Positions 1-64,000 of a stretch of DNA of 64,000 bases are shown one piece after another; the stretch's first letter is position 1; each line of letters starts with the position of its first letter. The notes beneath the pieces were generated by a model. It was not told the origin of the DNA. It made no database searches and was given only the letters and a program-made list of their open reading frames with translations. Source of the DNA: Nordella sp. HKS 07. Its GTDB lineage: Bacteria; Pseudomonadota; Alphaproteobacteria; Rhizobiales; Aestuariivirgaceae. Location of the stretch: positions 5,474,001 to 5,538,000 of the forward strand of contig NZ_CP049258.1 in the NCBI RefSeq assembly GCF_011046735.1. The letters are read 5' to 3'. The translations under genes and the position numbers were made by a program.

Positions 1-548
1 CGGATTTCTTCTTCAGTTACTTGCGATTCGGCCGATGCCTTGCGACGGAGAATGAACAAGACGAAGCGCCCGGAGGCGTCGAGTAACGAGACGACGGGGG
101 CCGCCACCCGCGACAGCACGGTCATGAAGGGGGCGACGACACAGGCGATGCGCTCGGCATTGCGCAGGGCGAGCTGCTTCGGCACCAGTTCGCCGACGAT
201 GAGCGACAGGTAGGTGATGATGGCCACGACGACGCCGAGGCCGACCGGTTCCGCCCAGCCACGGCTCATGCCGAGGCTCTGCAGCCACTGGGACAGGTAA
301 TTGCCGAGCGAGGCGCCCGAATAGGCGCCGGCCAGGATGCCGACCAGCGTGATGCCGATCTGGACGCTCGAAAGGAAGCGGCCGGGATTGGAGGCGAGCG
401 CCATGGCCCGGCGGGCGCCCTTGACGCCCCGGTCGGCCATGGTCTTGAGGCGGGGGCGTCTGGCGGAGACGATCGCGAGCTCCGACATCGCGAAAAGGCC
501 ATTGATGAAAATGAGAATCAGAACGACGACAATGTCTAGGACAGGCAT
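1..548 (-). CDS. Hemolysin-like CNNM/DUF21 membrane protein (3' end outside window)
   Basis: Reading the minus strand from the ATG at 548 gives about 182 residues with no stop before the window edge, so the C-terminal part is missing. The start MPVLDIVVVLILIFINGLFA is a first membrane helix. It is followed by MSELAIVSARRPRL and GRFLSSVQIGITLVGILAGAYSG, then VGELVPKQLALRN, which are hallmark segments of the DUF21 (CNNM) transmembrane domain. Family members continue with paired CBS domains and a CorC_HlyC domain, which would lie outside the window. Such proteins are linked to magnesium or cobalt efflux or are annotated as TlyC-like hemolysins; true haemolytic activity is rarely shown. The gene is divergent from clpP. 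The family call is secure; the substrate is unknown. Confidence 0.88.
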   Translation of the reverse strand, partial: MPVLDIVVVLILIFINGLFAMSELAIVSARRPRLKTMADRGVKGARRAMALASNPGRFLSSVQIGITLVGILAGAYSGASLGNYLSQWLQSLGMSRGWAEPVGLGVVVAIITYLSLIVGELVPKQLALRNAERIACVVAPFMTVLSRVAAPVVSLLDASGRFVLFILRRKASAESQVTEEEI

Positions 549-596
549 GATGCCGCAATAATGGGGCACAGGGGACCGCCATGCAAATCCCTTGAC

Positions 597-648
597 GGCG
601 CGTGATCAGGAAAAGTGGGTGTGCCGGTTTTCCGACCGATCACGCGCC
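597..648. repeat. Intergenic palindromic element, copy A (RIME-like)
   Basis: An 11-bp perfect inverted repeat (GGCGCGTGATC at 597-607, GATCACGCGCC at 638-648) encloses AGGAAAAGTGG...CCGGTTTTCC, itself partly palindromic. The same core, AGAAAAGTGG...CCGGTTTTTC, recurs near 58745-58766. Short dispersed palindromic elements of this kind (for example RIME) are known in rhizobia. It sits between the divergent hemolysin-like gene and clpP. Confidence 0.6.
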
Positions 649-774
649 AAAACGATAACTTTGGCGGATTTGCATTTTGCTCCGGAATATGCTGCACCTC
701 TTCCGGTTGGCCGGGCAATCACCTATCTATGCGGTGCCCTAAACTCATCCTGATTCGCAAATTCCAGGACATTC

Positions 775-1401
775 ATGCGCGATCCTATTGAAACTTATAG
801 CTCTTTTTGGCCCCAGGTCATCGTCCAGGAGTCGCGCGGCGAGCGCGTCTATGACCTTCCGTCACGGCTTTTGCGCGAGCGCATCATCTTCATCACCGGG
901 CCCATCGACGATGCGGTTGCGGCCTCCGTGTCGATGCAGCTCCTCTTTCTCGAGGCGGAGAACCCGAAGAAAGAGATCTCGATGTACATCAACTCGCCGG
1001 GCGGCGTCGTAACGTCAGGCTTGTCGATCTACGACACCATGCAGTTCATCCGCCCGGCGATCTCGACGACGGTCATGGGCCAGGCGGCCTCAATGGGCTC
1101 GCTTCTGCTCTGCGCCGGCGACAAAGGCATGCGTTTCGCGCTTCCCAATGCCCGTATCATGGTGCATCAGCCCTCCGGCGGCTATCAGGGTCAGGTCACC
1201 GACATCCTGATCCATGCCAAGGAAGTGGAGAGCCTGAAGCGCCGGCTGAACGAGATCTACGAAAAGCACACCGGACAGCCGCTCAAAGCGGTCGAGCAGG
1301 CGCTGGAACGGGACAACTTCCTTACCGCCGAGGCCGCCAAGGAGTTCGGTCTCATCGACAAGGTGATCGACAAGCGGCCGGTGCCGGCGGAGTCCAAATA
1401 A
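775..1401 (+). CDS. clpP: ATP-dependent Clp protease proteolytic subunit
   Basis: This 208-residue serine peptidase forms the tetradecameric cytoplasmic proteolytic chamber that partners with ClpX (next gene) or ClpA. The catalytic serine lies in [11 protein letters not shown] (Ser about 106), the histidine in IMVHQPSGG (His about 131), and the aspartate near residue 180 in the conserved [16 protein letters not shown] stretch. The IxSPGG oxyanion-loop motif is present ([12 protein letters not shown]). Length matches the family. The ATG at 775 is preceded by AGGA. clpX follows 183 bp downstream, the usual alphaproteobacterial order. No anomaly seen. Confidence 0.97.
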
Positions 1402-1584
1402 TTGGCGGAATTGGCCTTTACGCCCTATTATTCGTGCTGTGGGAATTGCCCCATCGGCAGCTGGCACGCCAGTTGAATCAATTCTTGATTAACCAACGGG
1501 GCGCATGCTCAAATTGAGTCGGCCGTGTCAAAATGATGACACCCATTGGCGCGCGGCCCGTACAGAGTTCGAGGAAGATTTGAA

Positions 1585-2859
1585 ATGACCAAGTCCGGCG
1601 GCGACAGCAAGAACACCCTGTACTGCTCCTTCTGCGGAAAGAGCCAGCACGAGGTCCGCAAGCTTATTGCCGGACCGACGGTGTTCATTTGCGATGAATG
1701 CGTCGAGCTGTGCATGGACATCATCCGCGAGGAGAACAAATCCTCGCTGGTGAAAACCAAGGACGGAGTGCCGACTCCGCATGAAATCCGCAAGGTTCTC
1801 GACGACTATGTCATCGGCCAGGACCATGCCAAGAAGGTTCTCTCGGTCGCGGTCCACAATCACTACAAGCGCCTCAACCACGCGCAGAAGAACAACGACG
1901 TCGAGCTGGCGAAGTCCAATATCCTGCTGGTCGGCCCCACGGGCTGCGGCAAGACTTTGCTTGCCCAGACGCTCGCCCGCATCCTCGATGTTCCCTTCAC
2001 GATGGCGGATGCGACGACACTCACCGAAGCCGGCTATGTCGGCGAGGATGTCGAGAACATCATCCTGAAGCTGCTGCAGTCGGCCGACTACAATGTCGAG
2101 CGCGCCCAGCGCGGCATCGTCTATATCGACGAGGTCGACAAGATTTCGCGCAAGTCCGACAATCCCTCGATCACCCGCGATGTGTCGGGCGAGGGCGTGC
2201 AGCAGGCGCTACTTAAAATAATGGAAGGAACCGTGGCGTCGGTGCCGCCGCAGGGCGGCCGCAAGCATCCGCAGCAGGAGTTCCTGCAGGTCGACACCAC
2301 CAACATATTGTTCATCTGTGGCGGCGCCTTCGCCGGCCTTGAGCGCATCATCGCTCAGCGCGGCAAGGGTTCCGGCATCGGCTTCGGCGCCGAGGTCAAG
2401 TCGCCCGAAGATCGCCGCACCGGCGAGGTTCTGAAGACGCTGGAGCCCGAGGATCTGCTCAAATTCGGCCTGATCCCGGAATTCGTCGGCCGTTTGCCGG
2501 TCGTCGCCACGCTCGATGATCTCGACGAGCCGGCGCTGATCCAGATCCTGAGCGAGCCGAAGAACGCGCTCGTGAAGCAGTATCAGCGTCTGTTCGAACT
2601 GGAAGGCGTCAAGCTAACCATCGCTGAGGAGGCGATGCGCTCGATCGCCCGCAAGGCCATCGACCGCAAGACCGGCGCGCGCGGCCTGCGCTCCATCATG
2701 GAGGCCATCCTGCTCGACACGATGTTCGATCTGCCGGCCATGGACGGGGTTCAGGAGGTCGTCATTTCGAAGGATGTGGTCGAAGGTGACGCAAGGCCAT
2801 TGCTGATCTATGCCGATCGCGAGAAGCAGGCGGTCAAGGCGGGACCGGTGTCGGCCTGA
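1585..2859 (+). CDS. clpX: ATP-dependent Clp protease ATP-binding subunit ClpX
   Basis: This AAA+ unfoldase recognises tagged substrates and feeds them to ClpP. The ATG at 1585 is preceded by GAGGAAGA about 8 bases upstream and gives 424 residues beginning [10 protein letters not shown]; an in-frame upstream GTG/TTG-type extension from 1546 is not needed. The N-terminal zinc-binding domain has Cys14/Cys17 (CSFCGK) and Cys36/Cys39 (CDECVELC). Walker A is GPTGCGKT at about 117-124, and Walker B is in [10 protein letters not shown]. The ClpP-contacting IGF loop is present ([10 protein letters not shown]). The gene lies between clpP and lon on the same strand. Confidence 0.97.
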
Positions 2860-3105
2860 GCTGGTCAAACGGTAGCTGCGGGCCCTTTGTCAAGGGATTG
2901 AAATACGTTAACGCTGCCTCAATATGAGGAGCGGATTTAAGCTGCCCGTCCGTTGAGTTCCGCGTAAGCTGAGTGCTTGCGGATAGGTTCAGCCTGGATC
3001 CCGGCACCGAAAGTCCGTGGCTTGTAATATGGGTGCGTTGGCCCTCGGGGCGGCGTATTCAGAGTGCGGATTTCACGCGTGGCCTAACCCGCGAAAGGAA
3101 ACAAA

Positions 3106-5544
<2,439 letters not shown>

Positions 5545-5799
5545 CCCGCGTCGCCAAGGTCACGCGCCAAACCTGAGAGGAATCAAGGGTTTCCGCGAAT
5601 CAGTCCGAACCAGAAATGCGCGGCGTCTCCGTGAGGAGGCGCCGCTTTCTTTTGCCAAGTCTCAATAACCGCTTGATTTGAGTCAGGAATTCGAGGGCGG
5701 GGCAAAAGCGCTTGCAAAGGCCGCCTTTTGCGCGACCATTGCGAAAAGGCGTGTGGCGTAGTGCGTGAGCTCACTCATTATCAACGAGGATATGAGGTC

Positions 5800-6075
5800 A
5801 TGAACAAAAACGAACTCATCGCCAAAGTGGCAAAGGATGCCAAGCTGACCAAGGGCGAAGCGGGCGAGGCGATCGTCGCGACGCTCGCCAACATCATGCG
5901 GGCGCTGCGGGGCGGCGACGACGTCAGGCTGGTCGGCTTCGGTACATTTTCGGTGACGCGCCGCAAAGCGGGCCAGGCGCGCAATCCGCAGACCGGACAG
6001 TTGATCAAGCTTCCGGCGTCAAAGCGGCCGAAATTCAGGGCCGGCAAGATGCTGAAGAAGGCGGTGAACGGCTAG
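5800..6075 (+). CDS. hupB: DNA-binding protein HU
   Basis: This 91-residue histone-like protein bends and compacts DNA as a dimer. The start MNKNELIAKVAKDAKLTKGE, the VGFGTFSV turn and the DNA-arm sequence RKAGQARNPQTGQLIKLPAS are diagnostic for HU/IHF. The ATG at 5800 follows an AACGAGGATATGAGG ribosome-binding region; an in-frame upstream start at 5728 would add 24 residues that do not resemble the family. It lies 255 bp after lon and is followed by a strong terminator. HU is preferred over IHF because of the position after lon. Confidence 0.95.
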   Translation: MNKNELIAKVAKDAKLTKGEAGEAIVATLANIMRALRGGDDVRLVGFGTFSVTRRKAGQARNPQTGQLIKLPASKRPKFRAGKMLKKAVNG

Positions 6076-6108
6076 GACATTCCACACACAGCTACTCAAA
6101 TCACATCG

Positions 6109-6150
6109 GCCCCGCATGCCCCTCAGACCATGCGGGGCATTCTCTTTTTT
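6109..6150 (+). terminator. Rho-independent terminator after hupB
   Basis: A perfect 10-bp stem (GCCCCGCATG at 6109-6118, CATGCGGGGC at 6129-6138) with a 10-base loop is followed by ATTCTCTTTTTT. It ends hupB transcription and rules out a methyltransferase start upstream of it. Confidence 0.92.
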
Positions 6151-6229
6151 GGGAAGGACCTTCCCCCGCCATCCTTCCGTCAGAAAGTTTCCTGACACCG
6201 GTCGGCGCCGCCGAACGTCAGGAGAGACG

Positions 6230-7003
6230 ATGGCCAGCGCGAAGGAGCAGGGCGAACTGTGGAGCGCCAGGGCGCATGATTGGGCCGGCAGCGGCGAGCC
6301 CGCCTGGCGCGATGTCTTCACCGCCGTTCTCGACCAGGCGAAAATCGGCAAGGGAACGGGCCATCTCGACATCGGCTGCGGCGCCGGCGGCGCTCTTGTG
6401 CTGGCGCGCCAGCGCGGCGCGGTCGTCGCGGGCTTCGATGCGGCGCAAAGTCTGGCCGCCATTGCGCGCACGCGTCTGCCGGGCGCCGAGATCATGGTCG
6501 GCGACATGGCCGCACTGCCATTCGCCGATGAGAGCTTCGATGTAGTGACCGGTATCAATGTCTTCCAGTTCGCCGATGATCCCGCGATTGCGTTCGCCGA
6601 GGCGGCGCGGGTGGCGAAACGTGGCGGCACGGTGACCATGCTGGTCTGGGGCAGGCGCGACAAATGCGAATTGATGAGCGAGGTGATGCCCGCCGTCGTC
6701 GCTTTGGGATCGCCGAGCGCGTCTCCGGCAAAGCCGCCTCTGGTCGAGACGGCTGATGGCTTCATGCGCGCCGCGGGCCTCGATCTCGAAATCTGCGGCG
6801 ACCTCGCCGCGACCTTGGTTTATGCCGACCGGCACGCCGCCGCCAATGCCATCCTGGCCGCGTCGGAGAGCACGATCCGCCATGCCGGCGAGGCGCGGGT
6901 GCGGGGGGCGCTGAATGTGGCGCTGGCGCCCTTTGTGGGCGAAGACGGTGCTGTGAGACTGCGGAACATGTTCCGGCTGGTGACCGGCCGGCGCCCCGCC
7001 TGA
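6230..7003 (+). CDS. Class I SAM-dependent methyltransferase
   Basis: The ATG at 6230, with GGAGAGACG immediately upstream, gives 257 residues. The SAM-binding motif I is HLDIGCGAGGALVLA at about 45-60, followed by the acidic end of beta-2 (AGFDAAQS), then GDMAALPFADESFDVV and the post-II segment RVAKRGGTVTMLVWG. This is the methyltransferase type 11 fold. The substrate cannot be read from the sequence; relatives act on small molecules or lipids/quinones. It stands alone between the hupB terminator and tRNA-Val. Confidence 0.88.
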   Translation: MASAKEQGELWSARAHDWAGSGEPAWRDVFTAVLDQAKIGKGTGHLDIGCGAGGALVLARQRGAVVAGFDAAQSLAAIARTRLPGAEIMVGDMAALPFADESFDVVTGINVFQFADDPAIAFAEAARVAKRGGTVTMLVWGRRDKCELMSEVMPAVVALGSPSASPAKPPLVETADGFMRAAGLDLEICGDLAATLVYADRHAAANAILAASESTIRHAGEARVRGALNVALAPFVGEDGAVRLRNMFRLVTGRRPA

Positions 7004-7008
7004 CAGGC

Positions 7009-7037
7009 TTGCTTTACGAGGCCCCGGCAGCTAAGAC
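7009..7037 (+). promoter_or_regulatory. Candidate sigma-70 promoter for tRNA-Val
   Basis: TTGCTT (7009-7014), a 17-bp spacer and TAAGAC (7032-7037) end 12 bases before the tRNA. The match is moderate but the position fits, and it parallels the clearer promoter of tRNA-Asp. Confidence 0.45.
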
Positions 7038-7049
7038 CCCGGCTGGAGC

Positions 7050-7125
<76 letters not shown>

Positions 7126-7444
7126 AACGCTGGTCGTCACTCGGTAAGTCATTGATTTTTCCATACAATTTATTGGGTGCGGGAATCCCCAGGACAGGTG
7201 CGGGAATAGACCCGTCCGCAAGCGCTGCTTCGAGAAGCATTTTACCGGCCCTGTTCGCCACGCGGGTATAGACCTGAGACATGCCTATTGTGGTCCAGCC
7301 GAACCACGCCATCAGGACATCCTCGCCGGTCCACGGCGGAAAGCCATCGCTGTCCAGTTCCAGGAAGGCGACCCCCGCAGCGGGGTCTACCGAAACATGC
7401 CTCTTGGCCTTTGCCCACCTGAATAGTGCACGGCACTGGGCCGC
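7126..7444 (-). pseudogene. Tyrosine recombinase (phage/island integrase), internally deleted remnant
   Basis: On the minus strand, from just after a TGA at 7445-7447, the frame reads ALFRWAKAKRHVSVDPAAGV and then DGFPPWTGEDV. This resembles the end of the core-binding domain of tyrosine integrases. It passes directly into LMAWFGWTTIGMSQVYTRVA, which resembles the extreme C-terminus around the catalytic tyrosine (VYTR). The roughly 150-200 residues that should lie between, with the catalytic Arg/His box, are missing, and no start is visible. The frame then runs antisense into tRNA-Val. This is a dead integrase that probably once used tRNA-Val as its attachment site. Family call is from motif memory. 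Confidence 0.75.
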
Positions 7445-7541
7445 TCAGTAGGCGTCCACAGAGGGTGTACCCGAAGTAGACGCGCCTTGCGTCTGAGCCC
7501 CTTCGGTGGAACTCTATTTCATGGGATACGTTGGGCGTTGC

Positions 7542-7916
7542 ATGCGGTGGGTCAATACAATCGCCGCTGCGGGGGTGCTCGCGTGTCTGGCGCTGGCACC
7601 ACCCGCTGCAGCAAAAAGCATGTGGAACGGCAACAAGCTTTTCACCGAGTGCAGTCGGTCAAGCGCTCGCTGTGCGTCCTATCTTGCCGCAGTTGTTGAT
7701 ACAGCAAATGAGGCCGCGGTGATTGCCACACAAAATTTGGCGATCTGCCTCCCTCCAAGAGCAAAGGTGGAGAAGCTCCGAAAAGTTGTCTTGAAGGAGT
7801 TGGAGGTACAACCACAAGCTCGCGCAAGCTCGGCTGCATCCGTTGCTTTGAGGGCTCTCAAGAGAAAGTGGCCATGCCCCACCCACCTCGGGACTGGAGC
7901 GAAGCCGTTGCAATAA
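7542..7916 (+). CDS. Secreted Rap1a/Tai family protein
   Basis: From the ATG at 7542 the 124-residue product begins with a signal peptide (MRWVNTIAAAGVLACLALAP, cut near PAAA|KS). In-frame GTG 7506 and ATG 7521 are alternative starts. The mature part has the Rap1a/Tai pattern: GNKLFTECSRSSARCASYLA (two cysteines six residues apart), then AICLPP, a helix KVEKLRKVVLKEL and a final RALKRKWPC. Founding members are periplasmic immunity proteins against type VI effectors (Serratia Rap1a, Tai4), but many genomes carry orphan homologues. No amidase effector or type VI gene is near. The last dozen residues overlap an antisense gene remnant, so the C-terminus may have been altered by the junction. Confidence 0.72.
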   Translation: MRWVNTIAAAGVLACLALAPPAAAKSMWNGNKLFTECSRSSARCASYLAAVVDTANEAAVIATQNLAICLPPRAKVEKLRKVVLKELEVQPQARASSAASVALRALKRKWPCPTHLGTGAKPLQ

Positions 7917-8045
7917 AGCCGGTTAAGGAATTCACCCGCATCGGGTCCCTGCACGTCGATCTTGTGGAGCGTCGAGACATCGCAGATGCCAACTTTTCTC
8001 GCGCGCTGCCGTCACCTCGCGGATGACCGGATCGAGCCAGCTATT
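7880..8045 (-). pseudogene. Fragment of sarcosine oxidase alpha/GcvT-like aminomethyltransferase
   Basis: The minus strand encodes VGICDVSTLHKIDVQGPDAG followed by EFLNRLYCNGF, closely resembling the folate-binding domain of SoxA and related GcvT-fold proteins. Just upstream, WLDPVIREVTAARE is in a different frame, so even this short piece is frameshifted. Both ends run into unrelated sequence. It is a relic with no start and no full domain. The family assignment rests on the GPDAxEFLNR...NGF pattern. Confidence 0.68.
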
Positions 8046-8121
8046 ACGGGCACTGGGCGTGCTCCTCCCTGGAGGCACAGTGCATTTGTGGCAAGCCGGG
8101 TGACCGGCCGGGCTGAAGCCA

Positions 8122-9465
8122 CTATTGAGCGCACCCTTCGCCGCTGGCAGGATCGCAGCCGCCCTTGGGTACCTTGCCCCGGGGCTCGCTCTCCTTCGCT
8201 TTCGGCCTCTCGATCGGCTTCAGCTTCTGCGCGCCCTGCAGTTGTTCCACTCGCATCTGAGGCTGCTCGGTGCCTTTCAGCTTTCGCTTTACCAGCTGCT
8301 GCTGCTCCTCACTCACCTGCGGTTGCTTTTTCCTTTTCACTTGTTGCTGTGGTTGGTCCGTGCTTTCGGAAGATTTCTTCTTCACTGGCGGCTCCGGCTG
8401 TGCGGCCGCTTTGGACGATTTCTTCTTCTTTGCCGGTTGCTCCACTTCGGTAGTCGCCGGAGCCGGGCTCTCCAGCGGTTGCGACGCATTTCCGGCGGGT
8501 TTTTTCCTCTTCACCGGCTGCTGCTCTTCGCCGGCCTGTGACTTTCTTTGTTGCTTCTGGCCTTGCTGGGGCTGCTGCTCCGCCTGGCCTGTATCGGGCG
8601 ATTCTGCCGGCGCCACTTTCTCCGACTGAGCTCCCTTATTCTTCTTCACCTCTTCGACCTTTTTGACCTCCTTGGGCTTCATATTGTCGCCCCGACTCAC
8701 CTCGCCCGTGAAGGCTGATACCTCGCCGTCGCTGCTCTTCCCGCTCTGCCGAGGATCATCGGTGTCCTTCACCTTCACGGTCTTCACGTCCCGCTTGGTC
8801 TCCCGGCGGACATAATCGACATCGATTGCGTTGTTCACGACGACATTGTTCTCGATCCTCACATTGCCGACGGGATCCGCCGCCTCGACGACACGGACGC
8901 GCTCATGATCGTCGTCAATCACCAGGACCGAAAGATCGGTTTCAAGAAAACTCCGTGACGGCACGGCCACCCAGTAGCGTTCGGGAATGTCGCTCACCGA
9001 GATCGTCACTGAGATATCATCATCGACTTCCGGCGGCAGTGGCGCCCAGACTACGTAATCCGCACTGCGCCGCCAGCTGACCCAGGCCGGCGCCCAGCGT
9101 CTGCCCGGAATCCAGTACCAGCCAATGTCGTCATCATAGCCCCAGCGCCCATAATGGTACGTCGCCCAGCCGAAAGGCTCATCGGAGACCCAGAACCAGC
9201 CATATCTCTCGGTGTAAGCCCAATGTCCGACCGTATAGGGGCGCCAGTCCCCGTTCACGCCCGCCGGGATGAAGACATAGGCGTCCCGATATTGCGTCCA
9301 GCTGCCATGGGGTGCCAGATCGTCATAAAAAGTGCCGAAGGAGATCGACACATCGGTGGCGGCCTGCGCAGGAGATAGAAACATATTCACGGGTCCCGAC
9401 ACGGGAACCGCGAAAGTGAATGCCGCGGCCGCGGCGGAACACAGGAGAATCTTGGTAAGCCGCAT
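8122..9465 (-). CDS. Secreted DUF6600-type protein with low-complexity Lys/Gln/Glu tail
   Basis: The ATG at 9465 with GGGAGG upstream gives 447 residues. A signal peptide (MRLTKILLCSAAAAAFTF, cut near PAQA|ATD) precedes a tryptophan/tyrosine-rich domain: APHGSWTQY, VNGDWRPYTVGHWAYTERYG, SDEPFGWATYHYGRWGYDD, PGRRWAPAWVSWR, VVWAPLPP. This pattern is typical of DUF6600 proteins (FecR-associated or BcpO-related periplasmic proteins). From about residue 230 the chain becomes very charged, with repeated blocks of the form QP-x(2-4)-VKRKK or VEQPAKKKKSS. It ends GCDPASGEGCAQ with two cysteines. A frame extending upstream to 9804 has no RBS and is ignored. Function is unknown; it is probably a periplasmic or envelope protein. 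Confidence 0.8.
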   Translation of the reverse strand: MRLTKILLCSAAAAAFTFAVPVSGPVNMFLSPAQAATDVSISFGTFYDDLAPHGSWTQYRDAYVFIPAGVNGDWRPYTVGHWAYTERYGWFWVSDEPFGWATYHYGRWGYDDDIGWYWIPGRRWAPAWVSWRRSADYVVWAPLPPEVDDDISVTISVSDIPERYWVAVPSRSFLETDLSVLVIDDDHERVRVVEAADPVGNVRIENNVVVNNAIDVDYVRRETKRDVKTVKVKDTDDPRQSGKSSDGEVSAFTGEVSRGDNMKPKEVKKVEEVKKNKGAQSEKVAPAESPDTGQAEQQPQQGQKQQRKSQAGEEQQPVKRKKPAGNASQPLESPAPATTEVEQPAKKKKSSKAAAQPEPPVKKKSSESTDQPQQQVKRKKQPQVSEEQQQLVKRKLKGTEQPQMRVEQLQGAQKLKPIERPKAKESEPRGKVPKGGCDPASGEGCAQ

Positions 9466-10132
9466 GATGGCCTCCCTATCAATGTTGTCGGAGGATGAAG
9501 GGGCGGGCGGATGGAAAGGTTCCAAATAATTGGCGCAAGCGCGTGGCGACCCCAAACATCGGGATGGATTCTGGAACCAGCACGCGCATCGCGCATTGTT
9601 TTCTCGTCGCCGGCGTGCCGCCTTCGATCGAACGGCGGCCTTGATCGTCTGATCCAGTAATCCGCGGCATCGAAGCAGCTTCCCGCTCAGTGCGGTTGCC
9701 CGCTTCCAGGTCGGATAGGGTCGCCGGCGGCAACCAGCTCGCAGAAACGATTTGCGAGGACGCGCAGATCGACATTCCGGTCTTCGACGACATCGTGCTG
9801 CCACGCCGTGGCCAAGGGTCCGGTCACTGCAGCGGCAAGCCCCGGAGCGTTCCCGTGTCCTGGCCCAATTCGGGCCGAGAGAGCGGTAATTGGCGGCGGT
9901 TGGAAGATAAAATCAGGCAGGCCCGGACATGCTTGCGAGCGGCCTCGAAGCATTCCAATGCCGGCGACAGATGAGCGCTAAGATTGTTTGGCTGAAATGT
10001 CCCAGCAAACACCATGCCGCAATCTTCATGCGATTCTACGCGCCTGCGCATATTGCTCTCAAGTTCGGAACATGTGCTTGCCCGCAGCATACAATAAGTA
10101 AGGGACGGCTCCATTTTTGCAGGAGCTAAACC
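9466..10132. other. Intergenic region, no supported gene
   Basis: The 667-bp gap lies between the divergent DUF6600 gene and a small secreted-protein gene. Several short frames are open on both strands, but none has a ribosome-binding site, recognisable motif or plausible composition. It presumably holds the promoters of both flanking genes; I could not define them. Confidence 0.5.
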
Positions 10133-10366
10133 ATGAAAACCAAGACGATCTTTGCCGGCGCTGCTGCGCTGGGAATATTTTTGATTGGGAGCCCCGTTAC
10201 CTTCGCCGGTGTCATGTCAGAACCGCCTTCGCAGGAAACATTGGCACAAACGGCCGAAGGTATCGTGATTGAACCAGCGGCCTATGGCGGCGGCAGCGGC
10301 GGTCGCATTGACGGTCGTGGCCATGGCGGCGGCGGAACTGGCCGGGTCGGCGGAATTGGCCATTAA
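10133..10366 (+). CDS. Small secreted glycine-rich protein
   Basis: This 77-residue product starts at an ATG preceded by GCAGGAGC. It has a clear signal peptide (MKTKTIFAGAAALGIFLIG, cut near TFA|GVM) and a mature tail that is almost all Gly, His and Arg (YGGGSGGRIDGRGHGGGGTG...GGIGH). No domain is recognised. A GC-rich hairpin follows the stop at once, which supports a real transcription unit. The function is unknown. Confidence 0.6.
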   Translation: MKTKTIFAGAAALGIFLIGSPVTFAGVMSEPPSQETLAQTAEGIVIEPAAYGGGSGGRIDGRGHGGGGTGRVGGIGH

Positions 10367-10391
10367 GCTTTCGATCACTTCGGGATCCTTG

Positions 10392-10420
10392 GGCCTCCCA
10401 TACTACGGGAGGCCGTTGTT
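10392..10420 (+). terminator. Probable terminator of the small glycine-rich gene
   Basis: The stem GGCCTCCC (10392-10399) pairs with GGGAGGCC (10407-10414), followed by GTTGTT. The stem is perfect but the U-tract is short. Confidence 0.6.
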
Positions 10421-10674
10421 AGACCGCAGGCAGTGCTTTGTCCGCTGAGACTTGAAAGATAGATTCGGGCAGGGCGGATCGGACCGAACACGCTCCACTT
10501 CGTCTCTGCAGGACTCTCAGCTCTATGTCGTGATGGCCCGAAGCTCCATGACGCCCTGAGCGTGAGGTGTCGAGATCGACTTTATCCAGGATCAGCCGCT
10601 CAAATTCATTGACAGAACGAATGAAAAGTGTCGTTGGGTCAAGGTAGATAGTAGGCTGGTCAGCTGCAGGAAGG

Positions 10675-11675
10675 CTAGGGGCGGATATGGACGGAAATGT
10701 CACCGGAACTTGCCATGCGCGGAAGGTCGTTGGCATGTTTCAATACGGCTGCTTCGCCGATAACCCAGGAACGGAATGCAGCAACCCGCGGTCGCTCACA
10801 CCATGCAATAGGTGTTACCAGTGAATAAAGAATGCGCACGGGAAACTCGACATCGAACAGCCTGACAAGACGCCGAGCATCAATATCGCTCGACACGATA
10901 ACATCAAATCCTAGTCCAATTCCCTGTCCGTCAGTAACCGCCTGAAGCAGACGGTCGTAGTGATCAAATCTTAAACCCCTCCCGACATCTGGTTTGCCTC
11001 CAGCAAATGTGATCCAATTCTCCAAGTTTGGGCACCCGGCTTCGTGAAGTAATGTAAATCGACGCAGGTCATCCGGTTTTTTAATGGGCGGGCTCTTGCG
11101 CAACAGGTCCGGGTTAATTACCGGATAGCGCGACGACGCAATCAGCGGCGTGACGAGCAGACCCTTGATCGGCTCGAACCCCCAGCGAATGTTGATGTCA
11201 ACTTCTTCGCTTGCAAAGTCAGCTCGCACAAGAGAGCCGCACAGATTCAACTCGATGTCGGGGTATAACTCGTGAAATCCAGATAACCGCGGCATCAGCC
11301 AGCGTAGGAAACCAGGAGCTGCTCGCACTGAAAGTGAGCCGCCTGTGTCACGACTGCTGATGCGCGCCGTTTCGGCAGCCATAGTATCGAGAACAGCGCC
11401 GATTCCCTTGAAGTAACTGAGCCCCTCGCTCGTGAGGGCAACGGCATGGGTCTCACGATAGAACAACCCACCCCGAGATAATCCTCCAGCGCCTTGATCT
11501 GGTGGCTGATTGCCGACTGTGTAAGGCATAGTTCACTTGCAGCTTTCTTGAAGCTGAGATGTCGAGCTGAGGCCTCGAAGGCGCGAACTGCGGGAAAGGG
11601 TGGAAGCCTGCGGCGCACAGCGCTTGAGTCCTTTTCACCTGCGGTTGAAATAGTATCGCTTGTCCCGACCCCCAA
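10675..11675 (-). pseudogene. LysR-family (GcvA-like) regulator, single-base frameshift
   Basis: The N-terminal part (down to about 11468) encodes a LysR winged helix-turn-helix: LPPFPAVRAFEASARHLSFK, then ELCLTQSAISHQIKALEDYL. At 11467-11468 the frame must change to continue with LFYRETHAVALTSEGLSYF and the full effector-binding domain to 10675. One base is missing relative to an intact reading (between codons for ...LGVG and LFYR). The two pieces together equal a normal-length GcvA-like regulator of about 300 residues. A plausible start is a GTG near 11619 (RRRLPPFPA) with AAGGA upstream. It could be a decayed gene or a sequencing error. Confidence 0.85.
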
Positions 11676-11720
11676 AGCAAGCGACGGTAAAGCCCCAGTT
11701 TGGAAGGACTTGGGACATCG

Positions 11721-12065
11721 GTGCGGACACGAGAAACTCCGATTATTGGCGTCTCGGGTGTGCTGGCAATGTTGTATTCATTGCAACCGGCATTTGCCCA
11801 TGACCACTGGATCTCTCGCCAGCGTTTCCAGGATCCATCCTCGCATTCATGGTGCTGTGACGAAAATGATTGTCTTCCAATAGACGATGAACAGGTCAAG
11901 GCGACACGCGAGGGCTTCTTGATCAACGGACAGTACTTTATAAGTCGCACACGAGTGCTGCCCAGCGGAGATGCGCGATATTGGGCATGCTTCTATGGCC
12001 GAGATAAAGGGCCGCACGAAAAGGAACAGAAAGTTCGGTGCTTCTTCGCGCCAATGAACATGTAG
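11721..12065 (+). CDS. Secreted hypothetical protein with conserved cysteines
   Basis: The GTG at 11721 (GGAAGGA about 12 bases upstream) gives 114 residues. TTG 11700 is an alternative in-frame start. A signal peptide (RETPIIGVSGVLAMLYSL, cut near AFA|HDHW) precedes a mature domain with SWCCDENDCLPID, a central FLINGQYFISRTRVLPSGD and a terminal RYWACFYG...VRCFFAPMNM. The pattern CC...DC...C...RCFF.P is one I recall from small exported rhizobial proteins without assigned function. It starts close to, and diverges from, the broken LysR gene. Confidence 0.65.
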   Translation: MRTRETPIIGVSGVLAMLYSLQPAFAHDHWISRQRFQDPSSHSWCCDENDCLPIDDEQVKATREGFLINGQYFISRTRVLPSGDARYWACFYGRDKGPHEKEQKVRCFFAPMNM

Positions 12066-12871
12066 TTAGAACTGGGCGATCATCCTCCTCCGATCTTGGC
12101 GTCCGACGCCTTGTTCGTCCAGTGATGGTCGGTCCCAGCCGGGCTTTTTTGTTTTGCAATGCTCCGCCGGCGCCAGCATGTGCAGTGCGGGTGGCACCGG
12201 CGGGTGCTGTGCCGGTAAGGGCCGGCGTCAGAGAATACCTTGTTCTCAGTCATCCGCCCATACAGTTAAGTGAGCCTCCAGCGAGGTGGCTATAACGAAA
12301 CGAATATACGCCCAACTAGAGCCGCCGGCTGGCGAGCGCCCTATCGCCCGCGACAGAACGCGCGAACGGAGATCTCGCATCTCTGACGGGCTTTTAGGGC
12401 GTGCCTTGTAACAGGCTATCGGAAAAATCCCGAAACGCTCTGGATGTTCCCAATCGCTATCAATCTTCTTCGCTTGTCCCTCTGGCCACGACCTTGATCG
12501 TGGCCTGGGCGGGTCGCTGGAGCTTTGAGGGCGCCCGCCGGACCAGGAGGCGGTCCGTAGCCCGACGGGCTAGATGGCCATGAACATGAGCGCGACTCTA
12601 TCATGGCCATCTTCGTAATGCGGGTGCTCCTAAATGGTTCCGGGCGTCGAGTTGAGCGCGAAGCCCGTCGGTACTTAGGGTTCGGGGCAAGCTTGCCCAG
12701 GGGCCCCTGGTAGGAGCGCTGCCGGTTTCGGGCCCGGAAACCTAAAATGTATCCTGGCTACCGCCGGGTTCCGGTGGTGGGTCCAGTCTGAAAGTTCACC
12801 ATGAGCAATGTAGTTTCCGGCGTGCCTCAGGCCATTCGGGAGCAATTGGTGTCCGCGGCGCGCAATTTGCT
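12066..12871. other. Intergenic region, no supported gene
   Basis: The 806-bp stretch has only short open frames with arginine/proline-rich, non-protein-like composition. A GCCGGGCTTTTTTGTTTT tract at 12138-12155 may end the preceding gene. I see no RNA gene, transposon end or clear repeat. Confidence 0.5.
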
Positions 12872-13225
12872 TCAAGGAATGAGGTTCTTCCCATCGAAGT
12901 GGTGGATCGTTAGGGCCGCGAGGTCGATACCCTCAATGCATCGCGCGTTGACGGAAACGGGCGGTGAATATTGCGTGGATGTCCGTATTACCGCCACGCC
13001 ACATATCGGGCAGAAATGCTGTCCACCCGTCACCGAGCGCCAGACATAAGTGGAGAGTTTCCGCCTCTCCGTCACAAGCCGCACCGCTTCTGGCGGGACA
13101 TACCAATGCAGGAAGCCGGTTCGCGAGCAAATTGAGCAATTGCATTCGAAGACCTCCGATAGCTCGGCCGTGACTTCGAGCTGGATGTGCCCGCAGTGGC
13201 AGGAGACTTTGTGAGGCGCGCTCAT
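12872..13225 (-). CDS. GFA (CENP-V/GFA domain) family protein
   Basis: This 117-residue single-domain protein carries the zinc-ligand cysteine pattern of the glutathione-dependent formaldehyde-activating enzyme fold: SCHCGHIQLEV at about 8-18, CNCSICSRTGFLHW at about 29-42, and HFCPICGVAVIRT near 70-82. Length is typical. Members bind two zinc ions; some bind glutathione, but many have no proven enzyme activity. It is encoded alone on the minus strand between two empty stretches. Confidence 0.87.
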   Translation of the reverse strand: MSAPHKVSCHCGHIQLEVTAELSEVFECNCSICSRTGFLHWYVPPEAVRLVTERRKLSTYVWRSVTGGQHFCPICGVAVIRTSTQYSPPVSVNARCIEGIDLAALTIHHFDGKNLIP

Positions 13226-13833
13226 CGTTCTGGCCTTACCCGGCTAATGGACATTCGATCGAAACTGACGGAAATGGTCGGCAATGTGAAGAAAGTCGTT
13301 CCGGGGCTGATCGAGCACGGTTGACTATTTGGCGTCCTCATCCTCCGGTCTCCATAATTGAACCAAGCGTGGAGCGCGCCACTACGCGAAGATGGCGGTC
13401 GATCAGTCGATGGGCGTACCTGATAGGTGACCAGGGTGGCAATTATTGCCGTCACTTACCGACGGGCCTCTACTTTCCAGTGACGCTCGCAATTTCATAG
13501 CGCGCCTCGGAAAGGTTCCTCAGGAGCAGGTCATGTTCTCTCGATAAACAATCCGCCACCGTTAGCGGTCAAGCGCTGCTCACCGTCACCTGTTTGCAAA
13601 AAGGGAACATCGGTTCAATGCAGAAACTCTGCGAGGGCTCCGGTAGCGATTCTGATTTCTCCTCTGGTATCCGCCCCATAGCACCAATCGGCGACACTGG
13701 GCGATCGGCGGACGATGGTAGCCCGCCATTCGAAGGGCATAGTAATACCTGGCGGGCCATTTGCTTCCCTAAACGACAGGGATGCCGCAGGTAATGTCCC
13801 GTTTATAGGAAGGTTCCATCTTAGACATTCGGA
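13226..13833. other. Intergenic region, no supported gene
   Basis: The 608-bp gap holds a few short open frames with no motif or ribosome-binding site. Given the decay nearby it may be eroded coding sequence, but nothing could be recognised. Confidence 0.45.
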
Positions 13834-14220
13834 TTACGTCCCCGTCTTGGCGAGCCCTAGATATTGGACCCAAAGGTCCCAGGCTTCGTTGATTTTCTCA
13901 ATGGCCTTGTCGAGCGATGCTGTTTTCCCTCCGTGAGGCAGATCCTGCGGCGCCGCGACGCTACTGATCGTGACATCCATCCTCCAGGCCCAATAAGCAT
14001 GCATCTCGACCCACTTCCGGTCGATCAGCTGCCATTCTTTCACGTTGACGACGCCGGCGACCAAGATCCTATGGCTGAAGACGGAATAAGTGTCGCCCTG
14101 TCGACGAGACGCGTTCGCCGGCCTCCGATCCTTTTCAATTCGGAGGCGCATTCGACGGCTCCCTGAGATCAGCCGCAGATACCCAAAGGCTTCAGGCGCA
14201 ATCGACGTCACGCTTCGCAT
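13834..14220 (-). CDS. Small hypothetical protein, paralogue of the adjacent gene
   Basis: The frame of 128 residues has an unremarkable arginine-rich first third. From about residue 43 it reads DTYSVFSHRILVAGVVNVKE, then AYWAWRMDVTISS and a C-terminal helix DKAIEKINEAWDLWVQYLGL. This layout (beta strands, a W-x-W core, then a helix with AxxxxxAWxxW) matches the next gene upstream on the same strand. It also resembles short rhizobial hypothetical proteins I recall. The true start may be internal. The function is unknown. Confidence 0.5.
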   Translation of the reverse strand: MRSVTSIAPEAFGYLRLISGSRRMRLRIEKDRRPANASRRQGDTYSVFSHRILVAGVVNVKEWQLIDRKWVEMHAYWAWRMDVTISSVAAPQDLPHGGKTASLDKAIEKINEAWDLWVQYLGLAKTGT

Positions 14221-14428
14221 CGTCGGCCGTCGGTGCCGAGCCTCTCGCGACTCCTCGTAAGGTGCTCATCGTTATGCGGTTGATCCCCCAGTCCCAGCGA
14301 ATGCGGTCACTTCCAAGATCGTCGATCTTGTGAATCTGACCGACCTCCAGCTTGCCCGCGAAAATCCTATAACCTTCCCTTGTGCGCCCGGGCTGGGGCA
14401 CAACGTACTGCTCAAACCTCAGCGGCAC
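14192..14428 (-). CDS. Small hypothetical protein, possibly C-terminally truncated paralogue
   Basis: The 78-residue frame reads TREGYRIFAGKLEVGQIHKI, then RIRWDWGINRITMS and TADDAKRDVDCA. It parallels the neighbouring 13834-14220 product but stops just where that one has its helix ending AWDLW, so it may be shortened by a frameshift or nonsense change. It overlaps the downstream frame by 29 bases and lies 1 base from the 14430-14729 gene, suggesting a three-gene unit on the minus strand. Confidence 0.5.
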   Translation of the reverse strand: MPLRFEQYVVPQPGRTREGYRIFAGKLEVGQIHKIDDLGSDRIRWDWGINRITMSTLRGVARGSAPTADDAKRDVDCA

Positions 14429-14429
14429 C

Positions 14430-14729
14430 TCAGTTCCTCCGATTAAAGGGCCGCCTTGGCCACCAGTCGTTCGAATAGTCGCCGGTCCGAAACAGGATCT
14501 CCGCCTCGAACCGTTGACACTTCACGCATTTCAGAATCTTCGTCAGATCGGCCATGCGAAATTCGCGGCCATGTGTTTGGCGAAGGCGCTCAAGAATATC
14601 GTCGTCTAAGAGCTTCTTGTGACCGCAGCGCGTGCACTCGGCGACGGCACTCAAATTGAAGTCGATGACCTCACGAAGGAGAACATTGTCGCGCGCCTTC
14701 GGGCCAATACTGCGCGGAACCCCAACCAT
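14430..14729 (-). CDS. Small hypothetical protein with a CxxC...CxxC zinc-ribbon-like pattern
   Basis: This 99-residue product has ECTRCGHKKLLDDDILERL and, about 35 residues later, ILKCVKCQRFEAEILF: two CxxC knuckles flanking a helical segment (RQTHGREFRMADLTKI). This arrangement recurs in short uncharacterised proteins of Rhizobiales. It probably binds zinc. The first gene of a compact minus-strand trio; no role can be assigned. Confidence 0.62.
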   Translation of the reverse strand: MVGVPRSIGPKARDNVLLREVIDFNLSAVAECTRCGHKKLLDDDILERLRQTHGREFRMADLTKILKCVKCQRFEAEILFRTGDYSNDWWPRRPFNRRN

Positions 14730-15000
14730 GGCTCATCGCCTACTCCTCAAAACTCGTTACTCACTAGAGAACAATATGAGAACGAAAACATGAGTATGTC
14801 AAGCTGGAACGATGGCCTGAGAAGGTGGCCCGCCAAGTTTGCACCAAGGGGCGTAAAGGGCGCCTCGGCCCGGCGTCTTCCAATCGCGCGGCCCTTTCTT
14901 GGCGACACGATCGACAGCACCGAGGCGCGCTGGAATTCTTTCCTTGTCGGATATGTTGGTAAGTGTAAGGTCTGACGCCAATTAGCTAGGGAGAAGGCGC

Positions 15001-15423
15001 TTGATAACAACAAGAATGGTTCTGGCGACGCTGGGCGTCGTCATTTTGACGGGTGCAACATTTGCGCTCGAGGCAGTTACGGTCACGCCGGTTTACGAGA
15101 CGAGCGAAACGGCATCCGGAAAGCCGATCACCTTGCCGCACAACAACGTGAGGGTGATCGTTTCCACCTTCGATATCGCGCCGGGCGCTACGCTGCCGGT
15201 CCACAAGCATCCCTTCGCGCGCTACGCCAGTGTTCAGGCGGGGACGCTGAAAGTCATCAATGTCGAGACCAATGAGGCCAAGGTCTACAAGACTGGCGAT
15301 TTCATCGTTGAAATGATTGACCAGTGGCACCGTGCCGAAAATGTCGGCGATGATGCGGTCAAGCTGCTCGTGATAGATCAGGTCGAAGGAACGGCCGCGA
15401 ATACGGTCCTGAAAGATAAGTAG
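15001..15423 (+). CDS. Exported cupin-domain protein
   Basis: The TTG at 15001 has a strong GGGAGAAGG 5 bases upstream and gives 140 residues; ATG 15016 is an alternative. A signal peptide (RMVLATLGVVILTGATFA) precedes a single cupin barrel: IAPGATLPVHKHPFARYASV (motif 1, with the HxH and the downstream region) and GDFIVEMIDQWHRAENVGDD (motif 2 with the final His). Small periplasmic cupins of this type are metal-binding but mostly uncharacterised. It is followed closely by a convergent hypothetical gene. Confidence 0.8.
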   Translation: MITTRMVLATLGVVILTGATFALEAVTVTPVYETSETASGKPITLPHNNVRVIVSTFDIAPGATLPVHKHPFARYASVQAGTLKVINVETNEAKVYKTGDFIVEMIDQWHRAENVGDDAVKLLVIDQVEGTAANTVLKDK

Positions 15424-15473
15424 ACCGGGCCGAGACTATCGGCGCGGATCATCGGATCCGGAGTTGTCACGCC

Positions 15474-15998
15474 TCACTCACCGAGGAAACTCATGCTGTT
15501 GCACGAGACCTCGGTCTTCCCGGTGACGAAGGACGGCTCGCCGATCTGAACCTTTGTCTCGCCCTTGATGGCAGCGCGTTCCCTGATGCGCCTCAGCCAG
15601 TCCTCGACTGCGGAGCGATCTTCATTCGTGACCAGCCGCAAGCCGGTGCCTGCCGACGTGCCGGGACCTCGATAATAGAGGCGCGGGAAGAGCTCGATCA
15701 GCAGCGGATCCTCGGATGAAGCGCAGATATGCGTGAAGGCGACGCCTTCGATCCTGAGCGGCGGGCCGAGGCCCCAGCAGGTTTCGCTGTCGGCGCGCTC
15801 ACCCTTCTTGATGCGCTTGGTCTTGTTCAGGGAAATCAGGGTCGCCGTCGGATCGGGAGGATAGGCGCAGGCGATCTGGCGGATCGCATGATCGACGAAG
15901 GCCTCATTCTCCTGCTGGGCAAGGGAGGTGGTTGAGCCACAGATCAACAGGACAAGGATCAAGATCGCAGCGGGAGCGGATATTGCGGCCATTGTCAT
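15474..15998 (-). CDS. Secreted hypothetical protein
   Basis: The ATG at 15998 is chosen because GAGGAG lies 7 bases upstream; an in-frame ATG at 16013 is possible. The 174-residue product begins with a hydrophobic signal segment (AAISAPAAILILVLLICGST, cut near SLA|QQ). It continues QIACAYPPDPTATLISLNKT and ends GKTEVSCNSMSFLGE, with four cysteines in the mature part. No family is recognised. Convergent with the cupin gene, 50 bp apart. Confidence 0.62.
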   Translation of the reverse strand: MTMAAISAPAAILILVLLICGSTTSLAQQENEAFVDHAIRQIACAYPPDPTATLISLNKTKRIKKGERADSETCWGLGPPLRIEGVAFTHICASSEDPLLIELFPRLYYRGPGTSAGTGLRLVTNEDRSAVEDWLRRIRERAAIKGETKVQIGEPSFVTGKTEVSCNSMSFLGE

Positions 15999-16333
15999 CG
16001 CAAGTCTCCTCATCAATGGAGCGCCGCCGCGTCCAGCATACACTCCGGCTACGCCCGCGCAAGGCGGGAGCCTGATCAATCCGCATATGGGAAATATTCG
16101 CTGCTCCGCTCGCGTGTAGATTTCCATCCATTTTCGCGTCCGCGCCATATGGGACCTAAGGGCAATAGACTTCGGGCGGGTCCTGCGCGAGCGTCAAGCC
16201 GTCCGCGAGCCTGCCGACAATTGTGCTTGCGATGAATCTGCCGTGAAAAAGAACACTTTGCCGACTTGAGCGGCTTCCCCGCTATCTGCGTAAGCTTAGC
16301 CGTGCGTGTTCGAATTTCTTAACGGAGGTACTG
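15999..16333. other. Divergent promoter region upstream of the sulfatase
   Basis: The 335-bp gap lies between two divergently transcribed genes. The minus-strand frame stays open to 16148, but the extension lacks a ribosome-binding site. I could not define a promoter with confidence. Confidence 0.4.
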
Positions 16334-18079
16334 ATGTGCAGTGATCTCAACAATTTTGGTGAAGTGAAAGAAAGGTCGAGAGCTACGAGAAATCACATCA
16401 ATCTGCTTGCCGGTGTTGTGGCGAGTGTTTCGCTCTGGGCGCTGCTCGGTGTTGCGGCGCCAGCGCCGGCGCTGGCACAGGAGCCGAAGCCCAATATCGT
16501 CGTCATCATGGGCGATGATGTGGGCTGGTTCAATATCGGCGCCTATCACCGGGGCATCATGTCCGGGAAGACGCCCAATCTCGACAAACTGGCTTCTCAG
16601 GGCATGATGTTCACTGACTATTATGCCGAGGCGAGTTGCACGGCGGGCCGGGCGAGCTTCATTACCGGAGAGATCCCGTTGCGCACAGGCTTGACGACCG
16701 TCGGCCAGGCCGGCGCGGATGTGGGCATGCCCGACAAGGCCGCAACCCTCGCCTCCGCCCTCAAAGCTCAGGGTTACGCCACCGGCCAGTTCGGCAAGAA
16801 CCATCTCGGTGATTTGAACAAGTTTCTGCCGACACTGCATGGATTCGATGAATTCTTTGGCTATCTCTATCATCTCGACGCGATGTCGGACCCCTATTGG
16901 TATTCGTTCCCGGATGACCAGTCGTACCGCGACAAAATCGGTCCGCGCGATTTGCTGCATACATATGCGACCGATACGGACGACCCGACCGTGCAGCCGC
17001 GTTGGGGAAAAATCGGGAAGCAGAGGATCATCGACGAGGGACCGCTGGCACCGTACCCCGACATGACCAACGTGCCGAACATGCACGATATCACGCCGAA
17101 GGCAAAATACGACATGACGACCTTCGACGAAGTGCTGGTCAAGGCCTCGTGCGACTTCATGGACAAAGCCAAAACCGCCGGCAAACCGTTCTTTGTCTGG
17201 CACAATACGACGCGCATGCATGTCTGGACGTTTCTGTCGCCCAAATACCAGGCCCTCATGAACAGCCAGACCAATTACGGCCTCGAGGAAGCCGGTATGG
17301 CGCAGATGGATGACAATGTCGGCGCCATCATGAAATGCATCGAGGATGCGGGCGAGGCCAACAACACCATCGTCGTCTTCACCACCGACAATGGGGCGGA
17401 GGTGTTTACCTGGCCCGATGGCGGCATGACCCCGTTCAAGGGCACCAAGGGTACCGTGATGGAAGGCGGCTTCCGGGCACCGGCCATCATCCGCTGGCCG
17501 GGCAAGGTCAAGCCGGGCACGGTTGAGAACGGCATTTTTTCGGCGCTGGATTGGTTTCCGACGCTGACGGCGGCAGCCGGCAACCCCGACATTACCGATC
17601 AGTTGCTGAAGGGTGTGCAGTTGGGGGATCGGACCTACAAGAACCACCTCGACGGCTATAACCAGCTCGACCTGCTGCAGGGGAAAGGGCCGTCGACGCG
17701 CCATGAATTTTTCTACTTTGGCGGCCCGCAATTGGGTGCTGTTCGTATCGATGACTTCAAGTACCAGTTCTATCAGCAGCCGCAGGGTTGGCCTGGCGCG
17801 AAAGTGACGACGGACATGCCGACGATGGTCAATATCCGCCAGGATCCGTTCGAGCGGACGCCATCGATCAGCGAGCAAAGTCTCAACGATCTCGGCGGAG
17901 GCTACATGAACGACTTCTACGCCCGCGAGTTCTGGCGCTTCGTCAGCGTTCAGCAGGAAGTCGCGAAGCTGGCCCTCACGGCGATCGACTACCCGCCGAT
18001 GCAGGATCCGGCTTCCTTCAACCTTGAAGCCGTGAAGAGGCAGATCGACGCGGCGATCAAGAACAAGCCAGGCAACTAG
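16334..18079 (+). CDS. Periplasmic type I arylsulfatase
   Basis: The 581-residue product starts at an ATG with AACGGAGG upstream. A signal peptide or anchor (LLAGVVASVSLWALLGVA, cut near ALA|QEP) precedes the sulfatase domain. Metal ligands lie in IVVIMGDDVGW (Asp61/Asp62), and the formylglycine-forming cysteine is Cys102 in SCTAGR, the C-x-A-x-R form of the C-x-P/A-x-R motif. FGKNHLGD, FFVWHNTTRMH and VVFTTDNGAE carry further conserved active-site Lys, His, Asp and Asn residues. It hydrolyses sulfate esters; the substrate is unknown. No sulfatase-modifying enzyme gene is nearby, so activation would depend on one elsewhere. A terminator follows the stop. Confidence 0.92.
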   Translation: MCSDLNNFGEVKERSRATRNHINLLAGVVASVSLWALLGVAAPAPALAQEPKPNIVVIMGDDVGWFNIGAYHRGIMSGKTPNLDKLASQGMMFTDYYAEASCTAGRASFITGEIPLRTGLTTVGQAGADVGMPDKAATLASALKAQGYATGQFGKNHLGDLNKFLPTLHGFDEFFGYLYHLDAMSDPYWYSFPDDQSYRDKIGPRDLLHTYATDTDDPTVQPRWGKIGKQRIIDEGPLAPYPDMTNVPNMHDITPKAKYDMTTFDEVLVKASCDFMDKAKTAGKPFFVWHNTTRMHVWTFLSPKYQALMNSQTNYGLEEAGMAQMDDNVGAIMKCIEDAGEANNTIVVFTTDNGAEVFTWPDGGMTPFKGTKGTVMEGGFRAPAIIRWPGKVKPGTVENGIFSALDWFPTLTAAAGNPDITDQLLKGVQLGDRTYKNHLDGYNQLDLLQGKGPSTRHEFFYFGGPQLGAVRIDDFKYQFYQQPQGWPGAKVTTDMPTMVNIRQDPFERTPSISEQSLNDLGGGYMNDFYAREFWRFVSVQQEVAKLALTAIDYPPMQDPASFNLEAVKRQIDAAIKNKPGN

Positions 18080-18081
18080 AG

Positions 18082-18132
18082 AAAAACAAACATACGCGGC
18101 GGGCGGCCTTTGCGGGCCGCTCGTTTGTTTTT
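18082..18132 (+). terminator. Terminator after the arylsulfatase gene
   Basis: AAAAACAAAC (18082-18091) pairs with GTTTGTTTTT (18123-18132) around a GC-rich inner hairpin (GGCGGCC...GGGCCGC). The symmetric A/T tracts would allow function in both directions. Confidence 0.85.
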
Positions 18133-18330
18133 CCGGAGTCTACGGCAGGAGAGGCCGGTTGCCGAGCCGGGCGATCTGCGACATCACTTATGACTGGAAA
18201 CGAATCTCCGCGCTAGTAGACTGAGATCATCTCACCAGGTGTGACTGCGATCCTGCAGGGTGTTTCGGTTTCGGCCTCCACTCGATCGCGGTAACGGAGG
18301 TTCGCCGGGATTGAACAAGGAGGAGCTGCA

Positions 18331-18603
18331 ATGATTGGGGTACTTCGATCTTTCTGCATGGCGTGTCTTGCCACCTGCGCCATCTTCACCAGCGCGGCCG
18401 CGCAAGACGAGAGCGTCGAGATGACCGTCCTCGCCGATCAGATCCGAAGCCAGGGCTATGAATGCGCCAATCCTGTCTCGGCGCAGCGTCAGGCGGCTCA
18501 GTCTGTTCAGGACGAACCTGTCTATATCTTGAAATGCGAAAATGCGACTTATGAGATCCGCCTCGTACCTGATCAGGCGGCGAAGGTAACCAAGGTCGAG
18601 TGA
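18331..18603 (+). CDS. Small secreted hypothetical protein
   Basis: This 90-residue product has an ATG with AAGGAGGAG about 8 bases upstream. Its signal peptide is ACLATCAIFTSAAA|QDES. The mature part, about 65 residues, has two cysteines (GYECANPV and LKCENATYEIRL) that could form a disulfide, in a layout seen in short exported proteins annotated only as hypothetical. Convergent with the iron-permease gene. Confidence 0.65.
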   Translation: MIGVLRSFCMACLATCAIFTSAAAQDESVEMTVLADQIRSQGYECANPVSAQRQAAQSVQDEPVYILKCENATYEIRLVPDQAAKVTKVE

Positions 18604-18664
18604 GTTCGGGCTCACCTGGAGTGCTCGGGCAGGTCGCTACGCCGGGAATCGGTCTGAGCGCAGG

Positions 18665-20359
18665 TTAGGTCTCCGTCCGCGCCACGCCGGCGTTGATGCT
18701 GCGCGACAGGAGGATCACCGGCAGGATTCCGGCAAGCATGATGAGGAGGGCGGCGACGGAGGCGTCTTCGACGGCGGCGCGGGAAGCCCGCTCATAGACA
18801 TAGGTCGAGAGCGAGTTGTAGTTGAAGGGCCGGAGCAGGATCGTCGCCGACAGCTCCTTGATGCTGTCGATGAAGACGAGGAGTCCGGCGGTCAGGAAGG
18901 CCGGCTTCAGGATCGGGATCAGAACCTGGGTGAGCGTCTCGCGTGGGCTGCGTCCCAATGTACGCGCCGCCATGTCGATATGGATCGGCACCTTGTGGAA
19001 GCCCGCCTCGATGGCGCCTTCCGCCATGGCGAGGAAGCGCACGCTCATCGCATAGATGATGCACAGGGCTGTGCCGGTGAGCAGCAGGCCGGTCTTGATG
19101 CCGAAAGTGGCCTGCATCCAGTGATCGAGGAGATTGTCGAAGCGCGCCAGCGGGATGAGGATGCCGAGCGCCAGCACCGTGCCCGGTATGGCATAGCCCA
19201 GAGCGGCGAAGCGATTGAGGAGCAGCATGTTGCGGCTCCTCGTCACCCGCACCGTATAGGTGAGGAGGAAAGCGAGGCCGACCGTGACCACGGCGGCCGC
19301 GGCGGCGACCAGGACGCTGGTGAGGATCGCTTCCTGCAGCGTCGGATCGAGCAACTGGTCGAGCCGCTTAACCGCGTAGGCGCCCAGCACATAGACGGGC
19401 AGGCCGAAGCCCGCGATGATCGGCATGAGGCAGGCAATGAAGGCGAGGCCGCCCTGCCAGCCCGAAAGCTTCTGAAGGCTGCTGCGGCGGACCATCGAGG
19501 TGCTGCGGCCGAGATTGAAGCGCTGCCGGCGCCTGGCCCAGCGCTCGGCCAGGATGACGCCCAGCACGACCACCAGCATGATGCAGGCGATCTGTGCCGC
19601 ACCGTTGAGGCTGCCCTGATTGAGCCAGGTCGTATAGACGGCCGAGGTCAGCGTCTTGACCCCCAGGAATTCGACGGCCCCGACATCGTTGAGGGTCTCC
19701 ATCAAGGCGAGCGTCACGCCGACGATGATGGCCGGCCGCGCCATCGGCAGGAGAACCCGGAAGAAGGCGCGGGTCGGCGAGGAGCCGAGCGTCCGCGCCA
19801 CATCGGTGGCATTGCGCCCCTGCATCAGGAAGGCGGCGCGGGTGGTGAGATAGACATAAGGATAGAGCACGAAGGATAGGATCACCACGGCGCCCCACAG
19901 TGAGCGTATGTCGGGGAACCAATAGTCGCGCGATGTCTTGAAGCCGAAAAGTGCCCGTATCAGCGACTGGGGCGGACCCGTGAAGGTGAAGAACTCGGCA
20001 TAGGCATAGGCGGCGAGATAGGTCGGCACCGCGAGCGGCAGCACCAGCGCCCAGGCGAGCACGCGCCGGCCGGGAAACTCATAATAGGCAGTGAGCCAGG
20101 CCGGGATGATGCCCATGCTGGCGGTGAGGAGGGCGACGCCCGCCATCACGAGGGCAGTGGTCTTCAGCGCCACCGGCAGGACATTGCGGGCGAGATGCGG
20201 CCAGTCGGCGCCGCCGCCCGAGAGCGCCAGGGTGATGAGCGCGAGGAGGGGGATGAGCACGGCGAGCGCCGTCAGCACCGCGCCGACGCTCAGGAGCCTG
20301 TGCTCCCTCAACGAGAAAAAGGGGCGCGAGCGCCCCTTCCGGATAATGTCCGCCGTCAC
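18665..20359 (-). CDS. Ferric iron ABC transporter permease (FbpB/SfuB type)
   Basis: The 564-residue inner-membrane protein has about twelve hydrophobic helices in two homologous halves. Each half has an ABC permease EAA-type loop (ARTLGSSPTRAFFRVLLPMA in the first, ARTLGRSPRETLTQVLIPIL in the second). Fusion of both permease halves is typical of FbpB/SfuB/FutB ferric transporters. The gene starts 8 bp after the binding-protein gene on the same strand, so the two are translationally close. No ATP-binding subunit follows; the next gene is convergent. It would need an ATPase encoded elsewhere. Confidence 0.93.
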   Translation of the reverse strand: MTADIIRKGRSRPFFSLREHRLLSVGAVLTALAVLIPLLALITLALSGGGADWPHLARNVLPVALKTTALVMAGVALLTASMGIIPAWLTAYYEFPGRRVLAWALVLPLAVPTYLAAYAYAEFFTFTGPPQSLIRALFGFKTSRDYWFPDIRSLWGAVVILSFVLYPYVYLTTRAAFLMQGRNATDVARTLGSSPTRAFFRVLLPMARPAIIVGVTLALMETLNDVGAVEFLGVKTLTSAVYTTWLNQGSLNGAAQIACIMLVVVLGVILAERWARRRQRFNLGRSTSMVRRSSLQKLSGWQGGLAFIACLMPIIAGFGLPVYVLGAYAVKRLDQLLDPTLQEAILTSVLVAAAAAVVTVGLAFLLTYTVRVTRSRNMLLLNRFAALGYAIPGTVLALGILIPLARFDNLLDHWMQATFGIKTGLLLTGTALCIIYAMSVRFLAMAEGAIEAGFHKVPIHIDMAARTLGRSPRETLTQVLIPILKPAFLTAGLLVFIDSIKELSATILLRPFNYNSLSTYVYERASRAAVEDASVAALLIMLAGILPVILLSRSINAGVARTET

Positions 20360-20367
20360 CCTTGACC

Positions 20368-21414
20368 TCAGGAGGCCGGGCCTTCGTCGAAGCCGACCTT
20401 GTCGACGAGCTCCGAGGCGGCCTTGCGGTTCTTGGCGATCTCGGCGAGTGGCAGCGCGTCGGGCTTGAGCGTGCCCCAGGCCGAGACGATGTCGGACGCC
20501 TTGATGCCGGGCTCGACCGGATATTCGAAAACCTGCTCGCCATAGAGGGTCTGGCCCTTGTCGGTGGCCAGGAATTCCATGAGCTTCACGGCATTGTCCT
20601 TGTTGGGGGCGTATTTCGCCAGCGCCATACCGGAGATGTTCACATGCGTGCCGCGGTCATTGGCATTGGGGAACAGCACCTTGATGGAGGCCGCCCATTC
20701 CTTCTGCTCGGGCTCCTTCTCGTTGGTCTGCATCTGGCCGACATAATAAGTGTTGCCGAGCGCGATATCGCATTCGCCGGCGAAGATCGCCTTGGCCTGG
20801 TCGCGGTCGCCGCCATCTGGCTTGCGCGCCAGATTGGCCTTCACGCCCTTGAGCCACTCCTCGGTCTTCTCAAGACCGTTATGGGCGATCATCGAGGCGA
20901 TGAGTCCGATCGTGTAGACATGCTGGCCTGAGCGGGTGCAGATCTTGCCCTTCCACTTGGGATCGGCGAGCTCTTCATAAGTAATCGCATCCTGGCTCAC
21001 GCGCTCCTTCGAGGCATAGATGACGCGGGCGCGCGTGGTCACGCCGAACCAGTTGCCCTCGGGGTCGCGATATTGCGCCGGAATGTCCTTGTTGATGAGC
21101 TCATCGACGAGCGGCTGGGTGACGCCCTTGTCCTCGGCGGCCTGGAGTCGGCCGATATCGACGGTGAGAATCACATCCGCCGGCGAATTGGCGCCTTCCT
21201 CGGCGATCTTCTCCTCGAGGCCCTTATCGAGGAACAGCACATTGGTCTTGATCCCGGTCTCGGCGGTGAACGCCTCGAGCAGCGGTTTGATCAGCTCGGG
21301 CTGGCGGTAGGAATAAATGTTGACAACGCCGTCGGCGAGTGCGCTGGTCGCCAAGAGAGCGGCGCCAAAGGGCACCGCGACAGCGAGTTGCAAGAGTTTC
21401 TTGAAGGACTTCAT
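20368..21414 (-). CDS. Ferric iron ABC transporter substrate-binding protein (FutA/FbpA type)
   Basis: The 348-residue periplasmic protein has a signal peptide (KLLQLAVAVPFGAALLATSA|LA). It continues VVNIYSYRQPELIKPLLEAF and TGIKTNVLFLDKGLEEKIAE, then PADVILTVDIGRLQAAEDKG, as in FutA-like Fe(III)-binding proteins. The tyrosine pair near the metal site is visible in ALGNTYYVGQMQ. Upstream is an Irr-type operator, consistent with iron control. First gene of a two-gene minus-strand operon with the fused permease. Confidence 0.93.
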   Translation of the reverse strand: MKSFKKLLQLAVAVPFGAALLATSALADGVVNIYSYRQPELIKPLLEAFTAETGIKTNVLFLDKGLEEKIAEEGANSPADVILTVDIGRLQAAEDKGVTQPLVDELINKDIPAQYRDPEGNWFGVTTRARVIYASKERVSQDAITYEELADPKWKGKICTRSGQHVYTIGLIASMIAHNGLEKTEEWLKGVKANLARKPDGGDRDQAKAIFAGECDIALGNTYYVGQMQTNEKEPEQKEWAASIKVLFPNANDRGTHVNISGMALAKYAPNKDNAVKLMEFLATDKGQTLYGEQVFEYPVEPGIKASDIVSAWGTLKPDALPLAEIAKNRKAASELVDKVGFDEGPAS

Positions 21415-21535
21415 GTGCTTTGTTCCCTTTGTTCCGCCGGCCCTCGATGCTCGCCGGAGCTATACCTGAGTATTACTGTCGGGTTTTGCGGGAAAAGCCT
21501 CGGAGCGTCAAGAAAAAACCTTGTTCGATCAGTTA

Positions 21536-21552
21536 TTTAGAAATGTTCTAGA
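21536..21552. promoter_or_regulatory. Irr-type iron control element (ICE motif)
   Basis: TTTAGAA-N3-TTCTAGA matches the rhizobial Irr/ICE consensus TTTAGAA-N3-TTCTAAA with one change. It lies between the divergent iron-binding-protein gene (about 120 bp from its start) and mscS (12 bp upstream of its start codon). Irr binds such sites under low iron; activation of uptake genes or repression of a gene whose start it overlaps are both possible. Confidence 0.75.
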
Positions 21553-21564
21553 GAAGGTAAGCGA

Positions 21565-22812
21565 ATGACGATCGATCAGGCTGAAGTGGAAGCGACGCGG
21601 GCGTTGGAAATCCTGCTGGGCTGGCTGGTCAGCTCGCAATTCTACGCCCAGATCGGCGCCATCATCCTGGCCAGGGCGGTTGCCCATTTCGCCAACCGCC
21701 AGATCAAGGCGAAGACACCCTATTTCAAGAGCCCGCCGGAGCAGGGCGCGCTGCTGAAGGTGCGGCGTTGGCTCTATAGCTGCCGCGACCTGCTGTTTCC
21801 CATTCTATGTGTCCTGATGCTCGCCATTGCGGTCCAGGTGGTCGAGGGAACGGTGGGCTCCTCCTGGCTGGTGCGCATCGCCCAGAGCATCGCCGTGATC
21901 GGCGTACTTTATGCGGCGATCAACCGGTTCATCCGTCATCCGCTCATCAATGCCGCGGCGCGCTGGATCGGTATTCCTATCGCGACGCTCCAGGTTTTCG
22001 GTGTCCTCGACAATTTCTCGCTCTATCTCGATTCGGTCTCACTCGAGGTCGGCAATATCAGGCTGTCGCTCTACACGCTGGCCAAGGCGGCGGTGTTCGG
22101 CGGCATCCTCTTCTGGCTTGGACGATTCTCCAACGACGCCGGGCAGAAGGCCATCCGCAAGCAGGAAGCGCTCGATATCCCGACCCGCGAATTGCTGGCC
22201 AAGATCTTCCAGATCGCGCTTTTTGTATTGCTGTTCATCCTGCTTCTTCAGGTGCTGGGGCTCGATCTGACGGCGCTGACGATCTTCGGCGGCGCCCTCG
22301 GCGTTGGCCTCGGCTTCGGTCTGCAGCAGATCGCCTCCAACTTCATCTCCGGCATGATCCTGCTGTTCGAGCGCTCGATGAAGGTGGGCGATTATGTCGA
22401 GGTCGGTGGTGGCATGGCGGGCACGCTGCGTGAGATCAATATGCGCTCAAGCACGCTCCATACCGGCGACGGCAAGGAAATCATGGTGCCGAACGAGAAA
22501 TTCATCACCTCGGCATTCGTCAACTGGACGAAATCCGATCATTTGCAGCGCTTCGACGTGACCTTTTCGGTGCCCTATGACGCCGATATCCACAAGATCC
22601 CGAATCTCGTCCAGGCAGCCGCCGCCCGGCACCCGCATATCCTGGCCAGGCCCACAGGACCCTCCTGCGATATCAAGCAATTCGGCGACAAAGGCATCCA
22701 GTTCGGCCTCACTTATTGGGTCGCGGGGACGAATGGATATGGCTCGGATGTGCATTTCCTGGTGTGGGATACGCTGAAGGAGGCAGGTATCGCCTTGGGG
22801 CCGTTAAAATAA
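21565..22812 (+). CDS. MscS-family mechanosensitive ion channel
   Basis: The 415-residue membrane protein has several N-terminal helices. It then has the conserved MscS pore-lining and beta-domain region: GGALGVGLGFGLQQIASNFI, then GMILLFERSMKVGDYVEVGG and REINMRSSTLHTGDGKEIMV. The C-terminal alpha/beta domain ends near WDTLKEAGIALGPLK. It releases osmolytes on hypo-osmotic shock. The ATG at 21565 follows AGAGAAGG. It is divergent from the iron transporter and shares its upstream region, including the ICE motif. Confidence 0.93.
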   Translation: MTIDQAEVEATRALEILLGWLVSSQFYAQIGAIILARAVAHFANRQIKAKTPYFKSPPEQGALLKVRRWLYSCRDLLFPILCVLMLAIAVQVVEGTVGSSWLVRIAQSIAVIGVLYAAINRFIRHPLINAAARWIGIPIATLQVFGVLDNFSLYLDSVSLEVGNIRLSLYTLAKAAVFGGILFWLGRFSNDAGQKAIRKQEALDIPTRELLAKIFQIALFVLLFILLLQVLGLDLTALTIFGGALGVGLGFGLQQIASNFISGMILLFERSMKVGDYVEVGGGMAGTLREINMRSSTLHTGDGKEIMVPNEKFITSAFVNWTKSDHLQRFDVTFSVPYDADIHKIPNLVQAAAARHPHILARPTGPSCDIKQFGDKGIQFGLTYWVAGTNGYGSDVHFLVWDTLKEAGIALGPLK

Positions 22813-22824
22813 GTATCACGTTGC

Positions 22825-22853
22825 TTGACACCCGGCGGGCGCTGCACTATCAC
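22825..22853 (+). promoter_or_regulatory. Sigma-70 promoter of tRNA-Asp
   Basis: The consensus -35 TTGACA (22825-22830), a 17-bp spacer and a -10 TATCAC (22848-22853) lie 16 bases before the tRNA start. Confidence 0.8.
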
Positions 22854-22869
22854 CCGCCCCACGCCAGAT

Positions 22870-22946
22870 GCGGGTGTAGCTCAGTTGGTTAGAGCGTCGG
22901 CCTGTCACGCCGAAGGTCGCGGGTTCGAGCCCCGTCACTCGCGCCA
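22870..22946 (+). tRNA. tRNA-Asp (anticodon GTC)
   Basis: The acceptor GCGGGTG pairs with CACTCGC (one G-T wobble), and GCCA ends the gene. D arm TAGCTCAGTTGGTTAGAGC, anticodon loop CTGTCAC, and T arm GCGGGTTCGAGCCCCGTC are canonical. The total is 77 bases. As I recall it, related genomes often place tRNA-Val, tRNA-Asp and nuoA close together; here about 15.7 kb separates the two tRNAs. Confidence 0.97.
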
Positions 22947-23249
22947 GTCATATCAATGACTTGCGCCGATCGCATCAGGTAACTTCCCAAAGCCAGGACA
23001 GACCTGTTCTAGGACCAGCGGTCGTTCGCTTCGCTTGAGCGCCTTCTGGCCGCACTGCTGGCGCCGCGGTGCCGCGGTCGGCTCATAACGCTCTCCCACT
23101 TGTAATCAGATGAGGCGCCCGGCAGAGGACCTATTGCCAAAGGCGGCGCCTGAGCTAACATAGAGTAATATGAAGGGCCAAGTTAGTTCGGAGTTGGCGG
23201 GTGCGTTCCCTTGGGCGATCCTGGGGAGACGCCCGGAGATGGAGCTTTC
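22947..23249. other. Intergenic region after tRNA-Asp
   Basis: The 303-bp stretch has no gene. It must contain the promoter of the SGNH/carbamoyltransferase cassette, which I could not define. No integrase or repeat of the tRNA 3' end was found here. Confidence 0.45.
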
Positions 23250-24656
23250 ATGACTGTGGACAAGCGTGACGGCAACAGTTTGTTGCCGAGTACGGATGAC
23301 CCACCTCTCCCCTTGGCCGGACCTACCTCGCCGAAATTCGAGCGTCGACTGGCGATTGTGGCGTGCCTCCTGCCGGCCGCTTACTTTCTTCTATCCTCGC
23401 TGTTCGCGCTCATCTACTTCAAGACATACGCGTCAGAGCTTCCGCAATTCCTTAGATATGTCTTAGCACCCGGTTTGATCGGGGTAGCATTTCTCGCTTG
23501 CGCCTATGCGCTGCCCCGCCGTCTAAGTCTATCGATAGGAACGAGCGGCATAGCCGTGATCGCAGCCCTGTTTGCTTTCGAGACCTGGCAGACCATAAAG
23601 CTGTATGCGAGTCTTCTTGGCATGATCGGATATGCCGGCGGTGCGCAGATCCCGAGCGTCGATGCCAATAACGGCTTGCCACCGGGCTATACGGTAAAAG
23701 CACTCAACCGGGTTCTTAAGCCTGCAACGCTGCCTGAAGCCGTGCTGAGCGGTGTGCCCCATTCGCAGGTGTTCATGTGTTCTCGCGACGGCAAGCCGGT
23801 GACCTACACGGCCGACCGTTATGGTTTCAACAACCCGGATAGCGTCTACGACAAGCCGATCAGCACTGTTGTCCTTGGCGATTCATTCATAGAAGGCTAC
23901 TGCCTGGAACCAGGCAAGGACACGGTCAGTGTGCTGCGTGGCACCTTGCCCGATAGCGTTGGTATTGCGACGCGCGGCAACGGCCCCCTCATGGAACTGG
24001 CCGCGTTGGGCAGATTCGGAAAAGAACTCCGTCCACGTTTTGTCGTGATGGCGTTCTTCGAGGGCAATGACTGGGAGAATCTGCAGGTCGAGCTTGAATT
24101 CCCGTGGCTGCGGCAGGCTTTGTCCGAGAATACTGAGTTCGGGCAAACAACCATCCCTCCGGCAACGCTCGCCGAGATGGATGGTGTTATCAATGGCTGG
24201 CGTGCTACCGAAGTGAAACCCCTTGATGTTCTGCGCCGTACATGGCTCGTCCGGAACTTCTTTGCCCTGCGCCAGGTGAGTTCTGAGCTTGGGATCGCTT
24301 ACCCGAAGGTTTTCCGGGCGCAGCCCGAATATGTCGACATATTGCGCAAGGCCGCCAAGATCACTGAGAGTTGGGGTGGCGAGCTACTGGTTCTCTATAT
24401 CCCGCAGGCTGCCCGATATGACGGAATGATCTCACACGAGTTCGTCTATGACCCATTGCGCAATCGTGTCCGGAAGGCTGCGGCAGAAGCCGGCGTGGAA
24501 GTCATCGATCTTGCGGAAATATTCAAGAAACGGAAGGATGTCCAAAGTCTGTACGCCTCTGACTGGCATTTCAGCGAAGAGGGGGCACGTGTTGCGGCCC
24601 AGGCGATTATCGATCGGCTGAGACAGCCGATGGCTGCATATCACTCCGCGAAATGA
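23250..24656 (+). CDS. Membrane protein with SGNH-hydrolase-like periplasmic domain
   Basis: The ATG at 23250 (GGAGATGGAG upstream) gives 468 residues; an in-frame TTG at 23211 is less likely. Three N-terminal helices (around residues 35-120) anchor the protein. The remainder resembles an SGNH/GDSL esterase: block I VVLGDSFIEGYC with the nucleophilic Ser, NGPLMELAALGRFGKELRPR, a block III-like FFEGNDWENL, and block V SDWHFSEEGARVAA with the Asp-x-x-His pair. Such proteins can add or remove acyl groups on surface glycans. It opens a four-gene co-directional unit with SxtJ, DUF5989 and carbamoyltransferase genes. Confidence 0.78.
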   Translation: MTVDKRDGNSLLPSTDDPPLPLAGPTSPKFERRLAIVACLLPAAYFLLSSLFALIYFKTYASELPQFLRYVLAPGLIGVAFLACAYALPRRLSLSIGTSGIAVIAALFAFETWQTIKLYASLLGMIGYAGGAQIPSVDANNGLPPGYTVKALNRVLKPATLPEAVLSGVPHSQVFMCSRDGKPVTYTADRYGFNNPDSVYDKPISTVVLGDSFIEGYCLEPGKDTVSVLRGTLPDSVGIATRGNGPLMELAALGRFGKELRPRFVVMAFFEGNDWENLQVELEFPWLRQALSENTEFGQTTIPPATLAEMDGVINGWRATEVKPLDVLRRTWLVRNFFALRQVSSELGIAYPKVFRAQPEYVDILRKAAKITESWGGELLVLYIPQAARYDGMISHEFVYDPLRNRVRKAAAEAGVEVIDLAEIFKKRKDVQSLYASDWHFSEEGARVAAQAIIDRLRQPMAAYHSAK

Positions 24657-24776
24657 TGGAAAGGCGTTTGGTCGCGACTGCACGACCAAGCGGAGGGACT
24701 CAACAGGCAAATCACGGATCCGGATCGTCGAACTGTTGCAGACTTTCGGTGCAACCAGCTCTCGGGACTGAGGAAC

Positions 24777-25199
24777 ATGACTGAAAATTTCCATGAGCGG
24801 ATCGAAGCGGACGAAGAGGTAAAGCTCCCGTCCGAGAGATCCTTCGCGATGGTGTTCGCGACCGTGTTCGCTCTCATCGGACTTATCCCGCTGCTGCATG
24901 GGGGCAGCATCCGCTGGTGGTCGATTGTGATCGGCGCAGTATTCCTGATCATCGGCCTCACTGTTCCCTCGATCCTGCGGCCGCTCAACAAGCTGTGGAT
25001 GCGGTTTGGCCTTCTGCTTCATCGCATCGTCAATCCCCTCGTTCTGGGGCTGATGTTCTGGGGCATACTCGTTCCCGTCGGCTACCTCATACGGATGTTC
25101 TCGGGCAAGCTTCTCGCCTCCGAGCTCAAAGATGACAGTTATTGGATACGTCGCAAGCCGCCCGGGCCCGATCCCGAGTCTGTGCGCAATCAGTTCTAG
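24777..25199 (+). CDS. SxtJ-family membrane protein
   Basis: This 140-residue product begins MTENFHERIEADEEVKLPSE and has membrane segments FAMVFATVFALIGLIPLLHG, WWSIVIGAVFLIIGLTVPSI and VLGLMFWGILVPVGYLIRMF. It ends with the conserved-looking SYWIRRKPPGPDPESVRNQF. This matches SxtJ-like proteins named after the cyanobacterial saxitoxin cluster, which occur widely next to carbamoyltransferases. The biochemical role is unproven. The ATG follows GGAAC; the DUF5989 gene begins 9 bp after the stop. Confidence 0.82.
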   Translation: MTENFHERIEADEEVKLPSERSFAMVFATVFALIGLIPLLHGGSIRWWSIVIGAVFLIIGLTVPSILRPLNKLWMRFGLLLHRIVNPLVLGLMFWGILVPVGYLIRMFSGKLLASELKDDSYWIRRKPPGPDPESVRNQF

Positions 25200-25208
25200 G
25201 AGGAAGCC

Positions 25209-25358
25209 ATGTCGTTCATTGGGGAATTGCTCGCTTTCACACGTGCCCGCAAGAAGGTCTGGCTCCTGCCGATGCTCATTTTCCTGGGCCTGTTCGGCGG
25301 ACTTTTGATCCTGGCCAAGGGCAGCGCCGTGGCGCCTTTCATTTATACGATCTTCTAG
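25209..25358 (+). CDS. DUF5989 family single-helix membrane protein
   Basis: The 49-residue product starts at an ATG with TAGGAGGAAGCC upstream and reads MSFIGELLAFTRARKKVWLL, then one helix (PMLIFLGLFGGLLILAKGSA) and VAPFIYTIF. The sequence FxRxRKKxWLLP and the terminal APFIYTIF are typical of DUF5989 microproteins encoded between SxtJ and carbamoyltransferase genes. It lies 9 bp after the SxtJ gene and 8 bp before the carbamoyltransferase start. Role unknown; it may be a membrane adaptor. Confidence 0.85.
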   Translation: MSFIGELLAFTRARKKVWLLPMLIFLGLFGGLLILAKGSAVAPFIYTIF

Positions 25359-25366
25359 GGCGCTCC

Positions 25367-27202
25367 ATGCGTATCCTCGGGATATCGGCCTACTATCACG
25401 ACAGCGCGGCGGCGATCGTTGCCGATGGCAAGATCATTTGCGCCGCGCAGGAGGAACGCTTTACGCGGAAGAAGCATGATGCGCGCTTTCCGGCCCATGC
25501 AATAGCCTATTGCCTGGAGGAAGCGCGCGCCAAACTGGGCGAGATCGACTATGTCGCTTTCTATGACAAGCCATTTCTCAAATTCGAACGCATTCTCGAA
25601 ACCTACCTTGCCTATGCGCCGCGGGGCTTCACGTCCTTTCGCATGGCCATGCCGGTGTGGCTCAGGGAGAAACTGTTCCAGAAGAGCTTGCTGAAGAAGC
25701 ACCTTCGTGAAATCGATCCGGATTTCGATCCGGAAGGCAAGCTGCTCTTCACCGAGCACCATCTGTCACATGCCGCAAGCGCCTTTTTCCCTTCACCCTT
25801 TGATCAGGCCGTGGTCCTCACGATGGATGGTGTTGGCGAATGGGCAACGACATCGGCCGGCGTGGGGCAGGGCACCGATCTCGCCATCGAGCGCGAGATA
25901 CATTTTCCGCATTCGCTGGGGCTGCTTTATTCGGCCTTCACTTACTATACGGGGTTCAAGGTCAATTCCGGCGAATACAAGGTCATGGGGCTGGCGCCCT
26001 ATGGCGAGCCGAAATATGTGGACGTCATTCGCGATAACCTGATCGACATAAGGTCCGATGGCTCCTACAGGCTGAATCTCGATTATTTCGACTACTGCAC
26101 CGGGCTGCGCATGACGAATGAGCGTTTCGACGCCCTGTTCGGCGGGCCGCCGCGCAAGAGTGAAGACCGCCTCACGCAGCGCGAGATGGATCTTGCCGCC
26201 TCGGTCCAGGTGGTGCTCGAGGAGGTCGTCATCAAGATGACGCGTTCCCTGCGCGATGCATATGGGATCGACAATCTCTGCCTCGCCGGCGGTGTGGCGC
26301 TCAATTGCGTCGCCAATGGCAAGATCCTGCGCGACGGACATTTCAAGAAGATCTGGATCCAACCTGCCGCGGGCGATGCCGGTGGCGCCCTCGGCGCGGC
26401 TCTTGCGGCCTATCACGGCATCGCCAAGAAGCCGCGGATCAACTCGAACGGCGCGGATCTCATGCAGGGCGCCTATCTGGGTCCCAGTTTCACGCAGGAC
26501 GAGATCGAAAAGCGTCTTCGCGATCAGAAAGCCGTCTTCGAGACGGTATCCGATGACGAGGTGATCGATCTTTCGGTGAAGGCTCTTGCGCAGGAGAATG
26601 CTGTCGGCTGGTTCCAGGGGCGGATGGAATTCGGGCCGCGAGCTTTGGGCGCGCGATCGATTCTGGGCGATGCACGCTCGCCCTCGATGCAGTCGCTGCT
26701 CAATCTCAAGGTCAAATACCGCGAATCCTTCCGACCCTTCGCCCCGTCGGTCCTGCGCGAAGACGTGGCAGGTTGGTTCGAGCTCGACGAAGACAGCCCC
26801 TATATGCTGCTCGTGGCCGATGTCCGGGAAGAGCGCCGCCGCAGCATGTCGGCGCACGAGAATGCGCTCTTCGGCATAGAGAAGCTCAACATCCCGCGAT
26901 CGGAGATTCCGGCGGTCACTCATATCGACTATTCGGCGCGTATACAGACGGTGAGCGCGGATACGAACCCGCGCTATCATGCACTGCTTTCGGCCTTCAA
27001 GCGCGAGACGGGATGTCCCGTTCTCGTCAATACGAGCTTCAATGTACGCGGCGAGCCGCTGGTCTGCACCCCGGAGGACGCGTTCCGCTGCTTCATGGGG
27101 ACCGAAATCGAGCTTCTGGTCGCGGGTAACTGCGTGCTCCGCAAGGAACGGCAGGATCCGGCGCTCAAGCGCAATTACGAAAGCGCATTCGAGCTGGATT
27201 GA
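25367..27202 (+). CDS. NodU/CmcH-type carbamoyltransferase
   Basis: The ATG at 25367 begins MRILGISAYYHDSAAAIVAD and gives 611 residues. An open frame extends upstream to 25142 but overlaps the two preceding genes and is not used. The N-terminal Kae1-like domain has AAQEERFTRKKHDARFP, HHLSHAASAFFPSPF, LTMDGVGEWATTSAG and LAGGVALNCVANGKI. The C-terminal YrdC-like domain carries FGPRALGARSILGDARSP and YRESFRPFAPSVL. These enzymes transfer a carbamoyl group from carbamoyl phosphate through an adenylate, onto sugars or secondary metabolites (NodU on Nod factor, TobZ, CmcH). The acceptor here is unknown; the membrane partners suggest an envelope glycan. Confidence 0.93.
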   Translation: MRILGISAYYHDSAAAIVADGKIICAAQEERFTRKKHDARFPAHAIAYCLEEARAKLGEIDYVAFYDKPFLKFERILETYLAYAPRGFTSFRMAMPVWLREKLFQKSLLKKHLREIDPDFDPEGKLLFTEHHLSHAASAFFPSPFDQAVVLTMDGVGEWATTSAGVGQGTDLAIEREIHFPHSLGLLYSAFTYYTGFKVNSGEYKVMGLAPYGEPKYVDVIRDNLIDIRSDGSYRLNLDYFDYCTGLRMTNERFDALFGGPPRKSEDRLTQREMDLAASVQVVLEEVVIKMTRSLRDAYGIDNLCLAGGVALNCVANGKILRDGHFKKIWIQPAAGDAGGALGAALAAYHGIAKKPRINSNGADLMQGAYLGPSFTQDEIEKRLRDQKAVFETVSDDEVIDLSVKALAQENAVGWFQGRMEFGPRALGARSILGDARSPSMQSLLNLKVKYRESFRPFAPSVLREDVAGWFELDEDSPYMLLVADVREERRRSMSAHENALFGIEKLNIPRSEIPAVTHIDYSARIQTVSADTNPRYHALLSAFKRETGCPVLVNTSFNVRGEPLVCTPEDAFRCFMGTEIELLVAGNCVLRKERQDPALKRNYESAFELD

Positions 27203-27290
27203 AGCATTGGGGGGCGCGTCGAGGGGGCAGTCGCCCGCACCGGTCCGGTGGCAGGGCGGTTTTGAAGTTTTCACCCTCCCCCCTCCGGTC

Positions 27291-27623
27291 TCATCGCAGT
27301 GAAGGATGCTTCGGATGGATCGGAAAACCATCGGCGCCCACCTCGGTCGAGTAGCCTCGCACCTCGATCTGCTGTGCGCGCCCGTCGTGGCAGTCCTTGC
27401 ACAGGCTGGTGAATGGGCCGGCGAAGAAGGTCTCGGGCCTGAGCTTCTGCGATGGGCTGACGTGGTGGCAGACGGCGGCGGCTACAATCCGGCCCCTAAC
27501 CTTACACCACTCGCACAGGGGCTGCTTCCGGAACTGGCTTTCCCTCGTCTTCGCCCAGGCCGAGGTCTTGTAGAGCTTGCGATATTGGGCAGCTTCAGGA
27601 CTGCGACGGTCTGATCTGTTCAA
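27291..27623 (-). CDS. HNH endonuclease, phage-type
   Basis: The 110-residue product has the HNH zinc-finger nuclease layout. An N-terminal YRKLYKTSAWAKTRESQF is followed by PLCEWCKVRGR (CxxC), VCHHVSPSQ with the catalytic His pair, SLCKDCHDGRA (second CxxC and His), and the tail GYSTEVGADGFPIHPKHP. Such proteins usually lie beside terminase genes in prophages and assist DNA packaging. Here no terminase or portal gene follows, so it looks like a stranded prophage gene. It is convergent with the carbamoyltransferase. Confidence 0.86.
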   Translation of the reverse strand: MNRSDRRSPEAAQYRKLYKTSAWAKTRESQFRKQPLCEWCKVRGRIVAAAVCHHVSPSQKLRPETFFAGPFTSLCKDCHDGRAQQIEVRGYSTEVGADGFPIHPKHPSLR

Positions 27624-27928
27624 TTAAGTCCCTGATCGTTAGTGGACATGGGTAGAGCGATCCTACTCTTGTTGTCATTACCGGCATCGTCAGGCTCTGT
27701 CTGGTACGTCACAACCGGTTGTGCTATCCTAAAGCATTCGGGCAGTGAGTCGCCGTTATTGCAGAGGGCGAGGAGAAGAAGCCCTATGGGAGATCGTCAG
27801 AGCTAGGACGCCCACAGCTGCCGCGCTTCACCCTCTGAGCTACGCCCCGAGTGGCCGCTCGATATCGGAAGATATATTGCCCAATAGTTGGTTTGCTGAT
27901 CGAATGTCGCTACCAGTAGGAGACAGCG
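27624..27928. other. Intergenic region with a tRNA-5'-half-like sequence
   Basis: No gene is seen. The minus strand at about 27819-27846 reads GGGGCGTAGCTCAGAGGG followed by TGAAGCGCGG, which resembles an acceptor plus D arm (TAGCTCAGAGGG fits box A). No anticodon arm or TTCGA T arm follows, so it is at most a fragment. Confidence 0.3.
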
Positions 27929-28159
27929 ATGGCAATGCGCGCTCAACTATCTGGCGATGGTCCGCTCGTGATGCCTGCTGTTGTAGGCTATTTGGGGTTA
28001 ACCCTTCCAGCAGGTGGACGACCAACGCAAATCCGTTTTGTCTTAGAGGATGGATCAGAACTCCATCTGCCGATTCCGGAGGCTGCTTACAACAAACTCC
28101 TCGATCAGTTCGCGATGCTGTACGCCGAGCAGAACTGGATCGAAGTAGGACCAAGGTAG
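27929..28159 (+). CDS. Small hypothetical protein
   Basis: The 76-residue frame starts at an ATG with AGTAGGAGACAG upstream. It reads MPAVVGYLGLTLPAGGRPTQ and then IRFVLEDGSELHLPIPEAAY, ending QFAMLYAEQNWIEVGPR. The composition is protein-like and it has a good ribosome-binding site. The next (frameshifted) small gene starts 3 bp after the stop. I do not recognise a family. Confidence 0.55.
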   Translation: MAMRAQLSGDGPLVMPAVVGYLGLTLPAGGRPTQIRFVLEDGSELHLPIPEAAYNKLLDQFAMLYAEQNWIEVGPR

Positions 28160-28162
28160 GCA

Positions 28163-28361
28163 ATGCATTCGAACTCTCAGCATGACACGGAGGACACGCC
28201 GGATATTTTTGACTGGCAAAGAGTGCTCTTTCTGCTTTTTTATGGCCATATGGCTGCTCGTGACTTTGTGGCTGATCAGTCAACTTCTCAATTTGATGTA
28301 TCCCCCACTCGTCGGCGTAGCGATGATGGGGCTCTCGCTCGGAGCTAACCTACGTAGGTAG
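28163..28361 (+). pseudogene. Small one-helix membrane protein, frameshifted in a T run
   Basis: Frame one from the ATG at 28163 reads SQHDTEDTPDIFDWQRVLFL and then loses its hydrophobic character. Removing one T from the six-T run at 28236-28241 joins it to FMAIWLLVTLWLISQLLNLM, then YPPLVGVAMMGLSLGANL and a stop at 28359-28361. The joined product, about 65 residues, is a credible single-helix membrane protein. The insertion in a homopolymer may be real decay, phase variation or a read error. Confidence 0.5.
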
Positions 28362-28384
28362 GTTCGACGCGAGGCCGCCCCGTG

Positions 28385-28768
28385 ATGAACCACAGAACGT
28401 ACGACAAGTTTGTTCGAATAATCACCCGTAACGAAGACTCCTTCACGCGACTCAAAAATGCCGATCGGTTCCTGACATGGTGTGCCGACCGAGAAATTTC
28501 GCTCATCCTGCACGGGCACAAACACGTTGCCCGTCACGTCCAAGTAGAGATTTCGGCTTCTGACGGGTCGATTCGGTACATTGATGTCGTCGGCTGCGGT
28601 TCGACAACTGGAGTCGAAAGCTCGCCCTTGTGCTACGACATTTTGTCCATCGAGCCGAGTACCCGAACATGGGGCGTCAGCTTCTACCATGATCCGTCGC
28701 CTTCCGGGGCTGGCTTCAGAAGTCAGGAAATGTCAGTTGACACCCGGTCTTTGCGGAGGAGTTGGTGA
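28385..28768 (+). pseudogene. C-terminal fragment of a calcineurin-like metallophosphoesterase
   Basis: The frame of about 127 residues has LKNADRFLTWCADREISLIL and HGHKHVARHV, the GHxH metal-binding block IV/V of calcineurin-like phosphoesterases, then GCGSTTGVESSPLCYDIL and a C-terminal strand region. The N-terminal blocks with the D-x-H and GNHD motifs are absent, and upstream sequence encodes something unrelated. It is therefore a truncated remnant that cannot be active. The first codons may be fortuitous. Confidence 0.65.
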
Positions 28769-29643
28769 TGTTCTTTTGTAGTCGTCCTAGCATATCTACT
28801 TTGCGCGACTGCTGAGAGACTAGCTGTGATCCGATAATGATACGGACCGTCTCGTAGAATTTCTTGAGAAGCCCTACGCGCCCTTCTTGGCGGCGACCGC
28901 TCGGATCCGATCTGCATCAAGCGCATCACCACCTCCAAGAAGGCGCCTCGGAGTCATCCACCGGATTCCAGTTCCAACATTGGGCCAAACGACAGGCGGC
29001 TGATGGATCGAAGCGCGGTCCATCCGGCGGCGTGCCCGCCAGACTTTTTAAGCTTTCCCCCAAGGTCTGGACGCCGATCACGCTCCGTCGCCACACGCTG
29101 TCTTCGGTGTGGAAATCCATGAAGTTTCCATCGGTAGCCACGATATCGATTGCTGAGCCAGGCAGGCTCCAATCCCAGACCGGAGGGTAGCCGCTCCTCC
29201 TGCCTTGGCTACCTCGGGCGCACGGGCTTCGCTGCACGCACCAATGTTATCAATGGCTTAGTGCTGGCACCTGGCTGGAGTTCCTGCGCGCTCTCGGCCA
29301 ATAAGGAAACATCCTGCAAGGGCGGCAATGAATGCCAATGGCGCCGGGAAGCCCGATACCGGTTTCACATCTCAGCAGGCATCATAGCGATGGTCTCGAA
29401 TTGCGGGATGAGTCGCACTGGATATGCGGCATTGATCGGTCAGACTTGCATTTCCCTGCTGCGTGGAGGCGGCGTCGGCGCCCGTCTCCAAGCCCTTGTC
29501 CGGCCATGACATTGTGTAACAAGGGGCCGTTCCAGACGCGCTTTCTGGAATTGGTCTAATTGGCTTGCAGTGCAGCATTTGGTGCGCTACCACGGCTCCG
29601 AAAATGAGCCCGCGCCGCATGCGGGCGTAAGAGGCACAGGGAC
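28769..29643. other. Region upstream of nuoA, no supported gene
   Basis: The 875-bp stretch has short open frames on both strands without start signals or recognisable domains. On the minus strand near 28790-28920 some protein-like text appears in more than one frame (for example GLLKKFYETVRIIIGSQLVS), which suggests an eroded gene. The nuo promoter must lie in the right half; no clear consensus was found. Confidence 0.5.
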
Positions 29644-30009
29644 ATGCCCGAACTGGTCAAAGACTATCTGCCGGTCGTCATCTTCATGGCGGTAGCTGGC
29701 GCGATCGCCTTGGCGCTCATGGCGTCGGCGATCATCATCGCGGTCAGGAAGCCTGACCCGGAGAAGCTGTCGGCTTACGAATGCGGATTCAAGGCTTTCG
29801 ACGACGCGCGTATGAAATTCGACGTGCGATTCTACCTCGTCTCCATTCTCTTCATCATCTTCGACCTCGAAGTCGCCTTCCTGTTCCCCTGGGCAATCAC
29901 GCTCGGTGAGATCGGCGTCTACGGCTTCTGGTCGATGATGATCTTCCTCGCCGTCCTCACCATCGGCTTCATTTACGAATGGCGCAAAGGAGCGCTCGAA
30001 TGGGATTGA
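29644..30009 (+). CDS. nuoA: NADH-quinone oxidoreductase subunit A
   Basis: The 121-residue membrane subunit of complex I has three helices. The conserved loop [20 protein letters not shown] carries the cysteine near the quinone site, followed by [13 protein letters not shown]. It opens the nuo operon and overlaps nuoB by 10 bases. ATG 29644 follows AGAGGCACAGGG. Confidence 0.97.
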
Positions 30010-30545
30010 CCGAGACTCCGAAGGCCGGTCAGGGGCTCATCACGCCGGCCCAGCAGGAATATTTCACCAGCATCAGCGCCGAGCTCGCCGATAAGGGATT
30101 CCTTGTCACTTCGACCGACGATCTCATCAACTGGGCCCGCACCGGTTCCTTGATGTGGATGACCTTCGGTCTCGCCTGCTGCGCCGTCGAGATGATGCAG
30201 GCGTCCATGCCGCGCTACGACGTCGAGCGCTTCGGCTTCGCGCCACGTGCCTCGCCGCGCCAGTCGGACGTGATGATCGTCGCCGGCACGCTGACCAACA
30301 AGATGGCGCCGGCCTTGCGCAAGGTCTATGACCAGATGCCGGAGCCGCGCTACGTCATCTCGATGGGTTCCTGCGCCAATGGCGGCGGCTATTACCACTA
30401 TTCCTATTCGGTGGTGCGCGGCTGCGACCGCATCGTGCCGATCGACATCTATGTGCCGGGCTGCCCGCCGACCGCCGAGGCGCTGCTCTACGGCATTCTG
30501 CAGCTGCAGAAGAAGATTCGCCGCGTCGGCACATTGGAGCGCTAG
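30000..30545 (+). CDS. nuoB: NADH-quinone oxidoreductase subunit B
   Basis: The ATG at 30000 with AAAGGAG upstream gives 181 residues; an in-frame start at 29979 lies deeper in nuoA and is unlikely. The ligands of cluster N2 are visible: the tandem cysteines in [11 protein letters not shown], Cys in [13 protein letters not shown], and [14 protein letters not shown]. It passes electrons to ubiquinone at the peripheral-arm/membrane junction. Confidence 0.97.
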
Positions 30546-30550
30546 ATCTG

Positions 30551-31156
30551 ATGTCGGAAATCCTGAAGAACCTGAGCGCTCACATCACTGGCAAGCTCGG
30601 CCCCGCCGTCGTGTCGAGTGAAATCGCCTTCGGCGAGCTGACGATATGGGCCGAGGCCACCGAGATCGGCAATGTCCTGCGCTTCCTGCGCGACGATCCG
30701 GACTGCCGTTTCGTCTGCTTTATCGACATCTGCGGCGCCGATTACCCTGAGCGCGAACGGCGCTTCGACGTCGTCTATCATCTCTTGAGCCCCTACAAGA
30801 ACGCGCGTGTGCGCGTGAAGGTGAGGACCGATGAGGCGACGCCGGTGCCGAGCGTGATCGAGGTCTTCCCCGCCGCCGACTGGTTTGAGCGTGAGACCTT
30901 CGATCTCTATGGCGTGCTGTTCGAGGGCCATCCGGATTTGCGCCGCATCCTCACCGACTACGGCTTTTCCGGCCATCCGTTACGCAAGGACTTCCCGCTC
31001 ACCGGCCATGTCGAGGTGCGCTACGACGACGAGCAGAAGCGTGTCGTCTACGAACCGGTGAAGCTCGTGCAGGAATTCCGCAAATTCGATTATCTCTCCC
31101 CCTGGGAGGGCACCGATTACATACTGCCCGGCGATGAGAAGGCGGTGAAGCAATGA
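30551..31156 (+). CDS. nuoC: NADH-quinone oxidoreductase subunit C
   Basis: The 201-residue peripheral-arm subunit (30 kDa type) has the signature [20 protein letters not shown] and [20 protein letters not shown]. It starts 5 bp after nuoB and overlaps nuoD by 4 bases (ATGA). NuoC and NuoD are separate here, unlike the fused NuoCD of enterobacteria. Confidence 0.97.
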
Positions 31157-32355
31157 CAACGACGACCGCCGAAGCCGATATCCGAAATTTTACCATTAAT
31201 TTCGGGCCGCAGCATCCCGCCGCCCATGGCGTGCTCCGTCTCGTCCTCGAGCTCGACGGCGAAGTCGTGACGCGCGTTGACCCGCATATCGGTCTCCTGC
31301 ATCGCGGCACCGAAAAGCTGATCGAGCACAAGACCTATCTGCAGGCGATCCCTTACTTCGACCGGCTCGATTATGTCGCGCCGATGAATCAGGAGCACGC
31401 CTTCGCGCTCGCGGTCGAACGGCTGCTCGGCATTACGGTGCCGATGCGCGGCCAGCTCATCCGCGTGCTCTATTCCGAGATCGGCCGTCTCCTCTCGCAT
31501 CTCCTCAACGTGACGACGCAGGCCATGGACGTCGGCGCGCTCACCCCGCCGCTCTGGGGCTTCGAGGAGCGCGAGAAGCTGATGGTCTTCTACGAGCGTG
31601 CTTCGGGCTCGCGCATGCATGCGGCCTATGTGCGCCCGGGCGGCGTCCATCAGGACCTGCCGCAGGCGCTCGTCGACGATATCTGGACCTTCTGCGAGCA
31701 TCATCCCAAGGTGCTCGACGACATCGAGGGGCTCCTAACCGACAACCGCATCTTCAAGCAGCGCAATGTCGATATCGGCGTCGTGAAGCTCGAGGACTGC
31801 TTCGCCTGGGGCTTCTCTGGCGTGATGGTCAGGGGCTCAGGCGCCGCCTGGGACCTGCGCAAATCGCAGCCCTACGAATGCTATGCCGATCTCGATTTCG
31901 ACATTCCGATCGGCAAGAACGGCGACTGCTACGACCGTTACCTGATCCGCATGGAAGAGATGCGCCAGTCGGTCCGCATCATGAAGCAGTGCATCGAAAA
32001 GCTGAACTCGGCCGACGGCAAGACTCCGGTCTCCTCGACCGACGGCAAGATCGTGCCGCCCAAGCGGGCTGAGATGAAGCGCTCGATGGAAGCGCTCATC
32101 CATCATTTCAAGCTCTACACCGAGGGCTATAAGGTGCCGGCCGGCGAGGTCTATGCGGCGGTCGAAGCGCCCAAGGGCGAATTCGGCGTCTATCTCGTCG
32201 CCGACGGCACCAACAAGCCTTATCGCTGCAAGATCCGGGCGCCGGGCTTCGCCCATCTTCAGGCGATGGATTTCATGTGCCGCGGCCACATGCTCGCGGA
32301 TGTGAGCGCCGTGCTGGGCTCACTCGATATCGTGTTTGGTGAGGTTGACCGATGA
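31153..32355 (+). CDS. nuoD: NADH-quinone oxidoreductase subunit D
   Basis: The 400-residue 49-kDa subunit forms the quinone cavity with NuoB. Conserved segments are [38 protein letters not shown] (with the His of the quinone headgroup site) and the C-terminal [20 protein letters not shown] and [14 protein letters not shown]. It overlaps nuoE by the ATGA tetranucleotide. Confidence 0.97.
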
Positions 32356-33062
32356 GCGTGCGCCGTCTCGATCCCGTTCAGCCCGAGAGTTTCGCCTTTA
32401 CGCCGGCGAATCTCGTCTGGGCCAAGGAGACGATCAAGAAATATCCGGAAGGCAAGCAGGCCTCCGCCGTCATCCCGCTTCTGTGGCGCGCCCAGGAGCA
32501 GAATGAAGGCTGGGTGTCGAAGCCGGCGATGGAGTATGTCGCCGACATGCTCGCCATGAGCTTCATCCGCGTCTATGAGGTCGCGACCTTCTACACGATG
32601 TTCCAGCTCTCACCCGTCGGCAAGAAGGCCCATGTTCAGGTCTGCGGCACTACGCCCTGCATGCTGAGGGGGGCGGAGGATCTGAAGAAGGTCTGCCAGC
32701 GCCGCATCCATCCCGAGCCCCATCATCTCTCGGCCGAGGGCAATTTCTCCTGGGAAGAGGTCGAGTGCCTCGGCGTCTGCGTGAACGCGCCCATGGTGCA
32801 GATTTGGAGCGACACTTACGAAGACCTCACCCCAGAGAGCTTCGAGAAGGTGCTCGACGGTTTCGCCAAGGGCAAGCCGGTGAAGCCCGGTCCGCAAAAC
32901 GGCCGCCAGTTTTCGGCACCCGAAGGCGAGCTCACGAGCCTCACGGATCCGTCGATCTACAGCAAGGACCGCACCTTCACCCGTATCGAGACGCCGCCTC
33001 CGGCACCGCCGGCCGCCGCGCCAGCACCAGCGAAGCCCGCCGCCGGCGACAAATCGAAGTGA
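32352..33062 (+). CDS. nuoE: NADH-quinone oxidoreductase subunit E
   Basis: The 236-residue subunit carries the N1a 2Fe-2S cluster. Ligands are Cys98 and Cys103 ([11 protein letters not shown]) and Cys139 and Cys143 ([11 protein letters not shown]). Beyond about residue 165 it has a low-complexity Pro/Ala-rich extension ([17 protein letters not shown]) not needed for the fold; such extensions are frequent in alphaproteobacteria. Confidence 0.96.
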
Positions 33063-33074
33063 GGATCACGTCTC

Positions 33075-34382
33075 ATGCTCGCAGATAAAGACCGCATCTT
33101 CACGAATCTCTACGGTCTCCATGACTGGGGCCTCGACGGGGCGCGCAAGCGCGGCTGTTGGGTGGACGTGAAGTCGTTCATCGACAAGGGCCGCGACTGG
33201 ATGATCAACGAGATGAAGGCCTCGGGTCTCAGGGGACGCGGCGGTGCCGGCTTCCCGACCGGCCTCAAATGGTCCTTCATGCCCAAGCAGATCGGCGAGC
33301 GGCCGCATTATCTCGTCGTCAATGCCGACGAATCCGAGCCCGGCACCTGCAAGGACCGCGAGATCATGCGGCATGACCCGCATCTCCTGGTCGAGGGCTG
33401 CCTTATCGCCGGCGCCGCGATGGGCGCCCATGTCGGCTATATCTATGTGCGCGGCGAGTTCATCCGCGAGCGCGAGCGGCTCCAGGCCGCCATCGACCAG
33501 GCCTACGAGGCCCGCCTCATCGGCCCGAACAACATCCATGGCTGGGACTTCGATCTTTATGTCCATCATGGCGCCGGCGCCTATATCTGCGGCGAGGAAA
33601 CGGCACTGCTCGAAAGCCTCGAAGGCAAGAAGGGCCAGCCGCGCATGAAGCCGCCATTCCCGGCCAATGTCGGCCTCTATGGCGCGCCCACCACCATCAA
33701 TAACGTCGAATCGATCGCCGTCGCCGGCACGATCATGAGACGGGGAGCCGCATGGTTCTCCGGTATCGGCCGGCCCAACAATGTCGGCACCAAGCTGTTC
33801 TGTATCTCCGGCCACGTGAACAAGCAGTGTAACGTCGAAGAGGCGATGGGCATCCCGTTCCGCGAGCTGATCGACAAGCATTGCGGCGGCATCCGCGGCG
33901 GCTGGGACAATCTGCTCGCGGTCATTCCGGGCGGCGCTTCGGTGCCGCTGGTGCCGGCGGATCAGATCATCGATTGTCCGATGGACTTCGATTCGCTGCG
34001 CAATCTCAAATCGGGCCTCGGCACCGCGGCGGTCATCGTCATGGACAAGTCGACCGATATCATCCGCGCCATCGCCCGCCTCGCTTATTTCTACAAGCAT
34101 GAGAGCTGCGGCCAGTGCACGCCGTGCCGCGAAGGCACGGGCTGGATGTGGCGCGTGCTCACCCGCATGGCGGAGGGCCGCGCCGAGAAGCGCGAGATCG
34201 ACATGCTGCTCGATGTTACATACCAGATCGAAGGCCACACGATCTGCGCGCTCGGCGATGCCGCGGCCTGGCCGGTCCAAGGCCTCATCCGCCATTTCCG
34301 CCATGTGATCGAGGAGCGCATCGATCAATATTCGGCCAATCCGGATCACGCGGGCGCGGTGCGCCTGCAGGCCGCTGAGTGA
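33075..34382 (+). CDS. nuoF: NADH-quinone oxidoreductase subunit F
   Basis: The 435-residue NADH-oxidising subunit binds FMN and one 4Fe-4S cluster. FMN/NADH loops are [18 protein letters not shown] and [20 protein letters not shown]. Cluster N3 ligands lie in [16 protein letters not shown] and a later cysteine in [14 protein letters not shown]. It is the electron entry point of the complex. It starts 12 bp after nuoE. Confidence 0.97.
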
Positions 34383-34389
34383 GGACAAG

Positions 34390-36453
34390 ATGCCGAAACT
34401 GAAAGTCGACGGCACCGAGATCGAAGTCGAGAACGGCACGACGCTCCTGCAGGCATGCGAGGCGGCGGGCGCCGAAGTGCCGCGCTTCTGCTACCACGAG
34501 CGCCTGTCGATCGCCGGCAACTGCCGCATGTGCCTGGTCGAGGTGAAGGGCATGCCGAAGCCGCAGGCCTCCTGCGCCATGTCGGTCAACGATCTGCGCC
34601 CCGGTCCCAATGGCGAACCGCCTGAGGTCAATACCCGCACGCCCGTCGTCAAGAAGGCGCGCGAAGGCGTGATGGAATTCCTGCTGATCAACCATCCGCT
34701 CGATTGCCCGATCTGCGATCAGGGCGGCGAATGCGACCTGCAGGACCAGGCGATGGCTTATGGCATCGACAAGAATCGCTTCGCCGAGAACAAGCGCGCC
34801 GTCGAGGACAAGTATATCGGCCCGCTGGTCAAGACGTCGATGAACCGCTGCATCCAGTGCACGCGCTGCGTGCGCTTCACCACCGAGGTGGGCGGCGTCG
34901 AGGAACTGGGCGCCATCGGCCGCGGCGAGGACATGGAGATCACCTCCTATCTCGAACGCGCCATGACCTCCGAATTGCAGGCCAATATCATCGATCTGTG
35001 CCCGGTCGGCGCGCTCACCTCGCAGCCTTACGAGTTCAAGGCGCGGCCCTGGGAGCTGACCAAGACCGAAACCATCGATGCGATGGACGCGGTTGGCTCG
35101 AATATCCGCGTCGACTCGCGCGGCCGCGAAGTGATGCGCATACTGCCGCGTACCCATGAGGACGTGAACGAGGAGTGGATCTCCGACAAGACCCGCTTCG
35201 TGTGGGACGGCCTCAGGACCCAGCGCCTGGACCGGCCTTACATCCGCGAGATTGGCAAGCTGCGCCCGGCCACCTGGCCCGAGGCCTTCGCCCGCATTGC
35301 GCAGAAACTCAAAGGCACGAAGCCTGAGCGCGTCGGCATCATCCTGGGCGATCTCGTCGGCGCCGAGGAAGCCTTCTCGATCAAGCAGCTCGCCCAATCG
35401 CTCGGCATCACCAATATAGACTGCCGCCAAGATGGTTCGCCTTTGGGCGACAATGGCGGCCGCGCCGGCTATCTGTTCAATTCGACCATCGCCGGCATCG
35501 AGGAAGCCGATGCGATCCTGCTCATCGGCACCAATCCGCGCCTCGAGGCGCCGGTGCTCAATGCCCGCATCCGCAAGCGCTGGCTGAAGGGCGGCGTGAG
35601 CGTGGGCGTGATCGGCGAGCAGGCCGACCTCACCTATGCGTACAAGTATCTGGGCGCCGGTCCCGAAAGCCTGAAGCACCTCAAGGATTTCGACCTGAGC
35701 CAGAAGCAGAAGCCGATGGTCATCATCGGGCAGGGCGCGCTGGCGCGTCCCGATGGCGCGGCGGTGCTTGCGGCGGCGCAGGCACTGGGCGTGGTCAAGG
35801 ACGGCTGGAACGGCTTCAACATCCTCCACATCGCGGCGGGTCGCGTCGGCGCGCTCGATGCGGGAGCGCTGCCGGGTGAGGGCGGCAAGTCCGCCCGCGA
35901 AATCCTGGCGGCGGCGCATGCGGGCGAACTCGACATGCTCTTCCTGCTCGGCGCCGATGAGGTCGACGTCCCGCCGCAGGGCACGTCCTTCGTCGTCTAT
36001 CAGGGCAGCCACGGCGACCGCGGCGCGCATGGCGCCGACGTGATTCTGCCGGGCGCGGCCTATACCGAGAAGTCGGTCACCTATGTGAATACCGAAGGCC
36101 GTCCGCAGATGACGCGCCGCGCCACATTCCCGCCGGGTGATGCCCGCGAGGACTGGGCGATCCTGCGCGCCTTGTCGGACGTGCTCGGCGTCACGCAGCC
36201 CTGGAACTCGCTCGCCGAATTGCGCAAGGCGATGTATCAGGCGGTTCCGCATCTCGGCCGTCTCGACCAGGTGACCAAGGCCGATGTGGCGGAGCTGACG
36301 AAACTCGGCGCCAAGGGCGGCAACATGACGGGGGAGGCGTTCACCTCGCCGGTGAAGGACTTCTATATGACCAATCCGATCGCGCGCGCGTCGCGCATCA
36401 TGAGCGAGTGCTCGGTCCTGCGGCACAGGACTCAGCTCGAGGCGGCGGAATAA
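34390..36453 (+). CDS. nuoG: NADH-quinone oxidoreductase subunit G
   Basis: The 687-residue subunit binds three Fe-S clusters. The 2Fe-2S site is [20 protein letters not shown], the His-ligated cluster [18 protein letters not shown], and the N4/N5-type site [19 protein letters not shown], with a final cysteine in [16 protein letters not shown]. The C-terminal molybdopterin-oxidoreductase-like domain is present without cofactor motifs. The length is that of the mitochondrial-type subunit, shorter than E. coli NuoG. Confidence 0.96.
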
Positions 36454-36454
36454 C

Positions 36455-37492
36455 ATGAACGAGATTTTCTTCACCGTCGGCCTGATCGTCCTGCAGAGCG
36501 TGGCACTGCTGGTGTCACTCCTGATCGTGACCGCTTTCCTGCTCTATGCCGACCGCAAGATCTGGGCGGCGGTGCAGATGCGCCGCGGCCCCAATGTCGT
36601 CGGTCCCTGGGGTCTGCTGCAGTCTTTCGCGGACCTGCTTAAATTCGTCTTCAAGGAAGTCATCATTCCCGATGGCGCCAACAAGGGCGTGTTCATCATC
36701 GCTCCCTTGGTGACGGCGCTTTTATCGCTCGCCGCCTGGGCGGTCATTCCGCTCGACGAGGGCTGGGCGATCGCCGATCTCAATGTCGGCATCCTCTATC
36801 TGCTCGCCATTTCGTCCCTCGGCGTCTACGGCGTCATCATGGGCGGCTGGGCGTCCAACTCGAAGTACCCCTTCCTGTCGGCGCTGCGCTCGGCGGCGCA
36901 GATGGTGTCCTACGAAGTCTCGATCGGCTTCGTCATCATCACCGTTCTGCTCTGTGCCGGCTCGCTCAATCTGACCGACATCGTGAAGTCGCAGGAGACG
37001 GGCCTCGCCACCGCCGTCGGCTTGCCCTGGCTGGCCTTCCTCAACTGGTACTGGCTGCCGCTGCTGCCGATGTTCGTCGTCTTCTTTGTGTCGGCGCTGG
37101 CGGAAACGAACCGCCCGCCCTTCGATCTGGCGGAAGCGGAATCCGAGCTCGTCGCCGGCTTCATGGTCGAGTATTCTTCGACCCCCTATCTGCTCTTCAT
37201 GCTGGGCGAGTACATCGCGATCATCATGATGTGCGCGATGATGACCATCCTGTTCCTCGGCGGCTGGCTGCCTCCGATCGACATCTGGCCGCTCAACCTG
37301 GTGCCGGGCGTCGTCTGGTTTCTGATCAAGCTCTGCCTGGTGTTCTTCATGTTCGCCATGGTGAAGGCGATCGTGCCGCGCTACCGCTACGACCAGCTGA
37401 TGCGCCTCGGCTGGAAGGTGTTCCTGCCCATCTCTCTCTTCTGGGTGGCGCTCACCGCCGGCGTTCTCGTGACTTTCGGATGGCTGCCATGA
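36455..37492 (+). CDS. nuoH: NADH-quinone oxidoreductase subunit H
   Basis: The 345-residue membrane subunit forms the quinone channel entry. Conserved pieces are [20 protein letters not shown], then [20 protein letters not shown] (the acidic third cytoplasmic loop) and [20 protein letters not shown]. It starts one base after the nuoG stop. An extra small gene, not nuoI, follows it. Confidence 0.97.
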
Positions 37493-37504
37493 GGATCGAG
37501 GATC

Positions 37505-37744
37505 ATGTTCTTTTCCTTCGGCAACATACTGGGCGCCCTGATCTTCCTGACGCTGGGCCTGCTGGGTCTGGCGATCTTCCGGCGCTTCGTCTATCCGCTT
37601 TTGAGCGCCCAGTACGAAAAGGCGAAGGCGACCGCCACGCAGGGGAAGGATCCCGCGCGGACCGCCCGGCTCGTCTATCTCGTCAGCATGCTGCTATTGC
37701 CGTTGCTGGGCTTCCTGCTCGGCGGCCTGGTCTTGAAATGGTGA
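37505..37744 (+). CDS. Small two-helix membrane protein inserted between nuoH and nuoI
   Basis: The 79-residue frame has an ATG preceded by GAGGATCGAGGATC, 12 bp after nuoH, and stops 4 bp before the nuoI start, so it is embedded in the operon. It has a helix at about 5-25 ([20 protein letters not shown]), a positively charged amphipathic middle ([20 protein letters not shown] and [13 protein letters not shown]), and a second helix at about 57-76 ([20 protein letters not shown]). No complex I subunit or assembly factor I know matches. It may be an accessory or assembly factor. Confidence 0.75.
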
Positions 37745-37748
37745 TGTC

Positions 37749-38237
37749 ATGAGATTGGCTCAAGCAGGCCGCGCGCTGTTCCTGCGCGAATTCGTTTCCG
37801 CCACCATCCTGGCGATGCGCTATTTCTTCGCGCCGAAGGCGACGTTGAACTACCCCTTCGAGAAGGGGCCGGTATCGCCGCGCTTCCGCGGTGAGCACGC
37901 GCTGCGTCGCTATCCCAATGGCGAGGAACGCTGCATCGCCTGCAAACTGTGCGAGGCGATCTGCCCGGCCCAAGCCATTACCATCGAGGCGGGGCCGCGC
38001 CGCAATGACGGCACGCGGCGCACCACGCGCTACGACATCGACATGGTGAAGTGCATCTATTGCGGCTTCTGCCAGGAGGCCTGTCCGGTCGACGCCATCG
38101 TCGAAGGACCGAATTTCGAATTTGCCACTGAAACGCGCGAGGAGCTGCTCTTCGACAAGGAGAAGCTTCTGGCCAACGGCGATCGCTGGGAACGCGAGAT
38201 TGCCAGGAATATTGAACTCGATGCTCCCTATCGCTAA
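37749..38237 (+). CDS. nuoI: NADH-quinone oxidoreductase subunit I
   Basis: The 162-residue TYKY-type subunit carries two 4Fe-4S clusters (N6a/N6b), with [18 protein letters not shown] and [20 protein letters not shown]. The N-terminal amphipathic helix and the [20 protein letters not shown] segment are conserved. It links NuoG to NuoB electron flow. Confidence 0.97.
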
Positions 38238-38264
38238 GGGGCGTGAGCCAGGATTGAGGGGACT

Positions 38265-38876
38265 ATGACGGTCGCGAGCTTGTTCTTCTATCTGTTCTCC
38301 GTGGTGGCCTGCGCCGCCGCGGTGATGGTCATTTCATCGCGCAATCCCGTCCATTCGGTGCTGTTCCTGATCCTGACCTTCTTCAATGCGGCGGGTCTGT
38401 TCATCCTGACGGGAGCGGAGTTTCTGGCGCTCATCCTTGTCGTCGTCTATGTCGGCGCGGTCGCGGTGCTCTTCCTCTTCGTCGTGATGATGCTCGATGT
38501 CGACTTCACCGAGTTGCGTCGCGGGATGCTGAGTTACCTGCCGGTCGGCGGCGCCGTCGGCATGATCCTCCTGGTCGAGTTGCTGCTGGTGCTGGGTTCC
38601 TGGCACTTCTCCTCGGGCAGGGGCGCGGTCTCCGAGCCGATCATCCCGGGCAGCAAGGTCACCAATACCGAGGCGCTCGGCCTCATCCTCTACACGAAGA
38701 ATTTCTTCTACTTCCAGGTGGCTGGTCTCGTGCTTCTGGTCGCGATGATCGGCGCCATCGTGCTGACGCTGCGCCATAAGCAGGGCATCAAGCGCCAGAA
38801 CATCTCCGACCAGGTAGCGCGTAGCCCCGCGACCGCTATTGAAGTCCGCCAGGTCAAGCCGGGGCAGGGGATCTGA
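38265..38876 (+). CDS. nuoJ: NADH-quinone oxidoreductase subunit J
   Basis: The 203-residue membrane subunit has five helices. The third, with the conserved [20 protein letters not shown] segment that undergoes pi-bulge changes in coupling, is intact. It ends [20 protein letters not shown]. The nuoK start follows 2 bases after the stop. Confidence 0.96.
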
Positions 38877-38878
38877 CG

Positions 38879-39187
38879 ATGACCATCACGCTTGGACATT
38901 TCCTCACCGTCGCCGCCATCCTCTTCACCATTGGCGTGTTCGGCATCTTCCTCAACCGCAAGAACGTCATCATCATTCTGATGTCGGTCGAACTCATGCT
39001 GCTCGCGGTGAACCTGAACTTCGTCGCCTTCTCGGCCTATCTGAACGATCTCATGGGACAGGTCTTCGCGCTCTTCGTGCTGACCGTCGCCGCCGCCGAA
39101 GCGGCGATCGGCCTCGCCATCCTCGTCGTCTACTTCCGCAACCGCGGCACCATCGCGGTTGAGGACATCAATCTCATGAAGGGCTGA
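38879..39187 (+). CDS. nuoK: NADH-quinone oxidoreductase subunit K
   Basis: The 102-residue, three-helix, Mrp-related subunit has the conserved proton-path glutamates in [20 protein letters not shown] and [18 protein letters not shown]. Length and sequence are standard. Confidence 0.97.
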
Positions 39188-39196
39188 CGCCGCATC

Positions 39197-41254
39197 ATGT
39201 ATCAGCTCATTGTATTCCTCCCCCTGATCGGCGCCCTCGTGGCGGGCCTTCTCGGCACCAATGCCTTCCGCATGATGGGAAAGACGATCGACTCCGGCCA
39301 CGGCCATGGCGACGCGCATGGCCATGCGTCGCATGGCGGCGATCACCATGACGATCACGGCCATGACGACGACCACGGCCATCACGCCTATCCGACGCCC
39401 TGGGCCGCCTATCTGACATCCGGTCTCCTGGTCGTCTCGGCTGTGCTGTCCTGGGTCGCCTTCTGGCAGTTCATGCATGAGGGAACCCCGATCAAGGTCG
39501 AGGTGCTGCGCTGGGTGAGCTCAGGCGCCCTCAACGCCGACTGGGCGTTCCGCATCGACACGCTGACGGCGGTGATGCTGGTTGTGGTGAACACCGTCTC
39601 GGCGCTCGTCCACATCTATTCGATCGGCTATATGAGTCACGATCCGTATCAGCCGCGCTTCTTCGCCTATTTGTCGCTCTTCACCTTCGCGATGCTGATG
39701 CTGGTGACCTCCGACAACCTGCTGCAGATGTTCTTCGGCTGGGAAGGCGTGGGCCTCGCTTCCTACCTGCTGATCGGCTTCTGGTATCAGAAGCCCTCCG
39801 CCAACGCGGCGGCGATCAAGGCCTTCATCGTCAACCGCGTCGGCGACTTCGGCTTCATTCTCGGGATTCTGGCGGTCTTCGTCATTTTCGGCTCGATCGA
39901 ACTCGACACCATCTTCTCCGGCGCCCAGGCCCAGGTCGGCAAGACCATGCAGTTCCTCAGTTGGCAGGTCGACGCGCTCACCGTCATTTGCCTTCTGCTG
40001 TTCATGGGTGCCATGGGCAAGTCGGCGCAGTTCCTGCTGCACACCTGGCTTCCCGACGCCATGGAAGGCCCGACTCCGGTCTCGGCCCTCATTCATGCCG
40101 CCACCATGGTGACTGCCGGCGTCTTCCTGGTCGCGCGCATGTCGCCTTTGTTTGAGTTGGCGCCCCATGCGCGCGAGGTTGTGATCGTCATCGGCGCCGT
40201 GACCGCATTCTTCGCCGCCACCGTCGGCCTCGTCCAGAACGACATCAAGCGCGTCATCGCCTATTCGACCTGCTCGCAGCTCGGCTACATGTTCGTGGCG
40301 ATGGGGGTAGGGGCCTATGGCGTGGGCATCTTCCACCTCTTCACCCATGCCTTCTTCAAGGCGCTGTTGTTCCTAGGCTCGGGTTCCGTCATCCACGCGA
40401 TGTCGAACGAGCAGGATATCCGCAAGATGGGCGGACTCGCGCCCCATATCCGCGCCACCTGGGTGATGATGCTGATCGGCACCCTGGCGCTCACCGGCTT
40501 CCCCTACACGGCCGGCTACTTCTCCAAGGATGCAGTCATCGAGTCGGCTTTCGTCTCGCATGCGGCCGCTGGACAGGTCGCCTTCGTGCTGCTGGTCATC
40601 GCCGCCTTCTGCACCTCTTTCTATTCCTGGCGCCTGATGTTCATGACCTTCCATGGCAAGCCGCGCGCCTCCGCCGAGGTCATGAGCCACATCCACGAGT
40701 CGCCCCAGGTCATGCTGGTGCCGCTTTATCTCCTCGCGGTAGGCGCGCTTCTCGCCGGTATCGTCTTCGCGCCGTACTTCATCGGCCATGACGAGGTGCA
40801 GTTCTGGGCAAGCTCGATCTTCCGCGGTCCCGAGAACAAGATCATCGAGGAAATGCACGCAGTGCCGGCCTGGGTGAAGTGGTCGCCCTTCGTGGCGATG
40901 GTGCTCGGCTTCGCGCTCGCCTACCAGTTCTACATCCGCCGCACCGACATTCCGGGCAAACTCGCCCGGCAGCACTGGCCGCTCTACCAGTTCCTGCTCA
41001 ATAAGTGGTATTTCGACGAGATCTACGACTTCATCTTCGTCAATCCGGCCAAGTGGCTTGGACGCTTCCTGTGGAAGCGCGGTGACGGCTGGCTGATCGA
41101 CGGTTTCGGTCCCGACGGCGTTTCGGCCCGGGTCGTCGATGTCACCCAGAGAGTTGTCCGGCTGCAAACCGGCTACCTGTTCCACTATGCTTTCGCCATG
41201 CTGATTGGTGTCGCCGCCCTCGTGACATGGTTCATGTTTGGGAGCGCCCATTGA
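39197..41254 (+). CDS. nuoL: NADH-quinone oxidoreductase subunit L with histidine-rich insertion
   Basis: The 685-residue antiporter-like proton-pumping subunit is longer than E. coli NuoL (613). Between helix 1 (about 3-22) and helix 2 (about 70-92) it carries a segment of 29 residues (35-63) with 12 histidines plus Asp and Gly (for example [20 protein letters not shown]). The proton-pump core is intact: [20 protein letters not shown] with the key Glu, [20 protein letters not shown] with Lys upstream, and [15 protein letters not shown]. The C-terminal lateral helix region is present. It overlaps nuoM by the stop/start bases. Confidence 0.96.
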
Positions 41255-42765
41255 TGTCCGGCTGGCCGATCCTCTCCGTCGTCACTTTCCTGCCGCTTGT
41301 CGGCGCCGCCTTCGTGCTTGCCATCCGCGGCAATGACGAGGTCGCCCTGCGCAACATGCGCTGGGCCGCATTGTGGACGACGATCGTCACCTTCGTCCTG
41401 TCGCTGCTCATTTGGTACTATTTCGATCCGGCCAATCCGGACTTCCAGTTTGTCGAGAAACTTTCCTGGCTGGGCGGAACCGCCTCCTATCAGATGGGTG
41501 TCGACGGCATTTCGATGCTGTTCATCATCCTGACCGCCTTCCTGATGCCGATCTGCATCCTGGCGAGCTGGCAGGTCGACAGGCGCGTGCGCGAATATCT
41601 TATCGCCTTCCTGGTGCTCGAGACCCTGATGATCGGCGTCTTCTGCGCTCTCGATCTCGTGCTCTTCTACCTCTTCTTCGAAGGCGGCCTCATTCCGATG
41701 TTCCTCATCATCGGTGTATGGGGCGGTCCGCGCCGCGTCTATGCGAGCTTCAAGTTCTTCCTCTACACGCTCCTGGGCTCGGTGCTGATGCTGCTCGCCA
41801 TCATCGCCATGTACTGGTACTCGGGCACGACCGATATTGCGGTTCTCTACAAGAACCCGGCTTTCCCGGCCGATATGCAGACCTGGCTGTGGCTCGCCTT
41901 CTTCGCCTCTTTCGCGGTGAAGATGCCGATGTGGCCGGTCCATACCTGGCTGCCGGACGCGCATGTCGAAGCGCCGACGGCGGGATCGGTCATCCTGGCG
42001 GCGATCCTGCTGAAGATGGGCGGCTACGGCTTCCTGCGTTTCTCGGTGCCGATGTTCCCGATCGCCTCGGATCTCTTCGCGCCGCTGGTGTTCACGCTTT
42101 CGGTCGTCGCCATCGTCTACACCTCGCTCGTCGCGATGATGCAGGATGACATGAAGAAGCTGATCGCCTATTCGTCCGTCGCCCATATGGGCTTCGTCAC
42201 GATGGGCATCTTCACGCTCACGCGGCAGGGGATCGACGGGGCGCTGTTCCAGATGATCTCGCACGGCATCGTGTCGGGCGCCTTGTTCCTCTGCGTCGGC
42301 GTCGTCTATGACCGTATGCATACGCGCGAGATCACCGCCTATGGCGGTCTCGTCAACCGCATGCCGCTCTATGCGCTGACCTTCATGGTCTTCACCATGG
42401 CCAATGTCGGCCTGCCGGGCACATCGGGCTTCGTCGGCGAGTTCCTGACCCTGATGGGTGCCTTCCAGAACAATACCTGGGTCGCCTTCCTCGCCGCCAC
42501 CGGCGTCATTCTGTCGGCAGGCTACGCCCTCTGGCTCTATCGCCGTGTCGTCTTCGGGAAGCTGGAGAAGGCGAGCCTCAGGCATATCACCGACATGACA
42601 CCGCGAGAGGCGGCGGCGCTCGTGCCCTTGATCCTGCTCACCATCTTCTTCGGCGTCTATCCATCACCCCTTCTCGATGTCTTCGGTGCCTCGGTCGAAA
42701 GCCTGATGGCGGGCGTCCAGAAATCGCTTGCCGCGGCGGGCGCAATCTCGGCAGCGGGACTTTAA
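41254..42765 (+). CDS. nuoM: NADH-quinone oxidoreductase subunit M
   Basis: The ATG at 41254 (TGATG overlap with nuoL) gives 503 residues; an in-frame GTG/ATG-type extension from 41227 lies within nuoL. Conserved antiporter-like elements are [20 protein letters not shown] (key Glu), [40 protein letters not shown] and [17 protein letters not shown]. It pumps protons in the membrane arm. Confidence 0.97.
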
Positions 42766-42768
42766 ACC

Positions 42769-44208
42769 ATGATGTCACTTCTCGATCACATCCAAGGCGC
42801 CGCCGCACTGCCGGAGATCTTCCTGGCCGTCGCCGCCATGGCGCTTCTCATGTTCGGCGTCTTCCGCGACAAGGCGGCCGATTTCGTCAATATCGCCGCC
42901 ATCATCGTGCTCGGCATCACCGTGGCGCTGGTGCTAAGCGGGGCAGGCGGGCGCCAGGAGGCCTTTGGCGGCGCTCTCGTCATCGACACCTTCGCCCGCT
43001 TCATGAAAGTGCTGACCCTGTTCGGCTCGGCGGTCGCCATCGTGCTTTCGGTCAATTTCATGAAGGCCGAGAAGATAGAGCGCTTCGAATATCCGATACT
43101 CATTCTGCTTGCCACCGCGGGCATGATGATCATGATCTCGGCCAACAGCCTGATCGCTCTCTATATGGGCCTCGAATTGCAGTCGCTCGCCCTCTATGTC
43201 GTGGCGGCCATCGACCGCGACAAAGCCAAATCCTCCGAGGCCGGCCTCAAATATTTCGTCCTCGGCGCCTTGTCCTCCGGCATGCTGCTCTATGGCGCGT
43301 CGCTGATCTACGGCTTCACCGGCCATGTCAGCTTCCCGGAGATCGCGCAGGCGGTGAAAGCGGGCGAGCCTGGCCTCGGCCTGATCTTCGGCCTGGTCTT
43401 CCTTATCGCGGGCCTCGCCTTCAAGATTTCGGCCGTTCCCTTCCATATGTGGACGCCCGACGTCTATGAGGGCGCTCCCACGCCGGTGGCCGCTTTCTTC
43501 GCCGCCGCCCCCAAGATTGCCGCCATGGCGCTCTTCGTGCGCGCGATGCTGGCGCCGTTCCCGTCGATTTTCCCCGACTGGCAGCAGATCCTTGTCTTCA
43601 TCTCCATTGCCTCGATGCTGCTCGGCGCCTTCGCCGCCATCGGCCAGACCAACATCAAGCGGCTGATCGCCTATTCCTCGATCGGCCACATGGGCTATGC
43701 GCTGATCGGCCTGGCGGCCGGCAGCCCGCAGGGCGTTCAGAGCGTCGTCATCTATATGACGATCTATCTGATCATGACGCTCGGCACCTTCGCCTGTATC
43801 CTGGCGATGCGCCGCAAGGAGGGCCAGGTCGAGAATATCAGCGACCTCGCCGGGCTTGCCCGCACCAACGGGCTCCACGCCTTCTTCCTCGCCGTCTTCA
43901 TGTTCTCGCTCGCCGGCATTCCGCCGCTCGCGGGCTTCTTCGCCAAGTATTTCATCTTCATGGCGGCGATCAAGGCGAACCTCATTGCGCTCGCGATCAT
44001 CGGCGTGTTGGCGAGCGTGGTGGGGGCGGTCTATTATATCCGGATCATCAAGATCATGTATTTCGACGAGCCGGTGGAGCGCTTCGAGCCGATGGTGACC
44101 GAGGTCAAGGCGGTTCTGGTGCTGGCCGGACTCTTCGTCATGTTGTTCGTGTTCCTCCCGCAACCGTTGAGCGCCCTCGCCGAAGCGGCGGCGGCGTCCC
44201 TGTTCTGA
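42769..44208 (+). CDS. nuoN: NADH-quinone oxidoreductase subunit N
   Basis: The 479-residue antiporter-like subunit has the key elements [60 protein letters not shown] and [20 protein letters not shown]. It is the last nuo gene and shares its TGATG stop/start with birA, so birA is translationally coupled. Confidence 0.97.
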
Positions 44209-44954
44209 TGGGTTTGGCGGCGCGCCTCCTCCATTTCGAAGCGATCGACTCGACAAATGCGGAAGCGCACCGTCTGGCCAAGGACGGGGAGTGTGGTCCG
44301 TTGTGGATCGTCGCCGACCTCCAGTCACAGGGTCGCGGTCGTCTCGGGCGCCATTGGGTGTCCGAGCCCGGCAATCTCTATTCGACTTTCGTCCTAGCCC
44401 TTCAGGGCTCAGCATTGACCGCGAGTCAGATCGGCTTCGTGGCGGCCCTGGCCATTCGTGATACGGCACTGGCGCTGTTGCCGAAGAAGGCGCCGCCCGT
44501 CACAATCAAATGGCCGAATGACGTGCAAGTGGGGGGAGCCAAATTCGCCGGCATTCTGGCGGAGACCGTTGCCCAGTCGAATGACGGCCGTATCATCGTG
44601 GCGCTCGGCATGGGGCTCAACCTCGCCCACGCGCCGCAAGGGACGCCCTATCCGGTGACGGCGCTCGCGCGCCATGGCGCCCATGCGACGCCTCGCAAGG
44701 CCCTGGACCTGCTGGACGATGCGCTGTCCCAGTGGCTTTCGGTCTGGAAAGAGGGCCAGGGCTTTGCCGAGATCCGCGCCAACTGGCGCAAGGACGCGGC
44801 GGGCCTCGGCGAGGAATTCTCCGCCACGGTCAATCACGGCGAACTCCGCGGCCGGTTCGAGGATCTGGGGGACGACGGCGCTATGATCCTGAGGCTTACG
44901 GATGGCAGCAGGAAGTCCATCCACTCCGGCGAAGTGCAGGTGAGGCGCGCATGA
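44208..44954 (+). CDS. birA: Biotin--[acetyl-CoA-carboxylase] ligase
   Basis: The 248-residue enzyme makes biotinyl-AMP and attaches biotin to carboxylase carrier proteins. Motifs are LQSQGRGRLGRHWVSEPGNL (GRGRxGR adenylate loop) and VTIKWPNDVQVGGAKFAGIL (KWPNDV). It lacks the N-terminal helix-turn-helix of E. coli BirA, so it is a ligase without repressor function. It overlaps both nuoN and rnj by ATGA-type junctions, the usual alphaproteobacterial order. Confidence 0.95.
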   Translation: MGLAARLLHFEAIDSTNAEAHRLAKDGECGPLWIVADLQSQGRGRLGRHWVSEPGNLYSTFVLALQGSALTASQIGFVAALAIRDTALALLPKKAPPVTIKWPNDVQVGGAKFAGILAETVAQSNDGRIIVALGMGLNLAHAPQGTPYPVTALARHGAHATPRKALDLLDDALSQWLSVWKEGQGFAEIRANWRKDAAGLGEEFSATVNHGELRGRFEDLGDDGAMILRLTDGSRKSIHSGEVQVRRA

Positions 44955-46618
44955 ACGCCAAGAAGAAATTCGACCACAGCAACGATCTCGTGCTGCTGCC
45001 TTTAGGCGGTGTCGGCGAGATCGGCATGAACTGCTATTGTTATGGCGTGGGCCCGGCCCACGACCGCGAATGGCTGATGGTCGATCTCGGCGTCAAGTTC
45101 GGCGATGAGTCAGAGCCCGGCATCGATATAGTCCTGCCCGACCTCGGCCATATCGTCGGGGAGCGCCGCCGCTTGTCCGGCCTGGTGCTGACCCATGCCC
45201 ATGAGGACCATCTGGGTGCAGTTGCCTGGCTATGGCCGCAGCTCAATTGTCCCGTCTATTGCACGCCCTTCGCCGCCGAGATCCTGGCCGGCAAGCTCAA
45301 GGAACGCGGCATCGATGAACGGGTGCCGGTGCACGTCAAGCCCGTGGGATCGCGTTTCGACGTGGGATCCTTCACGGTCGAGCTCGTCAGCGTCACCCAT
45401 TCCATCCCGGAGCCCACGGCGCTTTTCATCGAGACGAAGCAGGGCCGGGTGCTTCATTCGGGCGATTGGAAGATCGATCGCACGCCGATGATGGGCGGCG
45501 GCTTCGACGAGAAGCGCTTCCGCGAGATCGGCGAATTGGGTGTCGACGCCCTTGTCTGCGATTCGACCAACGTTTTCCGCGAGGGTTTCTCCGTTTCCGA
45601 GGCCGAGGTGGCCGCTAATCTCGACCGCATCGTATCCGAAGCGAAGAATCGTATCGCCGTCACCACCTTCGCCTCGCATGTCGAGCGTATCTCGTCCGCC
45701 GTGGCGGCGGCGCGCAAGGCTGGCCGCGAGGTCGTCATTGCTGGGCGCGCCATGCGCCAGACCATCGAGGCGGCGCGCGCCTGTGGTTATCTGCGTGACG
45801 CCGGCTCCTTCCTGGAGGAGGAGGCCTTCGGCTATCTGCCGCCCGACAAGATCATGCTGCTATGCACCGGCAGCCAGGGCGAGCCGCGTGCCGCCATCGC
45901 CCGCATCGCTGAGGACATCCATCCTGCCATCGCGCTGGACGATGGCGATCTCGTCGTCTTCTCCTCCAAGACTATCCCCGGCAACGAGAAGGCGGTGAGC
46001 GCGGTTCACAACAACCTTGCCCGCCTCGGCGTCGACGTCATCACCTCGGACGATGCGCTCGTTCACACGTCGGGTCATCCGCGCCAGGATGAATTGAAGC
46101 TCCTCTATGGCTGGCTCAACCCGCGCGCCGTGATCCCAATGCATGGCGAGGCGCGTCATTTGCTGCGCCACATGGAACTGGCCGAGGACGCGGGCATCGA
46201 GGAGACGGTAATGGCCGAGAATGGCGATATCGTCCGCCTCTGCCCGGGACCGGTCCAGATCGTCGACGAGGCGCCGTCAGGCCGTCTTCATGTCGACGGC
46301 AAGCTCATCGTGCCGGCGATCGAGGGCCCGGCGAAATACCGCCGCAAGCTCTCCTTTGTCGGCATCGTGGTGGCAAGCCTGGTGATTGACCACAAGGGCT
46401 CGCTCGTCACCGATATCGAGATCATCGCCGACGGGCTTCCATCCGGTCTCGAGGAGCGCTTGCGTGACGCCGCGGACGAGGCCTTCGACAGCATGCCGCG
46501 GTCGCGCCGGGCAAGCGATGAGACGGTGGCCGAAACCTTGCGCGTCGCCATCCGCCGCGCCGCCGATGCCGAATGGGGCAAAAAGCCGATCTGTCGCGTG
46601 CTGGTACATCGTTTGTGA
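44951..46618 (+). CDS. rnj: Ribonuclease J
   Basis: The ATG at 44951 overlaps the birA stop and gives 555 residues; frames opening at 44732 lie inside birA. It is a metallo-beta-lactamase/beta-CASP RNase with 5'-exo and endo activity. The zinc motif is LTHAHEDHLGAV (His82, His84, Asp86, His87); further ligands lie in LHSGDWKID and the beta-CASP motif VHTSGHPRQDELKLLYGWLN and PMHGEARHL. A C-terminal domain of about 100 residues follows. It takes part in rRNA maturation and mRNA decay. Confidence 0.95.
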   Translation: MNAKKKFDHSNDLVLLPLGGVGEIGMNCYCYGVGPAHDREWLMVDLGVKFGDESEPGIDIVLPDLGHIVGERRRLSGLVLTHAHEDHLGAVAWLWPQLNCPVYCTPFAAEILAGKLKERGIDERVPVHVKPVGSRFDVGSFTVELVSVTHSIPEPTALFIETKQGRVLHSGDWKIDRTPMMGGGFDEKRFREIGELGVDALVCDSTNVFREGFSVSEAEVAANLDRIVSEAKNRIAVTTFASHVERISSAVAAARKAGREVVIAGRAMRQTIEAARACGYLRDAGSFLEEEAFGYLPPDKIMLLCTGSQGEPRAAIARIAEDIHPAIALDDGDLVVFSSKTIPGNEKAVSAVHNNLARLGVDVITSDDALVHTSGHPRQDELKLLYGWLNPRAVIPMHGEARHLLRHMELAEDAGIEETVMAENGDIVRLCPGPVQIVDEAPSGRLHVDGKLIVPAIEGPAKYRRKLSFVGIVVASLVIDHKGSLVTDIEIIADGLPSGLEERLRDAADEAFDSMPRSRRASDETVAETLRVAIRRAADAEWGKKPICRVLVHRL

Positions 46619-46673
46619 AGTCCACAACCAGGACTGAATCCCGCCATTTCCCCTCTGCTATACTGACCGAATC

Positions 46674-48918
46674 ATGAGCAAACACGCCCCTCCGCCGCAA
46701 GGCCCGAAAGACATCGAAGCCATCACTCTGCGCGACGCGCTGGAAGAGCGCTATCTGGCCTATGCGCTTTCGACCATCATGCACCGGGCACTGCCTGATG
46801 TACGTGACGGCCTGAAGCCGGTGCACCGGCGTCTGCTTTATGCCATGCGTCTCCTCAAGCTCGACCCGGCCTCGGGCTTCAAGAAATGTGCCCGCGTCGT
46901 GGGCGACGTCATCGGCAAATACCATCCGCACGGCGATCAGGCCGTCTACGACGCGCTGGTGCGCCTCGCCCAGGATTTCGCGGTACGCTATCCGCTTATC
47001 GAGGGGCAGGGCAATTTCGGCAATATCGACGGCGACAATGCCGCTGCCTATCGTTACACCGAGGCGCGCCTCACCGAGGTCGCCATGGCGCTGCTCGAGG
47101 GGATCGACGAGGACACGGTCGATTTCCGAGACACCTATAATGGCGAGGACCGCGAGCCGATCGTGCTGCCGGGCGCGTTTCCCAATCTTCTCGCCAATGG
47201 CTCCTCCGGCATCGCCGTCGGCATGGCGACCTCGATCCCGCCGCATAATGCCGCCGAGCTCTGCGATGCGGCGCTCCACCTCATCAAATTCCCGAACGCC
47301 ACCGTCGACAAGCTGGTGAAGTTCGTGCCGGGGCCGGATTTCCCGACTGGCGGGATCATCGTAGATGACGGCGGCACCATCCTGGAAGCCTACAAGACCG
47401 GGCGCGGTGGCTTCCGCGTGCGGGCACGCTGGACCCAGGAGGATCTCGGCCGCGGCGCCTGGCAGATCGTCGTCACCGAAATTCCCTATCAGGTGCAGAA
47501 GGGCCGCCTCATTGAGCGCATCGCCGAGCTGATCGGGGCGAAGAAGCTGCCGCTGCTGGCGGATCTGCGCGATGAATCGGCCGAGGACATTCGGATCGTG
47601 TTCGAGCCGAAGAGCCGCACCGTCGATCCGCAGCTCCTGATGGAGCAGCTATTCCGCAATACTGAGCTTGAAGCGCGTATCCCGCTCAATATGAACGTGC
47701 TTTCGCACGGCCGCGTGCCAATGGTGATGTCGCTGCGCGACGTTGCTGCGCGAATGGCTCGACCACCGCAAGGACGTGCTCGTCCGGCGTTCGAATTTCC
47801 GGCTCGCCGAGATCGCCCGCCGCCTCGAGATACTGGGCGGCTATCTCATAGCCTATCTCAATCTCGACGAGGTGATTCACATCATCCGCACCGAGGATGA
47901 GCCGAAGCCCGCGCTGATGACGCGCTTCAAGCTCACCGACACGCAAGCGGAAGCCATCCTCAATATGCGCTTGCGCGCCCTGCGCAAGCTCGAGGAAATG
48001 GAGATCCGACGCGAGAACGACGCCCTCAAGAAAGAGGAGGCGGGTCTGAAGAGGCTCGTCAAATCCGAGGACGCGCAATGGGAGAGCATCGCGGGCGAGA
48101 TCAAGGAGACAAAGGAGAAGTACGGCAAGAAGACCGAACTCGGCAAACGCCGTACGGATTTCGCGCAAGCGCCCGAGATCGATCTCGATCTCGAACAGGC
48201 GATGATCGAGAAGGAACCCGTTACTGTCGTCTGCTCCGACAAGGGCTGGATCCGGGCCATGAAGGGCCATCTAGAGGACGCATCGAGCCTCGTCTACAAG
48301 GAGGGGGATACCGGCAAATTCGTCGTCAAGGCGGAAACGACGGACAGCATCATGCTCTTCAGCTCCTCCGGAAAGTTCTTCACCCTCGATGCGGCGAAGC
48401 TGCCGGGAGGGCGCGGACATGGTGAGCCGGTGCGCCTGATGGCCGATCTCGAGGCGACGGATACGATCGTGGCACTCTTTGTGCATAGTCCGAGCCGCAA
48501 GCTCTTGCTCGCGGCAACGGACGGATCTGGCTTCATCGTGCCGGAAGACGAGTGTCTGGCCAATACCCGCAAGGGCAAGCAGGTCATGAATGTGAAGATG
48601 CCAGTAGAGGCGCAGGTCTGCCGGTTCATCGAGGATACGGCCGACCACATCGCTACAGTCGGCGACAACCGCAAGCTACTTATCTTCAAACGCGCGGAAG
48701 TCCCTGAAATGACAAGAGGAAAGGGCGTCAGGCTGCAGAAGTACAAGGACGGCGGGCTGTCCGATGCCGTCGGTTTCAAGCTGAAGGAAGGGCTATCCTG
48801 GGTCGATTCGTCTGGCCGTAATTTTAATGTCACGGATTTGAAGGAATGGGTGGGAGAACGGGCGCAGGCCGGCCGGCTGCCACCAAAGGGCTTCCCTAAG
48901 GCCAATAAGTTTGGTTAA
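46674..48918 (+). pseudogene. parC: DNA topoisomerase IV subunit A, split by a one-base insertion
   Basis: The first 356 or so codons (46674 to about 47744) encode the breakage-reunion core: [20 protein letters not shown] and [20 protein letters not shown] with catalytic Tyr128. At 47742-47745 (CGTTGCTG) one extra base shifts the frame. The remainder continues at once in the next frame ([20 protein letters not shown]) through the C-terminal beta-pinwheel to 48918. Without that base the protein would be 747 residues, the normal ParC length, and all other motifs look intact. Because ParC is normally essential, a sequencing or assembly error, or recoding, is more likely than a true loss. ParC rather than GyrA is favoured by the short C-terminal domain and sequence start. 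Confidence 0.9.
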
Positions 48919-49039
48919 GATTTTCTCAATGTCTCTTCATTAATGGAAAATTCAATCCGTTCCTTGAAAGACGTAGGTATTTACTACAGCTATAAGCCAT
49001 AGTGGAGAAGGCGCGGAAAGGATTTGGAGTAGCCGCCGC

Positions 49040-49822
49040 ATGCGCATGAACAGTGCGACGACAGAGACGGAAGTTTCCTGGATCTACCGGGGTCAGCCTT
49101 TGGCCGCGCAGGAGACGCTCACGCATGCACAAACGCCGGCGTTCGATCTGCTCGATCGGCAAGGCTTCGTGAAGATCGAAAGCTCCGCGCGCGGCACCAA
49201 GATCGAATGGTCGGTCTTCGCGCCCAATTGGGCCTCTCTTTACTTCACCATGGAGTGGCTGCACACCTATCCCGGCCCATACAACCTGCGTTACTATCTC
49301 TCGGGCTGGTTCGACGAGAAGTACAACGATGTGAACGCGGCGCGTAACCGCATCGACATTATCATCGGCAAGAGCGACATCCACCTGACCCGGCACACAT
49401 TCGTGACCGAGGCCGATCCGCACCGCGCCAATATCCCGGATCTTCTCAAGACGGCCTTCGACGACGGCGCCGTCAATCCGAAATTCGCCGTCGATTGCAT
49501 CCTCGATGAGACGTCGGGCAAGTTCAGCGTCGATCGGGTAGGGCAGAAGTCCGAGATCGCCCGGCTCTGGGGGATGAATCCGGTCTCCTTCCCCTGCCTC
49601 ACCGGCCACTCCTATGACCAAGTGGTGAGTGCCGCCTACCGCAAGGTCGTGCTCACCGACCGGCCGCATTACGACCATATCATCGCGGCGATGTCGGCGC
49701 CCGATTCCACCATCTTCTGGTGTCCCTATCAGCGCGTCATCCTTCCGCACCGCTTCGATGGCAACCGCAAAGGAGTGGTCGTCGTCTCCAAGGTCGGCCC
49801 GGTCGACATCAAGGTAATTTAG
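49040..49822 (+). CDS. Hypothetical protein, 260 residues
   Basis: The frame starts at ATG 49040 (or ATG 49046) and has no signal peptide or membrane helix. It reads TEVSWIYRGQPLAAQETLTH, VKIESSARGTKIEWSVFAPN and, later, KSEIARLWGMNPVSFPCLTG. The composition is that of a soluble globular protein. I do not recognise a family. Its stop overlaps the convergent downstream gene by 14 bases. Confidence 0.75.
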   Translation: MRMNSATTETEVSWIYRGQPLAAQETLTHAQTPAFDLLDRQGFVKIESSARGTKIEWSVFAPNWASLYFTMEWLHTYPGPYNLRYYLSGWFDEKYNDVNAARNRIDIIIGKSDIHLTRHTFVTEADPHRANIPDLLKTAFDDGAVNPKFAVDCILDETSGKFSVDRVGQKSEIARLWGMNPVSFPCLTGHSYDQVVSAAYRKVVLTDRPHYDHIIAAMSAPDSTIFWCPYQRVILPHRFDGNRKGVVVVSKVGPVDIKVI

Positions 49823-50516
49823 ACGCTTCCTCGGCGATCATGAATTCGAGATGGGTGCGCTCTGCGAGCATGAGCCACTCAGTGGGTTCGGCGCCGGCCG
49901 GCTGCCATTCGTCATGCCACTTGAGGAAGCCGCGTTCCTGCAACGCATAGCCGCCGCGTGCCGCGTGCCCGTGGTTGACGAAGGCTTTGCTGGTCAGCGC
50001 CCACACCGCGTCTGGGTGCCATTTGACCAGGGCGATCAGCATGCCGAGCCTTAGGAAGTGATCGAACCATTCGCGCTTCTTCATGGCTTTGTTGTCGATC
50101 CAGGCTTCGCCATGATAGACGAGGCTGCCCTTGAGCATTCGCGAGCGCGAGTGATCCGGCGGCTCGATGCAGGACGGCATCACCAGCTCCTGCCGCTTGA
50201 TGTAGAGCCCGGCCATCCAACCAAGGGCCCATTCGGCGAGGTTGGTATGGACGATGTCGAGCCGGAAGGCCTGCAGCGACACGACGTCCGCGTCGTTGAG
50301 CTTGGCCATCATCCAGAAGGCGCGCGAATTGTCGAGCTGGGTAATGGTGGGATCGAACATCGGCGAGACCGCGCTGCCGCGCTTGCTCTGCCTGACCTCG
50401 ATGAACTCGTCGAAATCCGATGAGCAGGTTATCGTCAGGCCAAATTCCTTCGCCTTGTCCAGCATATGGACGACGACACGGGCGGCCCCGAGCGGATCGG
50501 TCAGGAAGCTTGTCAT
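49809..50516 (-). CDS. Hypothetical protein, 235 residues
   Basis: This soluble product has no signal peptide. It begins MTSFLTDPLGAARVVVHMLD and has QLDNSRAFWMMAKLNDADVV, NLAEWALGWMAGLYIKRQEL and a tryptophan-rich C-terminal half (WFDHFLRLGMLIALVKWHPD, FLKWHDEWQPAG). I recall nothing beyond hypothetical for such a protein. Convergent overlap of 14 bases with the preceding gene. Confidence 0.75.
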   Translation of the reverse strand: MTSFLTDPLGAARVVVHMLDKAKEFGLTITCSSDFDEFIEVRQSKRGSAVSPMFDPTITQLDNSRAFWMMAKLNDADVVSLQAFRLDIVHTNLAEWALGWMAGLYIKRQELVMPSCIEPPDHSRSRMLKGSLVYHGEAWIDNKAMKKREWFDHFLRLGMLIALVKWHPDAVWALTSKAFVNHGHAARGGYALQERGFLKWHDEWQPAGAEPTEWLMLAERTHLEFMIAEEASKLP

Positions 50517-50602
50517 GATTCCCCTTTTATGACGCAGCTATATCGGGCCGATTAAGGAATCGGCGCAAGGAGTCATGAAAATTTTGGTAAAATCCGACGT
50601 TA

Positions 50603-51514
50603 TTACGGCGTGGCCGTCTCGGTTCGCAGAGGACGCGTGCGCCCACCCGTGGCCAGCCGCCAGACGCTGTGGCAGAGAAGCGTCAGGAAGATAATCGTTC
50701 CGCCGATGAAGGCCTCCCTGGTCGGACTTTCCCCAAAGATGAACCACATCCAGAGAGGCGTGAGGATCAGCTCCAGCAGGAAGAACATGGCCACTTCGGG
50801 GGCCGGAAGGTAGCGCGGTCCGATGGCGAGCAACGCCATGGCCACCGGCACGATCACAAGTGCATTGATGGCAAGCCAGCCCCAGCTCACCGGCGGAAGC
50901 GTGGCGGGCTCGGCCCAGAATGCCGCGATGCAGGCGGAAGCCAGCGCCCCGATGGCGAGGCTCGTCATGATGTTCTTGCCGCTCCAGCGCGCCGCAGTCA
51001 GAGTGATGGCCATGCAGGTGGCGACCCCGAGGGCGAGGAGGTCACCAGTGGTGGTGCCCACCGACTGCCCGCTCCAGACGATGATAGCGACCCCAAGCAG
51101 CGCCATGAGGATAGCCAGCCAGGTTTGCCAGGCCACGCGTTCCTTAAGGATCATCCAGGCGAGGAAGGCGCAAATCACCGGATTGAGGGCGATGATAAAG
51201 ACCAGGTTCGCCGCAGTGGTTTCCGTGACCGCGGCCAGGAACATGAGATTGGCGAGGGTGCTGCTGACCGCCGCGATGATGCCGCCCACGCCGCTGATAT
51301 AGGAGACACTGCCCCGCCAGCCGCGCTGGAAGACCATCCATAGAACCGTCATCGCGAGGAAGAGTAGAAGACCTCGGGCGAACATCAACGTCCATTTGTC
51401 GGATGCTGCGAGCCGGATCAGAGGGACATCGAATGTGAACAGCACCGCCCCGATGGCGGTCAGAAAAAGGCCCCGGCGGTGATCGTCGCCGCGAGTTGGA
51501 GAAGGCAGTCCCAT
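50603..51514 (-). CDS. DMT-family (EamA) transporter
   Basis: The 303-residue protein has about ten hydrophobic helices in two repeats, each an EamA domain: GLFLTAIGAVLFTFDVPLIR and FIIALNPVICAFLAWMILKE in the first, FFLLELILTPLWMWFIFGES with GGTIIFLTLLCHS in the second. These proteins export metabolites, often amino acids or purines. The ATG at 51514 lies 27 bp from a perfect palindrome that may be an operator. Confidence 0.9.
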   Translation of the reverse strand: MGLPSPTRGDDHRRGLFLTAIGAVLFTFDVPLIRLAASDKWTLMFARGLLLFLAMTVLWMVFQRGWRGSVSYISGVGGIIAAVSSTLANLMFLAAVTETTAANLVFIIALNPVICAFLAWMILKERVAWQTWLAILMALLGVAIIVWSGQSVGTTTGDLLALGVATCMAITLTAARWSGKNIMTSLAIGALASACIAAFWAEPATLPPVSWGWLAINALVIVPVAMALLAIGPRYLPAPEVAMFFLLELILTPLWMWFIFGESPTREAFIGGTIIFLTLLCHSVWRLATGGRTRPLRTETATP

Positions 51515-51540
51515 ACGCTTTCCGTGTCTCTCACTTAGCG

Positions 51541-51558
51541 TAACCTGTCTACAGGTTA
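51541..51558. promoter_or_regulatory. Palindromic operator candidate upstream of the EamA transporter
   Basis: TAACCTGT-CT-ACAGGTTA is a perfect 8-bp inverted repeat with a 2-base centre, typical of dimeric TetR/MarR/GntR operators. It lies upstream of the 51514 start and downstream of the bpt stop. The regulator is not encoded nearby. Confidence 0.55.
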
Positions 51559-51604
51559 AAATCGTAACGGGAAGTAAAAACTCCTAAAAATTGTACACAA
51601 AATC

Positions 51605-52333
51605 TCAGGCCTGCCGGACCCACCCATCCATCGTCAGCCGTTCCTGCGGCAGAAAGCGTGCCTTGTAGCTCATCTTGCGCGAGCCCAATACCCAGTAGCC
51701 GAGATAGAGATAGGGCAGACCCAACTTCCTGGTGCGTTCGATGTGGTCGAGGATCATATAGGTTCCGAGGCTGCGATGGGCGAGATCGGGCTCGTAGAAG
51801 CTGTAGATCATCGACAGGCCGTCGCTCAGGACGTCGGTGATGACGCACGCCACCAGCGCGTCCTCGCCGATATCGTTCGACGAGCGGTATTCGACGATAC
51901 GGGTGTCGACGAAGCTGTCATCGACCATGGCGGCGAAGTCTAGTGCCGTCATGTCGGCCATGCCGCCATCGGCATGGCGCTCGTCGATATAGCCACGGAA
52001 CAGGGAGTATTGTTCAGCCGTCGCCTTCGCGGGCTTCACAGTGCCCGCCAGGTCGGAATTCGCCTTGATGATCTTGCGGAAGGAGGGGGAGGTCGCAAAC
52101 TCCTTGACGCAGACGCGCACCGATACACAGGCCGAGCAGCCGTCGCAGGCGGGCCTATAGGCGATGTTCTGGCTGCGCCGGAAGCCGGCTTGCGAAAGCT
52201 GGGTGTTGAGCTGGCGCGCTTCGGTGCCGATGAGGTGGGTGAAAACCTTGCGCTCGATGCGACCGGGCAGATATGGACATGGTGCCGGCGCGGTTATGAA
52301 GAACTGCGGAAAGTTTCGCCGCTCGATCGTCAC
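51605..52333 (-). CDS. bpt: Aspartate/glutamate leucyltransferase (bacterial R-transferase, Bpt)
   Basis: The 242-residue enzyme attaches leucine from Leu-tRNA to proteins with N-terminal Asp or Glu, marking them for ClpAP. Motifs are [20 protein letters not shown], the conserved [15 protein letters not shown] cysteine cluster, and [20 protein letters not shown]. It belongs to the ATE1-like branch, hence the common annotation as arginyltransferase. Confidence 0.95.
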
Positions 52334-52410
52334 GCTGGCCGTCCTGCACTTGTGGTCATGCCCCTATCATGCCGCCGCTTTTGGCAGAAGCAAGGCTTGA
52401 CATGTTACGG

Positions 52411-52445
52411 CTCTCCGGGGGTGCCCGGCTAGGCCCCCCGGAGAG
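52411..52445 (-). terminator. Strong hairpin after the GlsB-like gene
   Basis: CTCTCCGGGGG (52411-52421) pairs perfectly with CCCCCGGAGAG (52435-52445), 6 bases past the minus-strand stop at 52451. There is no U-tract, so it may stabilise the 3' end or act with Rho rather than as an intrinsic terminator. Confidence 0.55.
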
Positions 52446-52450
52446 GAAAA

Positions 52451-52708
52451 TCAGGCTTGGCTCGATTTGATGAGGCGGTAGACGTAGATGAGGATGCAGG
52501 CGCCGATTACAGCAATGATGAGCTGGCCGGGGATGGATCCGGCGAAGGTCATTCCCAGGGCGCGTAACAGGACATTGCCGAGGACAGCGCCGACGATCCC
52601 GAGCACGATATTCATGATGAGGCCCGTGTCGAATTTCATCACCTTCTCGGCGAGCCATCCCGCGATGGCTCCGAGCACGATCGTCATGAACCAGCCGAAT
52701 CCTTCCAT
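52451..52708 (-). CDS. GlsB/YeaQ/YmgE-family stress-response membrane protein
   Basis: The 85-residue protein has three helices with the conserved glycine-rich pattern FMTIVLGAIAGWLAEKVMKF, NIVLGIVGAVLGNVLLRALG and IPGQLIIAVIGACILIYVYR. Members are induced by envelope or osmotic stress; the molecular function is unknown. The start is preceded by AAGGGGTGAAATC. Confidence 0.9.
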   Translation of the reverse strand: MEGFGWFMTIVLGAIAGWLAEKVMKFDTGLIMNIVLGIVGAVLGNVLLRALGMTFAGSIPGQLIIAVIGACILIYVYRLIKSSQA

Positions 52709-52804
52709 GATTTCACCCCTTCATTTCTGAATCAGTTAGGCAGTCGCCCGGGAAGTCTGCTCTCCCACGCAGGTCCGCACAAGTCTGAAACTGTCGAGGC
52801 GCGC

Positions 52805-54043
52805 TTAGCCCCGCCGGCCGGTCTCGCGCCCTCCCGGTGCATCTAGAACCCGGGTCGAGAAGCCTTCCGCCTCGATCCGTGCCACGATCTCATCGGCATG
52901 CGGACCGTCGCGCGTTTCGAGCATGATTTCGAGCTCGGCGCCCTTGGCGGGCACATCGAGAAACATGCGCCGATGGGACACTTCGAGGATATTGGCGCCA
53001 AGGTGGCCGAGCAGCGTGGCGATGCGGCCGAGCACGCCCGGCCGGTCGTCGATCTGGATGCGCAGGTTCACAATTCTGTGTTCGCGCTCAAGCTCGCGCA
53101 ATATGACCGAAGCGAGGATGCGCGGGTCCATATTGCCGCCGCACAGAATGAGTCCCACTTTGCGGCCGCGGAAATGAGCGGGATCCGCCAGCACCGCGGC
53201 GAGCCCGGCGGCACCGGCGCCCTCGGCCAACGTCTTCTGATGGGTGAGATAGGCCATGACGGCACGCTCGATGTCACTCTCGCCGACGAGCCGCACGTCG
53301 TCGACATATTGCTTGGCGATCGCGATGGTCCGCTCGGTGACGTTCTTGACCGCGATGCCCTCGGCGAGCGTCGAGCCGCCGCATTTCGCGGGCTGGCCGC
53401 GCAACGCGTGATACATCGAGGGATAGAGCTTTACCTCGACGCCAAGCATCTCGATCGACGGCTTGATGTGCTTCGCCGCGATCGCGGTGCCGCCAATGAT
53501 GCCGCCGCCGCCGATCGGTACCACGATGCAGTCGAGATCCGGCTGGTCCTCCAGCATCTCGATCGCGATCGTGCCCTGGCCGGCGATGACCTTGTCGTCA
53601 TCGTAGGGGTGGATGAGGATGAAGCCCTTGTCTTTGACCAACGCTTCGGCGGTCACCTGGCTCTCGGCTAGCGTCTCGCCCGAGAGGATCACATGGGCGC
53701 CATGGGCGCGCGTGCGCTCAACCTTGGTCGACGGCGTTGTCTCCGGCATCACAATGGTCGCCGGGATGCCGAGGCGCTTGGCGTGATAGGCCACCGCCTG
53801 TGCGTGATTGCCGGCGGACATGGCGATGACGCCCAGCGCCTTCTCGGCGTCGGTGAGGCTCGACATCTTGTTGTAGGCGCCGCGGTCCTTGAACGAGCTG
53901 GTGACCTGCAGATTCTCGAATTTCACATGGATATCGGCGCCGGTCATGTCGGAGAGCTTGCCGGCCCGGATGAGCGGCGTGCGCACTACATTGCCGGCGA
54001 GGACGGCCCGCGCTTTCTCGATATCCCTGAATGCCACCGCCAT
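52805..54043 (-). CDS. ilvA: Threonine ammonia-lyase
   Basis: The 412-residue PLP enzyme converts threonine to 2-oxobutyrate and ammonia, feeding isoleucine synthesis or threonine breakdown. The Schiff-base lysine is in QVTSSFKDRGAYNKM, the phosphate-binding loop is VPIGGGGIIGGTAIA, and a serine/threonine site lies in IAMSAGNHAQAVAY. It has a single C-terminal ACT-like domain (IQIDDRPGVLGRIATLLGHL). Length falls between catabolic TdcB and biosynthetic IlvA; the two cannot be separated by eye. It is divergent from the dehydrogenase gene. Confidence 0.92.
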   Translation of the reverse strand: MAVAFRDIEKARAVLAGNVVRTPLIRAGKLSDMTGADIHVKFENLQVTSSFKDRGAYNKMSSLTDAEKALGVIAMSAGNHAQAVAYHAKRLGIPATIVMPETTPSTKVERTRAHGAHVILSGETLAESQVTAEALVKDKGFILIHPYDDDKVIAGQGTIAIEMLEDQPDLDCIVVPIGGGGIIGGTAIAAKHIKPSIEMLGVEVKLYPSMYHALRGQPAKCGGSTLAEGIAVKNVTERTIAIAKQYVDDVRLVGESDIERAVMAYLTHQKTLAEGAGAAGLAAVLADPAHFRGRKVGLILCGGNMDPRILASVILRELEREHRIVNLRIQIDDRPGVLGRIATLLGHLGANILEVSHRRMFLDVPAKGAELEIMLETRDGPHADEIVARIEAEGFSTRVLDAPGGRETGRRG

Positions 54044-54151
54044 CGCGATCCCCCATCAGTACTATTCGTTTGTCTTTGCCGCCCGTTTCTAGCGCGCTTC
54101 CCGGCAAAGTGGAATCACTTCGCCCAAAAGGAATCGAGCCAATAGAAATCC

Positions 54152-54198
54152 GGGCAAATACCTATCGCCAAAGTCTTCAACTTTGGCAGTATTTGCCC
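54152..54198. promoter_or_regulatory. Long inverted repeat between ilvA and the dehydrogenase gene
   Basis: The outer arms GGGCAAATAC (54152-54161) and GTATTTGCCC (54189-54198), and the inner arms GCCAAAGT (54167-54174) and ACTTTGGC (54180-54187), are perfect. They are nested around a CTTCA loop, with unequal bulges of 5 and 1 bases. No U-tract follows. It lies in a divergent promoter region. Confidence 0.65.
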
Positions 54199-54266
54199 TA
54201 TCTATCGGCGCTCGCCACCACCTCTATCCGCCGTTCAGGCGTCAACCCGCGACATGGAGTGTAAGA

Positions 54267-55139
54267 ATGAGCCAAAGAGCAGCCTGGATCGGCTTGGGCG
54301 TCATGGGCTATCCGATGGCCGGTCATCTCAAGACCAAGGGCGGCGTCCCGCTGACCGTCTATAACCGTACCGCCGCCAAGTCCGACAAGTGGGCGGCGCA
54401 ATTCAAGGACGGAACGGCGCCGACGCCGGCCGAAGCCGCCCGGAATGCCGATTTCGTTTTCGCCTGCGTCGGCAATGACGAGGATCTGCGCCAGGTGACG
54501 ATCGGCCCGGAAGGCGCCTTCCAGGCCATGAAGAAAGGCGCGATCTTCGTCGATCACACCACCGCCTCGGCCGATGTCGCGCGCGAGCTTCATGCCGCCG
54601 CCTCGGCCAAGGGCATCGGCTTCGTCGACGCGCCTGTCTCGGGCGGCCAGGCGGGCGCGGAGAATGGCGTGCTGACCGTCATGTGCGGTGGCGAGCAGGG
54701 CGATTTCGACAAGGCGGCGGCGCTGATCGCCCATTATTCACGCATGTGCCGGCTGCTGGGTTCGTCCGGTTCGGGCCAACTCGCCAAGATGGTGAACCAG
54801 ATCTGCATCGCCGGCCTCGTCCAGGGCCTTTCCGAGGCGATCAATTTCGGCATGAAGGCCGGACTCGACATGGAAGCCGTGGTCGAGGTCATCTCGAAGG
54901 GGGCCGCCGGCTCCTGGCAGATGGAAAATCGGCACAAGACCATGATCGCCGGCAAATTTGATTTCGGCTTCGCCGTCGACTGGATGCGTAAGGATCTCGG
55001 CATCTGTCTCGCCGAGGCGAACAATAACGGCGCCGCCTTGCCGATTACCGCGCTCATCGACCAGTTCTATGCCGATGTGCAGAAGATGGGCGGCAAGCGC
55101 TGGGATACGTCGAGCCTGATCGCCCGGCTGCAGCGCTAA
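54267..55139 (+). CDS. NAD(P)-dependent oxidoreductase, 3-hydroxyisobutyrate dehydrogenase family
   Basis: The ATG at 54267 gives 290 residues; an upstream in-frame start at 54183 lies inside the hairpin region. The N-terminal Rossmann motif is WIGLGVMGYPMAGHLKTKGG, the substrate loop VDAPVSGGQAGAENGVLTVM, and the catalytic lysine is in GQLAKMVNQI. Members reduce or oxidise beta-hydroxyacids such as 3-hydroxyisobutyrate or tartronate semialdehyde; the substrate here is open. A TauE/SafE gene follows 9 bp later. Confidence 0.92.
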   Translation: MSQRAAWIGLGVMGYPMAGHLKTKGGVPLTVYNRTAAKSDKWAAQFKDGTAPTPAEAARNADFVFACVGNDEDLRQVTIGPEGAFQAMKKGAIFVDHTTASADVARELHAAASAKGIGFVDAPVSGGQAGAENGVLTVMCGGEQGDFDKAAALIAHYSRMCRLLGSSGSGQLAKMVNQICIAGLVQGLSEAINFGMKAGLDMEAVVEVISKGAAGSWQMENRHKTMIAGKFDFGFAVDWMRKDLGICLAEANNNGAALPITALIDQFYADVQKMGGKRWDTSSLIARLQR

Positions 55140-55148
55140 CTCATCCCC

Positions 55149-55898
55149 GTGATCGACGGCGGCCTCTACTTCTATACGGCGGCCTTGCTGGCCGCCGTCC
55201 TGGTCGGGGCGTCCAAGGGCGGCTTGCCGGTGGTCGGCATGCTGGGCGTGCCAGTGTTGGCCTTGGCGACGTCGCCCGTTCATGCGGCGGGTCTCCTATT
55301 GCCGATCTTCGTGGTGACCGATCTCTTCGGCCTGTGGGTCTATCGGCGCGAATATGACCGCCGCAATCTGATGATCCTCATTCCGGCGGCGGCGCTGGGC
55401 GTCGCCATCGGCTGGGCTACCGCTTCGCTGGTCTCCGACCGGCTGGTGACCTTGCTGGTCGGCGTGATCGGTCTGAGCTTCTGCCTGAATTACTGGCTGC
55501 GCGGCCGCCATGCGGTGGCGCCACATCGGGCCGATATTCCACGCGGGATCTTCTGGGGCACGGTCTCCGGCTTCACCAGCTTCGTGAGTCATGCCGGCGC
55601 GCCACCCTATCAGATGTATGTCCTGCCGCAGCGCCTCGACAAGATGATCTATGCCGGCACCACGACAATCCTCTTCGCCGTCGTCAATGCGACGAAACTC
55701 GTGCCCTATTGGGCGCTGGGCCAGCTCTCATTCGCCAACCTCAAGACCGTCGCGGTGCTTTTTCCCTTCGCCATCGCCGCCACCTTCGCCGGTGTGAAGC
55801 TGACCCGCATCGTCCCGCAGGAGCTCTTCTACCGCCTGGTGATCGGCGCCTTGTTGCTCATTTCGCTGAAGCTGGTCTCCGACGCGGCGCTTGGCTAG
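55149..55898 (+). CDS. TauE/SafE family sulfite/anion exporter
   Basis: The 249-residue protein starts at GTG 55149, 9 bp after the dehydrogenase. It has about eight helices and the two glycine-rich repeats of the family: AAVLVGASKGGLPVVGMLGV and VSGFTSFVSHAGAPPYQMYV. TauE/SafE proteins export sulfite, sulfoacetate or other organic anions. The pairing suggests export of, or overflow from, a hydroxyacid pathway, but that is only inference. Confidence 0.9.
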   Translation: MIDGGLYFYTAALLAAVLVGASKGGLPVVGMLGVPVLALATSPVHAAGLLLPIFVVTDLFGLWVYRREYDRRNLMILIPAAALGVAIGWATASLVSDRLVTLLVGVIGLSFCLNYWLRGRHAVAPHRADIPRGIFWGTVSGFTSFVSHAGAPPYQMYVLPQRLDKMIYAGTTTILFAVVNATKLVPYWALGQLSFANLKTVAVLFPFAIAATFAGVKLTRIVPQELFYRLVIGALLLISLKLVSDAALG

Positions 55899-55905
55899 GC
55901 GACAT

Positions 55906-57657
55906 TCATTGCGGCAGGCCGGCGCGGATCAGCGCCTCGCGGTGATGCGCCGCATCTTCCGTGCGTTTGTAGTGCAGGGTCGCGAGATAGGCCTCCACCG
56001 CCAAGCTCGCATCGAGGGCAAGCGCCTGCCGCCGGTACGAGTCGGCCGCCGCCGGGTCACCCGCCATCGCGGCCGCCGCCGCGAGGAATGCAAGGTGGAA
56101 CTGATCGGGCTTGCTGATGTGCCGGAACGACTCGATCGCTTCCGGATATCTGCGGGCCACGAAATAGGCGCGGCCCAGATGGTTCCAAAACCGTTCCGGA
56201 TGATGCGGATTGAGCCGCATTGCCTTGTGGATCCACTCGACGCCTTCCTCGGGCTTTCCGACCCAGGTCAGATACTCGCCCTGCTGCACGACGATCAGGT
56301 CGTTGTTGGGATTGAGGGCGAGGGCGCGCTCCTGGTGATAGCGCGCCGCCTCATGGTCGCCGCGACTGAGGCTGATGGCCGCCAGGATGCGATGCACGTC
56401 GCTGTCATTATCGTCGAGCGACAGGGCGGTTGCGAGTTCGGCGACGATGGTGTTCCAGGCGGTGTCGCGGTCGGGACACCAGTTGTATACCCATGACTGA
56501 CCGACGATGCAGCCGCGCCATGCATGCGCATGGGCATACTTGGGATCGAGCTCGATGGCCTTTTCGATCATCCTCTGCGCCTCGGCATTGGCTTGGACGG
56601 TCGAGCGGTGGTGCAGAACCTTGGCGGTCAGCACATATTCATACGCGCGCATATTGCTGGTCGGGCTGCGCTGCACGCGCTCGACCGCGGCCGCCTCGAC
56701 GCGGCCGGAAAGTGTCGCCACGATCGACGAGGTGACCTCGTCCTGCATGGCGAAGATATCGGCGAGTTCGCGGTCGTAGCGTTCGGCCCAGACATGCCGG
56801 TCGGTGCGCGCATCGATGAGCTGCACGGTGATGCGCACCCGGTTGGCGATCTTGCGCACGCTGCCCTCGACGACATACTGCACGCCGAACGCCTTGGCGA
56901 CGTCCTGAACGTTGACCGCCTTGCCCTTGTAGACGAAGGTCGAGTTGCGCGAGATGACGAGCAGATCGCGGAAGCGCGAGAGCGCGGTGATGATGTCCTC
57001 GGTCAGTCCGTCGGCGAAGAACTCCTGGTCGGGGTCGCCGCTCATATTGGCGAAGGGCAGAACGGCGATCGAGGTCGCGCCGCCGTCGCCGAGCGCGGGT
57101 GCCGAGACCGGTGTTGCCTGCGCCTCGTCCAGCATGACGCGGTAGACCCTGAGCGGCCGCGAGATGTTCTTCAGCGGCTGCTCGCCCAGATCCTCGAAGG
57201 TGAGATCGAGCTTGTGCGCCAGTTCATCCCGCACCGCCTGGCTGACGGCGATGCCGCCGGCATCGGCGATCGTCTGCAGCCGCGCCGCGATGTTGACCCC
57301 GTCACCCAGCACGTCGCCATCCTCGACGATCACGTCGCCGAGATTGATGCCGATGCGGAAACGGATCTGCCTCTCCGGCTCGACATCGGCATTGCGCCTC
57401 GCCATGCGACGCTGGATCTCGACCGCGCATTCCACAGCGTCGGTGGCGGAGGCGAATTCGACCAGCATGCCGTCACCCGTCGTCTTGACGATCCGGCCGT
57501 TGGTCTTGGTGATGGCCGGATCGACGAGTTCCAGCCGGTGGGTCTTGAGTCGCGCCAGGGTTCCCGCTTCATCGAGCTCCACTAGTCGGCTGTAACCGAC
57601 CATGTCGGCGGCGAGGATAGCCATCAGGCGGCGATGCACGGCGGGCTGCTGCTTCAT
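55906..57657 (-). CDS. Class III adenylate cyclase with TolB-like and TPR regions
   Basis: From ATG 57657 (TTG 57681 is an alternative) the product has 583 residues. The cyclase homology domain has metal Asp in LMAILAADMVGYSRL, then KTTGDGMLVEF and IGINLGDVIVEDGDVLGDGV with NIAARL. A linker leads to a TolB-like domain (LPFANMSGDPDQEFFADGLT, then EDIITALSRFRDLLVISRNS and the AFGVQYVVEGSVRK stretch). The C-terminal third consists of TPR helices (for example ALALNPNNDLIVVQQGEYLT). Such proteins are abundant in rhizobia and presumably make cAMP in response to an unknown cue. Convergent with TauE. Confidence 0.92.
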   Translation of the reverse strand: MKQQPAVHRRLMAILAADMVGYSRLVELDEAGTLARLKTHRLELVDPAITKTNGRIVKTTGDGMLVEFASATDAVECAVEIQRRMARRNADVEPERQIRFRIGINLGDVIVEDGDVLGDGVNIAARLQTIADAGGIAVSQAVRDELAHKLDLTFEDLGEQPLKNISRPLRVYRVMLDEAQATPVSAPALGDGGATSIAVLPFANMSGDPDQEFFADGLTEDIITALSRFRDLLVISRNSTFVYKGKAVNVQDVAKAFGVQYVVEGSVRKIANRVRITVQLIDARTDRHVWAERYDRELADIFAMQDEVTSSIVATLSGRVEAAAVERVQRSPTSNMRAYEYVLTAKVLHHRSTVQANAEAQRMIEKAIELDPKYAHAHAWRGCIVGQSWVYNWCPDRDTAWNTIVAELATALSLDDNDSDVHRILAAISLSRGDHEAARYHQERALALNPNNDLIVVQQGEYLTWVGKPEEGVEWIHKAMRLNPHHPERFWNHLGRAYFVARRYPEAIESFRHISKPDQFHLAFLAAAAAMAGDPAAADSYRRQALALDASLAVEAYLATLHYKRTEDAAHHREALIRAGLPQ

Positions 57658-57721
57658 CGGGGCATCCGTATTGAGCCCCAAGTATCCTCTCGCCCGCCGG
57701 CCGGGTCAACGCCGCCGCGGA

Positions 57722-58804
<1,083 letters not shown>

Positions 58805-59638
58805 CTAGCGGCACATCTTGAAGCGGCCCGGACGCAACTTCATCAGGTCGACATGAAAATGATCACCGTGATAGGGGTCGGCGCCGGGGCCCAGCACCGT
58901 ATTGAAGTATTCGCAGGCGCTTTTGCGCAGGGCCTTTACGAAATTGCCCTTGGCCGACAGCCCGACCTTCTGAAGGAGGCCGCTCGACCCGCCGGCGACG
59001 GTGACCTGCGCTGTCTTGCTGAAATCGAACGCGGCGATATCGAGCGCATTGGCGCGCGCATGTTCGGAGAGCTTGCCGGTCTTGGCGTTGTTGCGCCGCC
59101 GACAGGCATAGGAAGAGGCGTTGCGGATGCCGATGATGCTCGCGCCCAACTGTTTCTTCGCCTGCGGTTGCACTGACTGAGTGAACCAGGAATTGAGCGC
59201 CGCGGCGAATTCGCAATTGACGGTGGCGGGCGGGTCGATGCGGATCTGCGCCACTTCGGCGATGGCGATGGGCGCCGGCGTGCCGCAACCATCGGGCTCG
59301 CCGATCGGCTCATCGGGGCGCCAGATCACGTCGAGGCCGGAAAGCATCTTCTCGCAGGCGGCCCGGGCGGCGAGCACCTCGGCTGTGGGCCAGTTGCCGG
59401 TGCTCTTGGGCCAACTCTGGCGGGGAAGGGCCTCGGCGGCGCTTTTCGGGGGCTTCGCGGGCTTGGCGCGCGGCAGGGGCGGGCTGGACAGGGCGGGCTC
59501 GAGGATAGCCTCGGCTGTGGGCGGCGTCGGCTTGGCGCGCGGTATCGGGGCCGTAGCACCAGCCGCCTCTGCCGTTAGGGCAAGCTGTAACCCCAGAACG
59601 ATCAGACCGAGCCGGCGTCCCTGCAATTCGTTAACCAA
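58805..59638 (-). CDS. Extensin-family protein
   Basis: The chosen TTG at 59638 has AGGGGA about 11 bases upstream and gives 277 residues with a signal peptide (RRLGLIVLGLQLALTAEAAG). The frame stays open to 60559, but that part is antisense to another gene. A proline/alanine-rich linker (PIPRAKPTPPTAEAIL) leads to the Extensin_2 domain: AEVAQIRIDPPATVNCEFAA, SSYACRRRNNAKTGKLSEHA, RANALDIAAFDF and DPYHGDHFHVDLMKLRPG. The DH-x-H and SxHxxxxAxD elements resemble the LAS/VanY peptidase fold. It is likely a periplasmic or cell-wall protein. The start is uncertain. Confidence 0.85.
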   Translation of the reverse strand: MVNELQGRRLGLIVLGLQLALTAEAAGATAPIPRAKPTPPTAEAILEPALSSPPLPRAKPAKPPKSAAEALPRQSWPKSTGNWPTAEVLAARAACEKMLSGLDVIWRPDEPIGEPDGCGTPAPIAIAEVAQIRIDPPATVNCEFAAALNSWFTQSVQPQAKKQLGASIIGIRNASSYACRRRNNAKTGKLSEHARANALDIAAFDFSKTAQVTVAGGSSGLLQKVGLSAKGNFVKALRKSACEYFNTVLGPGADPYHGDHFHVDLMKLRPGRFKMCR

Positions 59639-59731
59639 TGCCTGAACTCGTCCCCTGTCTTTGAATCGAATTAACCGATGCCCGTTAGCCTTTCCGTCGC
59701 AATTGAATAGGGCCTTTTCGAGGTCAGACGG

Positions 59732-60433
59732 ATGCTGCGGCTCACCAAATTCCTCATCTTGCTGCCGGTTTTGACGCTCCCTCTCTGGGGCGCCGCGCCC
59801 GCGCTCAAGGCCGAGGTCGTGATGAGCCAGATCGAAGCACTGCGCCAGCTCGCCAAGAGCCGCGCCGCCGACGGCAAGTGCCGCATCCTGCCGGCCGGGG
59901 AGGCCGACGAACTCGCCGCCTACCTGGCCCGCGCCGAGATCGCCACCGCCGGGCGCGCCTCGGTCTCCGAGGTCCGTTCCGCCGTTTCGCTCGGCAAGGC
60001 TCTGGGCGGCGGCTCCGATTGCACAACCCATACCACGGACGAGGTGAGGGCCACGCTCGACGCCGCCCGTCAGGCGATGGCGAAGACAAAGCCGGTGCCG
60101 GAGGCTGAGGAAGATGAGTTCGTCGAGCCTCCCGTAATGCCGGAGCGGCGCGCCATTCCGGCGCCGCGGCCGCGCAATGCGACGCTCGCCGAATATGGTA
60201 GCCAGGCTTTCGCCTATTTTGTCGAGCGGCGCTGTGAGTTTCTCTCGCACCGCGACATCCGCGCCTTCTGGGCGGCGGTGGTGCGCGAGCACCGTGCAGC
60301 GCTCAGCGCCTATGGCCGTCGCGCGGTTGTTCGCACTGTGCAACGCGCCCAAGCCGATGCTGATGCGACGGAATGCGGCGCAAGCAGCCGCCAGATCGTG
60401 CGCGCTGAATACACCAAGCTGGCCGGCTACTAG
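59732..60433 (+). CDS. Secreted hypothetical protein
   Basis: The 233-residue product has a signal peptide (LTKFLILLPVLTLPLWGAAP, cut near LKA|EVV). Two helical segments (MSQIEALRQLAKSRAADGKC and SRAADGKCRILPAGEADELA) and (TLAEYGSQAFAYFVERRCEF) are separated by a charged, proline-rich stretch (EEDEFVEPPVMPERRAIPAP). Three to four cysteines are spaced through the chain. No family is recognised. Divergent from the extensin-like gene, 93 bp apart. Confidence 0.72.
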   Translation: MLRLTKFLILLPVLTLPLWGAAPALKAEVVMSQIEALRQLAKSRAADGKCRILPAGEADELAAYLARAEIATAGRASVSEVRSAVSLGKALGGGSDCTTHTTDEVRATLDAARQAMAKTKPVPEAEEDEFVEPPVMPERRAIPAPRPRNATLAEYGSQAFAYFVERRCEFLSHRDIRAFWAAVVREHRAALSAYGRRAVVRTVQRAQADADATECGASSRQIVRAEYTKLAGY

Positions 60434-60656
60434 TTCAATAAAGCTCCAAGGGGAGAGCGGGGAAGGTGGCGCGGGGTTCGTCTGAGGGGACGGGCTCCGC
60501 GCCCCGCCTTTCTGGGGATACGTAGTCGAAGGCTTTCCGGTTGCGCCCGCCCCGCGCACATCTTTGTGACCTCGACTTCTGCGTCCTCCCTCCTGATCGA
60601 TCCGTTATCGGCGATGTGCGGGATGAAACCACACATCGGATCATCAGGAGAGCATC

Positions 60657-61325
60657 ATGAAAAGCTTCAAATCGACATTCGCGGCTCTGGCGCTCGGCAC
60701 GGCCGTTGCCGTCACTGGACTTGCCGGCGCGGATATGAGCGGCACTTTCTCGGCTGCCGTCGCGCGAGCGGCGCAGAACCAGGCCGCTGGCGACCTGCGC
60801 CTGACACTGAACGGCCTGTTGTCGGAGCATGTGACGCTCGCGGCCGCGGCGACCCAGGCCGCGCTGCGCGGGCGCAAGTCGGAATTCGAGGCCGCGGCGG
60901 CGGCCCTCGATATGAACTCGCAGGATATCGCCGGCGCCATCGGGTCGGTCTACGGCCAGGAGGCGGGCGAGGCCTTCCTGCCATTATGGCGCAAGCATAT
61001 CGGTTTCTTCGTCGATTACACGATGGGCAAGGCCATCGGCTCGAAGAAGAAGCAGGACAAGGCGGTGAACGACCTCGTCCAATATGCCTCCGATTTCGGC
61101 GCCTTCCTCAATTCGGCGACGCCCGCACTGCCCAAGGACACGGTGGCCGATCTCGTGAAAATGCATGTCGTGAGCCTCAAGGAGGTGGTCGATGCGCAGG
61201 CGGCGCGTGACTACAAACTCGCTTTCGAGAAGACCCGCGCCGCGTCGCATCACATGCGGATGATCGCTGATCCGCTGGCCGACGCCATCGCCGCTCAGTT
61301 CCCCGACAAATTCGCGGCCAAGTGA
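60657..61325 (+). CDS. Exported helical protein of unknown function
   Basis: The ATG follows AGGAGAGCATC and gives 222 residues with a signal peptide (FAALALGTAVAVTGLAGADM). The mature part looks like two related helical halves: LTLNGLLSEHVTLAAAATQA with LPLWRKHIGFFVDYT, and LVKMHVVSLKEVVDAQAARD with SHHMRMIADPLADAIAAQFP. Each half has an L..H/K.H helix start and a long alanine-rich helix. Similar two-fold helical proteins in Firmicutes are unnamed. A cupredoxin gene starts 61 bp after the stop, so a shared metal or redox role is possible. No enzyme motif is seen. Confidence 0.75.
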   Translation: MKSFKSTFAALALGTAVAVTGLAGADMSGTFSAAVARAAQNQAAGDLRLTLNGLLSEHVTLAAAATQAALRGRKSEFEAAAAALDMNSQDIAGAIGSVYGQEAGEAFLPLWRKHIGFFVDYTMGKAIGSKKKQDKAVNDLVQYASDFGAFLNSATPALPKDTVADLVKMHVVSLKEVVDAQAARDYKLAFEKTRAASHHMRMIADPLADAIAAQFPDKFAAK

Positions 61326-61386
61326 AACCTTCAACCCTGACATGGCCGGAGCGACCTCCATCGCTCCGGCTTTCCGGAGAACCCCC

Positions 61387-61716
61387 ATGTTCGTGAAGCT
61401 CGTACTCGCTGCTCTGATCTGCGGCGCATCGGTCGCTCCTGGGCTTGCCGGCGAGGCAGTCACAGTCGACGTCAAGCTCTTTCAGTTCAAGCCCAAGGAA
61501 CTCGACGTGAGGAGGGGGGCGACCGTCACCTGGACCAATGGTGATGCCATCGAACATTCGGTCACCGCGGGTGAACCAGGCAAACCCTCCCCGGCATTCG
61601 ATTCCGGCTTCTTCACCAAAGGCGAAAGCTTTGCCCACACCTTCGAAACGGCCGGCATCTTCACCTACTTCTGCAGGCGCCATCCCAATATGCGGGCAAT
61701 TGTGAAGGTCGAATGA
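61387..61716 (+). CDS. Plastocyanin-like cupredoxin
   Basis: The ATG at 61387 (CCGGAGAACC upstream) gives 109 residues with a signal peptide (KLVLAALICGASVAPGLA|GE). The blue-copper fold is clear: VDVKLFQFKPKELDVRRGAT, VTWTNGDAIEHSV with the first His ligand, and TYFCRRHPNMRAIVKVE with Cys, His and Met ligands. It is a small periplasmic copper protein, probably an electron carrier or copper-binding protein. It is paired with the preceding helical protein gene. Confidence 0.93.
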   Translation: MFVKLVLAALICGASVAPGLAGEAVTVDVKLFQFKPKELDVRRGATVTWTNGDAIEHSVTAGEPGKPSPAFDSGFFTKGESFAHTFETAGIFTYFCRRHPNMRAIVKVE

Positions 61717-61771
61717 GTTTTCATGCGCGCCATTCTGAGGTAGTCTCGGGCGACGGAAAGGAGTTCTGCCG

Positions 61772-62044
61772 ATGAAAAGCATCCTTCCACTGCTGGCCCT
61801 TGTGACCGTGGCCACTTTCGCAAGTCCCGTAGTCGCCTGTGAGCGACACCAGTCCCACGCCATGCTCAAGACCGCGGAGCAGGTTCCGCCCGCGCCGCCA
61901 CCCCAGGTGGTGGTCGAGCCTGCGGCGCAGTCCGTCCCTGCTTCGGAAGACAAGGCGCTGACGACGATGAGTTCACCCATGGGCGCCGCCTACGAGGGCT
62001 GCAACCGGGCCCGAAAAGGCCAGACTGTTTACCTTACCCAATGA
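61772..62044 (+). CDS. Small secreted hypothetical protein
   Basis: The 90-residue product has a signal peptide (LPLLALVTVATFASPVVA|CER); the ATG follows GGAAAGGAG. The mature part begins with a cysteine and CERHQSHAML, then a proline-rich stretch (VPPAPPPQVVVEPAAQ), and ends AYEGCNRARKGQTVYLTQ. Cleavage right before Cys gives a lipobox-like VVAC, so a lipoprotein is possible. No family known. Confidence 0.62.
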   Translation: MKSILPLLALVTVATFASPVVACERHQSHAMLKTAEQVPPAPPPQVVVEPAAQSVPASEDKALTTMSSPMGAAYEGCNRARKGQTVYLTQ

Positions 62045-62209
62045 CGAACATCCGAGACTAGGTGCAAATGGCTGTTAAGGCTGGGGAAAGTCTTTAACAA
62101 GACTCCATCAACTCTAATCGACAAAGCGGCAAAAGCGTCGAAATATAAGAACAAATTTACCCACCTTTTTGATCCGTTTTTAAGAGCCCAAGCCTAGTCT
62201 CGCGCATAA

Positions 62210-62236
62210 GGAGAACGGCCAAAAGAAGCCGTCTCC
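62210..62236 (+). promoter_or_regulatory. Hairpin in the leader of ldtR
   Basis: GGAGA-A-CGGC (62210-62219) pairs with GCCG-TCTCC (62228-62236) with one bulged base and an A-rich loop. It lies about 23 bases before the ldtR start in an otherwise AT-rich leader. It may be an RNA element or coincidental. Confidence 0.4.
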
Positions 62237-62259
62237 ACTAACAAGGCTGAGGTGGTAAA

Positions 62260-62775
62260 ATGCGTACTCAAACTGTGGGGGGCGTGCGCCCTGCCGGGCT
62301 GGAGCCCGGACGCGAGCAGATCAAGCATCGCTATCTGGAAGCTCTGACCCTGATCGAACGTCTGCATCGCAGGCTGCTGGATGTCATCAAGGATGATTTC
62401 GAGCGGGCCGGCGCTCCGGAGGTCAACCCGGTCCAGGCGCTGCTCCTGTTCAATATCGGCGATTCCGAGCTCACCGCGGGCGAATTGAAGACACGCGGGC
62501 ACTACCAGGGCTCGAATGTCTCCTACAACCTCAAGAAGCTTGTCGAGGCGGGCTACGTCAATCACGAGCGCTCGAACTCGGACAAGCGCTCGGTAAGGGT
62601 GCGCCTGACGCCGAGAGGCCAGGCGATCCGCGAACGCGTCGACCAGCTCTATAACCGCCAGCTTCATTCGGTCGAAGAGGTCGTCGGCCTCTCCGTCGAG
62701 GAGTTCGAGCGCATCAATAAGGCGCTGACCCGCCTGGAGCGCTTCTGGACGGACCAGATCCTCTACCGGCTGTAA
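62260..62775 (+). CDS. ldtR: MarR-family regulator, LdtR type
   Basis: The 171-residue protein starts at an ATG after GAGGTGG. The winged helix is evident: EVNPVQALLLFNIGDSELTA, GELKTRGHYQGSNVSYNLKK, VEAGYVNHERSNSDKRSVRV and RLTPRGQAIRERVDQLYN. In Liberibacter asiaticus LdtR controls the L,D-transpeptidase gene ldtP and others, and binds small ligands such as benzbromarone. Here an L,D-transpeptidase gene lies 265 bp downstream, matching that arrangement. Family assignment is from overall sequence and context. Confidence 0.88.
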   Translation: MRTQTVGGVRPAGLEPGREQIKHRYLEALTLIERLHRRLLDVIKDDFERAGAPEVNPVQALLLFNIGDSELTAGELKTRGHYQGSNVSYNLKKLVEAGYVNHERSNSDKRSVRVRLTPRGQAIRERVDQLYNRQLHSVEEVVGLSVEEFERINKALTRLERFWTDQILYRL

Positions 62776-62802
62776 TAGCCCGCGCCACGGAAACAGCCGC
62801 AA

Positions 62803-62834
62803 AAGCCGCACCGGGTCACCGGTGTGGCTTTTTT
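62803..62834 (+). terminator. Rho-independent terminator after ldtR
   Basis: AAGCCGCACCGG pairs with CCGGTGTGGCTT around a GTCA loop (one G-T pair), followed by TTTT. It separates ldtR from the L,D-transpeptidase gene. Confidence 0.88.
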
Positions 62835-63040
62835 GCCATAGTCCGGGAGAATTTTCACCCTTTCCCAGTCACGCCCAATTTGACCTTTAGAAAGTCGACT
62901 GGCCCGGCGTCAATTCCCTTGATTCGTCTCGCGGTTTCGTGGTTTAGCGAACTGCGGGGGAGCCATGATCTTGGTTCCGGTCCCAGGGTGTGAGATGATG
63001 CGCTGGCGCATCGGGAAATAAACGACAGCAGAAGCAGAGC

Positions 63041-64000
63041 ATGATGTCCGGAAATCGCCTCGGCAAACTGGTTTTCACCACTGTCCTCCTCGCCTCTTTC
63101 ACGGCCATGACCCCGCTGACGGCCTATGCCGAGCGGGCTGATGGCAATTCCTGGTGGTCGCCCAAGAAGGCCCAGGACACAGGCGGTTCGCCCTCCTCGG
63201 GCGTGAGGGACAGCATCATGGCACCGTCGGCCACCAGCAATATTTCAGGCAGCAAGGCCGGTCAGGCGGTCACCAAGACGGAGGTTTTCGCCGACAAGAG
63301 CGTCGCGCCGATGGTGTCGATCAACAGCGCCGGCGCCATGGCCAATGCCGTTTCTCGCTATGAGGCGATCGCCGCCCAGGGCGGCTGGGGCACGCTCTCG
63401 GGCAAGAAGCTGAGCAAAGGCGATGACGGTGCCGCCGTTGTGGCCCTGAAGCACCGGCTCATCGCCGAAGGCTATCTCGGTGCCGATGCACTGTCGGGCG
63501 AAACCGCCCAGTGGTTCACCGCCGGAGTCGAAAAGGCGCTGGCGGAGTTCCAGGCCAATAACGGCCTCGCCGTCACCGGCAAGACCGATAAGCCTACCGT
63601 CAGCACGCTCAACATCCCGGTCTCGCAACGCCTCGCCACCATGCGCGCCAATCTCCCGCGCCTGCATGAATATTCGAAGGGCCTCGCCGACCGCTACATC
63701 ATCGTCAACGTGCCCGCGCTCCAGCTCGAGGCCGTGAACTTCAATACCGTCTTCTCGCGCCACAACGTCATCGCCGGCAGCCCGAAGCGGCCGACCCCCG
63801 TCACCATCACGCAAGTGTCGGACATCAATTTTAATCCCTATTGGAACGTGCCGGTGTCGATCGTCGAGCGCGATCTCCTGCCGCGTATTCGCAGAAATGG
63901 GGTGAGCGTCTTCCGCGACATGGACATGCGCATCTACGACGGCTGGAATGGGCCGGAAGTCGATCCGCGCACCGTCGACTGGGACTATGTCGCCGCCAAC
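63041..64000 (+). CDS. ldtP: L,D-transpeptidase (LdtP-like), 3' end outside window
   Basis: About 320 residues are visible from ATG 63041 (ATG 63044 also possible). A signal peptide (KLVFTTVLLASFTAMTPLTA|YA) is followed by a peptidoglycan-binding-like region (LSKGDDGAAVVALKHRLIAE, LAEFQANNGLAVTGKTDKPT). The YkuD catalytic domain starts with RYIIVNVPALQLEAVNFNTV and continues VSDINFNPYWNVPVSIVERD. The catalytic HxxN...SHGC region lies beyond the window end. The enzyme makes 3-3 crosslinks or anchors proteins to peptidoglycan. Preceded by ldtR, its probable regulator. Confidence 0.9.
   Translation, partial: MMSGNRLGKLVFTTVLLASFTAMTPLTAYAERADGNSWWSPKKAQDTGGSPSSGVRDSIMAPSATSNISGSKAGQAVTKTEVFADKSVAPMVSINSAGAMANAVSRYEAIAAQGGWGTLSGKKLSKGDDGAAVVALKHRLIAEGYLGADALSGETAQWFTAGVEKALAEFQANNGLAVTGKTDKPTVSTLNIPVSQRLATMRANLPRLHEYSKGLADRYIIVNVPALQLEAVNFNTVFSRHNVIAGSPKRPTPVTITQVSDINFNPYWNVPVSIVERDLLPRIRRNGVSVFRDMDMRIYDGWNGPEVDPRTVDWDYVAAN

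What the first reader, a model, noticed from the sequence alone, without database searches (positions are those of the whole stretch)
23250..27202. SGNH / SxtJ / DUF5989 / carbamoyltransferase cassette: candidate uncharacterised envelope-modification system
Four co-directional genes, spaced 120, 9 and 8 bp, encode a membrane-anchored SGNH-like protein, two small membrane proteins of unknown role and a cytosolic carbamoyltransferase with all motifs. The trio SxtJ-DUF5989-carbamoyltransferase recurs in unrelated bacteria without biosynthetic-cluster genes, and here none (no NRPS, glycosyltransferase or amidinotransferase) is present. One model is carbamoylation of a lipid-linked or exported glycan at the membrane, with the SGNH protein acting on acyl groups of the same molecule. 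The 49-residue DUF5989 protein is easily missed in annotation.
Basis: partly seen in the sequence, partly recalled or inferred. Interest (0 to 1): 0.7.

Follow-up and report, generated by a model that had tools for sequence, protein, structure and literature searches.

The report
Candidate carbamoyl relay across bacterial membrane
Four neighbouring genes look like a relay that hands a small chemical group (carbamoyl) from an enzyme inside the cell, through a tyrosine at the very end of a 49-residue membrane protein, to an enzyme outside the membrane that would attach it to an envelope molecule; this is a prediction from sequence comparison and has not been tested.

Summary
SxtJ-DUF5989-CT is a real module: 46 of 47 SxtJ genomes have DUF5989; 56 of 63 DUF5989 genes lie within 3 kb of a CT. 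SGNH genes are enriched beside it: 37 of 465 genes within 3 kb, 2 of 564 farther.
New: in all 69 DUF5989 proteins compared, tyrosine is fourth from the end, mostly APFIYT[LI]F-COOH. This is the acyl-shuttle motif FXYXXF of DltX and MBOATs, whose tyrosine carries the acyl group to an SGNH partner (PMC12148441). Of 30 loci returned by a 398-genome scan for PFIYxxF-stop, 22 had an ORF ending there: 12 DUF5989, 10 MBOAT; the other 68 places were mostly not examined.
Best reading: an MBOAT-free relay, CT to DUF5989 tyrosine (with SxtJ) to periplasmic SGNH to an unknown acceptor. Natural CT-SxtJ and SGNH-CT fusions support it. Against: half or more of the loci lack an adjacent SGNH, SxtJ shows no catalytic residue, the tail match spans about seven residues, and the chemistry is untested.

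The parts
23250..24656 (+). SGNH protein, 468 aa: three N-terminal membrane helices, then an SGNH domain predicted to be periplasmic; proposed last transferase (carbamoyl-Ser intermediate)
23883..23885 (+). codon of predicted catalytic Ser212 (GDSF)
   Evidence: invariant in A4; Ser in 76 of 79 SGNH rows
24567..24569 (+). codon of predicted catalytic His440 (SDWHF)
   Evidence: invariant in A4; His in 75 of 79 rows
24777..25199 (+). SxtJ-family membrane protein, 140 aa; three hydrophobic segments (22-40, 49-67, 87-105) and a conserved C-terminal tail; proposed dock/conduit for the CT
   Evidence: PF19588; segments; W74 63 of 63 and a conserved tail SYW..R....P.....QF; naturally fused to the CT in L092 (Pfam) and in the equally long L094 protein (SxtJ profile hit)
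25209..25358 (+). DUF5989 microprotein, 49 aa: basic N-terminal segment, one membrane helix, C-terminal shuttle motif; proposed tyrosine carrier
   Evidence: PF19451; helix 17-35; W18, P21, Y46 invariant in 69 of 69 homologues
25338..25355 (+). codons of the C-terminal hexapeptide FIYTIF, immediately before the stop codon; Tyr46 = 25344-25346
   Evidence: Tyr fourth from the end in 69 of 69; strict FxYxxF in 60 of 69; motif FXYXXF of DltX/PatA (PMC12148441)
25367..27202 (+). O-carbamoyltransferase, 611 aa (NodU/TobZ/GdmN family); proposed maker of carbamoyl-adenylate and loader of the tyrosine
   Evidence: PF02543 and PF16861; phmmer to solved carbamoyltransferases, best E 1.2e-93; groups with L044 and L047 of the same genus among the triad CTs
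22870..22946 (+). tRNA-Asp just upstream; context only, not part of the mechanism
   Evidence: ARAGORN

Best explanation
The cassette encodes an MBOAT-free acyl-tyrosine relay for carbamoyl. Step 1 (inferred from family): the CT makes carbamoyl-adenylate from carbamoyl phosphate and ATP in the cytosol. Step 2 (inferred from motif, linkage and fusion): docked on SxtJ at the membrane, it transfers carbamoyl to the tyrosine fourth from the C-terminus of DUF5989, as an aryl carbamate. Step 3 (inferred): the DUF5989 tail, on the periplasmic side by the positive-inside rule, presents carbamoyl-Tyr to the SGNH protein, which takes it on Ser212. Step 4 (inferred; acceptor unknown): the SGNH protein hands it to a hydroxyl of an exported or membrane-linked glycan, lipid or small molecule. 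Shown here: the genes, the conservation, the tail motif, the linkage, the natural fusions and the fold class. Not shown: any chemistry, how the group crosses the membrane, and the acceptor.
For: (1) Tyr fourth from the end and the C-terminal end are fixed in 69 of 69 DUF5989 proteins; in 80 named loci the stop codon follows directly in 80 of 80 (there the letters, but not the stop, were imposed by the search, and a few loci repeat genomes of the first set). (2) Among 10,167 ORFs of 74 sources (chosen mostly for DUF5989), 62 end in FxYxxF: 60 are DUF5989, the other two are MBOATs. Scanning 398 genomes for PFIYxxF-stop gave 98 places, against 21 for the reversed pattern (both hand counts from the tables); of 30 loci returned, 22 had an ORF of 30 aa or more ending there: 12 DUF5989, 10 MBOAT, 0 other (profiles made here). 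(3) In PatA the motif tyrosine is auto-acetylated and acetyl-Tyr peptide feeds the SGNH protein PatB; DltX passes D-Ala to DltD in the same way (PMC12148441 passages). (4) SGNH genes: 37 of 465 genes within 3 kb of the triad vs 2 of 564 farther (Fisher 1.9e-11, not corrected for kinship). (5) Fusions: CT-SxtJ in L092, SGNH with a more distant CT in L107. (6) SGNH location follows the carrier: 71 of 79 SGNH of triad loci have a predicted membrane helix; the nearest SGNH in five DUF5989-less loci of the same CT clade has none, 5 of 5, and all six such loci hold a small protein with Tyr fourth from the end, e.g. DSSIYPMF in both L230 and L245, SSIYPMH in L231, SPFIYVMF in L229; L232 is a weak case.
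Against: Only 24 of 46 loci with at least 5 kb on both sides have an SGNH gene within 2.8 kb, and 30 of 80 named loci within 500 bp. The window's own SGNH protein has no match at E 1e-5 in the triad loci of four congeners and one other genome of the family. Nine loci have DUF5989-CT without SxtJ beside it; solitary DUF5989 genes without a CT nearby exist, e.g. in the single-contig genome G305. The tail motif is not exclusive to DUF5989 and MBOAT: in the named set two of 83 such ORFs are neither by any test made here (L129 330 aa, L152 231 aa), L229 has a 55-aa ORF besides the 107-aa one, and the window's genome has a chance case; 68 of the 98 places were not returned as loci and, apart from those of G000, G061 and the DUF5989 genes known, were not examined. 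Profile comparison aligns only seven columns (VAPFIYT) of DUF5989 with MBOAT tails, probability 50%, so common descent is not shown. DUF5989 does not match a DltX or MBOAT model. SxtJ has no fully conserved His and no solved relative by profile, so nothing in the cassette is an obvious tunnel to a periplasmic tyrosine. The SGNH proteins keep the Gly that I take for block II (62 of 79), which PatB replaces by Ser/Asn. L107 has CT and SxtJ but no DUF5989. The nearest fold, CgnD, is described as a slow protease (PMC10070186). In the saxitoxin literature the SGNH-type protein SxtL is proposed to remove carbamoyl.
Confidence: 0.58

Rival explanations
1. Tethered cytosolic enzyme: SxtJ and DUF5989 only hold the CT at the membrane, where it carbamoylates a membrane-linked acceptor directly; the SGNH protein is an independent esterase or acyltransferase.
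For: CT-SxtJ fusion; many loci without an adjacent SGNH; characterised CTs such as TobZ and GdmN act directly on acceptors (named; mechanism recalled).
Against: Does not explain why the last residues of DUF5989, with an exact C-terminus and invariant Tyr, equal the acyl-shuttle motif, nor SGNH enrichment, nor that SGNH location follows the kind of small protein.
Confidence: 0.22
2. Writer and eraser: the CT adds carbamoyl and the SGNH protein removes it (carbamoyl-esterase), so the group is temporary, e.g. a protecting group during export; DUF5989 is accessory.
For: SxtL, the GDSL-type gene of the saxitoxin cluster, was proposed to decarbamoylate (PMC2679770); the presumed block II Gly is kept as in hydrolases.
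Against: Leaves the tail motif unexplained; the SxtL proposal rests on homology; an SGNH-CT fusion would put writer and eraser in one chain.
Confidence: 0.1
3. Peptide-product reading: the small Tyr-tailed proteins are substrates, as in crocagin (precursor CgnA, carbamoyltransferase CgnI, SGNH-fold CgnD); for DUF5989 this would mean modification or release of its tail.
Against: DUF5989 is a conserved membrane protein, not a leader-core peptide; its tail equals the MBOAT shuttle; the window cassette itself has no further tailoring enzyme. It fits the soluble loci better than the window.
Confidence: 0.07

Closest known systems
Dlt D-alanylation system (DltB MBOAT, DltX microprotein, DltD SGNH)
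   Same: A membrane microprotein with a C-terminal FXYXXF tyrosine motif, and an SGNH partner (PMC12148441 and PMC11035591 passages)
   Different: No MBOAT, no carrier protein DltC; the loader would be a carbamoyltransferase with SxtJ; DUF5989 does not match a DltX family model
MBOAT-SGNH O-acetylation pairs (PatA-PatB, AlgI-AlgJ/AlgX)
   Same: Tail motif (MBOAT GVAPFIYFQF vs DUF5989 AVAPFIYTLF); SGNH profile hits AlgJ and AlgX
   Different: Carrier is separate from the loader; group is carbamoyl (inferred); the two residues after the Tyr are T[LI], not F[QR]; presumed block II Gly kept
NodU/CmcH/TobZ/GdmN O-carbamoyltransferases
   Same: Both domains over the full length
   Different: A subfamily that travels with Tyr-tailed small proteins and often SGNH; in 14 loci with CTs outside it the tail pattern finds one ORF, an MBOAT
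sxtI-sxtJ-sxtK-sxtL of the saxitoxin clusters
   Same: Carbamoyltransferase, SxtJ, a 165-bp gene and a GDSL-type gene listed in a row (PMC2679770)
   Different: No toxin pathway was looked for here; the SGNH gene is first, not last; sequences not compared (referred)
Crocagin cluster (CgnI carbamoyltransferase, CgnD)
   Same: CgnD is the best fold match of the SGNH protein
   Different: Soluble RiPP pathway; CgnD described as a slow protease

Membership tests
MBOAT-SGNH / Dlt acyl-tyrosine relay | C-terminal FXYXXF with invariant Tyr | tested here: met
   Tyr 69 of 69; strict motif 60 of 69 and in the window
MBOAT-SGNH / Dlt acyl-tyrosine relay | SGNH partner with catalytic Ser and His | tested here: met
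   window Ser212/His440; 76 and 75 of 79 rows
MBOAT-SGNH / Dlt acyl-tyrosine relay | MBOAT membrane acyltransferase as loader | tested here: not met
   none of the four proteins matches MBOAT at E 0.1; so it is not filed as a member, only as working like one
MBOAT-SGNH / Dlt acyl-tyrosine relay | acyl-Tyr and acyl-Ser intermediates | not testable with these tools
   needs biochemistry
DltX family | match to a DltX profile in Pfam (that Pfam holds one is recalled) | tested here: not met
   P0003 matches only PF19451 at E 0.1; two other DUF5989 proteins give no DltX match at E 1
O-carbamoyltransferase (NodU/TobZ) | Carbam_trans_N and Carbam_trans_C domains over the full length | tested here: met
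O-carbamoyltransferase (NodU/TobZ) | carbamoyl transfer activity | not testable with these tools
   needs biochemistry
SxtJ family PF19588 | profile match above cut-off | tested here: met
   33.5 bits vs 24.4
DUF5989 PF19451 | profile match above cut-off | tested here: met
   78.5 bits vs 27, 1-49 of 49
Saxitoxin sub-cluster sxtI-L | sequence relation to the sxt genes and presence of the toxin pathway | not tested
SGNH superfamily | SGNH fold with blocks I, II, III, V | tested here: met

The most novel reading that the evidence does not exclude
A whole clade of carbamoyltransferases never hands carbamoyl straight to its final acceptor: it loads the tyrosine at the tail of a dedicated small protein (membrane DUF5989, or soluble Lys-rich peptides ending in SSIYPM[FH]), and a matching SGNH protein, periplasmic or cytosolic, makes the final transfer. 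SGNH 'esterases' beside such enzymes (including the SxtL and CgnD kinds) would then be carbamoyl transferases, and DUF5989 a second, independent recruitment of the tyrosine shuttle without MBOAT.
Probability: 0.3. Interest if true: 0.9.

Novelty: new variant of a known kind. Interest (0 to 1): 0.76.

Why it matters
It would give a function to DUF5989 and a role to SxtJ, show that the acyl-tyrosine relay is not tied to MBOAT or AT3 proteins, and add carbamoyl to the groups bacteria can place outside the membrane. It turns an annotation gap found in alpha-, beta- and gammaproteobacteria, SAR11 and acidobacteria into a single-residue test: is Tyr46 carbamoylated?

Tried and rejected
Second PFIYTIF-stop in the window's genome (5700467): an ORF of 79 aa overlapping, on the other strand, the start of a cytochrome-like gene; judged chance. 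Homology of DUF5989 to the last MBOAT helix: only seven columns align, not claimed. Homology of the small proteins of L229 and L232: no BLASTP alignment; L229's 107-aa protein was found in 1 of 100 genomes, its own. The soluble SGNH of L245 was sought in 259 genomes: 5 with a match, two of them its own and that of L231; the other three places were not looked into. DUF5989 on plasmids or phages: no match, but a 49-residue query is weak there. First SGNH motif filters were too strict and dropped true family members; replaced by the profile without the filter. Alignment A3 (CT-SxtJ fusion with unpaired rows) looked misaligned and was used only for the L092-L094 identity. Island at tRNA-Asp: no direct repeat of the tRNA end among the 20 of 24 families shown; congeners carry the triad in other places; left open. 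An SxtJ structure job was never accepted. Rows dropped: the Pfam tally of flanking genes used 126 of 127 flank proteins, from loci after leaving out L070, L071, L073, L099, L104, L107-L109, L111 and L116. ORF lengths use the earliest start codon and can be too long at the N-terminus; my tree labels by length put the triad CT of L164 under 'second'. The tail motifs of the DUF5989-less loci were looked for by a loose pattern that also gives chance hits (two further short ORFs in L230, one each in L107, L229 and L245); the L231 peptide was found only by reading a gap by eye, which I did not do for the 14 loci outside the clade. Literature: no paper holds DUF5989 or 'SxtJ family membrane protein'; the 3 papers holding both DltX and carbamoyltransferase are not about this by title (listing only); listings (20 of 50 papers shown; 4 of 4) show no paper proposing a carbamoyl-tyrosine relay by title. 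The library is open-licence PubMed Central only. The Dlt mechanism paper cited as reference 25 in PMC12148441 was not read.
Full report
Observation. The four genes are present at the stated places with gaps of 120, 9 and 8 bp. Pfam places them as ALGX/GDSL-type SGNH, SxtJ (PF19588), DUF5989 (PF19451) and O-carbamoyltransferase (PF02543 + PF16861). The host has a 7.18-Mb single-contig genome. Upstream lie a mechanosensitive channel gene (Pfam) and tRNA-Asp; downstream, after about 2.4 kb of small ORFs, a run of genes that I recognise from memory as nuo genes. In the triad loci of four congeners and one other genome of the family none of the window's flanking genes tested is found, nor a match to its SGNH protein at E 1e-5, so the cassette moves and its SGNH partner changes; its G+C (0.55-0.59) is a little below the window's 0.61.

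Is it a unit? In 398 genomes of the phylum, SxtJ is found in 47 and DUF5989 in 58; 46 have both (from the tables). Of 48 SxtJ genes 41 lie within 3 kb of DUF5989; of 63 DUF5989 genes over the cut-off 56 lie within 3 kb of one of the 65 best CT matches. Of the seven others, four are on contigs shorter than 8 kb or within 250 bp of a contig start (G115, G108, G199, G061), one is broken by a stop (G292), and two look truly solitary (G305, G191 contig 33). Nine loci have DUF5989-CT without SxtJ beside it.

Is the SGNH gene part of it? SGNH-type genes make up 37 of 465 genes within 3 kb of the triad and 2 of 564 farther out (Fisher 1.9e-11; not corrected for kinship). In a Pfam scan of 126 genes flanking the triad in these loci, Lipase_GDSL_2 was the commonest family (21 of 126); methyltransferases came next (10 of 126). 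But only 24 of 46 loci with at least 5 kb on both sides have an SGNH gene within 2.8 kb, and 30 of 80 named loci within 500 bp; some named loci are genomes of the first set. The script's labels give the window's order SGNH-SxtJ-DUF5989-CT in ten other loci. The SGNH proteins of L057, L134, L137, L139 and L159 are 40-43% identical to the window's and lie within 3.3 kb of a triad; they were sought in triad loci only. The window protein has predicted Ser212, Gly243, Asn273 and His440, and its fold model is good (mean pLDDT 84.7).

The central observation: the tail of DUF5989. In all 69 DUF5989 proteins of the first set tyrosine is fourth from the C-terminus; 60 match FxYxxF strictly and the other nine have Y or L for one F. 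Three positions are invariant in all 69: W18, P21 and Y46 of the window protein. The published acyl-shuttle motif of DltX and of MBOAT acyltransferases is a C-terminal FXYXXF; in PatA the tyrosine is auto-acetylated and an acetyl-Tyr hexapeptide then feeds the SGNH protein PatB; DltX passes D-Ala to DltD, also SGNH (PMC12148441, passages read). To see whether the match is trivial I asked what else ends this way. Among 10,167 ORFs of the first set, 62 end in FxYxxF: 60 DUF5989 and two MBOATs. Among 5,810 ORFs of the named set, 83: 80 DUF5989, an MBOAT (L121) and two that I did not identify (L129, L152). Among the loci, three: an MBOAT (L236) and a 55-aa and a 107-aa ORF in L229. In 398 whole genomes the DNA pattern for PFIYxxF-stop gave 98 places in 82 genomes against 21 for the reversed pattern (98 and 21 are hand counts). 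Of the 30 loci handed back (nearest kin first, not random) 22 have an ORF of 30 aa or more ending there: 12 DUF5989 and 10 MBOAT, judged by profiles made here; eight have none. The remaining 68 places were not returned; many are DUF5989 genes known, one is the L229 protein, one is the chance case, the rest I did not examine. The MBOAT tails mostly read GVAPFIYF[QR]F, the DUF5989 tails AVAPFIYT[LI]F. Profile comparison confines the likeness to seven columns, so I claim likeness of motif, not descent.

Links between the parts. In L092 the CT carries SxtJ at its C-terminus (PF19588 at residues 616-709 of 738, 23.7 bits, just under the cut-off of 24.4); the L094 protein is equally long and 73% identical. 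In L107 an SGNH domain is fused to a more distant CT. A 93-row tree (quick method, 26 open forks, some long branches) gathers the triad CTs in one subfamily, with five changes of label against 21.4 in shuffles. CTs without a DUF5989 gene nearby that nest inside it are L107, L229, L230, L231, L232 and L245, besides L228, whose genome has DUF5989 at the end of another contig. Of these six, five have an SGNH gene within 2.3 kb and the sixth (L107) the SGNH-CT fusion. All six hold a small protein whose tyrosine is fourth from the end: one ending KKKPSKHNDSSIYPMF in L230, a Lys-rich one ending DSSIYPMF in L245, one ending SSIYPMH in L231...KKKDPDIYPFF in L107 (4 kb from the CT), a 107-aa protein without membrane helix in its printed sequence ending SPFIYVMF in L229, and a weaker case, FVYPVI, in L232. 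In 14 loci whose CTs lie outside the clade the loose tail pattern finds only one ORF, the MBOAT of L236; there I did not read gaps by eye as I did for L231. The SGNH protein matches its carrier: 71 of 79 SGNH proteins of triad loci have a predicted N-terminal membrane helix (several of the eight without are cut or distant genes), while the SGNH proteins nearest the CT in L229-L232 and L245 have none, 5 of 5; a second, cut SGNH gene 3.5 kb away in L229 has one. That is what a relay predicts: both ends of the hand-over must be in the same compartment.

Mechanism proposed. The CT activates carbamoyl (family knowledge), docks on SxtJ (fusion), loads Tyr46 of DUF5989 (motif), and the SGNH protein takes it on Ser212 and passes it on (motif, linkage, compartment match). 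Energetically it would run downhill in the sense argued for acyl-Tyr relays in PMC12148441. The weak step is crossing the membrane: SxtJ has three hydrophobic segments, an invariant W74 and a conserved tail, but no fully conserved His and no solved relative by profile. By the positive-inside rule the DUF5989 tail is outside; how a cytosolic enzyme reaches it is not explained. A tail of about 13 residues after the helix could thread into SxtJ, but this is speculation.

Verdict. The acceptor, and hence the biology, remains unknown.

Noticed in passing
G000:C1:4373764-4374799 (locus L116): A second carbamoyltransferase in the window's genome is split into two ORFs (259 and 277 aa), without SxtJ or DUF5989 found in its 19.5-kb stretch.
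   Followed up: partly
L230, L231, L245: DUF5989-less loci with a CT, an SGNH protein without membrane helix and a Lys-rich peptide of about 31-34 aa ending SSIYPM[FH]; L230 and L231 also encode a 703-713 aa PF14518 redox protein. Possibly an undescribed peptide-natural-product or carrier system.
   Followed up: partly
L121:392-5908: SGNH-SxtJ-DUF5989-CT followed directly by an MBOAT ending FLYFQF: the two tyrosine-shuttle systems side by side.
   Followed up: no
L137, L139, L183: SGNH gene of the cassette overlaps or adjoins a second CT-like gene of 520-524 aa (Pfam for L137 only).
   Followed up: no
window 27830-27847: Stretch 83% complementary to bases 22872-22889 near the start of the tRNA-Asp gene, maybe a tRNA remnant, in a region of small ORFs (27.3-29.6 kb) with a possible HNH gene at 27291-27623 (below Pfam cut-off).
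   Followed up: no
L085, L090, L091, L093 (inferred from gene lengths): Four genes flanking the triad match LptF/LptG; by position and length they are probably those of one genus.
   Followed up: no
window 16334-18079: Sulfatase (PF00884, 168 bits) with an apparent signal sequence.
   Followed up: no
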